Shown in pieces: positions 1 through 64,000 of a stretch of DNA of 64,000 nt. Origin of the DNA: Dichotomicrobium thermohalophilum. GTDB lineage: Bacteria; Pseudomonadota; Alphaproteobacteria; Rhizobiales; Rhodomicrobiaceae. A model generated the notes under the pieces. It ran no database searches. It was not told the DNA's origin and was given only the letters and a program-made list of their open reading frames with translations. The stretch's first letter is position 1. Every line of letters starts with the position of its first letter. Where the stretch lies: the NCBI RefSeq assembly GCF_003550175.1, contig NZ_QXDF01000001.1, positions 1,388,501 to 1,452,500 of the forward strand, written 5' to 3'. A program made the translations under genes and the position numbers.

Positions 1-28
1 GCACATCGCCGATGAGCCGGCGAAGTAA
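1..28 (+). CDS. Possible 3' end of an upstream gene (partial)
   Basis: Reading from base 2 gives eight codons (HIADEPAK) followed by TAA at 26-28. This could be the tail of a gene that begins left of the window, but eight codons cannot be identified and may be chance. Confidence 0.15.
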
Positions 29-137
29 CATAGCCGTCACAACAAGTTGAGTTTCATCTGGCGCACAGGCGATTAGGTCCTGAGTTGTGACCGACGGGCA
101 GATGCCCGAACCGTCAACGCCAGGAAAGGAAACTCCG

Positions 138-695
138 ATGACGCAATATCCGCGACTGCTTCCAAGAACCGCGGCCCCAGATCTGCGCGTCCCCACAGTC
201 GGCGGCGGCGTGTGGGACCTGAGCCAGCGGCAGGCCGAGCGCTTCATCATGGTGAATGTCTATCGCGGCCTGCATTGCCCGATTTGCTCGAAATATCTGG
301 CCGAGCTGAACCGGTTGGCCGATGACTTCCAGAGCAAGGGCGTCGATACGCTGGTCGTCTCCAACGACCCGCAGGACCGCGCCGAGCGCGCGAAGCAGGA
401 ATGGGGGCTGGACAAACTCACTGTCGGCTATGACCTCAGCCTGGAGGAGGCGCGGCGCTGGAACCTGTACATTTCCTCTTCGAACGGCGTGACCTCGATG
501 GGCGTTGAGGAGCCGCGCGAATTCGCCGAGCCGGGCCTGTTCCTGATGAAGCCGGACCGGACGCTCTACTTCATCAGCATCCAGAACATGCCCTTCGCCC
601 GGCCGTCGTGGCGCCAGGTTCTCGGCGCGGTCGATTTCGTTGTCGAGAAGGACTACCCGGCGCGTGGGGAAGTGCCGCTGAGTGCAGCCGCATAG
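138..695 (+). CDS. AhpC/TSA-type peroxiredoxin-like protein
   Basis: A 185-residue thioredoxin-fold protein of the AhpC/TSA (peroxiredoxin-like) group, probably a cytosolic thiol-dependent peroxidase or redox protein. The N-terminal half has the core [13 protein letters not shown] with Cys47 and Cys50, a CxxC in place of the single peroxidatic Cys of typical peroxiredoxins. It is followed by a helix and the strand TLVVSNDP. The ATG at 138 is preferred over the in-frame start at 87 because AGGAAAGGA lies just upstream (122-130). A GST gene follows after 8 bases, so the two are probably co-transcribed as a thiol/detoxification pair. The fold assignment is good; the actual substrate is unknown. 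Confidence 0.8.
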
Positions 696-703
696 GAGCA
701 TGC

Positions 704-1393
704 ATGATCGAACTCTATACCGCCGCGACGCCCAATGGGCACAAGGCTTCGGTGACGCTTGAGGAACTGGGCCTGCCGTATGCCGTGCACCCGATCGACC
801 TCGGGGCAGGCGAGCAGAAGCAGGACTGGTTCCTCAAGATCAACCCGAACGGGCGCATCCCGGCAATCGTCGACCGCGGCAACGACAACTTCGCCGTGTT
901 CGAGTCCGGAGCGATCCTTGTGTATCTCGCGGAGAAGACGGGTGAGCTGATGCCTGCCGATGAGAAGGGACGCAGCCGCACCATGCAATGGTTGATGTTC
1001 CAGATGGGCGGTGTCGGCCCGATGATGGGCCAAGCCAACGTCTTTCACCGCTACTGGCAGGAGAAGATCCCGCCCGTGATCGCCCGCTACCAGAACGAGA
1101 GCCGCCGGCTGCTCGAAGTGCTCGACGGGCGGCTGGCTCAAAGCCGGTATCTGGCCGGCGAGGACTACACCATCGCCGACATTGCCAACTGGTGCTGGGC
1201 GCGCACGCATGAGTGGTCCGGCGTATCCGTCGACGGCCTGGACCACCTTCAGCGTTGGCTTGGCGATGTCGCGGACCGGCCAGCCGTGCAGCGCGGTATC
1301 TGCGTGCCCAGACGCGAGGAGGCGCTGGAGACTCGCGACCGCGCAAAGACCGAAGAGTTGATACGCGAGGTCCGCGGTTTCCTGCAGCAGTGA
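704..1393 (+). CDS. Glutathione S-transferase family protein (YghU/YfcG-like)
   Basis: A 229-residue cytosolic GST. The N-terminal thioredoxin-like domain (about residues 1-83) starts [20 protein letters not shown] and contains the cis-proline and glutathione-contact stretch NGRIPAIVD and the [13 protein letters not shown] helix. The C-terminal all-helical domain carries [12 protein letters not shown], the N-capping box typical of GSTs. The TPNGHK motif is that of the Ure2-like/YfcG-YghU bacterial group, which acts as a disulfide-bond reductase using glutathione. The start at 704 follows TAGGAG at 693-698 and fits the family N-terminus; an in-frame start at 608 would add an unrelated Arg-rich leader and overlap the upstream gene. 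Confidence 0.9.
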
Positions 1394-1497
1394 CATCGCC
1401 GCCGGAAGCGGCGCCGCTTCGATTGACTCGCGCGCGAGCCGGCGCGATAACCGCGCGTCGGAAGGATCTGGGCGCCGCTGCTTCCGGGAGAGCGGGT

Positions 1498-2346
1498 GTG
1501 ACACGATACGTCTACGTAAATGGCGAATTCGTCGAGGCCGAAAACGCGCGAATTTCGATTTTCGATCGCGGATTTCTGTTTGCCGACGGTGTGTATGAAG
1601 TCACCGCCGTGCTGAACGGCCGGATGATCGACTTCGCGCCGCACCTTCAGCGGCTGCGGTCGTCGCTTGCAAAACTGGACATGACGCTTGAGATGGATGA
1701 CGCGGCGATCGAGGACCTGCATCAAGGCCTTATCACGCGCAACCGGGTCGAGAATGGAGTCGTCTATATCCAGGTCACGCGCGGCGTGGCCGAGCGGGAT
1801 TTCGCCTATCCGTCTGATGCCGAGCCGACCGTGATCGCGTTCACCCAGCCGCGGGATTATTTCGGCGACCGCAACGCGGAGACCGGGGTGAAGGTCGTTA
1901 CCACGCCGGACCTGCGCTGGGTGCGCCGCGACATCAAGAGCATCGCGCTGTTGCCCCAGGCGATGGGCAAGCAGGAGGCGAAGAAGCGCGGGGCTTACGA
2001 GGCATGGATGGTCGAGGACGGCCTGGTCACGGAAGGCACGTCGTCTTCGGCATTCATCGTGACGCAGGAGGGGGTCATCGTCACCCGCGCGCTTGGCCGG
2101 GAAATTCTGCCCGGTCTGACGCGCAGCCGGCTGCTCAGCCTGATCGAGGAGGAAAAGCTGCCCGTTGATCAGCGGCCCTTCAGTGTCGAGGAGGCGGTGG
2201 CTGCGCGCGAGGCGTTCCTGACGAGCGCGTCCAGCTTTGTGCTGCCGGTCGTGAGCATCAATGATTATCCCGTGGGCGATGGCGAACCGGGACCAATCGC
2301 CCGGCGGCTGCGCGCGCGCTATCTGGATTTCGCCACCCCCGCCTGA
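1498..2346 (+). CDS. dat: D-amino-acid aminotransferase (PLP fold type IV)
   Basis: A 282-residue class IV aminotransferase that interconverts D-alanine plus 2-oxoglutarate with pyruvate plus D-glutamate, supplying D-amino acids for peptidoglycan. The N-terminus YVNGEFVEAENARISIFDRG, the Schiff-base lysine in RRDIKSIALLP (Lys147) and the EGTSSSAFIV stretch are the class IV signature. DIKS and LLPQAMGKQEA fit D-alanine aminotransferase better than branched-chain IlvE. The GTG at 1498 is chosen because GGGAG lies 7 bases upstream and the family N-terminus begins there; upstream in-frame codons give an Arg/Ala-rich sequence overlapping the GST gene. It pairs logically with the D-amino-acid dehydrogenase at 29460. 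Confidence 0.88.
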   Translation: MTRYVYVNGEFVEAENARISIFDRGFLFADGVYEVTAVLNGRMIDFAPHLQRLRSSLAKLDMTLEMDDAAIEDLHQGLITRNRVENGVVYIQVTRGVAERDFAYPSDAEPTVIAFTQPRDYFGDRNAETGVKVVTTPDLRWVRRDIKSIALLPQAMGKQEAKKRGAYEAWMVEDGLVTEGTSSSAFIVTQEGVIVTRALGREILPGLTRSRLLSLIEEEKLPVDQRPFSVEEAVAAREAFLTSASSFVLPVVSINDYPVGDGEPGPIARRLRARYLDFATPA

Positions 2347-2459
2347 TGCGGACCGTTTTGTTATTGCCGCGCCGAACGGCCGAGGCCTCCCGGCTACACA
2401 TGGCGCATGCTCTGAATGGTTTCAGCCGCGCCGAGCCGAGGCGTCGACGCGGCTGACTT

Positions 2460-2483
2460 GTCTAGACCTAGACGTATTTTTTT
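2460..2483 (+). terminator. Weak intrinsic terminator-like hairpin
   Basis: GTCTA and TAGAC (2460-2464 and 2469-2473) form a 5-bp stem with a 4-base loop, followed by GTATTTTTTT. The U-tract is good but the stem is short. It lies 115 bases after the aminotransferase stop and would end that transcript before the convergent gene. Confidence 0.35.
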
Positions 2484-2498
2484 CACCCCTTCAGGAGC

Positions 2499-3980
2499 TT
2501 AGCGCCGCAGCGATCTGCGGCCCCATATCTCGACGAGAGCGAGCCGGCCGCCGCCGCGCGTGCGGTACACCAGCTCGATCCGGTCGAGGAATCGACCCCG
2601 CGCGCCGCGCAGTTCCAGCACATCCGATTCATCGCCCGCACGGATGCGCCGGTCGATATCGAGATTATCGCGCCGCCCGTTGCCATAGATAACCCGAACG
2701 CGGCGGAACTCGACGTCATTGCGCTTCACTCGCAGCAGCAACGCGTCGAACCGGCCGTCGCGCCGCGACAGCTCGATCACGTCGCGGTCGCCGCCCCGGC
2801 TGGCCCGCATGATCCCGATCTCGTCCCAGCGCGGCCCTAGCGGGCGGAAGCCCCTGCGCTGGGTTTGCCGGCCCCAGACCTCGACGCGGGCCCGACGCGG
2901 GCCGCCGGCATCGCGGTAGACCAGGACGATCCGGTCAATGAAGCGGCCTCTCCGCCCCCGTAGTTCAAGCACATCGGTGTCACCGCGACGCAGGACGTTG
3001 GGCAGGTCGAAATCCTGCCGCCGGCCATTGCCGAACACGACACGCACCCGGCGCACGCGCACGGGACTTTGCCGCACCCGCAGCAGGATCGCGTCGAAGC
3101 GTCCGTCGCGCCGCGAAAGCTGGATCACGTCGCGGTCACGCTCCCGATTCACACGCTCGACGGACAGGCGTGACCAGTCCGGTCCGAGGTCGCGGAAGTC
3201 CGGCCGCCGCTCGGCCTTTCGGCCAAAGACTGCGACGCGGGCGCGACGCGGGCTGCCAATGTCCCGGTAGACCAGGACGATCCGGTCGATGAAGCGGCCG
3301 CGGCGTCCCCGCAGTTCAAGTATATCGGTGTCACCGCGACGCAGCACGTTGGGCAGGTCGAAATCCTGCCGCCGGCCATTACCGAACACGACCCGCACCC
3401 GGCGGAGCCGGATCGGGCTTTGCCGCACGCGCAGCAGGATCGCGTCGAAGCGTCCGTCGCGCCGCGAAAGCTGGATAACGTCACGGTCGCGCTCGCGATC
3501 AACACGCTCGACGGACAAGCGCTCCCAGCGCGGCCCGAGGTCGCGGAAAACCACATCTGGCCGGTCGGGACGACCGCGGACCGGATGGCCGAGGACCACG
3601 ACGGTCGGCCGCCCGAGAAAGCCAAGCGAGCCATACCGCACCCTCACCGAGCGGATGAATCGCCCGCGACCCTCCAGATCGATCGGGCCGGTCTCGGCGC
3701 CGGCCGTGAGCGGGAAGCGGATATCCACCTTCTGCCGGTCGCCATTGCCGAAGGTGATCTCGACGCTCAGCAGCAGGATGTTGCCGCCGCGCACGGCCAC
3801 CTTGAGCGCATCAAAGCGTCCGGCGCGGCGTCCCGGCACGTCGATTTTAAGGCTCTCGACGCCGGGACGGCTGCGCTGCTCGCCCAGAACTTCCCATTGA
3901 CCGCGCGGCTGGGCTTGGGCGGTGACGACCGCGGCCATCAGGGCCAGGAAAACGGTCAAAAAACTGATGATGCGGGGCAT
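2499..3980 (-). CDS. Secreted protein of four tandem DUF2541-like repeats
   Basis: A 493-residue exported protein of unknown function. Residues 1-24 form a signal peptide ending AQAQ. The mature part is four tandem units of about 110-117 residues (about 28-131, 145-253, 262-370, 378-487). Each has the pattern LGPRW-x-RLSVER, DVIQLSRRDGRFDAILLRV, VVFGNGRRQDFDLP, LELRGRRGRFIDRIVLVYR and ending V-x-V/I-W/F-G. This resembles the single-domain DUF2541 (YaaI-like) secreted proteins, an assignment from memory. Units 2 and 3 are nearly identical even in DNA, with a period of 351 bases, implying recent duplication. The mature chain is extremely arginine-rich. Start: the ATG at 3980 has AGGAGC 7 bases upstream; the in-frame codon at 4013 lacks this. 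Confidence 0.8.
   Translation of the reverse strand: MPRIISFLTVFLALMAAVVTAQAQPRGQWEVLGEQRSRPGVESLKIDVPGRRAGRFDALKVAVRGGNILLLSVEITFGNGDRQKVDIRFPLTAGAETGPIDLEGRGRFIRSVRVRYGSLGFLGRPTVVVLGHPVRGRPDRPDVVFRDLGPRWERLSVERVDRERDRDVIQLSRRDGRFDAILLRVRQSPIRLRRVRVVFGNGRRQDFDLPNVLRRGDTDILELRGRRGRFIDRIVLVYRDIGSPRRARVAVFGRKAERRPDFRDLGPDWSRLSVERVNRERDRDVIQLSRRDGRFDAILLRVRQSPVRVRRVRVVFGNGRRQDFDLPNVLRRGDTDVLELRGRRGRFIDRIVLVYRDAGGPRRARVEVWGRQTQRRGFRPLGPRWDEIGIMRASRGGDRDVIELSRRDGRFDALLLRVKRNDVEFRRVRVIYGNGRRDNLDIDRRIRAGDESDVLELRGARGRFLDRIELVYRTRGGGRLALVEIWGRRSLRR
2914..3551 (-). repeat. Near-identical tandem DNA repeat (2 x about 290 bases, period 351)
   Basis: Bases about 2914-3201 and 3265-3551 align with only scattered substitutions, for example the run beginning CGGTAGACCAGGACGATCCG at 2914 and 3265. 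The offset is 351 bases, exactly 117 codons, so the reading frame is kept. They encode repeat units 3 and 2 of the protein above. Flanking units 1 and 4 are alignable only as protein. Confidence 0.85.
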
Positions 3981-4062
3981 TCGAATTGCTCCTGGATGGT
4001 TGTCCCTCGGCACGGGCGATGGTCGCGGTTTGGAAACCGTCTTTTAACCAACGCGTCCTGCT

Positions 4063-5301
4063 TCAATCTTGTTCCGCTTCTTTGCAAGCCCTAATTGCCG
4101 CGCGGCTGTCCTTTCCGGCGGCGCGTTCGCGTTCGTAGCAGTCGAGCCGGGCGTCGGCGTCGTTGGTGCCCGCGCACAGCCGCACGGCATAGGCCCATTT
4201 CGATTCGCCCTTGGAATCGCCCTCGATTTCGCCGCTGATGGCACGGAAGAAGCACAGGCCGGGCTGCTGCGGCGCACGGGTCTTGCCGCATAACTCATCA
4301 AGCACAGCTGGCTCCCAGTCCTGATAGCCGTCCTGGCTCCAGGGAATGTTGCCCTGTACGAAGCGTTTGCAGCGCGTGCTGCGGTCCGTGGGCCGGCGTG
4401 GGTTGCAGGCTTTCAGCACGGCCCGAAAAAGTCGGTCGGCGCGGGACTGCGGTGGGGGCGCATCCTCGCCCGTGTCGACGATTTGCGGCTCGGGCTCTAT
4501 CGCCTGTTCGTCCAGGTCGGCGAGGGTGCCGGTTACGCAGTCCGTGGTCTCGCGCACGCTATTGGTGCCCGCACAAAGCTGGGCGGCGCGGCGCCAGTTG
4601 CCGTCAACGATCTGGTCCCACGGGCCACTGCCATGGAACAGCCGGTCGAAGCACAACAGCGGCTGGGTCGGACGCGTGGTGTCCTCGCAGAGCAGATCAA
4701 GCCGGCGCGGCGTCCAGCTCGTGTCGCCCGTCTTGTTCCAGGTGATGTTGCCCTGTACCAACCGCTCGCAAGCAGTTCGTCCCGCGATGATGGGCGGCGG
4801 GTTGCACTGCTCGATGGCGTCGCGGAAGTGCATCCCGCGCTCCACGCCTTCGCGGTAGCACGCGATTCGGGCTTGCGCGTTTTCGGTGCCCGCGCATAAG
4901 GCGACAGCGTCTTTCCAGTCCGCCTGAATGGCTGCGCCCTTTTCGAGGGGGATTTCGCGGATGCTGCTGAAGCACAGGCCGGGCTGGGCGGGGCGCGTCG
5001 TGCCGCGGCAGAGGCGGTTCAGCCAACTCGAGTCCCAGCGGGTGTTGTCGTCATCATTCCAGGCGATGCGGCCCTGAACGTAGCTGGCGCACTGACTCTC
5101 TTCGGGTGATGGGCCGTCCCGCTCCCACGCGAGCGCGAGAAAGACCGCCACTGCGCCGAGAAGGATGCCGCCAATCAAGGACGTGACCGAGAGGACGCGC
5201 CGATCGCGCACCCGCTCCGACGCCGCGCTGAGGCGGCCGCGCCAGCGCCCCGCCTGGCCATTGTCGTCGCCGTTGCCGCCGGTGTCCAAGCCGTTCGCCA
5301 C
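4063..5301 (-). CDS. Membrane-anchored protein with three six-cysteine repeats
   Basis: A 412-residue protein of unknown function. A basic cytosolic N-terminus is followed by one transmembrane helix (about 37-58), which should place the rest in the periplasm. The ectodomain has three repeats, each with six cysteines: 71, 98, 110, 136, 148, 166; then 178, 205, 217, 243, 255, 299; then 311, 338, 350, 376, 388, 406. The first four spacings (27, 12, 26, 12) are identical in all three. Shared motifs are VQGxIxW, W-x6-LC, TRPxQPxLCF, LCAGT and CY-x4-G. Even cysteine number and fixed spacing suggest disulfides. Start is GTG at 5301 with a GGGGGGA stretch upstream. It lies between serA and the four-repeat secreted protein, all on the minus strand. 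Confidence 0.75.
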   Translation of the reverse strand: MANGLDTGGNGDDNGQAGRWRGRLSAASERVRDRRVLSVTSLIGGILLGAVAVFLALAWERDGPSPEESQCASYVQGRIAWNDDDNTRWDSSWLNRLCRGTTRPAQPGLCFSSIREIPLEKGAAIQADWKDAVALCAGTENAQARIACYREGVERGMHFRDAIEQCNPPPIIAGRTACERLVQGNITWNKTGDTSWTPRRLDLLCEDTTRPTQPLLCFDRLFHGSGPWDQIVDGNWRRAAQLCAGTNSVRETTDCVTGTLADLDEQAIEPEPQIVDTGEDAPPPQSRADRLFRAVLKACNPRRPTDRSTRCKRFVQGNIPWSQDGYQDWEPAVLDELCGKTRAPQQPGLCFFRAISGEIEGDSKGESKWAYAVRLCAGTNDADARLDCYERERAAGKDSRAAIRACKEAEQD

Positions 5302-5351
5302 CGCGTTCCCCCCGCTATTCCCCGCGGCGCGCCACCCCTCCCGGCTGCAGA

Positions 5352-6638
5352 TCAGCGCGGCGCCGGTTCGCTCGGTCCGTAGACCATGCGCGAGCGGATG
5401 GTGCCCTCGAGGCTGCGCAACTGGGCGAGAAGATCGGCCGCGATGTCTTCCTTCACTTCGGCGTCCAGCACAACATAGCCCAGTTCGCCCTCGGTTTGCA
5501 GGTACTGAGCGGTGATGTTGACATCCCGCGCGCCGAAGGCGTCGTTGAGCCGGCGCATCATGCCGGGGATGTTGTGGTGGATGTGGATGAAGCGCTTGGA
5601 CTTGGCCGCGGCCACCGGCAGCTGCACCTGCGGGAAGTTCACTGCGCCAGTGGTCGAGCCGACATCGGAATACTCGATAAGCTTGCGCGACACCTCGGTG
5701 CCAATGCGCTCCTGCGCCTCTTCCGTGGAGCCGCCGACATGCGGGGTGAGGATCACGTTGTCCAGACCACGCAGGGGAGAAATGAACTCTTCCTCGTTGG
5801 AGGACGGCTCTGACGGGAACACGTCGATCGCTGCACCGCGCAGATGCCCGTCCTTAAGCGCCCGCGCGAGCGCTTCGATGTCCACGAGCGTGCCGCGCGC
5901 GTTATTGATGAGGAAGGCGCCGGGTTTCATCGCGCGGATTTCGCGCTCACCGATGATGCCCTTCGTCTGCGGCGTTTCGGGCAGGTGAAGTGAGACCACG
6001 TCGGAGCGCTGCAGCAGGTCCATGAGATCATCGGCGGCGGTGACGTTGCCGTGGCGCAGCTTCTCGGTCTGGTCATGGAAGATCACGCTCATACCCATGA
6101 CCTCGGCCAGATTGGCGAGCTGCGTGCCGATGTTGCCGTAGCCCACAATGCCGAGCGTGCGTCCGCGAATCTCGTGGCTGTCCTTGGCGGATTTCTGCCA
6201 GATGCCCTCATGGGCGGCCATCGAGCGTGGGAAAATGCGCCGGAACAGCATGATGATCTCGGCGATGGTCAGTTCGGCCACGCTGCGGGTGTTGGAGAAT
6301 GGCGCGTTGAACACTGGGACGCCCTTGGTGCTCGCGGCGCCGAGGTCGACCTGGTTGGTGCCGACCGAAAAGCAGCCGACGGCAATCAGCCGCGGCGCAG
6401 CCTCGAAGATGTCGGCGGTCAGCCGCGTGCGCGAGCGGATCCCGAGCATGCGCACGCCGTCTTGCAAACGTTCTTTCAGTTCTTCCGGGCCAAGCGCCGT
6501 CTTCAGGCGTGTGACATTCGTGTATCCATCAGCATGCAGCGCTTCAACGGCCGTGTCCGCGATCCCTTCAAGGAGCAGAATCGGCGTCTCGCTCTTGGAC
6601 AGCGCCAGATGCTGTGCGTGTGAGAGTTCCTTCGTCAT
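5352..6638 (-). CDS. serA: D-3-phosphoglycerate dehydrogenase (E. coli-type, ACT domain)
   Basis: A 428-residue enzyme catalysing the first step of serine synthesis, 3-phosphoglycerate to 3-phosphohydroxypyruvate with NAD. The catalytic and cofactor segments are GCFSVGTNQVDL, FNAPFSNTRSVAELTI, the NAD-binding LGIVGYGNIGTQLANLAE and the active-site tail LTPHVGGSTEEAQ. The C-terminal ACT domain (HIHHNIPGMMRRLN, ITAQYLQTEGELGYVVLD) is the serine-feedback site. The overall match is to the short E. coli SerA class (410 residues), not the long class with an extra ASB domain. ATG 6638 is chosen; the only upstream in-frame start is a TTG at 6653. Confidence 0.95.
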   Translation of the reverse strand: MTKELSHAQHLALSKSETPILLLEGIADTAVEALHADGYTNVTRLKTALGPEELKERLQDGVRMLGIRSRTRLTADIFEAAPRLIAVGCFSVGTNQVDLGAASTKGVPVFNAPFSNTRSVAELTIAEIIMLFRRIFPRSMAAHEGIWQKSAKDSHEIRGRTLGIVGYGNIGTQLANLAEVMGMSVIFHDQTEKLRHGNVTAADDLMDLLQRSDVVSLHLPETPQTKGIIGEREIRAMKPGAFLINNARGTLVDIEALARALKDGHLRGAAIDVFPSEPSSNEEEFISPLRGLDNVILTPHVGGSTEEAQERIGTEVSRKLIEYSDVGSTTGAVNFPQVQLPVAAAKSKRFIHIHHNIPGMMRRLNDAFGARDVNITAQYLQTEGELGYVVLDAEVKEDIAADLLAQLRSLEGTIRSRMVYGPSEPAPR

Positions 6639-6992
6639 GTCTTTCCATTGCAAAATTCTTGGTTCAGACGTGGCGTAAGGTTTGAACGCATGCTGGCGCC
6701 GAGGTCAAGCTGCGGCGGGACGCCACACCCCTTGACAGGCAGGTCCAAGCGCCCGCGGGAGCAGAGGCGAGCGGTTCCGATTTTTCACGCTGTGACAGGC
6801 GGCTGGCAGAGTGTTAATGTTCCTCGTCGCAGCCCGAAAGACGCACAAAATCACCATATTCCCTGTGTTCCTTGGTCGCTGATTGTGCGTGATTCTGCGC
6901 GTCGTCGGCTGGTCAGCGGTGCGCCAGCGGCGACAGATGTCGGCGAATTTTGCACGGCGCCACGCGGAGCGCCGTTAGGAAAGGTGGCTCAC
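6639..6992. other. 354-base divergent intergenic region, serA / bamD
   Basis: It separates the start of serA (-) from the start of bamD (+), so it should hold promoters for both. I see no convincing gene or palindromic operator. A TTGACA at 6732-6737 lacks a good -10 at 17 bases. The codons in frame with bamD upstream of 6993 do not resemble a protein. Confidence 0.4.
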
Positions 6993-7877
6993 ATGCCAGG
7001 TCTGGACCGGTTGTTCAGGACGCTTTCGGCTGCGCGTGCCGCGCGGGTGGTCATGGTCGCCCTTTGCGCGGTCGTGCTCAGCGGCTGCGCTTCAACGTCC
7101 CTGACGGGGATGTTCGAGGAAGAGGAGGCAGCGAAAGAGGATAAGACCGCCGCCCAGATTTATGCCGAAGGCGACGCGCTGCTCGACGAGGCCGACTGGA
7201 AGGAAGCAGCGGCCAAGTTCGAGGAGGTCGACAAGAACTATCCCTATTCGCCGGAGGCGCGGCGCGCCATTGTCATGAGCGCGTATGCCAACTACAAGCA
7301 GGGTGATCTGCCCAAGGCGGTCAGCGCGGCCCGGCGCTACCTGACGCTGCATCCCGGCACGGATGAGGCACCGCTTGCCCAGCACATCATCGCGTCGGCC
7401 TATTTCGACCGGATGAACGGTCCGGACCGCGACCAGTCGGACACCGAGAAAGCCCTGAACGAGCTCGAAATCCTCGTGCGGCGCTATCCGGACAGCCGCT
7501 ACGCGCCGCAGGCGCGCAAGCGCATCAAGATCGCCCGCGACCTGCTGGCCGCCAAGGAGATGCAGGTCGGTCGCTACTATCTTGAACGGGGCAACTACAT
7601 CGCTGCGATCAACCGCTTCCGCACCGTGGTCGAGAAATACCAGCAGACCAAGCATGTGGAAGAAGCGCTGTCGCGGCTGACGGAAGCCTACATGGCACTC
7701 GGCATTAAGAGCGAGGCGCAGACCGCTGCGGCCGTGCTGGGTCACAATTACCCGGAAAGCGAGTGGTACGAGGACGCTTATGCGCTTCTCCAGAGCGACG
7801 GGCTGGAGCCGCGCGAGGATGCGGGGTCCTGGATCAGTCGCCAATGGACAAAGCTCCAGCAGGCCAGCCCGCTCTGA
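6993..7877 (+). CDS. bamD: Outer membrane protein assembly factor BamD
   Basis: A 294-residue outer-membrane lipoprotein of the BAM complex, which inserts beta-barrel proteins. The signal peptide ends in lipobox LSGC with lipidated Cys32. Tetratricopeptide-like repeats follow, recognisable in AAAKFEEVDKNYPYSPEARRA, DLPKAVSAARRYLTLHPGTDEA, ALNELEILVRRYPDSRYAPQA and NYIAAINRFRTVVEKYQ. The length is slightly above the 245 residues of E. coli BamD. AGGAAAGG at 6977-6984 fixes the start at 6993. recN follows 33 bases later and then ligA, an order common in Alphaproteobacteria, usually with lpxC upstream; lpxC is not here. Confidence 0.95.
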   Translation: MPGLDRLFRTLSAARAARVVMVALCAVVLSGCASTSLTGMFEEEEAAKEDKTAAQIYAEGDALLDEADWKEAAAKFEEVDKNYPYSPEARRAIVMSAYANYKQGDLPKAVSAARRYLTLHPGTDEAPLAQHIIASAYFDRMNGPDRDQSDTEKALNELEILVRRYPDSRYAPQARKRIKIARDLLAAKEMQVGRYYLERGNYIAAINRFRTVVEKYQQTKHVEEALSRLTEAYMALGIKSEAQTAAAVLGHNYPESEWYEDAYALLQSDGLEPREDAGSWISRQWTKLQQASPL

Positions 7878-7910
7878 CACGCTTCGCGGGAATCATCGTA
7901 TAAGGGCATC

Positions 7911-11710
<3,800 letters not shown>

Positions 11711-11840
11711 GCCGGTTCAGGTTGCTGCAGTCCGCCTATCTTGAGATGAGCTTGGCGGCGTCCACCGCGACAGCTGCTGCGTAAGCGGCTCTTCGGGCCA
11801 TCACGTCTTGTTCCGGTGGTCCACCGCCACGCTCTGGGGA

Positions 11841-12071
11841 CTAATTATGGTAAAGGTCCTCGAGCGGCTTCCCGCCAGGCGGCGTCCCGGTGGGGTCGTG
11901 CTGCATCTTGTCGATTATGTGCCAGTTCTCGCGGTCGAACCGGGCCGCTTCTTCGGGGTTGTTCTCACGCCATTCAATCAGCCGCTCGATTTCCTGGTCT
12001 ATGGCACCGCCTGGGGCCCGGTCCCGGCGGTTCTGTCTCACGCGTTCAATTTCCTTCTGGCTTAGGGCCAT
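11841..12071 (-). CDS. Small hydrophilic hypothetical protein (76 aa)
   Basis: A 76-residue soluble, highly charged protein beginning MALSQKEIERVRQNRRDR and ending LEDLYHN, with no hydrophobic segment or recognisable domain. It looks mostly helical in the middle (IDQEIERLIEWRENNPEEAARF). ATG 12071 has AGGAG 8 bases upstream, and the amino-acid composition changes from Arg/Cys-rich junk to protein-like exactly there. It lies 189 bases downstream of asd on the same strand, so it may be read from the asd promoter. Function unknown. Confidence 0.6.
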   Translation of the reverse strand: MALSQKEIERVRQNRRDRAPGGAIDQEIERLIEWRENNPEEAARFDRENWHIIDKMQHDPTGTPPGGKPLEDLYHN

Positions 12072-12260
12072 CTCTCTCGCTCCTGTCTTGTGACACGCTA
12101 TCCAACTGCAGCCTCGCAAAGTCATCTCGACCCATCCGGTGGGCGGCGCGGCGCGAACTGACGCGGCGCAGACACGGGACCCAAATGGCGGCAAACCGAC
12201 ATTGATCCCGGGTCAGCGCAGCACCGGTTCGCGTTGCAGCGCGCCCGGGATGACGGCCGG

Positions 12261-13292
12261 CTACACTGTCTCGCGCGGCTTGACCAGCCCGCGGTTGACC
12301 ATCGCCTCGGCGATCTGGACGGTGTTGAGCGCCGCGCCCTTGCGCAGATTGTCCGAGACGACCCACATCGCCAGCCCGTTATCGACCGTCGAGTCCTCGC
12401 GGATGCGCGAGACGTAGGTGGCATAATCGCCGACGCATTCGACCGGCGTGATGTAGCCGCCGTCCTCGCGCTTGTCGACGACGAGGATGCCGGGCGCCTC
12501 GCGCAGGATGTCTCGCGCCTGATCCGCACTCATTTCCCGCTCGAATTCGATATTGACCGCCTCGCCGTGGCCCACGAACACCGGCACGCGCACGCACGTG
12601 GCGGTCAGTTTGATCTTCGGATCGAGGATCTTCTTGGTCTCCGCGACCATCTTCCACTCTTCGCGGGTTGAGCCATCGTCGAGGAAGCGGTCGATATGCG
12701 GGATGCAGTTGAACGCGATCTGCTTGGTGAAGTGCTCCGGTTCCGGCTCGTCGGTGACGAAGATACCCTTGGTCTGGTTCCAGAGCTCATCCATTGCGTC
12801 CTTGCCGGCGCCGGAAACCGACTGATAGGTCGAGACGACCACACGCTTGATTCCCGCGGCCTCGTGCAGCGGCTTGAGCGCGACGACGAGTTGCGCGGTC
12901 GAGCAGTTCGGGTTGGCAATGATGTTGCGCTTGGTATAGCCGGCGATGTCGTCGGCGTTCACCTCCGGCACAATCAGCGGCACGTCTTCGTGGTAGCGCC
13001 AGGCCGAGGAGTTGTCGATCACCACGCAGCCGGTAGCGGCAATCTTCGGCGACCATTCCTTGGACACGTCGCCGCCGGCCGACATCAGCGCGAAATCGCA
13101 TTTCGAGAAGTCGAACTGCTCGATGTCGTGGCACTTGATCGTGCGGTCACCGTAGGACACCTCCCGCCCCAGCGATCGGCGCGAGGCGATGGCGAACACC
13201 TCATCGGCAGGAAACTCGCGCTCTGCGAGGATATTGAGCATCTCCTGGCCCACATTTCCGGTGGCGCCAACGACAGCGATATTGTACCCCAA
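12261..13292 (-). CDS. asd: Aspartate-semialdehyde dehydrogenase
   Basis: A 343-residue NADPH-dependent enzyme that makes aspartate semialdehyde, the branch point to lysine, diaminopimelate, threonine and methionine. The N-terminal NADP motif is VVGATGNVGQEML. Catalytic Cys130 lies in ANPNCSTAQLV, and the substrate-binding part has SVSGAGKDAMDEL. The family N-terminus (M-GYNIAVVGATG) requires the TTG at 13292 as start. GGAG 7 bases upstream supports it, and no ATG fits. leuB is about 2.4 kb away on the same strand; these two are often adjacent in Alphaproteobacteria, but chrA and an unknown gene intervene here. Confidence 0.94.
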   Translation of the reverse strand: MGYNIAVVGATGNVGQEMLNILAEREFPADEVFAIASRRSLGREVSYGDRTIKCHDIEQFDFSKCDFALMSAGGDVSKEWSPKIAATGCVVIDNSSAWRYHEDVPLIVPEVNADDIAGYTKRNIIANPNCSTAQLVVALKPLHEAAGIKRVVVSTYQSVSGAGKDAMDELWNQTKGIFVTDEPEPEHFTKQIAFNCIPHIDRFLDDGSTREEWKMVAETKKILDPKIKLTATCVRVPVFVGHGEAVNIEFEREMSADQARDILREAPGILVVDKREDGGYITPVECVGDYATYVSRIREDSTVDNGLAMWVVSDNLRKGAALNTVQIAEAMVNRGLVKPRETV

Positions 13293-13427
13293 GGCTGATC
13301 TCCAAAACGTCGTGTCAGTGGGCTGGACGGGGAGCCCTTTCCGCCTCGTTGTAGGAGCGGTCTCGCCGCGTTGCAAGGCCAGCGCCTGAGAACGCGCCAT
13401 GCCGCCATGAAAGCGCAGGGACAAGCG

Positions 13428-14627
13428 ATGACCGACGCGCCGCGCGCCGGCACACCCTGGGAGGTGTTCCGTACGTTTCTCGTGCTGGGCTGCGTTTCGT
13501 TTGGCGGGCCGATCGCGCATATAGGCTATTTCCGCGAAGCTTTCGTCAAGCGGCGCGGGTGGATCACCGACGAGGCGTATGGCGATCTGGTGGCGTTGTG
13601 CCAGTTCCTGCCCGGCCCGGCGTCCAGCCAGGTCGGAATGGCTCTCGGGCTGATGCGCGCGGGCTACGCGGGGATGCTTGCCGCTTGGGTGGCATTCACG
13701 CTGCCCTCGGCGCTGCTGATGTTCGGGCTGGCGGTAGGGCTTACGGCGTTTCAGGTCGACACGCAGGCCGGCTGGGTCGTCGCGCTGAAGGCGGTGGCCG
13801 CGGCTGTCGTGGCCGATGCGCTCCTCGGTATGGCGCGCAACCTTGCGCCGGATGAGCGCCGCGCGACCATTGCCGTTGCGGGCATGATCGGGGCGCTGCT
13901 TCTGCCGATCGAATGGGGCCAGCTTGCGGTGATCGGCGCAGGCGCTCTGGTCGGGTTGGTGGTGCTGGGCGGCTTCGAAAGCCCCGCGCCCACGGAGAGT
14001 GCGCCGCTGGTAAAGGTCTCGCGAGCCGTCTCCCTTAGCTGTCTTGCGCTGTTCTTCGCGCTGCTGATCGGGCTGCCGTTCGCTGTTGGCGGGCTAGGCG
14101 GAACACTCACCGATCTGTTTACCCGGTTCTATAGCGCTGGTGCCCTGGTATTCGGCGGGGGCCATGTCGTCCTGCCGCTGTTGCAGGCGCAGGTGGTCGA
14201 TCCCGGGCTGGTGGACCGCGACGTGTTCCTGGCCGGTTACGGCGCGGCGCAGGCGTTGCCAGGGCCGCTGTTCGCGATTTCGGCCTATCTCGGTGCGGAA
14301 GCGACCGGCGCGGCTGGGGCCTTGGCGGGCGCGGGCGTGGCGCTGATCGGCATTTTCCTGCCGGGCGCGCTGCTGGTACTCGGGACGCTGCCTTTCTGGA
14401 GCAGCCTGCGGCAATGGGCGCTGGCCCGGCGGATTCTGGCGGGGATCAACGCGGCTGTTGTGGGGCTGCTGGCCGCGGCGCTGTATGATCCGGTTTTTGT
14501 CGAGGGGATCACCGACGCGAAAACGATGGCGCTCGCCGTCGCCGCGTTCGTTGCGCTGCATGTCTGGAAAGCGCCGCCGCTCACCGTCGTTGCCGGCGCG
14601 GCTGCGGTGGGCGTCCTCGCGCTTTAG
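13428..14627 (+). CDS. chrA: Chromate efflux transporter ChrA (two-domain)
   Basis: A 399-residue inner-membrane protein of the CHR family, associated with chromate efflux. It has the long two-domain form: the N-terminal CHR domain has FLVLGCVSFGGPIAHIGYF and CQFLPGPASSQVGMALG, and the C-terminal repeat has FGGGHVVLPLLQ and GYGAAQALPGPLFAISAYLG. About ten hydrophobic segments are visible. ATG 13428 follows AGGGA by 6 bases; earlier in-frame starts at 13371 and 13407 lack this. Its TAG overlaps the stop of the opposite gene within 14624-14627. CHR family members may carry other anions. Confidence 0.9.
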   Translation: MTDAPRAGTPWEVFRTFLVLGCVSFGGPIAHIGYFREAFVKRRGWITDEAYGDLVALCQFLPGPASSQVGMALGLMRAGYAGMLAAWVAFTLPSALLMFGLAVGLTAFQVDTQAGWVVALKAVAAAVVADALLGMARNLAPDERRATIAVAGMIGALLLPIEWGQLAVIGAGALVGLVVLGGFESPAPTESAPLVKVSRAVSLSCLALFFALLIGLPFAVGGLGGTLTDLFTRFYSAGALVFGGGHVVLPLLQAQVVDPGLVDRDVFLAGYGAAQALPGPLFAISAYLGAEATGAAGALAGAGVALIGIFLPGALLVLGTLPFWSSLRQWALARRILAGINAAVVGLLAAALYDPVFVEGITDAKTMALAVAAFVALHVWKAPPLTVVAGAAAVGVLAL

Positions 14628-15469
14628 CCGTCGCTGAGCAGGCGCCCGCAGAGCCAGAATTCGCCCTGCACGACCATACCCGGCTCAAGCGGCCCACGGT
14701 GTCCCTCGATCTGCGATTCCAGCGCGACGACATCGACCGTCCCGCCCAGCGTCTCGATCAGCGCCCAGCAGAAGCTCTGCTCTGTCACCGGGTTGGTGCG
14801 AATTTCCGAGCGAATGACCTCGCCACAGATAAAGGCGCGCGAGGGCGCATTGAAGCCCGGCTGATCGGGATCGTGGAAGACCGGCTGGTCCGTCTCGCTC
14901 GAAGGCATGAACAGACCGCTGGCGAAGAACGACTTTGGCGCGAAGCGCACCTCCTGACCGTCCTGGGCCGCCTCGAAGCTCGTGGCATCGCTGAACACCG
15001 CGATATCATGCGCGAAGGCCGTGACCTGCGCCTCAGCCTTGAACGGCGCAACGCGGTTGGCGAGGCAGGCGAAGTCGACCACGTCGAACAGCGCCACGGT
15101 CGTACAATCGTGCAACTCTTCGCCCGGCTCGACCTCGGCGAAGATCGCCCCCTCGAAGGCGTTGTCCTCCGGACGGCGCTTGATCGCTACGGCGCGGATC
15201 GGAACGCGGCCCGCGCCGGCGAAAAACGGCGTCACCCCCACTATGGCCAGCGTGTCCTCGGGCGGGCCATCCCCTTCATCGGCGTCCTCGTCGCGCCGTT
15301 TCTGCATGTGGATCCAGAGCTCCGAGCCGACATCGGTGTGCCAGCGGTAATAATACCCCGGGCGGCATTCCAGCGACTCCGCCCGGTCTTCCGGCAGCTT
15401 TCCGATCAAGCTGGCGAGTTCCTCTGCCGAACGCGCCTGAAAACCAATGATGCTGAAATGATCTGTCAT
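14624..15469 (-). CDS. Hypothetical protein (281 aa)
   Basis: An unrecognised soluble acidic protein of 281 residues with no signal peptide or membrane helix. It begins MTDHFSIIGFQARSAEELAS. Features are an acidic loop (RRDEDADEGDGPPED), several Phe-rich beta-type segments (GAIFAEVEPGEELHD, ALFDVVDFACLANRV, FFASGLFMPSS) and a C-terminal part (SFCWALIETLGGTVDVVA, MVVQGEFWLCGRL) that looks like a small barrel. Codon use is normal for the window. The stop overlaps the chrA stop by four bases. No pathway link is visible. Confidence 0.7.
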   Translation of the reverse strand: MTDHFSIIGFQARSAEELASLIGKLPEDRAESLECRPGYYYRWHTDVGSELWIHMQKRRDEDADEGDGPPEDTLAIVGVTPFFAGAGRVPIRAVAIKRRPEDNAFEGAIFAEVEPGEELHDCTTVALFDVVDFACLANRVAPFKAEAQVTAFAHDIAVFSDATSFEAAQDGQEVRFAPKSFFASGLFMPSSETDQPVFHDPDQPGFNAPSRAFICGEVIRSEIRTNPVTEQSFCWALIETLGGTVDVVALESQIEGHRGPLEPGMVVQGEFWLCGRLLSDG

Positions 15470-15663
15470 GTCCCCACTGAATGTCTTGGCAAGGCGCACG
15501 AGAGCCACCGCTTCGGCCCGGCCGCGCGCCACTTCGCTATACAGGATACAGCAGATTCGTGTTCAAAAATGACACAGTATGCGGGCACTGCGCCACGCAC
15601 GCGCGACACGATCGGGCGCGAAAGCGCCATTTTTCCACGATTAGCCGCACGGCCGGACGTGGA

Positions 15664-16773
15664 TCAGCCCGCTTGTGCCTCCAGCGCGGCGACGATCGCT
15701 TTGCCCATCTCGTCCGTTCCGACCCGGCTCATTCCCTCCTGCATGATGTCGCCGGTCCTCAGGCCCTGGTCCAGCACCGACGTTATCGCCCTCTCCAGCA
15801 TGTCGGCCTCCTCGGCGAGATCGAAGGAGTAGCGCAGGGCCATGGCGAAGCTCGCGAGCATCGCGATCGGGTTGGCGATGCCCTTGCCGGCGATGTCCGG
15901 CGCGCTGCCATGCACAGGCTCGTACATCGCACGCTTGCGGCCTGACGCCTGCGCCTCGCCCAGCGAGGCCGACGGCAGCATGCCGAGAGATCCGGTCAGC
16001 ATTGCTGCCTCGTCAGACAGCATATCACCGAACAGGTTATCCGTCACGATAACGTCGAATTGTTTCGGCCAGCGAACAAGTTGCATCGCGCAGTTGTCAG
16101 CGAGGATGTGCGTCAGCTCGACATCGGAATAACTGTCCTGATGAACGCGCGTCACGACCTCATTCCAGAGAACCCCGGTGCGCATGACGTTGCGCTTTTC
16201 GGCCGAGTGTACGAGGTTTCGCCGCTTGCGCGCCAGGTCGAAGGCCACGCGCGCGATGCGCTCGATTTCGCTGCTGGTGTAAACCTGGGTGTCCACTGCG
16301 CGCTGCTGTCCGTCCTCCAGCGTCACGACTTCCTTCGGCTCGCCGAAATAAGCGCCGCCGGTGAGCTCGCGCACGATCATGATGTCCAGTCCCTCGACCA
16401 CTTCTCGCTTGAGGCTGGAGCTATCTGCCAGCGCCGGGTAACAGATCGCCGGACGCAGATTGGCGAAGAGGCCGAGGTCTCTGCGCAGGCGCAGCAGACC
16501 CGCTTCCGGGCGCTTGTCGTAGGGCACGCCGTCCCACTTCGGCCCGCCAACGGCGCCGAGCATAACAGCATCGGCCGCCGTCGCCCGCTGCATGGCCGCG
16601 TCGGTGATCGGCTCACCGTATTCGTCATAGGCGCAGCCGCCGACGAGGTCCTCGTCAATGTTGAAGGAGACGACGCCCGTCTCATTGAACCAGAACGCGA
16701 CCCGCTTGACCTCGTTCATCACTTCCGGGCCGATGCCGTCGCCGGGCAGGAGCAGCAGGTTGAATGTCGCCAT
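15664..16773 (-). CDS. leuB: 3-isopropylmalate dehydrogenase
   Basis: A 369-residue NAD-dependent oxidative decarboxylase, third step of leucine synthesis (3-isopropylmalate to 2-oxoisocaproate). The N-terminus [18 protein letters not shown], the substrate-binding region [14 protein letters not shown] and [12 protein letters not shown], the metal site [20 protein letters not shown] and the NAD site [20 protein letters not shown] are all present. The length equals typical proteobacterial LeuB. AGGA lies 8 bases before ATG 16773. leuC is 20 kb away at 36441 and no leuD is seen, so the leucine genes are dispersed. Confidence 0.96.
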
Positions 16774-16888
16774 GGGTCGTTTCCTCGCAAAATTCGTTGA
16801 TGAGCCGGGCCGAAAGCCTCGCCGCGTGACGCGGGGCAGGGTGCAACTGTGCTAGCCGCTCGCGCGGGGGCGCGCAAGTGTTGGCGCC

Positions 16889-19800
16889 TCAGTCGCTCTG
16901 GGCGAGCAGCGCGGCGTTGCCGCCGGCGGCGGTGGTGTCGACGCACAAGTGGCGCTCGTGGAAATAGCGGTCCGGCCGGATCACCTCGGTGATGAGCGGC
17001 AGGATCGGGCCGTCGCGGCGGGCGAGGGCGCGGCGCATGGCGCAGAGAGCGGATTCGTCGCCGGTGCAGGCCACGCCTGCGAGGCCATCGTGTTCGGCGA
17101 GCCAGTCCGGTTCAATCTGTCCGTCCAGGGTTGCGATCGGCGCGCCATGTTTCTTCAAATCGCTCACCTCGGGTGCCTCGGGGGCGGCCATGACGACCGC
17201 GTTGCCGAAGGCGAGTGCCTGTACCGCCTGTGCCAGCGCCGTTTCCGCATTCGGCCCGAGACAGAGCATCGTGCCGCGCGGATGCACCGTCATGCGGTTG
17301 CTTTCGCCGGTCGGCCCCGGGAGGACGAGTTCATCGGCATCGAGCGCCTTCGCCGCTCCCAGCGCGTCGCGGGCGAGGGCAGGGGCATCCGCCAGCGCCT
17401 GCTCCAGCACCGAAAGCCGGTCATCGCGCGCCTCCCAGGCGGGTTGTTTCCCGGCGGCCTCATCAAGCGCCCGTGCGAAGTCCTCGCGCGCGAGCCTCGG
17501 GCCATCGCCATGCGCGGTCGTGTGTGCTGGCTCATGCGGTGGTTTGCGAAAGCTCATGAGGTAGTGCGGCCCGCCGGCCTTTGGGCCGGTGCCGGAGCAC
17601 TTCTCGCCGCCGAACGGCTGAGACCCGACGATCGAGCCGATCTGGTTGCGGTTGACGTAGATGTTGCCGACTTCCAGCCGGTCCACGACCTCCTGCACGC
17701 GCCGGTCAATGCGCGTGTGCAGGCCCGCCGTCAGCCCGTAGCCGCTGGCGTTTATGTTCTCAACGATCTTCGTGAGGTTCTCCGCCTTGAACGGCGCGAC
17801 ATGCAGGACCGGGCCGAACACCTCGCGCTTCAGCTCCTCGATGCCGGAGACGCGGAACACCGAAGGCGCGACGAAGCGGCCCTCGAACGGCACGTCGACT
17901 GTCTTGAGCAGGCGTCCGTCGGCTTCCATCTTCGCGCAGTAGTCGGCAATGTCCCGTTGGGCATCCGCGTCGATCACCGGTCCGACATCGGTGGACAGGT
18001 CCCACGGATCGCCAACCCGCAACTCGTCCATGGCCCCAGCGAGCATCGTGAGTGTGCGGTCGAACACGTCCTCTTGTATGTAGAGGCAGCGTAGCGAGGA
18101 GCAGCGCTGGCCCGCGCTTTGGAACGCCGATTGCACGACATCGCGCACGGCCTGCTCGGGCAGGGCGGTGGAATCGAGGATCATGGCGTTCAGCCCGCCC
18201 GTCTCGGCGATGAGCGGCGTGCCAGGCGCGCAGTGTTCGGCGATGGTGCGGTCGATGATTTTCGCGGTTTCGGTCGAGCCGGTGAAGCACACGCCGGAGA
18301 CGCGCCGATCCTTGAGAAGCGCGCCGCCAAGCTCCGCGCCATCGCCGGGAAGAAGCTGGAGCACATCGCGCGGAATGCCGTGCTCGTGCATGAGCGCGAC
18401 CGCGCGCGCGGCCATGAGCGAGGTCTGCTCGGCCGGCTTGGCGATCACGGCGTTGCCGGCGGCAAGCGCGGCGGCGATCTGCCCGGTGAAGATCGCCAGC
18501 GGGAAGTTCCACGGAGAGATGCACACGAACACGCCGCGCCCCTTTAGCGGCGCGTCGGCGTTGAGACGCCGGGCTTCCGCCGCGTAATAGCGCAGGAAGT
18601 CGACCGCCTCGCGCACCTCGGCGACGCCATCGGCGAGCGTCTTGCCCGCCTCGCGGCTGGCGATGGCGAACAGCTCCGGAGCGTGGCGCTCGTAAGCATC
18701 CGAGATCGCTTCGAGAATCTCCGCGCGTTTCTCGACCGGCTCGGCTGACCAGCGCGCGGCAGCGTCCTCCGCCGCATCGAGCGCAAGGCGGGCATGCTCG
18801 GGCGTCGCATCTTCGACCTTTCCCGGCTTGTCCGACGGAACCGCCGGGTTCACTACCGTGCGCGCCGGCTTGGACGGTGGCGCCTGTGTGGCGACCAGTG
18901 GCGCGCTATGCCACGCGTGCGCGCGGAACTCCGCCATCTGCTCATGCAGCGCGCCGACGGTCATCGGATCGGTCAGGTCCCAGCCGCGCGAATTGCGCCG
19001 CTTTGGCGCGAAAATCTCGGGCGCCGGAACAACTGCCGGATTCGGCAGGCTGTCGTTGAGCCGCTCCAGGGTCGTGAACGGGTCGCGTGCGACATCCTCT
19101 GGTGGCACGTTCTCATCCACGATCTGGTTGACGAAAGAGGAATTCGCGCCGTTCTCCAGAAGGCGGCGCACCAGGTAGGCGAGCAGATCGCGGTGAGCGC
19201 CAACCGGCGCGTAGATACGGCAGCGCGTATCGTGATCGCCCTTGATCATGCTGTGCAGGGCTTCGCCCATGCCGTGCAGGCGCTGAAACTCGAAGGCTTC
19301 CTTCCCGGTGCCGGTTTCGCGCGCCATGTCGAGGACGGCCATGGCTGTGTGGGCGTTGTGCGTGGCGAATTGCGGGTAGATCCGGTCCGTCATGCCGAAA
19401 AGTTGCCGGGCGCAGGCGATAAAGGATACGTCGGAGCTCGCCTTGCGTGTCAGCACCGGGAAGCTGTCCACGCCGGTCACCTGCGCCTGCTTGATCTCTG
19501 TGTCCCAATAGGCGCCCTTGACCAGCCGGACCATGATGCGCCGGTTTTCGCGCTCGGCCAGTGCATGGAGCCAGTCGAGCACCATTGGGGCGCGTCGGCC
19601 ATAGGCCTGAACGACGACCCCGAAACCGTCCCAGCCCTTGGTCGCCGGATCGCTGAGCACCGTCTCGATGACATCGAGCGAGAGGTCGAGCCGGTCGGCT
19701 TCCTCCGCGTCGATGTTGAAGCCCATGTTGGCGCTTTTCGCCAGCAGCGCCAGCGACATCAGCCGCGGCGTCAACTCGCGCATCACCCGATCCTTTTGCG

Positions 19801-20569
19801 CGTATTCATAGCGCGCGTGCAGCGCCGACAGCTTGACCGAGATGCCGGGATTATCCGCCACCTCGCCGATGCACAGCGGCGCGAGGCGGCTGATCGCGTC
19901 GGCGTAGGACAGGTGATAGGCGCGCGCGTCTGCATCGGTCCGGGCGGCCTCGCCCAGCATGTCGTAGGAGTAGGTGTAGCCTTCGGCCTCCCAGTGCTTT
20001 GCGCGGGAGAGCGCCTCGTCCATGTCCGCGCCGAGCACGAAGGTGCGCCCCATCTCTCGCATCGCCTGTTCGACGGCGGTGCGCACCACGGGTTCGCCCA
20101 GCCGCCGCACCATGCCGCGCAGCACCCCGGCAAGCCCCTCGTCGCGGTCTTCGACAACCTGCCCGGTCATCATCAGCGCCCACGTGGAGGCGTTGACGAG
20201 CGTGGAACTTGACCGGTTCAGGTGCTCCGCCCATTTGCCGCCAGCCACCTTGTCGCGGATCAGCGCGTCGATCGTCCGGTCGTCGGGAACGCGCAGCACC
20301 GCCTCGGCGAGGCACATCAGCGCGATGCCTTCCTTCGTGCTCAGCCCGTACTCACTAAGGAACTGTTCCATCATGCTGGGCCGCGAATCGGTGCGAATAC
20401 GACGCACCAGGTCCGCGGCCTGCTTGGTGATGCGCGCGCGCTGGTCAGCCGACAGCTGAGCGGCGTTGACGAGATCGGGCACCAGCGCGGACTCCTCCGC
20501 GCGGATGTTGTCGCGGATACGCTGGCGCAATGCGGCCAGCCGGCCGGGTCGTGCTTGCGGCGTGGTCAT
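16889..20569 (-). CDS. putA: Bifunctional proline dehydrogenase / P5C dehydrogenase PutA
   Basis: A 1226-residue enzyme oxidising proline to glutamate in two channelled steps. The N-terminal FAD-dependent PRODH barrel includes GISVKLSALHARYEYAQ, LNIDAEEADRLDLSLD-like sequence and LVKGAYWDTEIKQAQ. The central aldehyde dehydrogenase has SPWNFPLAIFTGQIAAALAAG, ETGGLNAMI and the catalytic Cys in QSAGQRCSSLR. About 220 further C-terminal residues look like a degenerate aldehyde-dehydrogenase-like domain. The chain begins directly with the arm region, so the ribbon-helix-helix repressor domain of E. coli PutA is absent and the enzyme should not autoregulate. leuB lies 115 bases downstream. Confidence 0.96.
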   Translation of the reverse strand: MTTPQARPGRLAALRQRIRDNIRAEESALVPDLVNAAQLSADQRARITKQAADLVRRIRTDSRPSMMEQFLSEYGLSTKEGIALMCLAEAVLRVPDDRTIDALIRDKVAGGKWAEHLNRSSSTLVNASTWALMMTGQVVEDRDEGLAGVLRGMVRRLGEPVVRTAVEQAMREMGRTFVLGADMDEALSRAKHWEAEGYTYSYDMLGEAARTDADARAYHLSYADAISRLAPLCIGEVADNPGISVKLSALHARYEYAQKDRVMRELTPRLMSLALLAKSANMGFNIDAEEADRLDLSLDVIETVLSDPATKGWDGFGVVVQAYGRRAPMVLDWLHALAERENRRIMVRLVKGAYWDTEIKQAQVTGVDSFPVLTRKASSDVSFIACARQLFGMTDRIYPQFATHNAHTAMAVLDMARETGTGKEAFEFQRLHGMGEALHSMIKGDHDTRCRIYAPVGAHRDLLAYLVRRLLENGANSSFVNQIVDENVPPEDVARDPFTTLERLNDSLPNPAVVPAPEIFAPKRRNSRGWDLTDPMTVGALHEQMAEFRAHAWHSAPLVATQAPPSKPARTVVNPAVPSDKPGKVEDATPEHARLALDAAEDAAARWSAEPVEKRAEILEAISDAYERHAPELFAIASREAGKTLADGVAEVREAVDFLRYYAAEARRLNADAPLKGRGVFVCISPWNFPLAIFTGQIAAALAAGNAVIAKPAEQTSLMAARAVALMHEHGIPRDVLQLLPGDGAELGGALLKDRRVSGVCFTGSTETAKIIDRTIAEHCAPGTPLIAETGGLNAMILDSTALPEQAVRDVVQSAFQSAGQRCSSLRCLYIQEDVFDRTLTMLAGAMDELRVGDPWDLSTDVGPVIDADAQRDIADYCAKMEADGRLLKTVDVPFEGRFVAPSVFRVSGIEELKREVFGPVLHVAPFKAENLTKIVENINASGYGLTAGLHTRIDRRVQEVVDRLEVGNIYVNRNQIGSIVGSQPFGGEKCSGTGPKAGGPHYLMSFRKPPHEPAHTTAHGDGPRLAREDFARALDEAAGKQPAWEARDDRLSVLEQALADAPALARDALGAAKALDADELVLPGPTGESNRMTVHPRGTMLCLGPNAETALAQAVQALAFGNAVVMAAPEAPEVSDLKKHGAPIATLDGQIEPDWLAEHDGLAGVACTGDESALCAMRRALARRDGPILPLITEVIRPDRYFHERHLCVDTTAAGGNAALLAQSD

Positions 20570-20621
20570 GCCCGAGAGGCTAGCATATCGGCGCGCGCGG
20601 ACAAGGATTCGCGGTGGTTGC

Positions 20622-20640
20622 GGGGCCTTTTGTGGGCCCC
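20622..20640 (-). terminator. GGGGCC/GGCCCC hairpin after a minus-strand gene
   Basis: A perfect 6-bp stem (20622-20627 with 20635-20640) and a 7-base loop lie just after the stop of the gene at 20653-21036. There is no U-tract on either strand, so terminator function is inferred only from the position. Confidence 0.35.
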
Positions 20641-20652
20641 GTTATCAGCGGA

Positions 20653-21036
20653 TTACGGGCCGATGCGATCGACGACCATCGCGCCGCGGCGGTTGTTGTA
20701 GATATGGGCGTAGAATGTTTCGCCCTTGCGCACCGCGTCGATGATATAGCTGGCGTGTCGGCCATTGCCCTGAACGAGCAGGATATTTGGCTCGCCGGAG
20801 CGAAAGCCGCGGTCCAGCCATGCACATTCGCCGGCGCTCGGTGGCGTGGACCCGGCGCCCTGACGGCCCGGATTGAAGCGCACGCGCACGGTGTTTCCGG
20901 CGCTGACCTCGGCCATCATGTTGCCGCCGGCCTTGCAGACCACAGGGTAGCTCTTCTGCGCTGCGGCCGGGACGGCGCTCGTGACGGCGAGAAGCGCGGC
21001 CGCCCCGAGGGCGGGCAGGGCCCTTGACAGACGCAT
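20653..21036 (-). CDS. Small secreted protein (127 aa)
   Basis: A 127-residue exported protein of unknown function. The signal peptide has a basic start, an Ala/Leu core and a cleavage site AAAQ near residue 27. The mature part has two cysteines (VVCKAGGN and GECAWLDRG), which may form a disulfide, and a beta-rich composition ending YAHIYNNRRGAMVVDRIGP. GGGGAGGAAACG before ATG 21036 is a strong ribosome site. It lies between putA and hemN, all on the minus strand, with no evident functional link. Confidence 0.75.
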   Translation of the reverse strand: MRLSRALPALGAAALLAVTSAVPAAAQKSYPVVCKAGGNMMAEVSAGNTVRVRFNPGRQGAGSTPPSAGECAWLDRGFRSGEPNILLVQGNGRHASYIIDAVRKGETFYAHIYNNRRGAMVVDRIGP

Positions 21037-21119
21037 CGTTTCCTCCCCTAAGCCATTGAAAAGACGGCGTGACCGTATTGGTCGCCGAGAGGGGGTGTCA
21101 ATCCGACACGCCTTGTAGC

Positions 21120-22472
21120 CTAAACCGTGGCGTGTCGTTTTACCGCGCCCTGTCCAGCCAGATAGACATCGAAGGCGGCGGCGACCACGCGGGCGAGCGC
21201 TCGCCCCTCGGCGGTGATATGCACCTGCGCACCGTCGATCCGCGCCAGCCCGTCAGCCTCCAGCGGGCGCAGGCGCGCAAAATCTTCCGCGAAGTCCTCC
21301 TGCGTCAGGCCGAAACGCAGCGCGATTGCCTCAAGGTCGACCGCGAAGTCGCACATCAACCGCTCGATGACCGCGCGCCGCCAGATGTCCTCTGCGGACA
21401 GCTTCAGCCCCTTGGCCACGGGCAACGCTCCCTCATCGACCGCCCGCAGGTAATCGTTGGTCTGGACGACATTCTGCGCATAGCCCTGCGGCAACGCTGA
21501 GATCGCGCTCGCACCCAGCCCGATAAGCGCGTCGGCCTGATCCGTCGTGTAGCCCTGGAAGTTGCGGCGCAGGCGCCCGTTTCGGGCGGCAATGGCCAGG
21601 CTGTCGTCCGGCCGCGCGAAATGGTCGATGCCGATCGCCTGGTAACCCAGTTCTTGCAGCAGGATTCCGGCGTCCTCGGCCATGTCGAACCGCGTTTCGG
21701 GGCTAGGGAGCGCGTCCTCGTCGATCTTGCGCTGATTCTTCGCCATCCACGGCACATGCGCATAGCCGAACACCGCGATGCGGGCCGGATCGAGGTCGGC
21801 CGCGCGCTTGACCGTATCCGCAAGCATTTCGGGGGTCTGGTGCGGCAGGCCGTACATCAGGTCGAAATTGAGCGCTTCGATGCCGGCATCGCGGAGCCAG
21901 TCACACACCTGCTTCACAGTATCGAAGGGCTGAACACGGTTGATCGCAAGCTGCACCTGTGGGTCGAACTCTTGTACGCCGAGGCTGGCCCGGTTGCAGC
22001 CCATTTGTGCCAGGGCCGCGACAGTTTCCTGGTCGAGCGTGCGCGGGTCGATCTCGACGGCGATCTCGGCGTCTTGAGCGATGTCGAAGCGTTCCCGAAT
22101 GGCAGCATCCACTCGCTGGAAGTCCGCCGGCGAGAGCGTTGTCGGCGTGCCGCCGCCCCAGTGAATATGCGTGAGCGTCTGGCGGTGGCCGAGAGCGTCG
22201 GCGCGCATGTGAATTTCCTTGATCAGCCGCTCGACATAAGCCGCCACCGGGTCATAGCGCGCGACGAGCCGCATGTTGCAGCCGCAGTACCAGCACATCT
22301 TCTGACAGAACGGCACATGCAGGTAGAGCGAGAGGTTGGAGCCGGGTGCGAGGTCGGCCAGCCAGCCGCTGACCGTCTCGGCGCCAATATCGGGCGAGAA
22401 GTGCGGCGCGGTCGGGTAGCTTGTATAGCGCGGCACGCGTGCACCCAGATACTTGCGGATGGCTTCCCTCAT
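21120..22472 (-). CDS. hemN: Oxygen-independent coproporphyrinogen III oxidase
   Basis: A 450-residue radical SAM enzyme converting coproporphyrinogen III to protoporphyrinogen IX without oxygen. The [4Fe-4S] motif is HVPFCQKMCWYCGC with Cys56, Cys60 and Cys63 and an extra Cys65. This is the CxxxCxxCxC form of true HemN rather than HemW. Other matches are HWGGGTPTTLSPADF, EIDPRTL, NRASLGVQEFDPQVQ and FDLMYGLPHQT. GGAG lies 6 bases before ATG 22472. An FNR-type palindrome about 63 bases upstream predicts induction at low oxygen. Confidence 0.96.
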   Translation of the reverse strand: MREAIRKYLGARVPRYTSYPTAPHFSPDIGAETVSGWLADLAPGSNLSLYLHVPFCQKMCWYCGCNMRLVARYDPVAAYVERLIKEIHMRADALGHRQTLTHIHWGGGTPTTLSPADFQRVDAAIRERFDIAQDAEIAVEIDPRTLDQETVAALAQMGCNRASLGVQEFDPQVQLAINRVQPFDTVKQVCDWLRDAGIEALNFDLMYGLPHQTPEMLADTVKRAADLDPARIAVFGYAHVPWMAKNQRKIDEDALPSPETRFDMAEDAGILLQELGYQAIGIDHFARPDDSLAIAARNGRLRRNFQGYTTDQADALIGLGASAISALPQGYAQNVVQTNDYLRAVDEGALPVAKGLKLSAEDIWRRAVIERLMCDFAVDLEAIALRFGLTQEDFAEDFARLRPLEADGLARIDGAQVHITAEGRALARVVAAAFDVYLAGQGAVKRHATV

Positions 22473-22528
22473 CAAAGGCTCCTTTCCTGACGTTCCAGAT
22501 AGTCAATCTAACTTGACACCTGCGCGCT

Positions 22529-22542
22529 TTGACCTGAGTCAA
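22529..22542 (-). promoter_or_regulatory. FNR/FixK-type box between hemN and a fasciclin gene
   Basis: TTGACCTGAGTCAA is a perfect TTGAC-N4-GTCAA inverted repeat, matching the FNR/FixK consensus class TTGAT-N4-ATCAA with the G/C variant common in Alphaproteobacteria. For hemN, a site at -41.5 would put the start point near 22494, with GACTAT (22499-22504, minus) as a usable -10. The box also lies 138 bases before the divergent gene. A second everted pair, GTCAA and TTGAC, occurs at 22502-22517. Confidence 0.65.
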
Positions 22543-22679
22543 ATTTGGGGCCCCCGGTGCACCCTTTGTCCCGATGTGATCCAAGCCGGTGCCAAGCGCG
22601 TTGTCCTGCCGTCCCATGCAAGGAATTGCCGGCTGAGGGCGTTAACCCTTGCCGGGTTCGATCTCATGAAAGGAGGATC

Positions 22680-23177
22680 ATGATGCGTAAGGTCGTGACG
22701 GGCGCGCTTACCGCGCTGTTTATCGGTACCGCCGCGCCGGCGAACGCCGCGAATATCGTCGAAACCGCGCAGGAGGCGGGGCAGTTCGAGACGCTGATCG
22801 CCGCCGCCAAGGCCGCCGGGCTGGCTGGCGCGCTGGCCGAAGGCGACAACCTGACCGTCTTCGCGCCGACTGATGCCGCGTTCGACAAGCTGCCCGAGGG
22901 CACGGTCGAAGACCTGCTCAAGCCGGAGAACAAGGACAGGCTGGCAGCGATTCTGTCCTATCACGTGCTACCGCGCGAACTGGCCTCCAACATGCTGCCG
23001 GGTCGGCGCATCCATGTCTCGACGATCAAGGACGGCGGAGACGATATGCTCGCGGTGGAGAAGGATGCGCACACGCAGGCGGTGACCGTCGATGGCGCGA
23101 ATGTTGTGCAGGCCGATATTGAAGCCGATAACGGACTGATCCACGTCATCGACAAGGTGCTGATCCCCTCAGACTAA
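22680..23177 (+). CDS. Secreted fasciclin (FAS1) domain protein
   Basis: A 165-residue exported single FAS1-domain protein, a class linked to surface adhesion in many bacteria. The signal peptide ends near APANA-A (residue about 22). FAS1 boxes are visible: FETLIAAAKAAGL, NLTVFAPTDAAFDKLPEGTVEDLL, LAAILSYHVLPREL and ADIEADNGLIHVIDKVLIP. The start has an ideal AAAGGAGG. It diverges from hemN across an FNR-type box, so it may share oxygen control. The convergent DUF502 gene ends 22 bases after its stop. Confidence 0.92.
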   Translation: MMRKVVTGALTALFIGTAAPANAANIVETAQEAGQFETLIAAAKAAGLAGALAEGDNLTVFAPTDAAFDKLPEGTVEDLLKPENKDRLAAILSYHVLPRELASNMLPGRRIHVSTIKDGGDDMLAVEKDAHTQAVTVDGANVVQADIEADNGLIHVIDKVLIPSD

Positions 23178-23199
23178 CCCTCACTCGGCGGCACTGCGG

Positions 23200-24060
23200 C
23201 TAGACCGTCGCGGTGTCGCCATGCTTCTTCGCGGGTTCCTTCTGGCTTTCATGGCCAGCGCGGCGCGAGGCGGCCTCGATCCGCTCCGCGGCGTCTTCCA
23301 TCGTCTCCGCATACTCGGGCACGACCAGCCCTGCAGAAATGATCAGCTTGGCGGCTTCCTCGACGCTCATGTCGAGGATCTTGATGTCTCGTTCTGGCAC
23401 GAAGAGGAGGAAGCCCGAAGTCGGGTTTGGCGTTGTCGGCAGAAACACGCTGATAAGCTGGTCAGAGCCATGCCGCGCCTGGATTTCGCCGCGTGTCTCC
23501 GTCGAGATGAAGATGATCGAATAGATGCCCTTGCGTGGATATTCGATGAGGCCGACGCGCTGGAAACTGCTGCCGCTTTTTGAGAGCACCGTTTCGAAGA
23601 TTTGCTTCAGCGCGCCATAGACGTTGCGCACGATCGGCATGCGGCCCAGCATCAACTCGCCATAGCCGAAGATCGTGCGTCCGAACAGGTTGGCCGTCAG
23701 TGCGCCGATGAGCATCAGCCCGATGATGGCGATGATCAGGCCGACGCCGGGAATGTCGGGTAGGGCGGAGACGGGAAAGGGCAGGTCGAACGGCAGGTTC
23801 CGCTCGATCTCCTCCAGGCTCGGGAGCAGAGGCTTGACCCAGGCATCGACCAGATTGACGAACCACCAGACGATATAGAGCGTGATACTGACCGGACCGA
23901 CGATGATCAGACCGGTGAACAGGTAGTTGCGCAGGCGCGTGCCGATGTGGTGGCTTTCGTCCTTCTTGCCGCCGACGAAGAGCCTGGCAAGGCTGGCGCG
24001 GCGCCGGCGCGGCCGCTGCGGTCCGTGTCCGGAAGGGGGCTGCTGAGATGTTTCGTTCAT
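23200..24060 (-). CDS. DUF502 family membrane protein
   Basis: A 286-residue integral membrane protein of the DUF502 family, function unknown. A basic Arg-rich N-terminus is followed by RLRNYLFTGLIIVGPVSITLYIVWWFV (first membrane segment), a second segment PGVGLIIAIIGLMLIGALTANLFG, then the family motifs PIVRNVYGALKQIFET and RVGLIEYPRKGIYSIIFIS. A soluble tail has VFLPTTPNPTSGFLLFVP and MSVEEAAKLIISAGLV, followed by a charged end. Two transmembrane helices and a conserved soluble domain are standard for the family. Confidence 0.9.
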   Translation of the reverse strand: MNETSQQPPSGHGPQRPRRRRASLARLFVGGKKDESHHIGTRLRNYLFTGLIIVGPVSITLYIVWWFVNLVDAWVKPLLPSLEEIERNLPFDLPFPVSALPDIPGVGLIIAIIGLMLIGALTANLFGRTIFGYGELMLGRMPIVRNVYGALKQIFETVLSKSGSSFQRVGLIEYPRKGIYSIIFISTETRGEIQARHGSDQLISVFLPTTPNPTSGFLLFVPERDIKILDMSVEEAAKLIISAGLVVPEYAETMEDAAERIEAASRRAGHESQKEPAKKHGDTATV

Positions 24061-24186
24061 AACCCATCACTCATGCACACCGGGAAACCGGCGGCAACGT
24101 AATCATATTTCGTTAGAATATCAGAAAAATGCGCGGACCGCAGGCGCGTGGCCGCCTACACGGTTTTGCTGGCGCCGGGGGAAGGG

Positions 24187-25167
24187 CTAGCGGCTGGAGA
24201 CGACGAGGCAGTCCACCCCGCGCGACTTGAATGTCTGGCACATGTTGCTGGCCGCATCACGGGAGGGCTGTGGCCCAACGATGATGCGATAATAGGTATT
24301 GCCGGCGTCCGTATCGGTGCGCAGGATGCTGGGCGTCTCTCCCTGCAGCGCATCGCCAAGCAGCCGCGAAAGCCGGCGCACCTCGGACTCAGCGCCGTCG
24401 CGCGTGCCAACGGAGGCAAGCTGAACACGGTACTGCGGGCCATCTCCGCTTGCGGATGAGGTGCTGGCCGTCACGTCCGTGGTGCTCGCCGTCCAGCCGG
24501 ACGCTGCGGCGGTTTCTGTCTCGCGTTGCGACGCGGGCTCAGGCTCCTCCGAGCCGCCGAAGAGGTTGCTAAAGAACGAGCCGATGCTGTCGCTTTCCTC
24601 CCGCTCCGACTCGGCGGTTTCGACCTCGGTCTGCCAGGCGGTGGTGGGCGGGGTGTTCGACGGCTCCTGCGTCCTGGCCGGCTGACTGGTCCCAGACGCG
24701 GTCGTCTCCTCGTCCTCTGTCGAGGTCGGTATGGAGGTCGGGATGCTCGCGGTCTGCGACGGGGCCGAAGCGTCTGCCGTGGTCGGTGCGGCCTCCTCCT
24801 CCGCCAGCCCCAACTTTCCGAGGGCGGCCTGGCGGGCGGCCACGGCATCCTTGCGCTGGCTGGCGTTCAGCCCCTGAAGCCAGAGCGCGGCGTTGAAATC
24901 TGAAAGCGCCTGCGCATGACGCCCTGCCTTGGCATAGGCCTGTCCGCGCAGCAGCATCGCCTTGGCGGCGGTCCCTGAGTCTTCCGGGGCCTCTTCGAGC
25001 AGGGCGTTGAGCTGCTCGACCGCCTTGGCCGTCTCGTCCGACTGGATAAGTTTGTAGGCCTCCGACAGCTTGCGCAGGTTGTCCTTCGACTGCGCGGCCG
25101 CCGGCCCGGCCAATGCGACGGCGCAGAACAGCGCGGTGAGTGCGGCAAATAATTTCGTCAAGCGCAT
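24187..25167 (-). CDS. Secreted TPR-like protein with C-terminal SPOR domain
   Basis: A 326-residue exported protein. The signal peptide (about 1-26, ending AAAQ) is followed by a helical TPR-like region (KLSEAYKLIQSDETAKAVEQLN, AMLLRGQAYAKAGRHAQALSDFNAALWLQ). A long Ser/Thr/Glu-rich disordered linker follows, and then a C-terminal SPOR domain (QYRVQLASVGTRDGAESEVRRL to MCQTFKSRGVDCLVVSSR). SPOR domains bind denuded glycan strands, often at division sites. ATG 25167 has GGAG close upstream; the next start up (25200) would spoil the signal peptide. A second SPOR protein in this window (37903) has the closely similar ending RSVDCLVMAAR. Confidence 0.85.
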   Translation of the reverse strand: MRLTKLFAALTALFCAVALAGPAAAQSKDNLRKLSEAYKLIQSDETAKAVEQLNALLEEAPEDSGTAAKAMLLRGQAYAKAGRHAQALSDFNAALWLQGLNASQRKDAVAARQAALGKLGLAEEEAAPTTADASAPSQTASIPTSIPTSTEDEETTASGTSQPARTQEPSNTPPTTAWQTEVETAESEREESDSIGSFFSNLFGGSEEPEPASQRETETAAASGWTASTTDVTASTSSASGDGPQYRVQLASVGTRDGAESEVRRLSRLLGDALQGETPSILRTDTDAGNTYYRIIVGPQPSRDAASNMCQTFKSRGVDCLVVSSR

Positions 25168-25266
25168 GCGGCTCCGACCCAAAAGATGCAATACCGCCAA
25201 TGACGGCTTCGCTCTTTGTCAGCCAGTCAGAGCAGGAAGGCAAGACTGTGACCGGGTTCCCACAAT

Positions 25267-27087
25267 TCATTCCACAGTCACGGACTTCGCCAGGTTGCGC
25301 GGCTGGTCGACATCCGTGCCGCGCCACACCGCCGTGTGATAGGCCAGCAACTGTACCGGCAGCGCGTAGAGGATCGGCGAAACGAACTCGTGGACATCCG
25401 GCAACCGGCAGTCGGCCATGACCTCGCAGTCCGGCGCGCCGCCTGATTCGCCTGTGAGTAGCACGATCTTCCCTCCGCGAGCCGCCACCTCCTGCATGTT
25501 CGACATTGTCTTTTCGTGCGTGCGGCCCGGCGGAGCGATGACGACGACCGGCACATTCTCGTCAATGAGCGCGATCGCGCCGTGCTTCAACTCGCCTGCT
25601 GCGAACCCTTCGGCATGGATATAGGAGATTTCCTTGAGCTTGAGCGCGCCTTCCAGCGCAAGCGGATAGTTCACCCCGCGCCCCAGATAGAGCATGTCCT
25701 GGGCGTGGGAGAGCTGGTGCGCGATGTCCGCGAAGCCCTGTTCCTCGCGCAGCACCCGGCTGATCAGGCGGGGCAGCTCGACCAATGCGCCGACCAGTTC
25801 GTGCTCCAGCGCGTCGTCGATGTGGCCGCGCGCCTTCCCGGCGGCGATCGCCAGGCAGGCCAGCACCGCAAGCTGGCAGGTGAAAGCCTTGGTCGAGGCG
25901 ACCCCGATCTCCGGGCCAGCAAGGGTCGGCAGCACCACATCCGACTCGCGCGCGATCGAGGAATGCTGCACGTTGACGATCGAAGCAATGTGCTGGCGCT
26001 GCTCGCGGCAATAGCGCAGGCCGGCCAGCGTGTCCGCCGTCTCGCCGGACTGGCTGATGAAGATGGCGAGGCCGTTTTCCGGCAGCGGCGCCTCGCGGTA
26101 GCGGAATTCCGAGGCGACGTCGATCTCCACGGGCAGCCGGGCGTACTGCTCAAACCAGTATTTCGCCACCAGCCCGGCATAGAAGGCCGTGCCGCAACCG
26201 CACAGCGTCACGCGCTCGAGCGAGGCGAGATCCACCGCAAGGTTGGGGATGTCCACGCGCCTTTCGGCCAGATCGGCATAATGCGCGATGGTGTGGGCGA
26301 TGACCTCCGGCTGTTCATGGATTTCCTTGGCCATGAAATGCCGGTAGTTGCCCTTGTCGACCAGGAGCGCCGAGGCGACGCCCTTCTGCCGCGGCCGATC
26401 AACCTCCATGCCGGTTTCGTCATATATGCGCGCGCCCGCGCGCGTCATTACGGCGACATCACCCTCTTCGAGATAAGTGATCTCCCCGGTCAGCGGCGCG
26501 AGCGCGATGGCGTCGGAACCGAGATACATCTCGCCCTGGCCATGGCCCAGCGCCAACGGGCTGCCCTTGCGGGCAGCGATCATCAGGTCGTCGTGTCCGG
26601 CGAAGATGATGGCGAGGGCGAACGCGCCTTCCAGCTGGCGCAGGACAGCCTTGGTCGCAGCCTCCGGGCTTTGCCCCTTGGCGATTTCCCGGGCGAGCAG
26701 ATGTGCGATCACCTCGCTGTCGGTCTGGCTCTCCAGCGTGACCCCATCATGCTCAAGCTCACGGCGAAGCGCGGCGAAGTTCTCGATAATGCCATTATGT
26801 ACGAGCGAAACCGGTCCGGAGACGTGCGGGTGTGCGTTGATCTCGGTCGGCGCGCCGTGTGTGGCCCAGCGGGTGTGGCCGATGCCGGCCTTGCCGCTCA
26901 GGGGATGGCTGCCCAGGACGCTCTGCAACGCATCAAGCTTGCCGGGCGCGCGCCGCCGGTCGATCCGCCCATTCTCGACCGTGGCGATGCCGGCCGAGTC
27001 GTAGCCGCGATACTCCAGGCGCCGCAGTGCCTCCAGCAAGGGGGCGGCGACCGGCGCCGAGCCAAGAATTCCAACGATCCCGCACAT
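25267..27087 (-). CDS. glmS: Glutamine-fructose-6-phosphate aminotransferase
   Basis: A 606-residue enzyme making glucosamine-6-phosphate from fructose-6-phosphate and glutamine, the entry to amino-sugar synthesis. The N-terminal glutaminase starts MCGIVGILG; Cys2 becomes the catalytic N-terminal Cys after Met removal, so ATG 27087 must be the start (GGAGGG lies 9 bases upstream). The glutaminase domain has GHTRWATHG and HPHVSGPVSLVHNGIIEN. Two SIS isomerase domains follow (CGCGTAFYAGLVAKYW, FISQSGETADTL, GRGVNYPLALEGALKLKEISYIHAEG). The end PRNLAKSVTVE is canonical. glmU lies upstream on the same strand. Confidence 0.97.
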   Translation of the reverse strand: MCGIVGILGSAPVAAPLLEALRRLEYRGYDSAGIATVENGRIDRRRAPGKLDALQSVLGSHPLSGKAGIGHTRWATHGAPTEINAHPHVSGPVSLVHNGIIENFAALRRELEHDGVTLESQTDSEVIAHLLAREIAKGQSPEAATKAVLRQLEGAFALAIIFAGHDDLMIAARKGSPLALGHGQGEMYLGSDAIALAPLTGEITYLEEGDVAVMTRAGARIYDETGMEVDRPRQKGVASALLVDKGNYRHFMAKEIHEQPEVIAHTIAHYADLAERRVDIPNLAVDLASLERVTLCGCGTAFYAGLVAKYWFEQYARLPVEIDVASEFRYREAPLPENGLAIFISQSGETADTLAGLRYCREQRQHIASIVNVQHSSIARESDVVLPTLAGPEIGVASTKAFTCQLAVLACLAIAAGKARGHIDDALEHELVGALVELPRLISRVLREEQGFADIAHQLSHAQDMLYLGRGVNYPLALEGALKLKEISYIHAEGFAAGELKHGAIALIDENVPVVVIAPPGRTHEKTMSNMQEVAARGGKIVLLTGESGGAPDCEVMADCRLPDVHEFVSPILYALPVQLLAYHTAVWRGTDVDQPRNLAKSVTVE

Positions 27088-27259
27088 CGACACATCCCTC
27101 CATGCGTCTGTTCGACCGCGCAGCCAAGCGCGTTGCTGTCGATTCCGTTCCGACAGTTAACGCTGGCACTTTGAAGATTTCGTAGAATTGGCGTGATGAT
27201 TTATCTGGAATGCGGTGTTTGGCCAAATCAAAGCGCGTTACAGCCCGTTTCAGGAAGTA

Positions 27260-28609
27260 TCAGCCTTTGTCTCGACCCCGCCGCGCGTGCATGCGGTCGG
27301 CCCAGCCTTCACGCTCTTCCTGCGGCGCGCGACTGAGAGCCAGAGAGCCGGCGCTGACATCGCGGGTGATGACGCTGCCCGAGCCGATATAGGCGCGGTC
27401 GCCGATCTTCACGGGCGCGACCAAGGCGCTGTTCGAGCCGATGAACGCGCCTGCACCAATGTCGGTATGGTGTTTCTCATGGCCGTCGTAATTGCAGGTG
27501 ATGGTGCCCGCGCCGATATTCGCACCGGCACCGACCCGTGAATCGCCGATATAGGTGAGGTGGTTGACCTTCGCGTCATCCTCGATGCTGGCCTTCTTGA
27601 TCTCGACGAAATTGCCGATGCGCACGTTTTCGCCCAGTTCCGCGCCTGGGCGTAACCGGGCGAATGGACCAACGCTCGCGCCGGGGCCGACGCGTGCGCC
27701 CTCGATATGAGAGAAGCCGTTGATGCGTGCGCTGTCACCGACCGTCACGCCGGGGCCGAAAATCACGTTGGGTTCGACGACCACGTCGGGGCCGAGCACA
27801 GTGTCATAACTGAAGGTCACCGTCGCCGGATCGATCAATGTCGCGCCGCCATCCATCGCCGCGTCGCGCAGCCGCTGCTGCATCTTGGCTTCGGCGGCGG
27901 CGAGCTGTGCCCGGTCGTTCACGCCCAGGACTTCCGCTTCCTCGCCCATCGCCACGGCGACGTCATAGCCCTGTCCACGCGCCAGCGCGACCGCGTCTGT
28001 GAGGTAGTATTCGCCCTTGGCGTTGTCGTTGCCGATGCGCGGCAGCAATTCGCGGAGCGCCTCCGCCCGGAACGCCATCACCCCCGAGTTGCACTGGCGG
28101 ATCACGCGCTCATCGGCCGAGGCGTCCTTTTCTTCGCGGATGCCGATCAGCGCGCCTTCCTCATCGCGTAACAGGCGGCCATAGCCCGTCGGGTCCGCCG
28201 CGTCGAAGCCGAGCACGGCCAGCGCCGAGCCATCGCTGAGAGCCTCGCGCAGCCGCCGCAGCGTTTCCGGACGGATCATTGGCGTGTCACCGTAGAGCAC
28301 GAGCACGTCACCGTCGAACCCGGCGAAGGCTTCGCGCGCGGCGTCGACCGCGTGCGCCGTGCCGAGCTGTTCTGCCTGCACGAAGACCTGCGTATCTGCG
28401 TCGTCGGTAGCGATCGCCTCGCGCACCTGATCGCCGCTGGCGCTGATGACGACGGCAACCTCGTCAGCGCCGGCTGCGCGTGCGGCATCCAGAACATGCC
28501 CGACCATCGGCCGGCGGGCGACCTCATGAAGCACCTTGGGCCTGCGGGACTTCATGCGCGTGCCGTGTCCGGCAGCGAGGATAATGGCGAGCAATGGGCG
28601 GTCGGTCAT
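27260..28609 (-). CDS. glmU: Bifunctional GlmU uridyltransferase / acetyltransferase
   Basis: A 449-residue bifunctional enzyme that acetylates glucosamine-1-phosphate and couples it to UTP, giving UDP-GlcNAc for peptidoglycan and lipopolysaccharide. The N-terminal nucleotidyltransferase has LAAGHGTRMKSRRPK, VLYGDTPMI and the YYLTDAVALA stretch. The C-terminal left-handed beta helix shows hexapeptide repeats (VVEPNVIFGPGVTVGDSARI, GARVGPGASVGPFARLRPGA) and active-site NYDGHEKHHT. It precedes glmS by 172 bases on the same strand and both act in one pathway, so an operon is likely. It diverges from trmD across 109 bases. Confidence 0.96.
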   Translation of the reverse strand: MTDRPLLAIILAAGHGTRMKSRRPKVLHEVARRPMVGHVLDAARAAGADEVAVVISASGDQVREAIATDDADTQVFVQAEQLGTAHAVDAAREAFAGFDGDVLVLYGDTPMIRPETLRRLREALSDGSALAVLGFDAADPTGYGRLLRDEEGALIGIREEKDASADERVIRQCNSGVMAFRAEALRELLPRIGNDNAKGEYYLTDAVALARGQGYDVAVAMGEEAEVLGVNDRAQLAAAEAKMQQRLRDAAMDGGATLIDPATVTFSYDTVLGPDVVVEPNVIFGPGVTVGDSARINGFSHIEGARVGPGASVGPFARLRPGAELGENVRIGNFVEIKKASIEDDAKVNHLTYIGDSRVGAGANIGAGTITCNYDGHEKHHTDIGAGAFIGSNSALVAPVKIGDRAYIGSGSVITRDVSAGSLALSRAPQEEREGWADRMHARRGRDKG

Positions 28610-28718
28610 GGCTACGGTCCCTAGAGCGTTTCAGGCGGTTGGTTACGCTTCAGGCGCGATTATTGCAAGTTGCGGGCGGAAGGATGACACACAGGGTTGA
28701 AACGACTATCACGCGAGA

Positions 28719-29450
28719 ATGACAGAGAATTCCGATAACAGCGAAACCGTCTTGCCTGACCCTTGGCGCGCCTGCGTGCTGACGCTTTATCCGCAGATGT
28801 TTCCCGGCCCGCTCGGCGAGAGCCTGTCGGGACGCGCGCTCGGAGAGGGTGTCTGGGCGCTGGACGCGATCAATATCCGCGAGTTTGCAACCGACAAGCA
28901 CGCCTCGGTGGACGATACGCCAGCGGGCGGCGGACCGGGCATGGTCATGCGGCCGGACGTGGTGGGCGCAGCGATCGACGCAGGCCGCGCGCGCTATCCG
29001 GCGCTGCCGATTATCTATCTCTCGCCCCGCGGCAAGCCGCTGACGCAGGCGCGGGTTCGCGAGTTGAGCGCCGGGCCCGGCGCGCTCTTGCTGTGTGGCC
29101 GGTTCGAGGGGGTGGATCAGCGGGTGCTTGATGCGCGCGGGGCCGAGGAAGTCTCGATCGGCGATTATGTGCTTTCCGGCGGCGAACTGCCCGCCATGGT
29201 GCTCATCGACGCCTGCGTGCGGCTTCTGCCCGGCGTGGTCGGCGAGCGCGCGTCGCTGGCGGATGAGAGCTTCGAGGCCGGGTTGCTGGAATATCCGCAA
29301 TATACCCGTCCGCGCGTCTGGGAGGGGCGCGAAATTCCCGAGGTGTTGATGTCGGGCGATCACAAACGCATCGCGCAGTGGCGGCGCGAGCAGGCGCTGG
29401 CCTTGACGCGGGCGCGCCGGCCCGACCTGCTGGCGGACGAAGAGGCGTAA
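28719..29450 (+). CDS. trmD: tRNA (guanine-37-N1) methyltransferase TrmD
   Basis: A 243-residue SPOUT methyltransferase that makes m1G37 in tRNAs and prevents +1 frameshifting. It shows [37 protein letters not shown], the knot region [44 protein letters not shown] and [18 protein letters not shown], all TrmD hallmarks. The ribosome site before ATG 28719 is weak. trmD is normally followed by rplS; here rplS lies 6.2 kb downstream with unrelated genes between. Confidence 0.95.
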
Positions 29451-29459
29451 GAGGAACTT

Positions 29460-30677
29460 ATGCGCATCATCATCATCGGCGCAGGCGTCGCGGGCGTGAC
29501 AGCGGCCTATTATCTCGCGCGCGCCGGCCACGACGTCAAAATTCTGGATAGCCGCGACGGCAGCGGCGAGGGCACCAGCTTCGCCAATGGTGGTCAGCTC
29601 AGCTACTCCTATGTCGAGCCGATGGCGCGGCCCGAACTGGTGCCGAAGCTGCCGCGCATCATTGCAGGGCTGGAGCCGGCTTACGTCATGACGCGGCTGT
29701 TCGACCTCAAGCTGATGCGCTGGGGAATGCAGTTCCTGCGTAACTGCACGCGGGCGCGATTCCACCGTAACGCCAAGGCGGCGCTGGCGCTCAGTGTGGA
29801 GTCGCGGGACGCCATTCACGCCCTGCTTGCTGAGCATGATCTGCGCTTCGATTACAGCCGCACGGGCAAGCTGGTATTGCAGCACAGCAAAGACGCGCTT
29901 GATCACGCCGCCGAGATGATCCCGCTTAAGCGCGAGGCGGGGGTCGAGCAGCGCCGCCTGAGCCGGGAAGAGTGTATCGCGCTTGATCCGGCGCTGGAGG
30001 CCTACGGTGCGGATTTCGCGGGCGGTGTCTATGCGCCTGGCGACGAGGCGGGCGATGCCGGGGCCTTCTGCCGTGGCCTGATGGCTGTGTGCGAAAACGA
30101 GCTGGGCGTGCAGAAGCACACCGGCGTGCAGGTACGCCGGATCGTTCGGGAAAACGGCGCGATCAGTGGACTGGAGACCTCCGAGGGGCGGATGGGCGCA
30201 GACCACTACGTGCTCGCGGCCGGCCCGGATGCCGAGTCGCTCGCGCGCACGGCCGGTCTGCGGCTGCCGATCTATCCCATCAAGGGCTTCAGCATCACGC
30301 TCCCGGCGCGGCAGGGGGCGCCGGCCGTTAACATCACGGATGCGGCCAACAAGGTCGTGTTCTGCCGTCTGGGCGAGCGCTTCCGGGTGGCGGGGTTTGC
30401 CGAATTCGCGCGCGGCGACAAGCGGGTCGTTGATGCGCGCATCGCGAGGCTGACCGAAATGGCCCGGCGGCTGCTGCCTGATGCGGCGGATTACGACGCC
30501 GAGCCGCATGGCTGGGCCGGCGAGCGGCCGATGACGCCGGACGGGCTGCCGCTGGTCGGGCCGACGCGCATCAACCGGCTGTCGGTCAGCGTCGGGCACG
30601 GCATGTTCGGCTGGACCTATAGCTGCGGCGCGGGCAAGCGGCTGGCCGAACGGATCGGTCCGGCGCGAAAGCATTAA
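29460..30677 (+). CDS. dadA: D-amino acid dehydrogenase, FAD-dependent
   Basis: A 405-residue membrane-associated flavoprotein that oxidises D-amino acids (chiefly D-alanine) to 2-oxo acids and feeds electrons to quinone. The FAD-binding start is RIIIIGAGVAGVTAAYYLAR (GxGxxG at 7-12). The DadA-typical SFANGGQLSYSYVEPMA, FLRNCTRARFHRNA, GAFCRGLMAVCE and the C-terminal GHGMFGWTYSCGAGKRLAE are present. GAGGAA before ATG 29460 is a good ribosome site, 10 bases after trmD, so it may be co-transcribed. It is not next to an alanine racemase gene as in E. coli. Confidence 0.93.
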   Translation: MRIIIIGAGVAGVTAAYYLARAGHDVKILDSRDGSGEGTSFANGGQLSYSYVEPMARPELVPKLPRIIAGLEPAYVMTRLFDLKLMRWGMQFLRNCTRARFHRNAKAALALSVESRDAIHALLAEHDLRFDYSRTGKLVLQHSKDALDHAAEMIPLKREAGVEQRRLSREECIALDPALEAYGADFAGGVYAPGDEAGDAGAFCRGLMAVCENELGVQKHTGVQVRRIVRENGAISGLETSEGRMGADHYVLAAGPDAESLARTAGLRLPIYPIKGFSITLPARQGAPAVNITDAANKVVFCRLGERFRVAGFAEFARGDKRVVDARIARLTEMARRLLPDAADYDAEPHGWAGERPMTPDGLPLVGPTRINRLSVSVGHGMFGWTYSCGAGKRLAERIGPARKH

Positions 30678-30793
30678 CTCTCCGCGCGGTTTCCGATCAA
30701 TTTTGTCTCAAAATGACGCTACTCTGTTCCGAGATGGGCCGGACGCCAGGACCGGCTGCCGACCAATTGGCCGCTGATCCGATGGGGATGCAG

Positions 30794-31300
30794 ATGTCGC
30801 GCGCATTGACCGTGTTGATGACCGCCGGAGTGATGGTTGCCTCCGCACAGACCGCCGCTGCGCAGTACTACGGGCCGGTCGACTACTACGATGCCCCGCC
30901 GCGTTACTACGAGGAGCGCTACGATCGGTACGGCCCGCCGCGCGGATACTATGACGAACGCGAGTATTACGGTGAGCCGGACTACTACGAGGAGCGGCCG
31001 CCCTTCATCCCAGAGCGCCGCTATCGCGATCGACCGCGTTACGGCGAGCCCTACGGTTATCGCCGGCCCCGTTACGACTACGACGACGACCCTGTCTACG
31101 ACGAGGACTTTCGCGACGAAGACCTTCCAGAGCGCCGGCGCTTCGACCCGCGTCGGCCGCATCTGGGCGATGGCACCGACGCGCCAACCGAACAGTATTA
31201 CCCGCGCCGGCCGCGAAGCTGCGGCGAATACTACTACTGGGACGGGTCGGCGTGCGTCGACGCCCGCCACTATCCGCCGTATGTGGGGCCGAAGCTGTAA
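30794..31300 (+). CDS. Secreted tyrosine/arginine-rich low-complexity protein
   Basis: A 168-residue exported protein of unknown function. The signal peptide is MSRALTVLMTAGVMVASAQTAAAQ. The mature chain is dominated by Tyr, Arg, Asp, Glu and Pro in short motifs such as YYDAPPRYYEERYDRYG and RYDYDDDPVYDED. It ends in a more ordered segment with two cysteines (SCGEYYYWDGSACVDAR), which may form a disulfide-bonded cap. Several in-frame starts lie close together; ATG 30794 has GGGGA 7 bases upstream and gives the best signal peptide. Similar Tyr-rich small proteins occur in alphaproteobacterial envelopes, but no function is assigned. Confidence 0.75.
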   Translation: MSRALTVLMTAGVMVASAQTAAAQYYGPVDYYDAPPRYYEERYDRYGPPRGYYDEREYYGEPDYYEERPPFIPERRYRDRPRYGEPYGYRRPRYDYDDDPVYDEDFRDEDLPERRRFDPRRPHLGDGTDAPTEQYYPRRPRSCGEYYYWDGSACVDARHYPPYVGPKL

Positions 31301-31306
31301 GGCTGG

Positions 31307-31984
31307 CTAGGTCTGAGTTTGCGGTGTAATGACGGCAATCTCCGGCACGCCGTAGATGTCGGCAAGCGAGGCGCCGTCGGCGATCTTTGCGATCGTCGCA
31401 GCCTCTCGTTCCTGGAGCGCGCGCACAGCACCCAGCGTCGTCTCGATGCGGGCGAGCGACACGACCGCTACTCCATCGGCATCTGCCACGATCAGGTCGC
31501 CAGAGGACACGGTCACACCGCCGCAGGACACCGGCGCATCCACGCTGCCGCCGAAGCCCTTGTGCGGTCCGCGTGGCACGACGCAGCGCGCAAAGCAGGG
31601 AAAGCCAAGCTCGGCGATTTCGTCGCTGTCGCGCACCGCGCCGTCCACAATCAACCCCGCGATTCCGCGTGCCATCGCCGCGCGGGTCATAAGCCCGCCC
31701 CAGACCGCGACGTCCTCGAACCCCTGCGCCGCCGCGACCAGCACATCGCCCGGCTCGGCGAGGGTGATGGCGGCGTGCAGCGCGCTGTTGTCCGCGACCA
31801 TGCAGCTCACCGCGCGGGCCTGCCCGATCACGCGCATGCCTGGTCGCAGCGGCCCGATTGCGCCGAACATGGCCTGCGCACGATCGAGGCAATCCGAAAT
31901 CTCTGCGGTGCCGACGTCGTGCCACTGGGCGAGTTGGTCGGTCGAGAGGCGCCCATAGTCCTGCTTGTGATGGCGAACGGTCAT
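31307..31984 (-). CDS. RraA-like / HMG aldolase-type family protein
   Basis: A 225-residue protein of the RraA-like fold, which includes the RNase E inhibitor RraA and class II HMG/CHA aldolases that cleave 4-hydroxy-4-methyl-2-oxoglutarate to pyruvate. It has GTAEISDCLDR near the N-terminus, the loop AEPGDVLVAAAQGFEDVAVWGGLM, and the signature GLIVDGAVRDSDEI with the metal-binding Asp region. The extended N-terminus and the position in an operon with a cupin and next to a dienelactone-hydrolase-like gene favour a catabolic aldolase over an RNase regulator. Its ATG overlaps the TAA of the cupin gene by one base. Confidence 0.85.
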   Translation of the reverse strand: MTVRHHKQDYGRLSTDQLAQWHDVGTAEISDCLDRAQAMFGAIGPLRPGMRVIGQARAVSCMVADNSALHAAITLAEPGDVLVAAAQGFEDVAVWGGLMTRAAMARGIAGLIVDGAVRDSDEIAELGFPCFARCVVPRGPHKGFGGSVDAPVSCGGVTVSSGDLIVADADGVAVVSLARIETTLGAVRALQEREAATIAKIADGASLADIYGVPEIAVITPQTQT

Positions 31985-32355
31985 TAGTCGGGCCCTCCGA
32001 AGCCGTGGCCGGCTTTCTTGTAGGCCTCACGTGGCGGGGCGAAGACATCCATGACGACAAGTCCCTCATCGCCGGCTTCCATCGTGTGCGGCGTCCCTCC
32101 CGGCGTGCGCCAGAAGTCGCCCGCTTTGACGCGAACTTCCTGATCACCCTGAATGCGGACGCCGGAGCCGGCGATGCAGTAGCCCCACTGCTCCTCGGGA
32201 TGGTGGTGGAGGGTGCCGCGGGTGTTTGGCTCAATACGGACGATGGAGAGCATCGCGTGCTCGCCGGGGAACACGGTGGTGGTGATGCCAGGCGCCAGAT
32301 CCCGTGGGATCCCGCCGTCCGGGGCATTGATGTTGAAGAAGAACCGTTCTTCCAT
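31984..32355 (-). CDS. Small cupin-domain protein
   Basis: A 123-residue single cupin. The first metal motif is in RGTLHHHPEEQWGYCIAGSG and the second in DFWRTPGGTPHTMEAGDEG. Two His, a Glu and a later His can coordinate a metal. Start at ATG 32355 follows AGGAAACGCCG; the longer in-frame start at 32433 gives an unrelated Cys/Arg-rich leader. It is translationally coupled to the RraA-like gene (TAATG overlap), suggesting one small-molecule pathway. Substrate unknown. Confidence 0.85.
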   Translation of the reverse strand: MEERFFFNINAPDGGIPRDLAPGITTTVFPGEHAMLSIVRIEPNTRGTLHHHPEEQWGYCIAGSGVRIQGDQEVRVKAGDFWRTPGGTPHTMEAGDEGLVVMDVFAPPREAYKKAGHGFGGPD

Positions 32356-32574
32356 CGGCGTTTCCTTTTCGCGGTCGTGATCTTTTGTTGGACGGCACCG
32401 CGGCCGTGGATCAGCGCATGAAGATGCGCGCAAGCTGGCGCGGGCGTCAACGGCGATCGCGGCGGCAAGGAGAGCGTTTCTGGCGCGCTCCTTGCATTGC
32501 TGCTATGACGCGCGTGACACGATGTGCGCGTGCAGATTATGCCTGCGCGTGCGAAGCGTACGGGAGGCAACGCG

Positions 32575-33318
32575 ATGAAATACGTGCTGAGCACACTGAC
32601 TGCCATTTGTTTCGCCACCTCCGCCTTGGCTGGCGAGAGCGTGACTTACGAAGTCGACGGCGCCGCCTATGAAGGTTATCACGCCGATGCCGGGGATGAC
32701 GCGAAGGGCCTTGTGCTCATCATTCACGACTGGGACGGCCTTACTGACTACGAGCGCAAGCGCGCCGACATGCTCGCGGAAATGGGCTATGATGCCTTCG
32801 CCGTGGACTTGTACGGCAAGGGTAACCGGCCGGTCGAAACCGGCGCTAAGAAAGCCGAGACGGGCAAGCTCTACAACGATCGGGAAAAGATGCGCACGCT
32901 GATCCTCGCCGGCTTGGACGAGGCGCGCCGGCTCGGTGGCGGCGAGGCAGTCGTGATGGGCTACTGCTTTGGCGGTGCGGCGACCCTGGAACTGGCGCGC
33001 TCCGGAAAGGCGGAAGACGTCGTCGCCTATGCGACGTTCCATGGGGGGCTGTCCACGCCGGAGGGCCAGAGCTATTCCGCAGACAACCCGCCGATACTGA
33101 TTGCGCATGGCGGTGCGGACAGGGCGATCACGATGGATGACGTCGCCCAGCTTTCGCGTGAACTGGAGGACGCGGGCGTGACCTATGAGATCGAGGTTTA
33201 TTCCGGCGCGCCGCACGCCTTCACGGTGTTCGGCTCCGACCGATACCAGGAACGGGCGGACCGCAAGTCCTGGGACGCCTTCACCGAGCTTCTGGACAAC
33301 ACCCTGGCCGGATCGTAA
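32575..33318 (+). CDS. Secreted dienelactone hydrolase family protein
   Basis: A 247-residue alpha/beta hydrolase of the dienelactone hydrolase family with a signal peptide (1-19, ending ALAG), so probably periplasmic. The catalytic triad is visible: Cys131 in MGYCFGGAAT, Asp182 in HGGADRAI and His214 in GAPHAF. A Cys nucleophile rather than Ser is the family hallmark. GGGAGG 7 bases upstream fixes ATG 32575. Classical enzymes act on dienelactone in chlorocatechol breakdown; exported members usually have no known substrate. It diverges from the cupin/RraA-like pair across about 220 bases. Confidence 0.88.
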   Translation: MKYVLSTLTAICFATSALAGESVTYEVDGAAYEGYHADAGDDAKGLVLIIHDWDGLTDYERKRADMLAEMGYDAFAVDLYGKGNRPVETGAKKAETGKLYNDREKMRTLILAGLDEARRLGGGEAVVMGYCFGGAATLELARSGKAEDVVAYATFHGGLSTPEGQSYSADNPPILIAHGGADRAITMDDVAQLSRELEDAGVTYEIEVYSGAPHAFTVFGSDRYQERADRKSWDAFTELLDNTLAGS

Positions 33319-33369
33319 AGGCCCATCCTGCGGCGACGGTGGCGGCGCGGATATTGACGGAGAACGACA

Positions 33370-34734
33370 ATGACGACCGCCATCGCGCCCCGTCCGGACA
33401 CCACGGCCTCGGCTGCGCTCAAGATATGGGCGCTGCTGTTGGGCATGGGGGCAATGCTGGCGGGCAATGGCCTGCAGAGCAGTCTGCTCGGGCTACGCGC
33501 CGAATCCGAAGGATTTGGCGACGGGATTACCGGCCTGATGATGTCAGGCTTCTACCTGGGCTTCCTTGCAGGCTCGGTGCTCACGCCGAAAATGCTCCGC
33601 AACGTGGGTCATGTCCGGACGTTTGGCGCTCTGGCGTCACTGGCGTCGATTGCCATCCTGGTCCATGGCCTGTTCATCGACCCAGCGGTCTGGACGGCGA
33701 TGCGCTTCATGACCGGACTCAGCTTTGCCGGCCTCTATGTGGTCACGGAAAGCTGGCTCAATCACAGCGTTCCAAACACGCTGCGGGGCAGCATACTCGC
33801 ACTGTATTGGGTGATCGGCTATCTCGGGCTTGCCGCCGGGCAGGTCATGCTGAACGCCGCGCCGCCCGAGACATCCGATCTGTTCATTCTGTGCTCGATC
33901 GTCATTTCGTTCGCCCTGGTGCCGATCCTGCTGACGGCCACGCCTCAGCCCGATGTATCGACGCCGCAGTCTGTCAGCTTGAGATTCCTCGTGCAGACGG
34001 CACCGCTCGGCGCGATCGGCTGTTTCGCCACGGGCACCGCACAGGGCGTGATCCTTGGCATGGCGCCGGTCTATGCGAGCAAGCTGGGTCTTTCGGTTGC
34101 GGAAGTTTCGGTCTTCATGATCGCGCTGGTCGTGGGCGGGGTCGTGCTGCAGTGGCCGCTAGGCAAGCTGTCCGACATTTTCGATCGGCGAAAGGTGATC
34201 CTCGGGATAGCACTGAGCGCCGCGGTCGCGGCCTTGTTGATGGAGGCGGTCGCGGCGGTCTCCTTCACGGCGCTGCTGCTGGCTTGCGCCGTCATGGGCG
34301 GGCTGGTGTTGAGCCTTTATCCGATTTTTCTTGCCTACACCAATGACTGGCTTGAGCCCAACCAGATGGTGGCGGCAAGCGGGACGCTCGTGCTGACCTT
34401 CGGTGCGGGCGCGATCCTGGGGCCATCCGGGGCAGGCTGGCTGATGGGCATGTTCGGGCCCGAGGGGTTCGTGGCTTATCTGGCCCTGATCCACCTGGGT
34501 ATCGCGGTGTTCGCGATTTACCGCATGACGCGCCGCGCGGCGCCGGAAGAACAGGGCGAATACGTGCTCGGTCCGTCGCAGCCGGCGCCTTCGGCGACGC
34601 TTTGGGCCGAGGAGATCGCCGAAACCGACGGCGAGCCCGAGGAAGAGGCGGCTTCCGAGCTCGGCGATTCGGTCGTCAGTGGTGAGGCCACGGAATCCGC
34701 GCGTGGTGATCCTCCAGAATCGTCCCGTAGCTGA
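33370..34734 (+). CDS. MFS transporter
   Basis: A 454-residue major facilitator with about 12 hydrophobic segments. The N-terminal half begins WALLLGMGAMLAGNGLQSSLLGLRAE and contains LMMSGFYLGFLAGSVLTPKMLRNVGHVRTFG, the loop 2-3 region. The second half has VVLQWPLGKLSDIFDRRKVI, an intracellular motif-A-like sequence. The layout resembles the YcaD-type family of unknown substrate. The last 60 or so residues are a Glu/Ser-rich hydrophilic tail, and the final codons overlap the convergent gene at 34676. A GGAG-type site precedes ATG 33370. The substrate cannot be told. Confidence 0.88.
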   Translation: MTTAIAPRPDTTASAALKIWALLLGMGAMLAGNGLQSSLLGLRAESEGFGDGITGLMMSGFYLGFLAGSVLTPKMLRNVGHVRTFGALASLASIAILVHGLFIDPAVWTAMRFMTGLSFAGLYVVTESWLNHSVPNTLRGSILALYWVIGYLGLAAGQVMLNAAPPETSDLFILCSIVISFALVPILLTATPQPDVSTPQSVSLRFLVQTAPLGAIGCFATGTAQGVILGMAPVYASKLGLSVAEVSVFMIALVVGGVVLQWPLGKLSDIFDRRKVILGIALSAAVAALLMEAVAAVSFTALLLACAVMGGLVLSLYPIFLAYTNDWLEPNQMVAASGTLVLTFGAGAILGPSGAGWLMGMFGPEGFVAYLALIHLGIAVFAIYRMTRRAAPEEQGEYVLGPSQPAPSATLWAEEIAETDGEPEEEAASELGDSVVSGEATESARGDPPESSRS

Positions 34735-35219
34735 CCACGAACTGGGTTGCGCCGTAGTATTTGCGCAGGAGGCGGCAGATGTTGCCGTCAAGGAATTCCT
34801 GCGTGATGACGTAGCGCGCGTGGCATATGATGAGATCGAGCGTCTCGGGGGCATTCTCCTCAATGAGGACGAGGTGATCGCGGCCTTCTTCATCTCGGCT
34901 CTTGAAGGCAACGGTGCCCGCGGAGCCGATACACGCGCGAGTTTGGCCGCGGCGTATGCACAAAAGAAAGGGTGTAGCTGTGCCGCTTTCCCTCACCGGC
35001 ATTGATAAACAGTTCGAAGCGATGCCCCTGATCGGGCGTCTTGTCGCGGAGGATGAGCGCCTGACGCTCGTGATGGGGCGGCGCCCGCAACAGCTCCTCG
35101 CATCTGTCGTAGGGGTTGCAGTGCTCTCGTGGATCAGTCGCGCTCGCAGCTTGTGAGAGGAAGGTGACACATAGCTTGAGCGAGAAAGCCGGAGCCAGAC
35201 GGTTGGCGCTTGATTTCAT
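34676..35219 (-). pseudogene. Frameshifted secreted protein of unknown function
   Basis: Two overlapping minus-strand frames make one plausible protein. From ATG 35219 the frame starts with a signal peptide (MKSSANRLAPAFSLKLCVTF, Ala-rich cleavage region) and continues with REHCNPYDRCEELL and GHRFELFINAGEGKRHSYTL, but becomes junk and stops at 34890. From about 34940 the neighbouring frame is protein-like (GSAGTVAFKSRDEEGRDHLV, IICHARYVITQEFLDGN, ATQFVVSYGTILEDH) and ends at 34676, while its own upstream part is Ser/Arg junk. A one-base insertion, or two-base deletion, near 34935 would explain this: a pseudogene or a sequencing error. The 3' end overlaps the MFS gene by 59 bases. Confidence 0.6.
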
Positions 35220-35660
35220 GGCTCTCGGCCTTCACGCGAAGGGGGCGGCGACCGAGCTAAGGCCGCCCAAGGCGCCGGATTAGGGGAGACGGCGCTTCGC
35301 GCGAAGGGGCATCCGGTTCCGAGGTAAACCGGTGTTTGCAGCCGGTTCAGGCATGTGCGGCATTTCGGGCCGCCGAGGGGGCCGGCCGCTCGGACGCAGG
35401 AAGTGGGACACCTGACGGTTGTCATCGTGGGGCGGGTGAGTTACCCGGCCACGCCGCCGCGGCGGTGATCACCCGGGCTAGAAGGACGCGGCAGACGAAA
35501 TGAGCAAAGACGGCGCTGGTCAACGTGTTCCTCACGGCCTAAAACCGGTCGACAAGCGCGTGAAAGTGTTTTATCACCATGCCCAACTTCCCATTCATAG
35601 GGCGAAACGGTAACTGGCGGCAGCGCGTCCTGCGCGGCCCGCGGCAGAGGGTTTTGAACC
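35220..35660. other. 441-base intergenic region before rplS
   Basis: Very GC-rich with several short inverted repeats, for example GGGTGAGTTACCC near 35435 and CCGCCGCGG near 35457. It must hold the rplS promoter. I compared it by eye with RNase P RNA, tmRNA, SRP RNA and common riboswitch cores and found no match on either strand. The open frames on the minus strand here do not look like proteins. Confidence 0.4.
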
Positions 35661-36350
35661 ATGAACATCATTGAAGAAATCGAGCGGGAACAGGCCGCCG
35701 CGATCGAGCAGAAGCGCCGCGTCCCGCCGTTCCAGCCGGGCGATACCGTACGCGTGAACGTGCGCGTCGTGGAGGGCAACCGCGAGCGGGTCCAGGCGTT
35801 CGAGGGCGTGTGCATCGCGCGCAGCGGTCACGGCGTGCAGGAAAGCTTCACCGTGCGCAAGATCTCATATGGCGAGGGGGTCGAGCGTGTCTTTCCGGTT
35901 TACTCGCCGCTGATCGATTCGATTGAGCTGGTACGCCGCGGCAAGGTGCGCCGCGCGAAGCTGTATTACCTGCGCGGCCTGCGCGGCAAGGCAGCGCGTA
36001 TCCCCGAGCGGCGCGAGACGCGTGTGCGCGCGGCTGGCGGTGCCAAGCCGTTCAAGGGCTTCAAGAAGCCGAAGGGGGCGCCCGATGACCTGACCCGCAT
36101 TTCCGGCATCACCAGCGATGTTCAGGCCCAGCTCCGCAAGCTGGGTGTTATCCAGTACGGCCAGATCGCGGCGTTTTCCGACGAGGACATCGCCAAGGTG
36201 GACGATGCGTTGGGCCTCGGCGGCCAGATCGAGCGGGACAACTGGGTCGATCAGGCGCGTGAGCTTATGACCGAGGCGACCCTGGACGAGGTGCCGGCCG
36301 TCGAAGAAGAGGGCGGCGAAGCCTCCGAGGGCGATCAGGACAAATCATAA
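35661..36350 (+). CDS. rplS: Ribosomal protein L19 with C-terminal helical domain extension
   Basis: A 229-residue protein. Residues 1-118 are ribosomal protein L19 ([72 protein letters not shown]), a structural protein at the 30S-50S interface. A basic linker leads to an added domain at about 140-203 ([52 protein letters not shown]), then an acidic tail. That added domain looks like the helix-hairpin-helix-type module found at the end of some alphaproteobacterial L21 and NuoE proteins. Normal L19 is about 115-130 residues, so the protein is nearly doubled. leuC follows 90 bases later. Confidence 0.93.
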
Positions 36351-36440
36351 GCCGGCTCGGGTTTGCGCCGCCGGCATTGGCGATGGCGCCGCTGATGCCA
36401 ATATAGGCGGGAGACGGGACAAGAACCGGAGGATAAGGAG

Positions 36441-37880
36441 ATGGCGAAGACCGGCGGACGCACGCTGTATGACAAGATCTGGGACGATCACCTCGTCGAC
36501 ACGCAGGAAGACGGCACGTCGCTGATCTATATCGACCGCCATCTCATCCACGAAGTCACCAGCCCGCAGGCGTTTGAGGGGCTTCGCATCGCCGGGCGCA
36601 AGGTCCGCAAGCCAGAGAACACGCTTGCCGTGGTCGACCACAACGTGCCGACCACCGACCGCACCGAGGGGATCGACGACCCGGAATCCGCCCTGCAGGT
36701 CAAGACGCTGGCGGACAACTGCCGCGATTTCGGCATTGACTATTTCGACGAACTGGACGAGCGCCAGGGCATCGTCCACATCATCGGCCCGGAGCAGGGC
36801 TTCACGCTGCCCGGCACGACGATCGTCTGCGGCGACAGCCACACCTCGACCCATGGCGCGTTCGGCGCGCTGGCGCATGGCATCGGCACCTCGGAGGTCG
36901 AGCATGTGCTGGCGACCCAGACACTGATCCAGTCCAAGGCGAAGAACATGCGCGTCGTCGTCGACGGCGAAATCCCGCCCGGCGTTGGCGCGAAAGACAT
37001 CATACTCGGCATCATCGGCGAGATCGGGACAGCAGGCGGCACCGGGCATGTCATCGAATATTCGGGCGAGGCGATCCGCGCGCTGTCGATGGAAGGGCGC
37101 ATGACGGTGTGCAACATGTCGATCGAAGCGGGCGCCCGTGCAGGCATGATCGCGCCGGATGAGCGGACATTCGATTACCTCAAGGGCCGGCCGCGCGCGC
37201 CGAAGGGCGCGGCCTGGGAAATGGCCATGCAGTATTGGGAGACGCTTTATTCGGACGAGGACGCCGAATTCGACACCGAGGTGCGTCTCGACGCGGCGAA
37301 CCTGCCGCCGCTGGTCACCTGGGGCACCAGTCCGCAGGATGTCGTCTCCGTGGAAGGTCGCGTGCCGGACCCGAATGACCTGGAGGACGCGGGCAAAGCC
37401 GCGGCCGTTCGTCGGGCGCTCGACTATATGGGGCTGACGCCAGGCACGAAGATTACCGACATCAAGCTGGACCGCGTTTTCATCGGCTCCTGCACGAATG
37501 CGCGGATCGAGGATCTGCGCGCTGTGGCGAAAATCGTCGCCGGTCGGCACGTGAACGAGAATGTGCAGGCCATGATCGTGCCCGGCTCCGGTCTGGTGAA
37601 GGCGCAGGCTGAAGCGGAGGGCCTGGACGCGATCTTCAAGGCCGCCGGCTTCGAGTGGCGCGAGCCGGGCTGCTCGATGTGCCTGGCCATGAACGCCGAC
37701 AAGCTGGCTCCGGGTGAGCGCTGCGCTTCGACCTCGAACCGCAACTTCGAGGGCCGGCAGGGCTTCAAGGGTCGCACGCATCTGGTTTCGCCGACAATGG
37801 CGGCCGCCGCAGCGATCGCCGGGCATTTCGTCGATGTGCGCGAGATGACGCCCGGCCCGCAAAGCATCGCGGCGGAATAA
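36441..37880 (+). CDS. leuC: 3-isopropylmalate dehydratase large subunit
   Basis: A 479-residue aconitase-family subunit that, with LeuD, isomerises 2- to 3-isopropylmalate in leucine synthesis. The [4Fe-4S] ligands are Cys351 ([13 protein letters not shown]), Cys411 and Cys414 (GCSMCLAMN). Other signatures are [39 protein letters not shown] and [12 protein letters not shown]-like sequence near the end. Two purine-rich sites (GGAGG and AAGGAG) precede ATG 36441. The partner leuD, usually immediately downstream, is absent: the next gene is a convergent carboxypeptidase. Confidence 0.96.
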
Positions 37881-37902
37881 CGGGTGCCGCTTCCGCGATC
37901 GT

Positions 37903-39339
37903 CTAGCGGGCGGCCATCACCAGACAGTCCACCGAGCGCTGCTTCAACTTGTCGCAGGAGCGCCATGCTTGCGCCTTGTCGAAGCCGCCGAAGCGCGCCC
38001 GGAACACCTCCCGGCCATTGACCTCGGCCTGGATGGCCTGGTGCGGGTGTCCGTCGAGCAGCCCGCCGGCTTGCGCCGATACGGCCTCCAGCCGCCGGCG
38101 CGCATCATTGGCTGAGACATAAGCGCCGACCTGCACATGATATGGACCCGCCAGTCCTTCGGACGTCGCAGAGCCGCGGGCCCGCTCAGGCTCCGGCGTT
38201 GATGCTTCCTGCGTGCGCGTCTCGGGCTCCGGTGTACGCTTCGCGATCAGACGCGCCTGGATTTTCCGGCGTGGGGCAGGGCGCACCTCGTCTCGCGGCG
38301 CTGGCGCGGACGCCTGCAGGTGTTTGAACAGCAGGGCTGCTGGCGAGCCATCCGCGCTGGCGAGCTTGTGACGGATTTGCTGTTCGCGCTCGCTTGGCCT
38401 GAAGACCGGATTGCGCCGCGGCAAATGCGCCGCCATTTCCGGGGCACGGACGGACGCGTTTTTCCAGGCTGCATCGAGCAGGCGCCGCGCGCGCGCATCA
38501 CGCGCCCCGGCGGAACGCCCGCCCATGATGACGGCGATCAGCCGCTTGCCGCCGCGCTTCGCCGCGAGCATGACATTGAAGCCCGAGGCGCGGATAAAGC
38601 CGGTCTTCAAACCCTGAATGCCCTTGTAGCGGAACAGCAGGCGGTTGTGATTGCGGTAGGTCTTGCCGCGGTATTTCGCGTAGCGGGTTTTGAAATAGTC
38701 GGCGTACTCGGGAAAGTCTGTCAGCACCCGCCGCGCGAGGATCGACATGTCGTAGGCGGTCGTTTTCTGCTCGCTGTGCGGCAGGCCGGAAGCATTGCGG
38801 AAGGTGGTGTCCTTCATGCCCATCTCGCGGGCCTTGCGCGTCATCAGCTGCGCAAAGGCCGATTCCGAACCGGCGATGTTTTCCGCCACAACGGCGGCGA
38901 CGTCATTGGCGGATTTCGTGACGAGCAGGCGGATCGCCGCGCGCACTGTGAGGCTGTCGCCAGGCCGGAAACCAACCTTTGACGGAGGACGTTTCGCCGC
39001 ATGCGCCGAGACGGTCAGCCGGGTGTCCATTTCGAGACGCCCGTCGCGCAGATACTCGAACAAAACGTAAAGCGTCATCACCTTTGTGAGAGAGGCCGGA
39101 TAGCGTGGGGCGCGCGCATTGCTTGCGTGAAGCGTCTTGCCCGAGTTCGCGTCAATGACCAACGCAGCCTTCGGCGGCGAATAAGCGCCGGCTTCGGGAA
39201 CCGAAAAGACGATGCAGACAGCGACAAGCGCCAAAGACAGGCGCATCGCCAAGATACTGAAGTTATTGGAAAAACTGCGGTGGAGCCTGCGGCTCGTCAC
39301 CCATCTCCCCCGCTCGACGCGAGACACCCACTGACGCAT
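37903..39339 (-). CDS. D-alanyl-D-alanine carboxypeptidase with SPOR domain
   Basis: A 478-residue exported penicillin-binding protein of the S11 (DacA/DacF) class, trimming the terminal D-Ala of peptidoglycan stem peptides. The catalytic motifs are Ser83-x-x-Lys86 (PASLTKV), Ser143-Ala-Asn145 (KSANDVAA) and Lys245-Thr-Gly247 (GLKTGFI). The signal sequence is long, with its hydrophobic core at about 33-50. After a Pro/Arg/Glu-rich linker, the C-terminus (about 400-478) is a SPOR domain (YHVQVGAYVSANDARRRLEA), which would target it to septal peptidoglycan. ATG 39339 has AGGGAG 6 bases upstream. Confidence 0.92.
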   Translation of the reverse strand: MRQWVSRVERGRWVTSRRLHRSFSNNFSILAMRLSLALVAVCIVFSVPEAGAYSPPKAALVIDANSGKTLHASNARAPRYPASLTKVMTLYVLFEYLRDGRLEMDTRLTVSAHAAKRPPSKVGFRPGDSLTVRAAIRLLVTKSANDVAAVVAENIAGSESAFAQLMTRKAREMGMKDTTFRNASGLPHSEQKTTAYDMSILARRVLTDFPEYADYFKTRYAKYRGKTYRNHNRLLFRYKGIQGLKTGFIRASGFNVMLAAKRGGKRLIAVIMGGRSAGARDARARRLLDAAWKNASVRAPEMAAHLPRRNPVFRPSEREQQIRHKLASADGSPAALLFKHLQASAPAPRDEVRPAPRRKIQARLIAKRTPEPETRTQEASTPEPERARGSATSEGLAGPYHVQVGAYVSANDARRRLEAVSAQAGGLLDGHPHQAIQAEVNGREVFRARFGGFDKAQAWRSCDKLKQRSVDCLVMAAR

Positions 39340-39792
39340 GAACAACTCCCTCGCCTGCTACGCGCGACGCGCCCCCTGTACGCTGTCGTCCGACCCCTGT
39401 CCCGGTTTGGACACGCCTAACCAACATGGTGCGATCAACGTTAAGAAGACGTTATGGTTGTGGAACGCGTGAATGCGGCAACCTTGCGGAGACGTCTTGA
39501 AACGGAACGGCGGGAGTGCTTTTCGGCCGAGGCATTTTTCGCTATCCTTTCGCGCATGTCGTCGTGGCGATCGTCGGGACCGACCGCAGTCGCAACAGCG
39601 GGATGTTGAACAGGGTTCAGCGGCACCATACTCTTTCACGAGAGCCGCGTGTCCGGACGAAGGCCGACCTCATCCGAGAGGGCAGCGCCGGCCAGTTCGA
39701 CAACGCGTCCGGCCCGGGCAGAGGGATTTACGGCCCGGATTTGTCACGGGAAGGTCAGTTCAGCTTGAAATCAGCCACAAAGAGCGCAGATC
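39340..39792. other. 453-base divergent intergenic region
   Basis: It separates the carboxypeptidase (-) from clpS (+) and should hold both promoters. I see no RNA gene or convincing coding sequence. A CTTGAAA at 39494-39500 resembles a sigma-32 -35 element but lacks a matching CCCCAT-type -10. Confidence 0.35.
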
Positions 39793-40203
39793 ATGGTGGA
39801 GACACCCTGGGCGGCGAATATGAAAACGGCGCATCAGATTGGCAGCATGGGCAGCAGCGCCCCGATCCTGTCGGACGATGATCCGGGCAAGGATGACGGT
39901 GAAGGCGACGCCCAGACCGGGATTGTCACGCGCACCCGGCCAAAGACGAAAAAACCGAGTCTTTACAAGGTGCTGTTGCTGAACGACGATTATACTCCAA
40001 TGGAGTTCGTCGTTTATGTGCTGGAACGCTTCTTCAACAAGGGGACGGAAGAAGCAACGCGGATCATGCTGCACGTGCACAACAAGGGTGTGGGCATCTG
40101 CGGAGTCTATACCTACGAGGTCGCCGAGACGAAGGTCACGCAGGTGATGAGCTTCGCCCGGCAGCACCAGCATCCCCTTCAATGTACCATGGAAAAGGAG
40201 TGA
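39793..40203 (+). CDS. clpS: ATP-dependent Clp protease adaptor ClpS
   Basis: A 136-residue adaptor that delivers N-degron substrates to ClpAP. The core matches the family: [43 protein letters not shown] and the C-terminal [18 protein letters not shown]. The NDDYTPM and HVHNKG segments form the binding pocket for the destabilising N-terminal residue. The N-terminal extension is long; in-frame ATGs at 39820 and 39847 are alternatives and none has a strong ribosome site. clpA follows after 9 bases, the standard pairing. Confidence 0.94.
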
Positions 40204-40212
40204 ATTCGGATC

Positions 40213-42672
40213 GTGCCCTCGCTCTCAACTAGTCTGGAAGAATCGCTCCACCGTGCTCTGGAATACGCGAACGAGCGCAGCCACGAGTACGCCACGCTCG
40301 AACATCTTCTGCTCTCGCTGATCGACGACCGCGACGCGTCGACCGTTATGCGGGCCTGCAATGTCGATCTGGACGTGCTGCGGGCCAAATTGATCGAATA
40401 TCTCGACCACGAGCTGGACAACCTCATCCTGGAGGATGGCAGCGAAGCCCAGCCTACCGCGGGCTTCCAGCGCGTCATCCACCGTGCGGTCGTGCATGTC
40501 CAGTCCTCTGGCCGTGAGGAGGTGACCGGCGCTAACGTGCTGGTGGCCATCTTCAACGAGCGGGAAAGCCACGCGGCCTACTTCCTGCAGGAACAGAACA
40601 TGTCCCGCTTCGATGCGGTGAACTTCATCTCGCACGGCATCGCCAAGCGCCCCGGCATGTCGGATCCGCGCCCGGCGCGCGGCGTGGAGGACGACGCGGC
40701 GACCATGGACCAGGGCGAGGAAAAGAAGCGCTCGGGCGATGCACTCGATGTCTACTGCATCAACCTCAACGAGAAGGCCGGCGAAGGTCGCATCGACCCA
40801 CTGATCGGCCGCGAGCGGGAGGTCAACCGCACGATTCAGGTTCTCTGCCGCCGGCAGAAGAACAATCCGCTGTTCGTGGGTGACCCGGGCGTCGGCAAGA
40901 CAGCGATCGCGGAAGGCCTGGCGCGCAAGATCGTTAGCGGCGAAGTGCCGGAGGTGCTGGCGAACGCCACGATCTTCCAGCTCGACATGGGCGCGTTGCT
41001 GGCCGGCACGCGGTATCGCGGCGACTTCGAGGAGCGCCTCAAGGCCGTGATGCGCGAGATCGAGGCCTATCCCGGCGCGATCATGTTCATCGACGAAATC
41101 CACACGGTGATCGGCGCCGGCGCGACGTCTGGCGGTGCGATGGACGCCTCCAACCTGCTGAAGCCGGCGCTTCAATCGGGCGTGCTGCGCTGCATGGGCT
41201 CGACCACCTACAAGGAGTATCGCCAGCATTTCGAGAAGGATCGCGCACTGGTGCGCCGGTTCCAGAAGATCGACGTGAACGAGCCAACCGAGTCCGACGC
41301 TATTGAAATCCTCAAGGGGCTGAAGCCCTATTTCGAGGACTTCCACGGGCTCAAATACTCCAACCAGGCGATGAAGGCGGCCGTCGAGCTGTCGGCGAAA
41401 TACATCCATGACCGCAAGCTGCCGGACAAGGCGATCGACGTGATCGACGAGACCGGCGCGTCGCAGATGCTCATCCCCGAGACCAAGCGGCGCAAGACGG
41501 TCGGCGTCAAAGAGATCGAGGCCACCATCGCGACAATGGCCCGCATCCCGCCGAAGACGGTCACCAAGTCCGACGCCGAATTGCTCAAGAACCTGAGCGA
41601 AGACCTCAAGCGGGTCGTCTTCGGCCAGGACCAGGCGATCGAGGCGCTCTCCTCGGCGATCAAGCTGGCGCGCGCCGGTCTGCGGGAGCCCGAAAAGCCG
41701 ATTGGTTCCTACCTCTTCTCCGGTCCGACTGGCGTCGGCAAGACGGAGGTGGCCCGTCAGCTCGCCTCGCTGATGGGTGTGGAGCTCCTGCGCTTCGACA
41801 TGTCGGAGTACATGGAGCGGCACACCGTCTCGCGGCTGATCGGCGCGCCTCCTGGCTATGTCGGCTTCGACCAGGGCGGTCTGCTGACCGACGGTGTGGA
41901 CCAGCATCCGCATTGCGTCCTGCTGCTCGACGAGATCGAGAAGGCGCATCCCGACCTGTTCAACGTCCTGCTGCAGGTGATGGACCACGGCAAGCTGACA
42001 GACCACAACGGCAAGCAGATCGACTTCCGGAACGTCATCCTCATCATGACGACGAACGCGGGCGCGACCGATCTTGCCAAGGCCGCGATCGGCTTCAACC
42101 GGTCCACGCGCGAAGGCGAGGACGAGGACGCGATCAAGAAGCTGTTCACGCCGGAGTTCCGCAACCGGCTGGACGCGGTCATCCCGTTCTCGAACCTGGG
42201 CAAGCCGGTCATCAGCAAGGTCATCGAGAAGTTCATCTTCCAGCTCGAGGCTCAACTGGCCGATCGCAACGTCTCGATCGAACTCACGGATGCGGCCAAG
42301 GACTGGCTCGCCGAGCACGGCTACGACGATCAGTTCGGCGCCCGCCCGATGGGCCGCGTTATCCAGGAGTACATCAAGAAACCCCTGGCCGAAGAGCTGC
42401 TGTTCGGCAAGCTCGAAGGCGGCGGCACCGTGCGGGTCGACGCCGCGGAGAAGGACGGGCGCGAGCAGCTCGTCTTCGAGATCGTGGAAAGCCGTCCGAA
42501 GGCCAAGCCGGATACGTCCTCAGACGATGACTCTGAAGACGAGCCGGATGACGATGACGGCGGCGATGTCGAAACCGCTGAGAGCCAGCAGGGTCCCTCG
42601 GGCAACTCCGGCAAGTCCGGTGGCGGCGAGGGTCCATCGAGCCCGATCCCGAAGGTGCCTCTGGCGCCGTAG
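40213..42672 (+). CDS. clpA: ATP-dependent Clp protease ATPase subunit ClpA
   Basis: An 819-residue Hsp100 unfoldase that feeds ClpP. The Clp-N double repeat (SLEESLHRALEYANERSHEY, ATLEHLLLSLIDD) is the ClpS docking domain. AAA module 1 has Walker A GDPGVGKT (223-230) and Walker B MFIDEIHTVIG. Module 2 has Walker A GPTGVGKT (504-511), VLLLDEIEKAHPD and sensor FGARPMGRVIQEYIKKPLAEE. An Asp/Glu-rich tail of about 60 residues ends the protein, longer than in E. coli (758). It starts with GTG 40213, 9 bases after clpS. A strong hairpin terminator follows. Confidence 0.97.
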   Translation: MPSLSTSLEESLHRALEYANERSHEYATLEHLLLSLIDDRDASTVMRACNVDLDVLRAKLIEYLDHELDNLILEDGSEAQPTAGFQRVIHRAVVHVQSSGREEVTGANVLVAIFNERESHAAYFLQEQNMSRFDAVNFISHGIAKRPGMSDPRPARGVEDDAATMDQGEEKKRSGDALDVYCINLNEKAGEGRIDPLIGREREVNRTIQVLCRRQKNNPLFVGDPGVGKTAIAEGLARKIVSGEVPEVLANATIFQLDMGALLAGTRYRGDFEERLKAVMREIEAYPGAIMFIDEIHTVIGAGATSGGAMDASNLLKPALQSGVLRCMGSTTYKEYRQHFEKDRALVRRFQKIDVNEPTESDAIEILKGLKPYFEDFHGLKYSNQAMKAAVELSAKYIHDRKLPDKAIDVIDETGASQMLIPETKRRKTVGVKEIEATIATMARIPPKTVTKSDAELLKNLSEDLKRVVFGQDQAIEALSSAIKLARAGLREPEKPIGSYLFSGPTGVGKTEVARQLASLMGVELLRFDMSEYMERHTVSRLIGAPPGYVGFDQGGLLTDGVDQHPHCVLLLDEIEKAHPDLFNVLLQVMDHGKLTDHNGKQIDFRNVILIMTTNAGATDLAKAAIGFNRSTREGEDEDAIKKLFTPEFRNRLDAVIPFSNLGKPVISKVIEKFIFQLEAQLADRNVSIELTDAAKDWLAEHGYDDQFGARPMGRVIQEYIKKPLAEELLFGKLEGGGTVRVDAAEKDGREQLVFEIVESRPKAKPDTSSDDDSEDEPDDDDGGDVETAESQQGPSGNSGKSGGGEGPSSPIPKVPLAP

Positions 42673-42679
42673 CGAGATA

Positions 42680-42714
42680 GCCGGGGAGCCGCGTGCTCCC
42701 CGGCCTCTTTTCCC
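42680..42714 (+). terminator. Intrinsic terminator after clpA
   Basis: GCCGGGGAGC (42680-42689) pairs perfectly with GCTCCCCGGC (42695-42704) around the loop CGCGT, followed by CTCTTTTCCC. The 10-bp GC stem and U-tract lie 8 bases after the clpA stop and should separate it from the next gene. Confidence 0.85.
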
Positions 42715-42725
42715 GATAGAAAGCC

Positions 42726-43055
42726 ATGACCATCGACCTTGACGCGGCGCGCGAGGTTCTTCTTGCCCGCCGCGACGAATTGTTGGCGCTCAACGAAATC
42801 TCGGCCGAAAGTCGTGAGGCCGTGGCGCTCGACCAGCAGAGCGTTGGCCGGCTGTCGCGCATGGACGCGATGCAGGCGCAGGCGATGGCCAAGGCGAATG
42901 AGCGCCAGCGGCGGGTCGAGCTGTCACGGATCGAGGCGGCGTTGCGCCGGATCGAGGAAGACGAATACGGCTACTGCCAGAAATGCGGCGAGGAGATCGC
43001 GCCGGAGCGCCTGCGCGTTGACCCGGCGGCCTCGTTCTGCGTCGACTGCGCCTGA
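42726..43055 (+). CDS. DksA/TraR-type zinc finger protein
   Basis: A 109-residue protein with a helical N-terminus (VLLARRDELLALNEISAESR) and a C-terminal four-cysteine zinc finger, CQKC-x17-CVDC, of the DksA/TraR class. Such proteins enter the RNA polymerase secondary channel and tune transcription with ppGpp. At 109 residues it is shorter than DksA (151), so it is a DksA-like paralogue in the TraR size range. The coiled coil carries MDAMQAQAMAKANERQRRVE near the position of the DksA tip, without an obvious DxxDxA motif. It starts just after the clpA terminator. Confidence 0.85.
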   Translation: MTIDLDAAREVLLARRDELLALNEISAESREAVALDQQSVGRLSRMDAMQAQAMAKANERQRRVELSRIEAALRRIEEDEYGYCQKCGEEIAPERLRVDPAASFCVDCA

Positions 43056-43192
43056 GCCTCAGGTTCCAAAAATCAGCACAGCGGCGAACACGCCCATCCC
43101 CTGGAGGTCGCCGCCACAACACCCCCTCCGCATTGCCTGTCCCTACGTGATCGACTATTCCTGACCGCGGCAGTCGGCGAACGGAGCGGGGG

Positions 43193-43738
43193 ATGAGCGA
43201 CGTCACCGAATTCGGCTACAAGACGAACGCACTGCTGATGCGCCTGCTGATATCGGGTGGCCTCACCGCGGCGGCGCTCCTGCTGTGGTCTCTCGCTGGC
43301 TGGGGCTTTTCCGGCTTCGACGCGATCCTGGGCGCGCTGGCAACGGCCTATTTTGGCACGCGGGTGCTTGGCAACCTTTACGAACTGGCGTTCCCGCGAC
43401 CTGTCATTCGCGTCAGTGATGAGGGGATTCAGGACCGCCGGCTTGGTCCGACGGTGATCCCGTGGACGGCGATCACCGAATTCAAGCAGGTAACAGGCGC
43501 AATGGGCGCCGGCACGCTGTTTCTCGAAGTGCGCGAGCCCAAGCGCTACATCGGGCCTTCAAAAGGGTTTCTCTGGCTGTTCTATGCGCTGCGGGGACGC
43601 TCCGGCCAGGCGGAGGCCGGCATCTTGCCGCTGACCCCGCCGAACGTGCTCGATCTCGGCGATATGGACCTGCTCGACGCGGTCGATGAACACGCCCCGC
43701 ACGAAATTCCTGTGACGCCGACGGGCCCTAAAAGCTGA
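43193..43738 (+). CDS. Hypothetical membrane protein (181 aa)
   Basis: A 181-residue protein with two adjacent N-terminal membrane segments (about 15-35 and 40-60: LLISGGLTAAALLLWSLAGW and FDAILGALATAYFGTRVLG). A soluble PH-like beta region follows (VIRVSDEGIQDRRLGPTVIP, WTAITEFKQ, GTLFLEVREPKRYIG). This arrangement is common in small bacterial membrane proteins of the STM3941-like type; that comparison is tentative. A GGAGCGGGGG site precedes ATG 43193. Its stop overlaps the convergent gene at 43728 by 11 bases. Confidence 0.75.
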   Translation: MSDVTEFGYKTNALLMRLLISGGLTAAALLLWSLAGWGFSGFDAILGALATAYFGTRVLGNLYELAFPRPVIRVSDEGIQDRRLGPTVIPWTAITEFKQVTGAMGAGTLFLEVREPKRYIGPSKGFLWLFYALRGRSGQAEAGILPLTPPNVLDLGDMDLLDAVDEHAPHEIPVTPTGPKS

Positions 43739-44072
43739 CGTTATTGATGATCCACGCCCCGGCCGCCGCCGTCAGGCCGGCGATCAGCGCGGGCGCCAGC
43801 GTGCGCACGATCGCTCCCAGTAGCGTGGCGAAGGCTGCGAGCGCATTCTGCGCGGCATCGAACAGCTCCCGTGCGGCGCGATAGAGCAGGTAGATCACGA
43901 CGCCGGCGACCACGACCAGAAGGATCTGCTCCAGGATGTGCAGCTCACCAAGATTGCCCCAGGGCACGGCGCGGATCTGCTCGATGGACCACGTCCAGAC
44001 AATCTCGACAAACCGGAAAATCGCTGCGATACCGTCGCGCAGGAACGCGATCAACTGATCAACAAACGCCAT
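43728..44072 (-). CDS. Small membrane protein (114 aa)
   Basis: A 114-residue protein with hydrophobic helices throughout: an amphipathic start (MAFVDQLIAFLRDGIAAIFR), a clear membrane helix ILEQILLVVVAGVVIYLLYRA and a C-terminal Ala-rich hydrophobic stretch ending GAWIINNVSF. GGAG 6 bases before ATG 44072 is the best start; in-frame ATGs at 44084 and 44105 would add a few residues. No family recognised. Confidence 0.65.
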   Translation of the reverse strand: MAFVDQLIAFLRDGIAAIFRFVEIVWTWSIEQIRAVPWGNLGELHILEQILLVVVAGVVIYLLYRAARELFDAAQNALAAFATLLGAIVRTLAPALIAGLTAAAGAWIINNVSF

Positions 44073-44300
44073 GAGCGTCTCCATTGCTCTGCCCGCTGCG
44101 GCCATGGGGCCATGATTTGAGCCACAGGGAAAGGTCGCCAGCGCAACAGCTGCGCGAGAACCGCAGTAAGACTGTCGTCAGGATGACGAGCTGAGTTCAT
44201 CCGATCTATGATGTGCCCGCCCGTCCGGTGGCGCCAGATCCGAACCTGAACCCCAACTCGCTCTGTCTGCGAGCCAAGCCAACGGAAGCGACATTCCTGT

Positions 44301-45716
44301 ATGAGGACGCCGACGGCAAAAGGCGGGTTTTTCGCGAGCCTGCGGCAAATCCGGGGCGCAACACTCATCGCGGCGGCAGGTGCCGGGCTGGCACTGTATC
44401 TGCTGGTGCTCTCCCTGGGTGACGGGACAGGCGCCGATCAGCTGAAGACCTGGGCGCTCCTGGTCCTGGCGATCAGCCTTTTCGCCACGCATGTTCTGCC
44501 TGAGCATGTTACCGCGCTCACGGTGTTTCTGCTTGCCTTGCTGGGCGACATTGCTCCGGCTGACGTTGTCTTTTCCGGCTTCGAGGTCGGCGCGCTCTGG
44601 CTGCTGTTCTCCGGAATCATCATTGGCGCGGCGGCGCAGGAAGCCGGTCTCGGAGCCTTTATTGCCAGGCGCATCCTGAGCCTGTGGCGCATGACCTATA
44701 CGCGTGCGGTCGTTCTCCTGATTGTCATCGCACTGGTCCTCGGCCTGATCGTCCCGGCGACCATCCCGCGGATCATCCTGCTGATGCCGGTGGCGCTCGG
44801 CTTGGCCGAAGCAATGGGCTTTGAGGAAGGTGGCAAAGGGTACACAGGACTGGCGCTTGCCGCCGGGCTGGGCACGTTTCTGCCCACTTTCGCTGTCGTC
44901 ACGGCCAATCTGCCGGCCGTGGTGCATGTTGGGGTGATTGAGTCAGTCTACGGCATCAAGGTGTCGTACGCCGAGTTCCTCATTTATCAGCTTCCGGCCG
45001 TCGGCATTTTGCGGGCCGTGGTGCTGATGGCCCTCCTGCTCCTCCTGTTCTCGCAGCCTGGTCAGCCTGTCACCGAAACCAGCCGCGAGCGGATGACCCT
45101 GCGCCAATTCCGGCTGTCGATCGTGCTTTTTGGCGCGATCATCTTCTGGGCAACCGACGTGTTCCACGGCATCCATCCCGCCTGGATCGCCATGGCCGCT
45201 GCGGTGGTGATCCTTTGGCCGTCATCGCGGCTCATCAGCCCGACCGCGTTCCGGGAGAAGATTGACCTCGCGCCCGTGCTCTACGTCGCCAGCCTTCTGA
45301 GCATTGGCGCGATCATGATCAACAATGGGCTTGATGCGGAACTGGGCGATTTCATCCTCGGCTTCGTGAGTTTCAGCCCCGATAGTCAGTTGATCAATCT
45401 GTACTTGTTGACCGTCCTGTCCCAGCTCGTCTGCCTGATTTCGACCACGCCGGCCGCGCCGATCCTGCTGGTCCCGATTGCGGGGGAGCTGGGGCAGGCA
45501 TCCGAGATTCCCCTTATGGGCGTGCTGATGGCCCAGCTTGTGGGCTTTTCCTCGGCGCTGCTGCCATACCAGGCGCCGCCGCTGATCGTCCTGCTGAGCC
45601 TGTGCAAGGTGCGGTTCCGGGACGTTGTGAAGGTTATAATGCTGGTTGCGCTGGCGACGCTTTTCCTCGGCGTGCCCGTAGCGTATCTGTGGTGGGGCTC
45701 GCTCGGGCTTCTCTGA
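44301..45716 (+). CDS. SLC13/DASS-type permease
   Basis: A 471-residue inner-membrane transporter with about 12 hydrophobic segments, of the ion-transporter superfamily that includes SLC13 dicarboxylate/sulfate carriers and ArsB/NhaD. Recognisable parts are ISLFATHVLPEHVTALTVFLLA (as in DASS proteins), GALWLLFSGIIIGAAAQEAGLG, VPATIPRIILLMPVALGLA (equivalent to the SNT-type substrate loop region) and SLLSIGAIMINNGLDAELGD. The usual SNT/SNTA signature is altered to PATIPR and STTPAAP, so substrate prediction is unsafe. The ribosome site before ATG 44301 is poor. Confidence 0.8.
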   Translation: MRTPTAKGGFFASLRQIRGATLIAAAGAGLALYLLVLSLGDGTGADQLKTWALLVLAISLFATHVLPEHVTALTVFLLALLGDIAPADVVFSGFEVGALWLLFSGIIIGAAAQEAGLGAFIARRILSLWRMTYTRAVVLLIVIALVLGLIVPATIPRIILLMPVALGLAEAMGFEEGGKGYTGLALAAGLGTFLPTFAVVTANLPAVVHVGVIESVYGIKVSYAEFLIYQLPAVGILRAVVLMALLLLLFSQPGQPVTETSRERMTLRQFRLSIVLFGAIIFWATDVFHGIHPAWIAMAAAVVILWPSSRLISPTAFREKIDLAPVLYVASLLSIGAIMINNGLDAELGDFILGFVSFSPDSQLINLYLLTVLSQLVCLISTTPAAPILLVPIAGELGQASEIPLMGVLMAQLVGFSSALLPYQAPPLIVLLSLCKVRFRDVVKVIMLVALATLFLGVPVAYLWWGSLGLL

Positions 45717-45736
45717 GCAGGGCGGTGGAGGCGGAC

Positions 45737-45771
45737 AAAAAAAGCGGGCCGTCCGGCGAACGAACGGCCCG
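45737..45771 (-). terminator. Intrinsic terminator of the sRNA candidate
   Basis: Perfect 8-bp GC stem, 11-base loop and seven U residues, active only on the minus strand because no T-run follows the stem on the plus strand. No minus-strand protein gene ends here, which itself argues for a noncoding transcript. Confidence 0.85.
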
Positions 45772-45812
45772 AGTCTAGGGAGGAAACGCCCAAGGAGGGC
45801 ACGCGACAGCGA
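45737..45812 (-). ncRNA. Candidate suhB/MmgR (alpha-r8) family small RNA
   Basis: On the minus strand a short RNA can be read ending in a strong intrinsic terminator: CGGGCCGT and ACGGCCCG form a perfect 8-bp stem (45764-45771 with 45745-45752), followed by GCTTTTTTT. Just upstream is the single-stranded motif UUUCCUCCCU (45786-45777), preceded by a small hairpin GCCC-UCCUU-GGGC (45800-45788) with an anti-Shine-Dalgarno loop. As I recall, these are the hallmarks of the alphaproteobacterial suhB/MmgR (Rfam suhB) sRNA, usually near suhB-like genes; here an inositol-monophosphatase-family gene starts at 46008. The 5' end is an estimate. Confidence 0.7.
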
Positions 45813-46007
45813 TCTCTCGATCTTGCCGCGCTGCACAAAAATGGCATTGCGGCGCACAAAATTCAAGGGAATTCGGGACCGCGCATAACTGCTATGATAG
45901 CTAGCCCTTGAACTTCGCACCTGCAAGATGGGACTGGCGCGGCAGTTTCGCGCAGCTTAATGAAAATTCCGTTTTAAAGTGACGCAGTTACCGAGATCGG
46001 GGAAACC

Positions 46008-46814
46008 ATGCCGCCGACTTCTGCCGCTCAAACCACCGAGTTTGCCGCCTTCGCTCACGCGTTGGCGGATGCTTCGCGCGCGGTGATCGCGCCGCTCTTC
46101 CGTCGCGCCACGGCCAACGACAAGAGCGGCGGCGGCCCTTTCGACCCTGTCACAGAGGCAGATCGCGGTGCCGAGCGCAAGCTGCGCGAGTTGATCGGGG
46201 CGGCCTATCCCGACCACGGCATTGTTGGGGAGGAGTACGGCGCGCACAACCCGGACGCGGCGCACTGCTGGGTGATCGACCCGATTGACGGCACACGCGC
46301 CTTCATCGCCGGGCTGCCGGTCTGGGGCACGCTTATCGGGCTGATGGCCGAGGGGCGGCCGCTGATCGGCTTGATGGACCAGCCTTTCACGCGCGAACGC
46401 TTCTGGAGCGACGGCGCGGGCGCCTTCTATCGGCTGGGCGACGGGCCCACCGAGCGGATGAGCACGAGGGGCTGCGCGCGGCTGGAGAATGCCGTTCTCG
46501 CCTGCACGACCCCGGAAATGTTTCGCACCAATGAGGAGCAGGCCGGCTTTGCTGCCATGCAGGCGCGGGCGCGGCTGACCCGCTTCGGCGGCGACTGCTA
46601 CAACTACTGCATGCTGGCAATGGGGCTGATCGACGTCGTGGTGGAGGCGCAGCTCAAGAGCTTCGACATCGTCGCGCTGACGCCGATCATCGAGGCGGCG
46701 GGCGGGCGTGTCAGCACCTGGGAAGGCGGCGCACCGGCCGAGGGCGGGCGGATCGTCGCGGCCGCGAATCCGGCGCTTCACGCGGCGGCGCTGGAGGTGT
46801 TGCAGGCCGCCTAG
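46008..46814 (+). CDS. hisN: Histidinol-phosphatase (inositol monophosphatase family)
   Basis: A 268-residue Mg-dependent phosphatase of the inositol monophosphatase family. Metal-binding motifs are GIVGEEYG (Glu75/Glu76), DPIDGTRAFI (91-100) and near the C-terminus LKSFDIVALTPIIEAAGG. The sequence FDPVTEADRGAERKLRELI and RAFIAGLPVWGTLIGLM fits the HisN group, which dephosphorylates histidinol phosphate, better than SuhB, but substrate assignment by sequence alone is imperfect. Its stop TAG shares CTAG (46811-46814) with the stop of the convergent aldolase gene. The sRNA candidate lies just upstream on the opposite strand. Confidence 0.88.
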   Translation: MPPTSAAQTTEFAAFAHALADASRAVIAPLFRRATANDKSGGGPFDPVTEADRGAERKLRELIGAAYPDHGIVGEEYGAHNPDAAHCWVIDPIDGTRAFIAGLPVWGTLIGLMAEGRPLIGLMDQPFTRERFWSDGAGAFYRLGDGPTERMSTRGCARLENAVLACTTPEMFRTNEEQAGFAAMQARARLTRFGGDCYNYCMLAMGLIDVVVEAQLKSFDIVALTPIIEAAGGRVSTWEGGAPAEGGRIVAAANPALHAAALEVLQAA

Positions 46815-47488
46815 TCCGGCTTGCCGTAGGTCTCGAACTTCGCAAGCACCTCGGCCATCTGCGCGTCGTCGAGAAGATGCACCTCGCCGAGTTTGAGCAC
46901 TTCGAGATATTGCGCGGCCAGATTCTCCACTTCTCCGGCCAACTCCAGCGCGGCGTCGAGGTCGGAGGCGGCTGCGATCTGTCCGTGATTGGCGAGCAGG
47001 CACGCCTTGCGCGCGGACAGCGCCTCGGCCGCGTGTGCCGCAAGCTCTTCGGTGCCGAAAGTTGCATAGGCCGCCACCGGGATGTCCGTGCCGCCGGCGA
47101 CTGCGACCATGTAATGAAACGCCGGGATCGGGCGGCGCGCACAAGCCAGCGCCGTGGCGCAGCGCGAATGGCAGTGGACGATCGCGCTGGCGTCGGGCCG
47201 GGCCTGATAGGCGGCCTGGTGAAAGCGCCACTCGCTTGAGGGCTTGCCGCCCCTGGGTGTGCCGTCTGCATCCACGTAGACGATGTCATCCGGCTCCAGC
47301 GTTTCATAGGCTGCCCCGGAAGGCGTGATGAGCATTCCGTCGCCCCAGCGCGCTGAGACATTGCCCGAGCGTCCGTGGCTCAGTCCGGATGCACTCATGC
47401 GCCTGGCGATTTCGACGATATCCGCCCGCAAACCCCCCTTGTGGGTGGGATGCCTGATGACGGCGAACAGCTTTCTGGCTCGGGCCAT
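46811..47488 (-). CDS. Class II aldolase/adducin family protein
   Basis: A 225-residue zinc-dependent aldolase-type protein (fuculose-phosphate aldolase superfamily). Motifs seen are HGRSGNVSAR near residue 38, the substrate and zinc region SSEWRFHQAAYQARPDASAIVHCHSR (His-x-His), and the later LLANHGQIAA, which supplies the third zinc His. The catalytic Glu is expected in SSEW. The length and motifs match L-fuculose-phosphate or methylthioribulose-phosphate dehydratase relatives; the substrate is open. AGAGGCGCGGC precedes ATG 47488. Confidence 0.88.
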   Translation of the reverse strand: MARARKLFAVIRHPTHKGGLRADIVEIARRMSASGLSHGRSGNVSARWGDGMLITPSGAAYETLEPDDIVYVDADGTPRGGKPSSEWRFHQAAYQARPDASAIVHCHSRCATALACARRPIPAFHYMVAVAGGTDIPVAAYATFGTEELAAHAAEALSARKACLLANHGQIAAASDLDAALELAGEVENLAAQYLEVLKLGEVHLLDDAQMAEVLAKFETYGKPD

Positions 47489-47512
47489 GCCGCGCCTCTC
47501 TAGCCGTGATTG

Positions 47513-49663
47513 TCAGGAGTCCAGTTTTCGTCTCGCCCCGCCATTGTGCCTTGGTGGGGGCGCGTCATCACTGGCCCGGTCATCCTCATGCGATAAAGGA
47601 TCGGTCTCGCGCTGAGCAAAATCCGGGTCGCTATAGTGATAGGGGTCCGGGTCATCGTGACGGTCGTAGTCCGGCTCCTCGTCGCGGATTTCCGGGTCGA
47701 TCTCCTTCTGGGTATCGGCCGCCGCCTGTCGCTCCTCCGGCTCCTCGGTGCTGGGGTGATGCTCGATCTGGGGCCGCGGCTCGACCCCTTCCAACTGATT
47801 GTCGTTGCCTGACGGGTCGGTCAACATGCCCCGGTCGAGCGCAGTCTGGGGTCGCCTTTCGGGGAAATCCTGGCGGAAGCTCGCTTCCTCCTTGTGGGCG
47901 CTGACGACGGTGCGCAAGGCGATCTCCGGCCATTTGCCCTTGGCGAATTTGTAAACGCGGAAGTCTGGCGCTTCGGCAAATTCGCTGTTACGGGCGCGCA
48001 ACTGCCCGCGAGCAAAGGCTGAGAGGTCGGACCAGCCGCGCTTGCCAATCATGCGCTCCAGCCTGCCGGCTGGCTGCGCCTCGTCGCTCTCCGGGGCGCG
48101 GGCGTTGCGGCTTATGAGACGGACGAATCCGCGGGTTTCCAGCGCGAACATGATGTTGGCGATATAGCGGGCCTTGCGCCGTTTCAGCTCGTCGGCGCCC
48201 GGGCCGAATTCCAGGGGGACGGCCGCATAGTACGCGCCTCGGTGATCAAAGACCACGTCCTGGATCGGCGAGAGCATCTCCTCGGGGGATGGCCGTCTGT
48301 GGAACTCGTCGAAGAACACCTCGCGGAACATCCGCATGAACTCGCCCATCTCGCGGGTGCGCGCTTCCTCCACGCCCCCGTAGAACGCGCGAAAAGCATG
48401 GAACGGCCGGTTCATCGATACCAGCAGGATGCAGAAATCCACGAAAATCGCGATCGCCAGCGGGATGAAGTCGCGCGGACCAAGGCCGGTCAGCCCGGTC
48501 ACCTGCGATGGGTCTTCGCCGGCGGCGATCGCACGCTCGCGCGCTTCGCGCAGCTCCTGCGGGCTGGGCGGGACTTCGAGCTGGAGCAGACCGTAAAGGC
48601 TCGTCGTCAGCCGGCGGAAGGCCTCCACGACGGCGGCTGAGCCCTCGGTCGGGTTGATCTGCGGCGGATTGAGTTCGGGCAATTCATCGATCGCGCGCAC
48701 CACGCCTTTGAGCGCGGAGCTCAGCGCCGGGTCCGGGCAGCGGAAGGTGCCGCCATTGCTCTGGAAGACCGTCTGGTCAGCGCGCTGGGCGAATTCATCG
48801 CGCAGGGACATGAGCTGCGGGTCATTGGCCAGGGCGTTGAAGCGGGTGGCGACCAGGTTCAGCTCGCGGTTCATGTCGCGGAGGAAGACGTTGCGCGTGC
48901 CCGTCTGCGGGTCGATGGTCGAGGGGTCATTCGCGACAACGCGGCTCATCTTCTTGGTGAGCGCGTTTATGTCGTCCTGGACCTGGCCAGCGCGGGAGCC
49001 GACGAACTGCTCGGCGAAGCCGAAGCGGCTTGCATCGGCCTCGCGCAGGCGCATGCGGGGGCCTTCGCCGGGCGGGCTGCCGTTGCAGGTGCCGCCTTCT
49101 TCGCGCTCGGTTTCCGCGCGCTCGGAAGAGATTGTCGCCAGCGTACCGAGCGTGGCCTGAAGCTGGTCAAGCTGAGTCGCGCCACGCTGAAGCTGTGACT
49201 GGACCTGCGTGATCGAGGCTTCGGCAGAAGCGCTGGAGGCGGTGCGGGCCTCAAGATATTTCCAGTAGAATCCGAAGCCGAAGCCGACCGAGATCAGCGT
49301 CAGGAACAGGTAGCCCGCGAGATAGAGGGGGAAGATCGCGAGGACGCGCTTGCCCTGATAAAACTCGCGCGAGAAGAACTGGTCCAGGATGAACAGGATC
49401 ATCAGCTGGAGGACGGCCACGGCAAAGCCGACCGCCACCGTGATCACCATGCTGATCTGTCCCGCGTTCGCGGTGATCAGCTCCAGCATGCCGGTGTAGG
49501 TCGAGATCCACGACAGCGTGGTCAGGCCGATGATGAGCAGGATGCTCTTCCACGATTCGGTGAATCGGGCCCATGAGCGGCGCAGCGGCCCCGGTTGATC
49601 CGGGTCTTGCTGCCGGCCGGGCATGGCCAGACCTGCCTCCATGCCTTTTTTCGAGGCACTCAC
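47513..49663 (-). CDS. Large membrane protein of unknown function (716 aa)
   Basis: A 716-residue protein I do not recognise. Three N-terminal membrane helices (about 40-60, 70-95, 112-135, including SILLIIGLTTLSWISTYTGML and FPLYLAGYLFLTLISVGFGF) are followed by a coiled-coil-prone stretch (SITQVQSQLQRGATQLDQLQ), a region with two cysteines (TCNGSPPGEG, FRCPDP) and a fourth helix near 400-420 (FIPLAIAIFVDFCILLVSMN). A cytosolic charged domain (MGEFMRMFREVFFDEFHRRP) and a long disordered Asp/Glu/His-rich tail complete it. Start is uncertain: GTG 49663, or ATG 49642 or 49624. Confidence 0.75.
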   Translation of the reverse strand: MSASKKGMEAGLAMPGRQQDPDQPGPLRRSWARFTESWKSILLIIGLTTLSWISTYTGMLELITANAGQISMVITVAVGFAVAVLQLMILFILDQFFSREFYQGKRVLAIFPLYLAGYLFLTLISVGFGFGFYWKYLEARTASSASAEASITQVQSQLQRGATQLDQLQATLGTLATISSERAETEREEGGTCNGSPPGEGPRMRLREADASRFGFAEQFVGSRAGQVQDDINALTKKMSRVVANDPSTIDPQTGTRNVFLRDMNRELNLVATRFNALANDPQLMSLRDEFAQRADQTVFQSNGGTFRCPDPALSSALKGVVRAIDELPELNPPQINPTEGSAAVVEAFRRLTTSLYGLLQLEVPPSPQELREARERAIAAGEDPSQVTGLTGLGPRDFIPLAIAIFVDFCILLVSMNRPFHAFRAFYGGVEEARTREMGEFMRMFREVFFDEFHRRPSPEEMLSPIQDVVFDHRGAYYAAVPLEFGPGADELKRRKARYIANIMFALETRGFVRLISRNARAPESDEAQPAGRLERMIGKRGWSDLSAFARGQLRARNSEFAEAPDFRVYKFAKGKWPEIALRTVVSAHKEEASFRQDFPERRPQTALDRGMLTDPSGNDNQLEGVEPRPQIEHHPSTEEPEERQAAADTQKEIDPEIRDEEPDYDRHDDPDPYHYSDPDFAQRETDPLSHEDDRASDDAPPPRHNGGARRKLDS

Positions 49664-49806
49664 GTTACCAGGGCTCCCGAAAGAAAAAAGCAGCTGCCAT
49701 CCCGGGAGGCTTCATCACACCCCGGCGGCAACATCAGGATTAACGCATATTGCTCTTAAATTACATATAATGTCCGATCCAAACCAGAGCAGGGGCGCCA
49801 CAGCCA

Positions 49807-50544
49807 TTATTCCGGCACGCGCTGGCCGTCCCAGGCGAAAACGCAGCCGCTGTCAGCGGGCGTCAGGCCGTCGAGGACGGTGAGCAGGCGCGTGGCCGCG
49901 AAGTCGGGCGTGAACAGCTTTTCCGGCGGGGTCTGGCTCTGGAATGGCTTGGACAGGCCGGTGTCGACCGTGCCCGGATGCAGCCCGACGCAGATCGCGT
50001 CCTTGCGCTTGCGCCCAAGCTCGATGGCGAGGTTGCGCAGGATCATGTTCAGCGCGGCCTTGGAGGCGCGGTAGCCGTACCACCCGCCGATGCGGTTGTC
50101 GCTTATGCTGCCGACGCGCGCGGACAGCGCGGCGAAGATCGCACGCCCTTCACGCGGGAACAACGGCAGGAAGTGCTTCGCGACGAGCGATGGGCCGATC
50201 GTGTTGATACGGAAGCTGCGGGCGAGCTGGTCGGCGTCGAGCGCGCGCCAGCTCTTTTCGGGCTGGATGGAGTCGTCATGCAGCAGGCCCGCGGCGACGA
50301 TCACGATCCGGGTGCCGCCCAGACGGCTCGCGGTTTCGGCGGCCGCGGCGATGGTCTCCTCGTCCTCCAGGTCGATATGTCCGGTCTGCACGCGCGGGTT
50401 TTCGACGTCTGCGGGCGATCTGGAGAAGGCGAGCACGCGTTCAATGGTCGGCATTTCGGCGAGCTGGCGCGTCATCGCCGCCCCGATCCCGCCTGATGCC
50501 CCAATGACGGCGGCAGTTGGGCGTTCGGCGAAGTTTTCGAACAT
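49807..50544 (-). CDS. Short-chain dehydrogenase/reductase (C-factor-like)
   Basis: A 245-residue SDR. The cofactor motif AAVIGASGGIGAAMTRQLA is followed by an Asp-rich strand end (TGHIDLEDEETI). The catalytic Ser lies in FAALSARVGSI and the Tyr-Lys pair in YGYRASKAALNMI, followed by GLHPGTVDTGLSKPF. The pattern resembles CsgA/C-factor SDRs that often neighbour FeS photolyase genes. GGAGG 5 bases before ATG 50544 sets the start. It diverges from the DUF2256 gene with 20 bases between the starts. Confidence 0.88.
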   Translation of the reverse strand: MFENFAERPTAAVIGASGGIGAAMTRQLAEMPTIERVLAFSRSPADVENPRVQTGHIDLEDEETIAAAAETASRLGGTRIVIVAAGLLHDDSIQPEKSWRALDADQLARSFRINTIGPSLVAKHFLPLFPREGRAIFAALSARVGSISDNRIGGWYGYRASKAALNMILRNLAIELGRKRKDAICVGLHPGTVDTGLSKPFQSQTPPEKLFTPDFAATRLLTVLDGLTPADSGCVFAWDGQRVPE

Positions 50545-50564
50545 TGAGCCTCCGGAGTTATGGG

Positions 50565-50726
50565 ATGTCGGGCAATCGCATGCGCAAAAAGGGCGATCTG
50601 CCAACCAAGACCTGTTCAGTGTGCGGGCGCGCGTTTACCTGGCGGCGCAAATGGGCGCGGGTCTGGGATCAGGTCAGGTATTGCTCACAAGCGTGTCGGC
50701 GCGCTGCCCGCACGCGTCGCGAATGA
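50565..50726 (+). CDS. DUF2256 small zinc-ribbon-like protein
   Basis: A 53-residue basic protein with two cysteine pairs (TCSVCGRAFTWRRKWARVWD and YCSQACRRA), the DUF2256 pattern. It probably binds zinc and perhaps nucleic acid. GGAG 7 bases before ATG 50565 supports the start. Its 3' end overlaps the convergent photolyase gene by 53 bases. DUF2256 genes are commonly next to FeS-type photolyase/cryptochrome genes, as here, which suggests an undefined role in the same light response. Confidence 0.85.
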   Translation: MSGNRMRKKGDLPTKTCSVCGRAFTWRRKWARVWDQVRYCSQACRRAARTRRE

Positions 50727-52257
50727 AGGCGCGGGCGCTCTCGCGTGTCGCCTCGCGCTTGTCCGCGCTCATCTTGTCCCAGGTACGATAGACCGGTCCG
50801 AGCCGCGGGTTGCCCTCCAGCTTGTCGCGGTTGCGCGCGAGGAAATCCCAATAGAGATAGTTGAACGGACAGGCGCGCGGACCGGTTTTCTGCTTCACGT
50901 CATAGGCGCAATGGCCGCAGTAGTCGGACATCTTGTTGATGTAGTTGCCTCCTGCTGCATAGGGCTTGGAGCCGAGCAGGCCGCCATCGGCGAACTGGCT
51001 CATCCCGAGCGTGTTCGGCATCTCGACCCATTCATACGCGTCGGCATAGACCGCAAGATACCACTCGTGGATCTGTTTCGGATCGACGCCCATCAGCATC
51101 GCCAGATTGCCGGTGATCATCAGACGCTGGATATGATGCGCGTAGGCTTCCTCGATCGTCTGCCCGGCGGCCGCGCGCACGCAGGCCAGGTCGGTTTCGC
51201 CGGTCCAGTAGAAGCCGGGTAGGTTGTTGTCGGCTTCGAAAAAGTTGGAGTCGGCATACTCCGGCATCTTGAGCCAGTATATGCCGCGGATGTATTCCCG
51301 CCAGCCGAGAATCTGCCGGATATAGCCCTCTACGGCGTTGAGCGGTGCGCGCCCGGAATAATATTCCGCCTCCGCGCGGCGGCACATGTCGAGCGGATCG
51401 AGCAGCCCGGCGTTCAGATAAAGTGAGCAGACGCTGTGGAACAGGAATTTTCTGTCCTGCAGCATCGCGTCCTGGTAATCGCCGAATAAGGGCAGGGCAT
51501 CTTTCACGAAGGTCTCGAAGGCGGCTTCGGCATCTTCGCGCGTCACGGCGAACCAGAACGGCTCCAGATCGCCGACGTGATTTGAAAAGTGCGCGTCGAC
51601 GAGAGCGAGCACTTCGCGGGTGGTGTCGTCCGGCGCGAAGCGTGCGGGTTGCGGCATGAACAGGTCATCGTCAGCCGGCTTGCGGTTCTCCGCGTCGAAG
51701 TTCCAGCGGCCGCCCTCCGGCTCGTCGCCGTCCATCAGCAGGCCGGTCCGCCGTCGCATGTCGCGGTAGAAATACTCCATACGCAGGCTTTTGCGGCCCG
51801 CCGCCCAGTCGCGGAAATCCGCGCGTGAGCACAGGAAGCGGTCGTCGTCCAGCACCTCGACCGGAATGTCCAAACTGTCGCGCCAATCCGCGAATTTCTG
51901 GGCGACGCGCCACTCCCCCGGCTCGGTAACGATCAGGCAGGCCGGGCGGTGGCGCTCGATCGCGCGTTCGACCTCGCCGTCAAATGAGCCGGCGTTTCCG
52001 GGATCATCCAGCTTGGTGTATTCCACCGTCCAGCCCTGCGCGCGCAACGCATCCGCAAAATGGCGCATGGCGGAAAAGATGAAAGCGAGCTTCTTCTTGT
52101 GATGCGGGACGTAGCTCGCTTCCTCGTACACTTCGGCCATGAGCACGACCGCATTCGCCGGGTCCGCTGCGCGCAGGCTACTGAGGCCGAGCGACAATTG
52201 GTCCCCCAGCACGAGGACAAGGTCGCGCCCTGTGCCGTCGGCGCCTTTTTCGGGCAT
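50674..52257 (-). CDS. FeS-type cryptochrome/(6-4) photolyase family protein
   Basis: A 527-residue FAD protein of the FeS-BCP/CryPro group (photolyase-related PF04244 class). The N-terminal antenna half starts DLVLVLGDQLSLGLSSL. The FAD half has LLDPLDMCRRAEAEYYSGRA, ILGWREYIRGIYW, YAHHIQRLMITGNLAMLMGV and EWYLAVYADAYEWVEMPN. Cys359, Cys447, Cys450 and Cys463 have exactly the 88-3-13 spacing I recall for the [4Fe-4S] ligands of Agrobacterium PhrB (350, 438, 441, 454). Members repair (6-4) photoproducts or sense blue light. It follows the glutathione peroxidase gene by 7 bases. Confidence 0.95.
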   Translation of the reverse strand: MPEKGADGTGRDLVLVLGDQLSLGLSSLRAADPANAVVLMAEVYEEASYVPHHKKKLAFIFSAMRHFADALRAQGWTVEYTKLDDPGNAGSFDGEVERAIERHRPACLIVTEPGEWRVAQKFADWRDSLDIPVEVLDDDRFLCSRADFRDWAAGRKSLRMEYFYRDMRRRTGLLMDGDEPEGGRWNFDAENRKPADDDLFMPQPARFAPDDTTREVLALVDAHFSNHVGDLEPFWFAVTREDAEAAFETFVKDALPLFGDYQDAMLQDRKFLFHSVCSLYLNAGLLDPLDMCRRAEAEYYSGRAPLNAVEGYIRQILGWREYIRGIYWLKMPEYADSNFFEADNNLPGFYWTGETDLACVRAAAGQTIEEAYAHHIQRLMITGNLAMLMGVDPKQIHEWYLAVYADAYEWVEMPNTLGMSQFADGGLLGSKPYAAGGNYINKMSDYCGHCAYDVKQKTGPRACPFNYLYWDFLARNRDKLEGNPRLGPVYRTWDKMSADKREATRESARAFIRDACGQRADTLVSNT

Positions 52258-52264
52258 GACTGGC

Positions 52265-52843
52265 CTAGTTGATCTTTGCCGAGGCGAGTTGCTCTTCGAT
52301 CGCGTCGGTCACTTCCTTCGCCTGCGGCTTGGTGCGGGTGCTGAAGGCGCCAACCAGCTTGCCGTCCGCCGAGATCAAATATTTGTGAAAGTTCCAGCGC
52401 GGCGCCAGCTTCTCGCCGCCGACTTCGCGCGCCCACTGGTAGAACGGATGGGCCTCCGATCCCTTCACGTGGATTTTCTCGGTCAGGGGAAAGTTGACGC
52501 CGAATGCGCCCTGGCAGAAGTCCTTGATCTCGCCCTCGCTTTTCGGCTCCTGCCCGCCGAAATCGTTTGAGGGCGCACCGATCACGACGAGCCCACGATC
52601 GCGGTAGTCCTGCCACAGGGCCTGCAGCCCTTGGTACTGCGGCGTGAACCCGCACAGCGAGGCGGTGTTCACCACCAGCAGCACCTTGCCGGCGTACTGG
52701 CTGAGCGGCATTGGCTCACCGCCGATCGAGGTGAAGGTGAAGTCATGCGCCGATCGGGTCTGCGCTTCGGCGGGAACCGTGGCCGCGGGCGCGGCAGTCA
52801 TCACGCCAATCAGAGCCAGCGCGGCGGAGAGTTGCTTTCTCAT
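52265..52843 (-). CDS. Glutathione peroxidase family protein, exported
   Basis: A 192-residue thiol peroxidase of the GPx family with a signal peptide (about 1-28, ending AEAQ), so probably periplasmic. The active centre is Cys64 in VVNTASLCGFTPQY. The catalytic Gln (NDFGGQEP) and Trp-Asn (PRWNFHKYL) are also present. A Cys rather than selenocysteine is normal for bacteria, and such enzymes usually use thioredoxin. It lies between an O-methyltransferase and the photolyase on one strand with short gaps, an apparent operon for photo-oxidative stress. Confidence 0.93.
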   Translation of the reverse strand: MRKQLSAALALIGVMTAAPAATVPAEAQTRSAHDFTFTSIGGEPMPLSQYAGKVLLVVNTASLCGFTPQYQGLQALWQDYRDRGLVVIGAPSNDFGGQEPKSEGEIKDFCQGAFGVNFPLTEKIHVKGSEAHPFYQWAREVGGEKLAPRWNFHKYLISADGKLVGAFSTRTKPQAKEVTDAIEEQLASAKIN

Positions 52844-52913
52844 CGCTGCTATTCCGTCTTGAAGATGAAACTGTCAGGAGTACGCAGCGGCGCGCGCTGC
52901 GGTTCCCTTTGCC

Positions 52914-53585
52914 TCACTCGCGCAGCCTGGCAAGCGCGATGCCATCATAGCCTTTCTGTCCCACCATCTGGGTCACAATGGCTTCGACGCGCGGATTTTT
53001 GGCCAGCGCGTCGTTGAAAGCCTGCACGCCCTGCACCCGGGGATCGTTCGAGGTCGGGTCCAGGACGCGGCCGTCACGCACGACATTGTCCGCGATAATC
53101 AACGCGCCGGGGCGGCAGAGCTTGATCGACCAGTCCAGGTAATTGACGTAGTTCTCCTTGTCGGCGTCGATGAAAACCATGTCGAAGGGAGGTTCGCCGC
53201 GCTCTTCCAGTTCGCGCAGGGAGGCGACCGCCTCGCCGACGATGATCTCGACCCACGGCCCCACTGCAGCGCGGTCAAGATTGGCTCGCGCCACGCCGGC
53301 GTGCTTGGGTTCGTATTCCAGTGTCACGACGTGCCCGTCCTCGGGCAGCGCGCGGGCCAGCCAGGTGGTGCTGTAGCCGCCCAGCGTCCCGATCTCCAGA
53401 ATACGCCTGGCGCCCATCAGTTTCGCCAGAAGGTACAGGTATTTGCCCAGCACCGGCGAGACTGCGATGTTCGGCAACCCTGCGGACTCGGCGGCCGCTT
53501 CGGCGGCGTCCAGCGCCGGGTCGTCCACGATGAAATGATCGGCGATGTAGGCGTCGACATCCTTGAACATCTGGTAATCAGGCAT
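52914..53585 (-). CDS. SAM-dependent O-methyltransferase
   Basis: A 223-residue class I methyltransferase of the caffeoyl-CoA/catechol O-methyltransferase type. The SAM motif is ARRILEIGTLGGYSTTWLAR, followed by DGHVVTLEYEPKHAGVARAN, the metal-binding FIDADKENYVNYLDW and RPGALIIADNVVRDG with the second metal Asp-Asn. AGGAGG 5 bases before ATG 53585 is decisive; a longer frame upstream looks noncoding. It heads the operon with glutathione peroxidase and photolyase. Substrate unknown; quinol or catechol-type phenols are likely from the family. Confidence 0.92.
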   Translation of the reverse strand: MPDYQMFKDVDAYIADHFIVDDPALDAAEAAAESAGLPNIAVSPVLGKYLYLLAKLMGARRILEIGTLGGYSTTWLARALPEDGHVVTLEYEPKHAGVARANLDRAAVGPWVEIIVGEAVASLRELEERGEPPFDMVFIDADKENYVNYLDWSIKLCRPGALIIADNVVRDGRVLDPTSNDPRVQGVQAFNDALAKNPRVEAIVTQMVGQKGYDGIALARLRE

Positions 53586-53759
53586 TTTTCCTCCTGGCAG
53601 GCGGCTGATGGCTCCTGGCGAGCCGAGTCGGTGCGGCTGACGTATGGGTAAATCGCACTTTCGGCCCTCTGGAAACTGCCATAATGTAACATCCAACCGG
53701 CGACAATCGTTGCAAAATCCGGCCAATATCACCGACCCGGCTCAAATCTGGAGGGAGGA

Positions 53760-55424
53760 ATGGACCCGATCTGGCTCGACAGCTATCCGCCCGGCGTTCC
53801 CAGCGAGATCGACCCAGACAAATACCGCTCCATCGGCGAGATGTTTTCAGAAAGCGCGGCGCGCTATGCGGATTATCCCGCCTTCACCTGTATGGGGAAA
53901 ACGTACTCTTACGGGGAACTCGACCGGCTGTCGCGCGCATTTGCCGCCTATCTGCAGGGCGAATTGTGTCTGGAGCGCGGTGCGCGCGTGGCGATCATGA
54001 TGCCGAACGTGCTGCAGTACCCGATCGCCATGCTGGGCGTCCTGCGGGCGGGCTATACAGTGGTCAACTGCAATCCGCTCTACACTCCGCGAGAGTTGGG
54101 CGGGCAACTCGCGGACTCCGGCGCCAAGGCGATCGTGATTGTCGAGAACTTCGCGCACACGCTGGAGCAGGTGCTGGATCAGACCGATGTCGAGCATGTT
54201 ATCGTCACCCGCCTTGGGGACATGCTCGACTTTCCCAAGGCCAGCATCGTCAATCTCGTGGTCAAGCGCGTGAAGAAGATGGTGCCGCAATGGCATATTC
54301 CCGGCGCCCTTTGGTTCAAAGAGACCCTGTCGGCCGGCGCGAAAAGGGCCTATCAGCCGGTGGACGTCGGCCCGGATGAACTGGCCTTCCTGCAATACAC
54401 CGGCGGGACAACCGGCATCCCGAAAGGCGCGATGCTCTCTCACCGCAATATGATCGCCAATCTCGAGCAGGCCCATGCCTGGATCAAGCCGCATGTGCGT
54501 GAGGGGCAGGAGGTCATTGTCACGGCGCTGCCGCTCTATCACATCTTCGCGCTGCTCGCGAACTGCCTGACCTTCATGAAGATCGGCGCCAAGAACGTCC
54601 TCATCACCAATCCCCGCGACATACCCGCATTCGTGAAGGAGCTGAGCACCGAGCCGTTCACTGCACTGACCGGCGTCAACACGCTCTTTAACGCTCTGTT
54701 GCACAATGAGGACTTCCGAAAGCTGGACTTCTCCGCGCTGCGCTTGACGCTGGGCGGGGGCATGGCTGTGCAGAAGAGCGTCGCGCATGAATGGAAGGAG
54801 GTCACGGGGACGCCGCTGGTCGAGGCCTATGGCCTCACCGAGACATCACCGGCCGCGACCATCAACCCGCTCGAGATTGAGGAATACACCGGCTCGATCG
54901 GACTGCCGATCTCCTCCACGGAAGTCTCGATCCGCACGCCGGAAGGCGAGGAAGTGCGCGTCGGCGAGCCCGGCGAGTTATGCATCCGCGGCCCGCAGGT
55001 GATGAAGGGCTACTGGCAAAAGCCGGATGAAACCGCGCTGGTGTTCACCGAGGATGGTTTCCTGCGCACGGGCGACATGGCCAGGATCGATGATGATGGG
55101 TTCATATATATCATCGACCGTACCAAGGACATGATCAACGTGTCCGGCTTCAACGTCTATCCCAACGAGATCGAGTCGGTGATCGCCTCCCATCCCGGTA
55201 TTGTGGAGGCCGGCGTGGTCGGCATTCCGGACGAGCAGTCCGGCGAGACGGTCAAGGCCGTGGTGGTCAAGAAGGACCCCGACCTCACCGAGGACGACAT
55301 CATCGCTTTCTGCCGCGAACAGATGACCCCGTACAAGGTGCCGCGTCAGATCGAATTCCGCGATGAACTCCCGAAGTCGGTTGTTGGCAAGATTTTGCGG
55401 CGAGAGTTGCGTGATAACGCCTAG
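53760..55424 (+). CDS. fadD: Long-chain fatty acid-CoA ligase
   Basis: A 554-residue ANL-superfamily enzyme that activates fatty acids as CoA thioesters via acyl-AMP. The P-loop is LQYTGGTTGIPKGAMLSHRN, the A5 motif is EAYGLTETSPAATIN, and the A7-A8 region is FLRTGDMARIDDDGFIYIID with RTKDMINVSGFNVYPNEIE. The C-terminal catalytic Lys is in LPKSVVGKILRREL. The overall pattern, including TVVNCNPLYTPRELGGQL, is that of FadD. GGAGGGAGGA precedes ATG 53760. It diverges from the O-methyltransferase gene. Confidence 0.95.
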   Translation: MDPIWLDSYPPGVPSEIDPDKYRSIGEMFSESAARYADYPAFTCMGKTYSYGELDRLSRAFAAYLQGELCLERGARVAIMMPNVLQYPIAMLGVLRAGYTVVNCNPLYTPRELGGQLADSGAKAIVIVENFAHTLEQVLDQTDVEHVIVTRLGDMLDFPKASIVNLVVKRVKKMVPQWHIPGALWFKETLSAGAKRAYQPVDVGPDELAFLQYTGGTTGIPKGAMLSHRNMIANLEQAHAWIKPHVREGQEVIVTALPLYHIFALLANCLTFMKIGAKNVLITNPRDIPAFVKELSTEPFTALTGVNTLFNALLHNEDFRKLDFSALRLTLGGGMAVQKSVAHEWKEVTGTPLVEAYGLTETSPAATINPLEIEEYTGSIGLPISSTEVSIRTPEGEEVRVGEPGELCIRGPQVMKGYWQKPDETALVFTEDGFLRTGDMARIDDDGFIYIIDRTKDMINVSGFNVYPNEIESVIASHPGIVEAGVVGIPDEQSGETVKAVVVKKDPDLTEDDIIAFCREQMTPYKVPRQIEFRDELPKSVVGKILRRELRDNA

Positions 55425-56057
55425 ACTGTCGCCGATCAGCCACAGTTGGCACAGAACGGGCAGGGAACCCGTGCATCTCGTGGACGCGCAACTCGGCCCG
55501 GTGGTAACGTCTTTTTGGGCACGAGTATCGGGTGCGTTTCGCAATGATCCGGCGCGTATGGGGGGCGATCGCAATTTCGAAGGCGCAGCAGGCGAGCTTG
55601 CTGGGCGCAGCGGCCGCGTTGGCGTTGTGCGTTCTTCTTATCGCCGGGGCGGACCCGGCAAAGGCGCATCAGAACTGCGCGCAGACCTCTCTTACCCCGA
55701 CGTTTGAAAACGGTTCGACCTGCGACGTGTGCAGGCACGTCTTTCGGCCCAGCCGGACGGCCATGCCGCGCGCTGGCGAACAGGATGCCGCTGGCGCGCC
55801 AGAGCATCGGAGCCTGCCAAGCACCGAGTCGCTCCGGCTCGCAAGATCTTGGCCGGCGGGCCGGACACACGACCCTGTCCGGGCGACCGGCGTGATGCTC
55901 GTGGGCAATGTTCGGTTGCTGAATTGAGAATGTTGGCGTCTGGCATGGGCAGAAACAGGGCCCTTGGACGCCTACGGAAAGATGTCCGTAATATCTGCTT
56001 GTTATTTTCGGTTTTCCGGCTAGCGGTCCCCGCCGCAATTATTCAAGAGGTGGCTCG
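55425..56057. other. 633-base region between fadD and an L,D-transpeptidase gene
   Basis: Apart from the weak open frame at 55544-55927 I see nothing recognisable here: no RNA gene, no strong terminator and no repeat. The T-rich stretch at about 55998-56043, before the transpeptidase start, is the likeliest promoter area. Confidence 0.4.
55544..55927 (+). CDS. Doubtful small exported protein
   Basis: An open frame of 127 codons with a hydrophobic segment like a signal anchor (LLGAAAALALCVLLIAGADP) followed by AKAHQNCAQTSLTPTFENGS and CDVCRHVF, giving three cysteines. The second half is Arg/Pro-rich and poorly protein-like. No clear ribosome site precedes ATG 55544 or the GTG at 55532. It may be a real but fast-evolving or decayed gene, or a chance frame in GC-rich DNA. 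Confidence 0.3.
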   Translation: MIRRVWGAIAISKAQQASLLGAAAALALCVLLIAGADPAKAHQNCAQTSLTPTFENGSTCDVCRHVFRPSRTAMPRAGEQDAAGAPEHRSLPSTESLRLARSWPAGRTHDPVRATGVMLVGNVRLLN

Positions 56058-56726
56058 ATGAGACAGATGTTCCTTTGGTTCGCAGCGGTTGCCTTGTGCA
56101 CTGCCGCGTTCACGACTGCTCCGGCAGTCAACAGTCCCGTATCGGCGCAGTTTTCGTCGTTCTTCTCCTTCAGTTCGGCGTCAGGCCGAAACATGGTGTC
56201 GTTCTCGAAGCGGTATAGCCCGGGGACAATTATCGTCAGCTTCGGTGATCGGCGCCTGTATCATGTGCGCAAGCGTGGCCGTGCCATGAGCTATCCGATC
56301 GCCGTGCCGCGCCCTGAGGCGCGCTGGGGCGGCACGCTGCGCGTGTCGCAGAAGCGAGTTAACCCGAGCTGGAGGCCGACCGCGCGCATGCGCCGCGAGG
56401 ATCCGACGCTGCCGGCTTACGTGCCGGGCGGTCATCCGCGCAATCCGCTGGGCAGCCGGGCGCTGTACCTCGGCAGCACGCTGTACCGCATTCACGGTAC
56501 TGACGCGCCGCAACTCATTGGCCGGCAGGTTTCGAGCGGCTGCATCCGCATGCACAATTCGCATGTCGAGGAGCTGTATCGGAAGACGCGTGTCGGCGCC
56601 CGCGTGATCGTCACTTCGCGCCGGTTCCGCACCTCGGCGATCGCAAGCTCGCCGTCGTCGAACAGTTTCGGCTCCTCGGGGTCCTCGTCGTCCCGCGACT
56701 GGGATCCGTTCAACCGGAACTTCTGA
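56058..56726 (+). CDS. L,D-transpeptidase (YkuD domain), exported
   Basis: A 222-residue exported enzyme with a signal peptide (about 1-30, ending PVSAQ). The YkuD catalytic domain spans about 55-195: TIIVSFGDRRLYHVRKRG, RNPLGSRALYLG, His146 in YRIHGTD and Cys162 in VSSGCIRMHN, the catalytic pair. These enzymes make 3-3 peptidoglycan cross-links or attach proteins to the wall. A Ser-rich tail follows. GAGGTGGCTCG precedes ATG 56058. Several other peptidoglycan genes occur in this window, but none is adjacent. Confidence 0.94.
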   Translation: MRQMFLWFAAVALCTAAFTTAPAVNSPVSAQFSSFFSFSSASGRNMVSFSKRYSPGTIIVSFGDRRLYHVRKRGRAMSYPIAVPRPEARWGGTLRVSQKRVNPSWRPTARMRREDPTLPAYVPGGHPRNPLGSRALYLGSTLYRIHGTDAPQLIGRQVSSGCIRMHNSHVEELYRKTRVGARVIVTSRRFRTSAIASSPSSNSFGSSGSSSSRDWDPFNRNF

Positions 56727-56740
56727 ATGGCTTCGCCGGA

Positions 56741-56759
56741 GGCGGGCGCTCGTCCCGCC
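56741..56759. terminator. GC hairpin between convergent genes
   Basis: GGCGGG (56741-56746) pairs with CCCGCC (56754-56759) around a 7-base loop, in the 55 bases between the L,D-transpeptidase stop and the crtI stop. No U-tract follows on either strand, so it is only a possible bidirectional terminator. Confidence 0.3.
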
Positions 56760-56781
56760 CCGGCCGCTCACATGACCTGCC

Positions 56782-58341
56782 CTACACAGGCGCGTGTTCA
56801 GGCGCCGGCACGAGCTTCTCGACAACCTTGGCAGAACACAACACGCCCGGCATCCCTGCGCCCGGATGCGTGCCCGCTCCAACGAGATACAGGCCCGCCG
56901 GCCCTTCGGCGCGGTTATGGAAGCGGAACCAGGCGGATTGGGTGAAGTGCGGCGCGACCGAGAAGCCCGCCCCCGCCTCACTGAGATAGTCCTGCTTGAA
57001 GTCGGCAGGCGTCATGTAGAAATCGGCCGTAATCGACTCGTTCAGGCCGGGCAGCATGGTCTCGTCCAGCGCGTCGACGATGCGTTGCCGCAAGCGCGGC
57101 CCTTCGGCGTCCCAGTCGATGTTGCCGTCGAGATTCGGCACCGGGCATAGAACGTAAAACGAGTCGCAGCCTTCCGGCGCGAAGCTCGGGTCGGTCGCCG
57201 TCGGACGGTGAACATAGAGGGAGAAGTCGTCGGCGAGCTTCTTCTGCTTGAAGATTTCGTCAAGAAGCTCTCTGTAGCGCTTGCCCAGCCAGATGGTGTG
57301 GTGCGCGACGTCCGGGTACGACTTCGTCGTGCCGAAATAGAGGACGTACAGCCCCATCGACTTGCGCATGTACTTGCTCTTGATCCGCGCGGCCCAGCCG
57401 CGGTCCTTCTCATCCAGCATGTGCCGGTACAGATGCAGCGGGTCGGCATTCGAGACCACGACATCGGCCGACTCCGTCTCGCCATCCGGCAGCCGGACGC
57501 CGGTGACCCGACCGTTCGACGTCTCGATCTTGTCGATGGTCGTGTTCAGCCGGACCTCGACGCCTTCTTCTTCCATCAGCTTGTGCAGCGCGTCCACGAT
57601 CGCGCCGGTGCCGCCCATGGCGAAATACACGCCCCATTTACGCTCAAGGTAATGGATCAGCCCGTAGATACTGGTGGTGTCGAACGGACTGCCGCCCACG
57701 AGCAGAGGCTGGATTGAGAAGGCCTGGCGAATCTTTTCATTCTTCAGATGCTTGCAGATCAGCTGCCAGACCGTGTTGTGGCTCTTCAGGCGCACCAGCG
57801 TGGGGATCTGCCCGATCATCGTGAGCGGGTTGTGGAACGGCTGGTCGGCCAGGCGCGTGAAGCCGGCATCGAAGAGCTTTTCCGAATGGGCAAGCAGCTT
57901 CAGGTAACCGTCTGCATCGGCTGGCTCGAATTTGCGGATTTCATTCAGCGTGTCCTCGACCGTGCCCCCATAGTCGAAGGTGCTGCCATCGGGGAAGCGA
58001 AAGCGGTACCAGGGGTCAAGCGGGACAAGCGTGAGATAATCCTCCAGCCGCTTGCCGAACAACTCGAACAGCTCACGGAACAGGAAATCGGCGGTGATGA
58101 CAGTCGGCCCGGCATCGTGGCGAAAGCCATCGCGTTCAAACACCTGCGCCCGCCCGCCGCAGCGCGGTGCGCGGTCAAACATGGTGACGTTGTAGCCCTT
58201 GGCCCTCATGCGGAGCGCCGCCGCCATGCCGCCGAAGCCCGCCCCGACCACGACCGCGCGGCCCTTGCCGCCGGTGCTCACATACGGCGAGGCGATCGCC
58301 TCGGAATCGCCGCCGTTCACCCGATCCGTTGCAATGTCCAT
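56782..58341 (-). CDS. crtI: Phytoene desaturase CrtI
   Basis: A 519-residue FAD-dependent desaturase converting phytoene to lycopene or neurosporene. The dinucleotide motif is AVVVGAGFGGMAAALRMRAKG, followed by DRAPRCGGRAQVFERDGFRHDAGPT-type sequence. CrtI signatures follow: GVYFAMGGTGAIVDALHKLM, VVVSNADPLHLYRHML, FYVLCPVPNLDGNIDWD and the C-terminal LYLVGAGTHPGAGMPGVLCS. Length is normal (about 490-520). It starts 1 base after the fni stop, so the two are translationally linked. Which C40 product forms cannot be told. Confidence 0.95.
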   Translation of the reverse strand: MDIATDRVNGGDSEAIASPYVSTGGKGRAVVVGAGFGGMAAALRMRAKGYNVTMFDRAPRCGGRAQVFERDGFRHDAGPTVITADFLFRELFELFGKRLEDYLTLVPLDPWYRFRFPDGSTFDYGGTVEDTLNEIRKFEPADADGYLKLLAHSEKLFDAGFTRLADQPFHNPLTMIGQIPTLVRLKSHNTVWQLICKHLKNEKIRQAFSIQPLLVGGSPFDTTSIYGLIHYLERKWGVYFAMGGTGAIVDALHKLMEEEGVEVRLNTTIDKIETSNGRVTGVRLPDGETESADVVVSNADPLHLYRHMLDEKDRGWAARIKSKYMRKSMGLYVLYFGTTKSYPDVAHHTIWLGKRYRELLDEIFKQKKLADDFSLYVHRPTATDPSFAPEGCDSFYVLCPVPNLDGNIDWDAEGPRLRQRIVDALDETMLPGLNESITADFYMTPADFKQDYLSEAGAGFSVAPHFTQSAWFRFHNRAEGPAGLYLVGAGTHPGAGMPGVLCSAKVVEKLVPAPEHAPV

Positions 58342-58342
58342 G

Positions 58343-59401
58343 TCAGCTTTCTCCCGGGCCTTCGCTGCCCAGGCCCCCCGGTTGAATAAGACGCGCCTGC
58401 CTGAGATCGGCCAGCGTGTGGCTGCCCGTGCAGAAGCAGGCCACGCGCAGCGCCCCGATGACGCTCTGGAAGTGTTCGACGACGGCCTCAGCCGATGTCA
58501 ATGCGGCATCGAGGACGCCTGCGGCCGTGCCGGCCAAGTCGGCCCCGAGCCGGATCGCGCGCGCGACGTCCAGCCCATGACGGATGCCGCCAGAAGCGAT
58601 GATCGTGGCCTCGGGGCAAAGCCGGCGCGCATCGGCCACCGCGTGAGCGGTCGGGATGCCCCAGTCGGCGAACGGTTTGGCCGCCGCGCGGGCCACCGGA
58701 TCCTTGAGCCGCGCGCCCTCGACGGCTGCCCAGCTCGTTCCACCCGCCCCGGCGACATCCACCGCCGCGACCCCGGCATCGACCAGCTTGCGTGCTGTCA
58801 CCCCGGAAATGCCCGCGCCGACCTCCTTCACGATGATCGGCACATCCGCCATTCGCGCGAGCGTTTCGATCTCGCCGAGCAGGCCCGACCAGTTGCGGTC
58901 GCCGCCGGGCTGCAGCGCCTCTTGCAGCGGATTGACGTGAATGATGAGGGCGTTGGCGTCGATCATCTCGACGGCCCGGCGCGCGGCGTCCGGTCCGTTC
59001 CAGGTCTTGAGCTGCGCAGCGCCAAAATTGGCGAGGATCGGCGCCGAGCCGGCCTTGTCGCGCAGGCTGCGGTCGAAGCCGGCCATCTCTCCGGTCTCGA
59101 TCGCCACGCGCTGCGAGCCGACTGCCAGTGCGATGTTCAGCTCTCGCGCCGCCTCTGCGAGATTGGCGTTGATCTGCGCCGCGCGGTCGACGCCGCCTGT
59201 CATCGAGCTGATCAGCAGCGGCGCGCCCAATTCATGCCCCAGAAAGAGGGTGGACACGTCCACGTCGTCCATATCCATCTCGGGCAGGGCGACGTGCTCG
59301 AAGCGCACCGCATCGAAGCCGGTTGCGCCCGGCTTTCCGGTCGCGCCGCCGCCGAGTACGATGTTGAGGTGCTCGTCCTTGCGTGTGACTATGTCGGCCA
59401 T
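58343..59401 (-). CDS. fni: Type 2 isopentenyl-diphosphate isomerase
   Basis: A 352-residue FMN-dependent enzyme interconverting IPP and DMAPP. Seen are the N-terminal RKDEHLNIVLGG, LLISSMTGGVDRAAQINANL, ALAVGSQRVAIE, the FMN-binding IIVKEVGAGISGVTARKLVD, VAAVDVAGAGGTSWAAVE and the C-terminal IASGGIRHGLDVARAIRLGA. It supplies the DMAPP starter for CrtE and sits between crtI and crtE. Type 2 IDI replaces the unrelated Idi in many carotenoid producers. Start ATG 59401 follows AAGG; crtE diverges 200 bases away. Confidence 0.95.
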   Translation of the reverse strand: MADIVTRKDEHLNIVLGGGATGKPGATGFDAVRFEHVALPEMDMDDVDVSTLFLGHELGAPLLISSMTGGVDRAAQINANLAEAARELNIALAVGSQRVAIETGEMAGFDRSLRDKAGSAPILANFGAAQLKTWNGPDAARRAVEMIDANALIIHVNPLQEALQPGGDRNWSGLLGEIETLARMADVPIIVKEVGAGISGVTARKLVDAGVAAVDVAGAGGTSWAAVEGARLKDPVARAAAKPFADWGIPTAHAVADARRLCPEATIIASGGIRHGLDVARAIRLGADLAGTAAGVLDAALTSAEAVVEHFQSVIGALRVACFCTGSHTLADLRQARLIQPGGLGSEGPGES

Positions 59402-59601
59402 GCGCCTTGAGCCAATTAAACCGGCTGGCTGATACCCCCGGCATTCAGACGGTGCTGGACCATTCCGGCCGTGGACTGAACTGATGTTCCACCACGCGCG
59501 TTAATACGACGGACATTCGCTGGCGGTTCCCGTCCAATCGGATTAAAACAATAGCAATGCCCACGAGGCCGAGCCGGGAAGACGCCGCCAAAGGCAGTGG
59601 A

Positions 59602-60531
59602 ATGCACCAACATATTCATAACGTGGTTTCGCAAATCGGCAAACAGATCGACGCCGCACTGGAAGAGGCGGTCCCCGAAACCACAGGCGCAGGCGACGAT
59701 CTGACCCGTGCGATCCGCCATAGTCTGCTGGCGCCGGGCAAGCGGGCGAGGGGCGTGCTCCTGATGCTGGCGGCCGGGCACGGGCAGGCAGAGCGGCCTG
59801 AAGCCTTCGCGCCGGCCTGCGCGATCGAAATGGTGCATGCCGCCTCTCTGATCTTCGACGACCTGCCGTCGATGGACAACGCCACGCTGCGCCGCGGCCG
59901 GCCGGCCAGTCACTGCGAGTTTGGCGAGGCGACGGCCATCCTGGCAGGTATTGCGCTGTTGAACGAAGCCTATGCCGTTGTCAGTGCGGAACACCGCCTT
60001 GACGGCGATTGCCGCGCGGACCTGACACGCATGCTGAGCGGCTCGGTCGGGCTGGAAGGGCTGGTGGCTGGCCAATTCGCCGATCTGCACGCCAAGGCGC
60101 CGATGACGGCCGAACAGATCGAGTCGATTCACGCGCGAAAAACCGGCGCGCTGTTCGCTGCTGCCGCGCAGATGGGCGGGCGCGTCGCTGGCCGGTCGGC
60201 CGCCGATATCGAAGCGCTCAGAGATTTCGGCATGTCGATTGGCGTGGCATTCCAGACCTTTGATGATCTACTAGATGCCGTCAGCTCGCGCGAGACGGCA
60301 AGCAAGACGGTCCGCCATGACGGCGAGAAGCCGACGCTTGTGCGTCTGAATGGCGTGGAGGCTGCCGAGGAGGCGGCGCGCGCGGGCATGGACCGGGCGA
60401 TGGCGCAGGTGAGCGAGCTCGGGCCGGACGGCCAGCTCCTGGCGCAGTTTGCCGGCCAGCTCGCCGACATTCTCTGCTCCAAGATGAAACAGCGTCCCGA
60501 AGCCGGGACCGATACCACGAGCATGTCCTGA
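59602..60531 (+). CDS. crtE: Geranylgeranyl/farnesyl diphosphate synthase-type prenyltransferase
   Basis: A 309-residue E-isoprenyl diphosphate synthase. The first aspartate-rich motif is DDLPSMD (86-92), in the CrtE-like form, and the second is FQTFDDLLDAVSS. GKRARGVLLML and the RRGRPASHCEFGEATAILAG segment are typical. The locus argues for GGPP synthesis for carotenoids; IspA-type FPP synthesis is an alternative by sequence. ATG 59602 has AAGG upstream; an earlier in-frame ATG at 59557 has none. An ABC transporter gene starts 2 bases after its stop. Confidence 0.9.
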   Translation: MHQHIHNVVSQIGKQIDAALEEAVPETTGAGDDLTRAIRHSLLAPGKRARGVLLMLAAGHGQAERPEAFAPACAIEMVHAASLIFDDLPSMDNATLRRGRPASHCEFGEATAILAGIALLNEAYAVVSAEHRLDGDCRADLTRMLSGSVGLEGLVAGQFADLHAKAPMTAEQIESIHARKTGALFAAAAQMGGRVAGRSAADIEALRDFGMSIGVAFQTFDDLLDAVSSRETASKTVRHDGEKPTLVRLNGVEAAEEAARAGMDRAMAQVSELGPDGQLLAQFAGQLADILCSKMKQRPEAGTDTTSMS

Positions 60532-60533
60532 AC

Positions 60534-61619
60534 GTGTCACGATACCAGGCCGAACTGGCGACAAAGACGGTGCCCGGCGACGACAACGCGCCAGGGGATG
60601 GCCAGGCGCGGCCTTCGCCGGAACGGCGCTCGCCTCACGGGCGCCAGCCGTCCCAGACCGCTGCCGCATTGCCGGAGGCGCTGCTGCATGTCGAAGACGC
60701 CCACTACGCCTATGGCAGCCGGCAGGTGCTGCGTGGGGCAAGCCTGGACGCCTACCCGGGCGAAATTCTGGTGCTGCTCGGGCGCAATGGGGCTGGAAAA
60801 TCGACGCTGGTCAAGGCGATCACTGGCCGCATCGCCCTGTCGGACGGGCATCTGACGGTGTCAGGGCAGGATCCGCGCCAGACGCCTTGGGCGCGACGCG
60901 AGATCGGACTGGTGCCTCAGCAACTGGCGATCTACGACAAGCTTACGCCACGTGAAAACCTGACTGTCTTCGGCCGGCTGATGGGCGTTGCACCGGACAA
61001 GCTGAATAACGCCGCGGATGCGCTGCTGGAGCGGATCGGACTCAGCGCCCGCGCGCACGAGCCTGTGCGCGCGCTTTCGGGCGGCATGAAGCGGCGCGTG
61101 AACATCGGGGCGGCGCTGATGCATGAGCCGAAGCTCCTGATCCTCGACGAGCCGACGGTGGGCATCGACACCCGCGCCCGCGAGGACATCTCGGACATGC
61201 TCCGCCAGCTCCGCGACGAGGGTCTGGCCATCCTGCTGACGACCCATGACATGGAAGAGGCCGAGGCGCTGGCTGATCGCGTGGCGATCATGGTGGACGG
61301 TCAGGTCATGGCCAGCGGGGCGCCGGCTGCCTTGGTGCGCGAGTATTTCGGCGCGCGCATGGAGATTTCCGTTACCGCTGCAAGACCGCTCGATGCTGCA
61401 ATGGAGGCCGAGGAATGCGCGGCGCTGCGGGCCGCGGGCTTTACCGTCGATCCGCGCAGCAATGCCGTGCGCGGTCTGGTCGAACTCAGCGGCGATGATC
61501 TGCCCCGCGTGTTCCGCACGCTGCTGGCTGACAAGCCGGAGGCGCAGGAAATCCGTGTGCGGCGGCCCGGTCTTGACACGCTGCTCAACTATTTCGCCGA
61601 TCAGGGATCGCAGCCATGA
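60534..61619 (+). CDS. ABC transporter ATP-binding protein
   Basis: A 361-residue nucleotide-binding subunit of an ABC-2 type exporter. Walker A is GRNGAGKS (83-90), the Q-loop VPQQLAIYDKLTPRENL, signature ALSGGMKRRVNIGAAL, Walker B LLILDEPTVGID and H-loop LLTTHDMEEAEALADR. The first 50 or so residues are a disordered extension, and about 90 residues follow the ATPase core (REYFGARMEISVTAARPLDA). It starts at GTG 60534 just after crtE and overlaps the permease start (ATGA), so all three are co-transcribed. The substrate is unknown; placement suggests a membrane lipid or pigment-related cargo. Confidence 0.92.
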   Translation: MSRYQAELATKTVPGDDNAPGDGQARPSPERRSPHGRQPSQTAAALPEALLHVEDAHYAYGSRQVLRGASLDAYPGEILVLLGRNGAGKSTLVKAITGRIALSDGHLTVSGQDPRQTPWARREIGLVPQQLAIYDKLTPRENLTVFGRLMGVAPDKLNNAADALLERIGLSARAHEPVRALSGGMKRRVNIGAALMHEPKLLILDEPTVGIDTRAREDISDMLRQLRDEGLAILLTTHDMEEAEALADRVAIMVDGQVMASGAPAALVREYFGARMEISVTAARPLDAAMEAEECAALRAAGFTVDPRSNAVRGLVELSGDDLPRVFRTLLADKPEAQEIRVRRPGLDTLLNYFADQGSQP

Positions 61620-62845
61620 GGATGGCCGCTTTCCGCGTGATGCTGCTGAACCTTGTCCGGGATCGCGGCGCACTGGCCTCGGCCTTCTTGCTGCCGGCGA
61701 CCGTGTTCGTCATCTTTGCGGTGATCTTCGCCGGCACAGTCGGCGGCACCATCAACCTGAAGATTGCGGTTGCCGACGAACGCCAGAGTGAAGCGTCCGT
61801 AAAGCTGGTCGAGGCCATCTTCGACCGGTCCAGCCTGAGCCAGACAGTTTCGGATGATGGGCTGTCTTCGGCGCAAGTGCGCGAACTGGTGCGCACCGGG
61901 GCGGCGGATGTCGGCCTGATCATCCGCAGCCAGGGCGGTCCGCTCGACAAGCCGGGCGAGAGCACGTCCGCGCCGTTGCAGATCGTCGTCGACCCGGCGC
62001 GCGAGATCGCCGTGTCGATCTTCGAGGGTGCGCTCAATGAGGCCTATTTTGAAGCGTTCCCGCGCGCGCCGCTGCGCAGCGCCGCCGAGGAGCTGGGGCG
62101 CAATGTGCTGCGCCTGTCGGAATCCCAGACCCAGGAGCTTGGCGCACGCATCGACGCTGCGCCTGTCCCCGCAGAGGGCGAGGGTGAAGGTTTCCGGATG
62201 CAGCCGGGCATGGAAAAAGTCACCGTGGCCGGCACGGTCGGCGTGGCCAGCGGCGTCTCGTATTATGCCGGCGCGGTCGCGATCCTGTTCCTGCTGTATT
62301 CCTCGGTCGTGGGGGCGATCTCGCTTCTGGAGGAAAAGGAATCGGGCCTGTTCGACCGGTTGACTTACGGCCCTGGCGGTACGCGCGCACTCGTCGAAGG
62401 CAAGTTCGTCTTTCTGGTTGCGCAGGGCGTCATTCAGGTCACGATCATTTTCCTGGTTGCTTGGCTGGGCTTTGGCGTCGATTTGCCCGGTCACATCCTC
62501 GCCTGGGCCGGGACAACGGTGGTGAGCGCGCTCGCGGCGGCGGGACTGGCGCTCGTTTTCGTGCTTCTGTGCCGCAGCAAGCAGCAGGCGCAGACACTGA
62601 CCAACATCGTTGTCTTGCTGGTGTCGGCGATTGGCGGGAGCATGGTGCCCCGCTTCCTTATGCCGCAATGGATACAGGATATCGGCTGGTTGACGCCGAA
62701 TACCTGGACATTGGAAGCGTATAACGAGATTTTCTGGCGTGCCAGCGGGCTGGATGCTGTCGTTCTGCCATGGGTCGTGCTCGGTGCGACCGGTCTCGTA
62801 GCGCTTGTGGCGGCCAACATGCTGGCGCGCAGGCATGCGGGCTGA
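61616..62845 (+). CDS. ABC-2 type transporter permease
   Basis: A 409-residue permease. One N-terminal helix (LASAFLLPATVFVIFAVIFA) precedes an extracytoplasmic domain of about 180 residues, then five or six C-terminal helices (GAVAILFLLYSSVVGAISLL, FLVAQGVIQVTIIFLVAWLG, VVSALAAAGLALVFVLLC, TNIVVLLVSAIGGSMVPRFL, VLGATGLVALVAANML). This is the layout of YhfL/YbhR-like ABC-2 exporters with a large periplasmic loop. EEKESGLFDRLTYGPGGTRALV is the coupling region. It overlaps the ATPase gene by four bases. crtW follows 16 bases later. Confidence 0.9.
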   Translation: MRMAAFRVMLLNLVRDRGALASAFLLPATVFVIFAVIFAGTVGGTINLKIAVADERQSEASVKLVEAIFDRSSLSQTVSDDGLSSAQVRELVRTGAADVGLIIRSQGGPLDKPGESTSAPLQIVVDPAREIAVSIFEGALNEAYFEAFPRAPLRSAAEELGRNVLRLSESQTQELGARIDAAPVPAEGEGEGFRMQPGMEKVTVAGTVGVASGVSYYAGAVAILFLLYSSVVGAISLLEEKESGLFDRLTYGPGGTRALVEGKFVFLVAQGVIQVTIIFLVAWLGFGVDLPGHILAWAGTTVVSALAAAGLALVFVLLCRSKQQAQTLTNIVVLLVSAIGGSMVPRFLMPQWIQDIGWLTPNTWTLEAYNEIFWRASGLDAVVLPWVVLGATGLVALVAANMLARRHAG

Positions 62846-62861
62846 CGAGGGAGCTTGAGGA

Positions 62862-63641
62862 ATGGAACAGGTGATCGCGCAGGTGCGCGAGAGCATCGGC
62901 GGGGCGGACAAGGCCCGCACCACCGTCATCGGGCTGAGCCTGGCGGTCGGCGTGATCCTCGCCTGGCTGGCGCTGCACATCTACGCGGTGTTCTTCGTCG
63001 ATCTCGCGGCGATCAACCCTCTATTGACGTTTGCAATCGTCGCGGCGCAGTGCTGGCTTTATGTCGGCATCTTCATCGTCGCGCATGACTGCATGCACGG
63101 TTCGCTGGCGCCGGGGCGGCCAGCGGTCAATCGCTGGTTTGGGCGCGCCTGCCTGTTTCTCTATGCCGGCTTTGATTTCGATACCCTGAAGGCCAAGCAC
63201 CGCGAGCATCACCAACACGCCGGGACCGAGGACGACCCGGACTTCCACGAGGACGATCCCGACTCCTTCTGGGCGTGGTATGTGCGCTTTTTCCGGGAGT
63301 ATTTCTCCGGCCGCGAACTGCTGATCATCCTCGCGGCGGTGGTGGCCTATGTGTGGCTGCTGGGCGCGTCACTCGCCAATATCTGGGTGTTCTGGGCGCT
63401 GCCGGCGATCGTCTCATCGCTGCAGCTTTTCTATTTCGGCACCTATCTGCCGCATCAGCCGGGGCAGGAGCCGTTCGTGGACCGGCACAACAGCCGGACC
63501 AACGATTATCCGCACTGGCTATCGCTGCTGACCTGCTTCCATTTCGGCTATCACCACGAGCATCACCTGTTCCCGTATCTGCCGTGGTGGCGGCTACCTG
63601 CGGCGCATGATGCGCTGCGCCGGGCGGAGGCGCGGGCTTAG
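62862..63641 (+). CDS. crtW: CrtW-type beta-carotene ketolase
   Basis: A 259-residue membrane di-iron oxygenase of the fatty-acid-desaturase superfamily. The three His clusters are AHDCMHG (His75, His79), HREHH (113-117) and HHEHH (231-235), with about four hydrophobic segments. The end FHFGYHHEHHLFPYLPWWRLP and the PGRPAVNRWFGRACLFLYAG stretch match beta-carotene C4-ketolases (CrtW), which make echinenone and canthaxanthin. A desaturase of another lipid is possible, but the crt context supports CrtW. No lycopene cyclase (crtY) is in the window. Confidence 0.88.
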   Translation: MEQVIAQVRESIGGADKARTTVIGLSLAVGVILAWLALHIYAVFFVDLAAINPLLTFAIVAAQCWLYVGIFIVAHDCMHGSLAPGRPAVNRWFGRACLFLYAGFDFDTLKAKHREHHQHAGTEDDPDFHEDDPDSFWAWYVRFFREYFSGRELLIILAAVVAYVWLLGASLANIWVFWALPAIVSSLQLFYFGTYLPHQPGQEPFVDRHNSRTNDYPHWLSLLTCFHFGYHHEHHLFPYLPWWRLPAAHDALRRAEARA

Positions 63642-63660
63642 GTCGCGTTCACGCGCTCGC

Positions 63661-63735
63661 CATTGCGAGATCCGGAGGGGCGAAATAATCCAGCGCCGCG
63701 CACTTTGGCTGGATTGCGTCGCTTGGCTCGCAATG
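63661..63735. repeat. Dispersed palindromic repeat element (single copy here)
   Basis: CATTGCGAG at 63661-63669 is the exact inverse of CTCGCAATG at 63727-63735, with inner arms AATCCAGC (63687-63694) and GCTGGATT (63708-63715). The CATTGCGAG...AATCCAG / CTGGATT...CTCGCAATG arrangement is one I recognise as a widespread intergenic palindromic repeat in proteobacterial genomes. It fills the gap between the convergent crtW and crtB and could act as a terminator. Confidence 0.7.
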
Positions 63736-63753
63736 ACCCGCAAGCAGCGGGAT

Positions 63754-64000
63754 TCAGGCGTGCTCGTCGCTTTCGACAAGGCTGGGCTTGGTCCACAGCC
63801 CGTCGCGCGGGCGGACCGGGCGGATGGCTGCGAGCGCGTGGACGCCGAGCGCATCCAGCCCGCCCAAGCCGAGGCTGCCAAGTTTGCGGGCGCGGCTCGT
63901 GCTCACGCGGCGGTCCCAGGCCTGCGGGCCGAGCGCCTGCACGTCCCGGCCGATAGCGCGGTAGATGCGGCTGGCCGCGGCGATGGTCCAGGCCGAGCGC
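63754..64000 (-). CDS. crtB: Phytoene synthase CrtB (C-terminal part, cut by window edge)
   Basis: The last 81 codons of a minus-strand gene that continues beyond base 64000. The segment RSAWTIAAASRIYRAIGRDV and AWDRRVSTSRARKLG matches the C-terminal end of bacterial phytoene/squalene synthases, where the Y-x-x-I-G helix precedes the W-x-R-R-V motif. CrtB condenses two GGPP to phytoene. The catalytic DxxxD motifs would lie outside the window. The crt context makes CrtB far more likely than squalene synthase. Confidence 0.82.
   Translation of the reverse strand, partial: RSAWTIAAASRIYRAIGRDVQALGPQAWDRRVSTSRARKLGSLGLGGLDALGVHALAAIRPVRPRDGLWTKPSLVESDEHA

Follow-up and report, generated by a model that had tools for sequence, protein, structure and literature searches.

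The stretch between two plus-strand protein genes, one for a transporter and one for a protein of the inositol-monophosphatase family, raises the question of which RNA is encoded on its minus strand and which regulator controls it. Scanning of the window (the whole stretch of DNA analysed, 64 kb) with Rfam covariance models revealed a match to RF00519 (suhB/MmgR, alpha-r8) on the minus strand at 45731-45807, covering model positions 1-77 of 77 with a score of 60.7 bits against a gathering score of 41 (cmscan; E 5.1e-10). A first-pass annotation had assigned the stretch to this family and named the RF00519 model as the check; the score is well over threshold, and the stretch is confirmed as an ordinary single-copy member of the suhB/MmgR (alpha-r8) family. 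The annotation had placed the element at 45737-45812, which is the correct locus with limits that differ from those of the match. RF00519 was the sole Rfam family above its gathering score within the window. The cuckoo/CcsR RNAs are likewise anti-Shine-Dalgarno sRNAs; the Rfam scan, which reported RF00519 alone over its cut-off, retained only the best among overlapping clan members. A search of all 2,988,045 bases of the genome (99.84% complete) with RF00519 found no second alpha-r8 copy at E <= 0.001. The RNAs SisA-D of Caulobacter crescentus have the same 10-mer and hairpin type as the window copy; they are four in number, against a single copy here, and in Caulobacter a sponge, CrfA, acts on SisA (PMC12559287).

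Anatomy and position of the RNA gene

A 10-mer and a hairpin are the traits of alpha-r8 RNAs (PMC12559287). Both had been described in the first-pass annotation, and our analysis found them, TTTCCTCCCT and GCCC-TCCTT-GGGC, on the minus strand as described. The seed 10-mer UUUCCUCCCU (45777-45786, minus strand) is unpaired in the predicted fold and lies, as is typical of alpha-r8, single-stranded on the 3' side of a weak hairpin. This hairpin, GCCC-UCCUU-GGGC (45788-45800, minus strand), was identified from the RF00519 alignment and the fold, and has an anti-Shine-Dalgarno loop. An intrinsic terminator stem-loop (45745-45771, minus strand) has 11 pairs, nine of them G-C, and is followed by CTTTTTTTGT, the T run being at 45743-45737. 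Its position agrees with the RNA 3' end, and it represents the Rho-independent terminator characteristic of alpha-r8. No protein gene appears to be served by this terminator, as the annotation had claimed: the transporter gene next to it is on the opposite strand and stops at 45716.

The full transcript is predicted at 45738-45830 on the minus strand (about 92 nt). Its start (+/-3) was inferred from placement of the -35 and -10 elements by eye and from the 13-nt spacing between PhaR site and transcription start in S. meliloti (PMC12542648, Table 3), and the transcript probably runs from about 45830 to 45738, with its 5' end some 23 nt beyond the RF00519 match. Folding of 45831-45738 (94 nt) gave, in 5' to 3' order, a first hairpin, the GCCC-UCCUU-GGGC stem-loop, the seed in an unpaired stretch and the terminator, at -46.9 kcal/mol, where shuffles averaged -34.5 (z -3.5; 1 of 200 shuffles as good). 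The 5' hairpin SL1 (GCGCGGCA ... UGUCGCGU; 45801-45831, minus strand) of this minimum free energy fold falls outside the paired portion of RF00519 according to the model's structure line; the fold suggests that this third hairpin is probably present in the RNA. The window copy shares with RF00519 the full-length covariance match, the 10-mer, the short hairpin and the terminator, and nothing sets it apart from the family, the probable 5' hairpin being unpaired in the model.

A core-motif search of loci found with RF00519 yielded 186 alpha-r8 copies from 152 genomes among the matches listed over cut-off; four loci (L249, L298, L305 and L320) had no core motif and were left out. The 10-mer UUUCCUCCCU was identical in 174 of these 186 listed copies, a count biased upward because copies were collected partly by motif and strong matches were favoured. 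The four pairs of the short hairpin were canonical in 158, 146, 151 and 121 of the 186 listed copies, and the pair changes include CG to TG and GC to AT. Upstream of the core, a recurrent GGCGATTGGCGT(C/T)GC hairpin was observed by eye at seven loci (L038, L039, L052, L060, L072, L097 and L148). It corresponds to the alpha-r8 5' stem-loop in Microvirga and Xanthobacter (and L148), and these hairpins are more alike than a spacer hairpin would require.

Analysis of the neighbours identified the divergent gene (46008-46814, plus strand; TIGR02067, PF00459) as hisN, for a histidinol phosphatase of the inositol-monophosphatase family. The annotation had labelled it HisN/SuhB; the HisN part holds (TIGR02067 311 bits, cut-off 275) and the inositol-1-monophosphatase part does not (equivalog model 74.6 bits, cut-off 332). 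The convergent neighbour (44301-45716, plus strand) encodes a DASS/citrate-type anion transporter, with PF03600 and PF00939 over cut-off and TIGR00785 at 102 bits, under its cut-off of 198.6. Beyond hisN, a class II aldolase gene (46811-47488, minus strand) converges with it, the 3' ends overlapping at 46811-46814.

Corbino et al. (2005, PMC1273637) first came upon the suhB element in A. tumefaciens, in front of a single COG0483-type gene, and the divergent arrangement from hisN is the one in which the family was first noticed; the annotation had pointed to the neighbouring gene as the kind of setting from which the family was named. The window copy has in common with the A. tumefaciens element the divergence from a COG0483-type gene, a putative promoter and a terminator (PMC1273637), and differs from it in that the neighbour is HisN by a curated model. 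In most species an alpha-r8 copy adjoins an N-formylglutamate amidohydrolase gene (PMC12559287). Among the matches listed, 81 of 292 loci, that of the window included, have a hisN relative, and the window locus alone among these 292 has a DASS transporter. All 32 copies with hisN in the locus, among 185 listed copies, are divergent from it.

The adjacent hisN gene, and an early view of the element as a leader of suhB (PMC1273637), favour a cis-acting or antisense element for hisN over a free RNA. We consider this extremely unlikely, as the element is on the opposite strand, has its own terminator and lies clear of the reading frame of hisN. Corbino et al. rejected that reading; they describe the element as more likely an opposite-strand RNA with a putative promoter and terminator, and as having no tie to particular neighbours (PMC1273637). 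Furthermore, for 153 of the 185 listed copies the fetched locus, mostly ~1.5 kb on each side, contains no match to hisN. A free RNA, with which the layout of the locus agrees, is the reading favoured here.

PhaR-type sites in the promoter and in the genome

Two promoter elements were placed by eye on the minus strand, 17 nt apart: a -35-like TTGAAT (45861-45866), resembling the CTTGA(C/T) upstream of other alpha-r8 copies, and a -10-like CATTTT (45838-45843), resembling CATATT and similar elements in other copies. A simple sigma-70 pattern scan found no promoter at the locus. This result, together with the poor -10 element, would fit a decayed or silent, untranscribed copy. Such a copy is very unlikely in our judgement, since seed, hairpin and terminator are intact, the copy is the sole one found in the genome and, by eye, the -35/-10 layout is like that of other copies.

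PhaR is a protein sensor of the storage polymer PHB. PhaR-type sites, which the first-pass annotation had not mentioned, were identified in this promoter. Site A, TGCGGCGCACAA (45848-45859, plus strand), lies between the -35 and -10 elements and agrees without mismatch with TGCRNYGCASMA, a consensus for PhaR drawn from footprinting in B. diazoefficiens (PMC6201568). This pattern occurs at three places in the window against 1.16 expected, and the match alone is therefore unremarkable. A PhaR matrix was built from 24 EMSA-supported S. meliloti sites (PMC12542648, Table 3), with the site of mmgR itself excluded; at its threshold of 16.2, leave-one-out testing recovers 19 of the 24 sites used for training. 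The best matrix places in the 64 kb are 45821-45841 (20.7), 6638-6658 (11.6) and 45842-45862 (10.5). The first of these is site B, TTTTTGTGCAGCGCGGCAAGA (minus strand), which lies over the -10/start region and has one mismatch to the B. diazoefficiens 12-mer. Sites A and B, 21 bp apart, are thus the third- and first-best places in the window; only site B is above threshold, site A scoring 10.5. Because site B overlaps the 5' arm of SL1, part of its dyad could stem from RNA structure. The S. meliloti mmgR site scores 21.6 on the same matrix and ends 13 nt before the start site (PMC12542648, Table 3); the matrix span of site A ends at 45842, and a further 13 nt gives a start near 45829, consistent with the -10 element. 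With the -35 and -10 elements placed by eye, the window copy appears to share with S. meliloti MmgR, a member of the same family, a PhaR-type site between them (PMC12542648, PMC8401924), and differs from it in a second, higher-scoring dyad over the start region.

The genome of the window contains phaR (PF07879, 107 bits), two PhaC_N places, five Phasin_2 places and Hfq (113 bits). Upstream of a phasin pair (C1:540298-541093) the matrix scores 26.6, 22.2 and 15.2, which serves as an in-genome check that the S. meliloti matrix transfers to this genome. The 26.6 and 22.2 sites are 18 bp apart, like the two listed phaP1 sites of S. meliloti (PMC12542648). These sites lie at 1224-1308 of L324 (about 540.0-540.1 kb of C1), and the promoter is the highest-scoring of its kind among the loci of this genome that were scanned. 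At the other three phasin places the matrix maxima were only 6.7, 6.4 and 7.7, so that sites precede two of the five places, which form one pair. The phaR locus reached a maximum of 10.2 on the PhaR matrix and the two phaC loci 14.9 and 0.6. Exact TGCRNYGCACAA occurs at eight places in the genome against three for the reversed control; among them is one upstream of the phasin pair and another upstream of the sRNA. The PhaR-type boxes, together with the phaR, phaC and phasin genes, indirectly support a carbon-storage link of the RNA.

PhaR of S. meliloti binds the promoters of mmgR, phaP1 and phaP2, that of mmgR efficiently in EMSA; it represses phasins, and loss of PhaR raises MmgR (PMC12542648). 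In B. diazoefficiens, PHB abolished PhaR binding in vitro (PMC6201568). MmgR restricts PHB as well as phasin protein, perhaps indirectly (PMC8401924, PMC7143759), and in S. meliloti its induction on nitrogen limitation is NtrC-dependent (PMC7143759). The alpha-r8 RNA SisA pairs through its 10-mer with mRNA 5' regions and represses them, acting as an anti-Shine-Dalgarno RNA (PMC12559287).

Overall, our analysis points, with a probability of about 0.78, to a trans-acting, Hfq-type alpha-r8 anti-Shine-Dalgarno sRNA that is repressed by PhaR, released on PHB accumulation and made together with phasins. Its expression, binding by PhaR, dependence on Hfq and direction of regulation would be as in its relatives. 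PhaR would repress the promoter by binding one dyad or both in the stretch from the -35 element to the start; accumulating PHB would draw PhaR off the DNA, and the RNA would then be made alongside the phasins. The exposed UUUCCUCCCU would pair with mRNA Shine-Dalgarno regions and lower translation, and the RNA may in this way be the RNA arm of the PHB response. By analogy with its relatives, each of these steps beyond the DNA sites themselves is proposed as a model.

PhaR-type sites before alpha-r8 genes across Alphaproteobacteria

RF00519 matches at E <= 0.001 were found in 171 genomes of a class sample of 289 (completeness >= 90%), 135 of them passing the cut-off. Within the window's order 37 of 41 genomes matched, a count that includes its own genome, and 32 passed. 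Fetched copies are the matches listed over the family cut-off in the order and class samples, weak copies being missing. One of the 186 copies had too little upstream DNA, and 185, including that of the window, were tested with the matrix in the region 15-105 nt upstream of the core at the threshold of 16.2. At least 120 loci (L032-L151) were scanned for promoter motifs and searched for neighbours, outside the matrix test.

Among the matches listed, a PhaR-type site at threshold precedes 74 of the 185 alpha-r8 copies, and the remaining 111 have no upstream site at threshold. At the same threshold, sites turned up in 7 of 3700 dinucleotide shuffles and, as further controls, in 6 of 184 stretches farther upstream and 6 of 185 downstream ones. 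Counted by genome, 69 of 151 have a site at threshold among the matches listed; counted by class-sample genus with a fetched copy, 42 of 85 have one at threshold and 58 of 85 one of at least 10 bits, again among the matches listed. Paired sites of at least 8 bits tend to be spaced by 19-21 bp (42 of 64 pairs, among the matches listed). The 111 copies without a site at threshold speak against a general link, as do the four Caulobacter copies, sisA-D, for which no common upstream motif is reported (PMC12559287).

Comparison of copies with and without hisN bears on the reading that the RNA is of the alpha-r8 family and the dyads bind another regulator or serve hisN, with PHB uninvolved here. One intergenic stretch is common to hisN and the RNA, the 32 hisN-locus copies are without exception divergent, and a site at threshold occurs in 17 of these 32 against 57 of the 153 copies without hisN (among the matches listed), all of which would suit a site that serves hisN. 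Nevertheless we regard this reading as unlikely. The 57 copies that carry a site at threshold without hisN indicate that the PhaR-type site is independent of that gene, and 98 of the 153 have a site of at least 10 bits (among the matches listed). The matrix, built from S. meliloti sites minus that of mmgR, detects one phasin promoter of the window's own genome, and S. meliloti mmgR itself is positive in EMSA (PMC12542648). The PhaR-repressed sRNA is thus retained as the preferred reading.

The joint occurrence of alpha-r8 and phaR in the 289 genomes was also counted: 147 have both, 24 alpha-r8 only, 35 phaR only and 83 neither (Fisher p 7e-23, with kinship ignored). Among the matches listed, a site at threshold was found in 52 of 114 phaR-positive genomes with a fetched copy against 0 of 8 phaR-negative ones, and one of these 8 has a site of 8 to 14 bits. 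The tracking of phaR presence by site presence was set aside as evidence, being confounded by ancestry: no member reaches threshold in the five families that hold both phaR-negative and phaR-positive genomes with a fetched copy, and two genomes with fragmented assemblies (G189 and G213) keep site-like sequence without a phaR match.

PhaR control of one alpha-r8 member, S. meliloti mmgR, is already published (PMC12542648), and the mmgR promoter has been noted to contain a conserved motif of dyadic form (PMC8401924). The literature searched yielded no survey of PhaR sites upstream of alpha-r8 genes at the level of the class; since Lagares 2016 and Ceizel Borella 2018 were outside the reach of that search, no priority is claimed. 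Taken alone, the RNA adds a further member to an already large family. The promoter survey takes the PhaR-mmgR link of one rhizobium to a testable prediction for 42 of 85 class-sample genera (among the matches listed), and offers an explanation of the family's role in carbon storage. The predicted promoter sites suggest a coupling of this RNA to stored carbon that extends beyond the rhizobia, in which it was discovered. We lean slightly towards the wider view that PhaR control of alpha-r8 is an old alphaproteobacterial circuit and not a rhizobial peculiarity, with one or two dyads, often two helical turns apart, an RNA co-induced with phasins, and a storage polymer that would, by way of a single anti-Shine-Dalgarno RNA, control translation from many mRNAs.

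Two further observations were made in the survey. Tandem alpha-r8 copies a few hundred bases apart occur at L011, L017 and L148 and among the matches of G257 and G176; at L011 and L017 the PhaR-type 12-mer is present at only one of the two tandem copies. An RF00519 match was also found in Thermus composti, a control that is not an alphaproteobacterium, the cut-off being passed in one of two matching controls; this match is probably due to chance or contamination.

Genes preceded by the seed complement

The exact seed complement AGGGAGGAAA occurs at 16 places in the genome, one of them the sRNA itself, against one place for the reversed control. At 11 of the other 15 places, a frame of 130 amino acids or longer opens immediately downstream; L157 has a possible start, and L154, L161 and L165 have no frame or a short one only. 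Pfam analysis of ten of these genes identified a B12-binding protein, a [2Fe-2S] protein, two periplasmic binding proteins, a DsbD-type protein, a thioredoxin-like protein, a flavocytochrome c sulfide dehydrogenase, a DUF2147 protein, a rhodanese and a glucose/sorbosone dehydrogenase. They are not claimed as targets, because AG precedes 16 of 124 GGAGGAAA places (7.75 expected at one in 16 with equal bases, a figure to be read with the caution that purines may be favoured) and AGGGAGGAAA may be merely a strong ribosome site. Phasins were set aside as direct targets, since the start regions of the phasin pair have no full seed complement and direct phasin repression is thus unsupported here.

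In eight relatives the 11-mer AGGGAGGAAAC was found at seven places outside alpha-r8, and by eye no gene was common to these places and the list from the window's genome. The congeners G004 and G005 have one AGGGAGGAAAC gene in common. In the window's genome, AGGGAGGAAA stands before the DsbD-type, thioredoxin-like, flavocytochrome c sulfide dehydrogenase and rhodanese genes (L158, L159, L160 and L164), and the organism may oxidise sulfur compounds.
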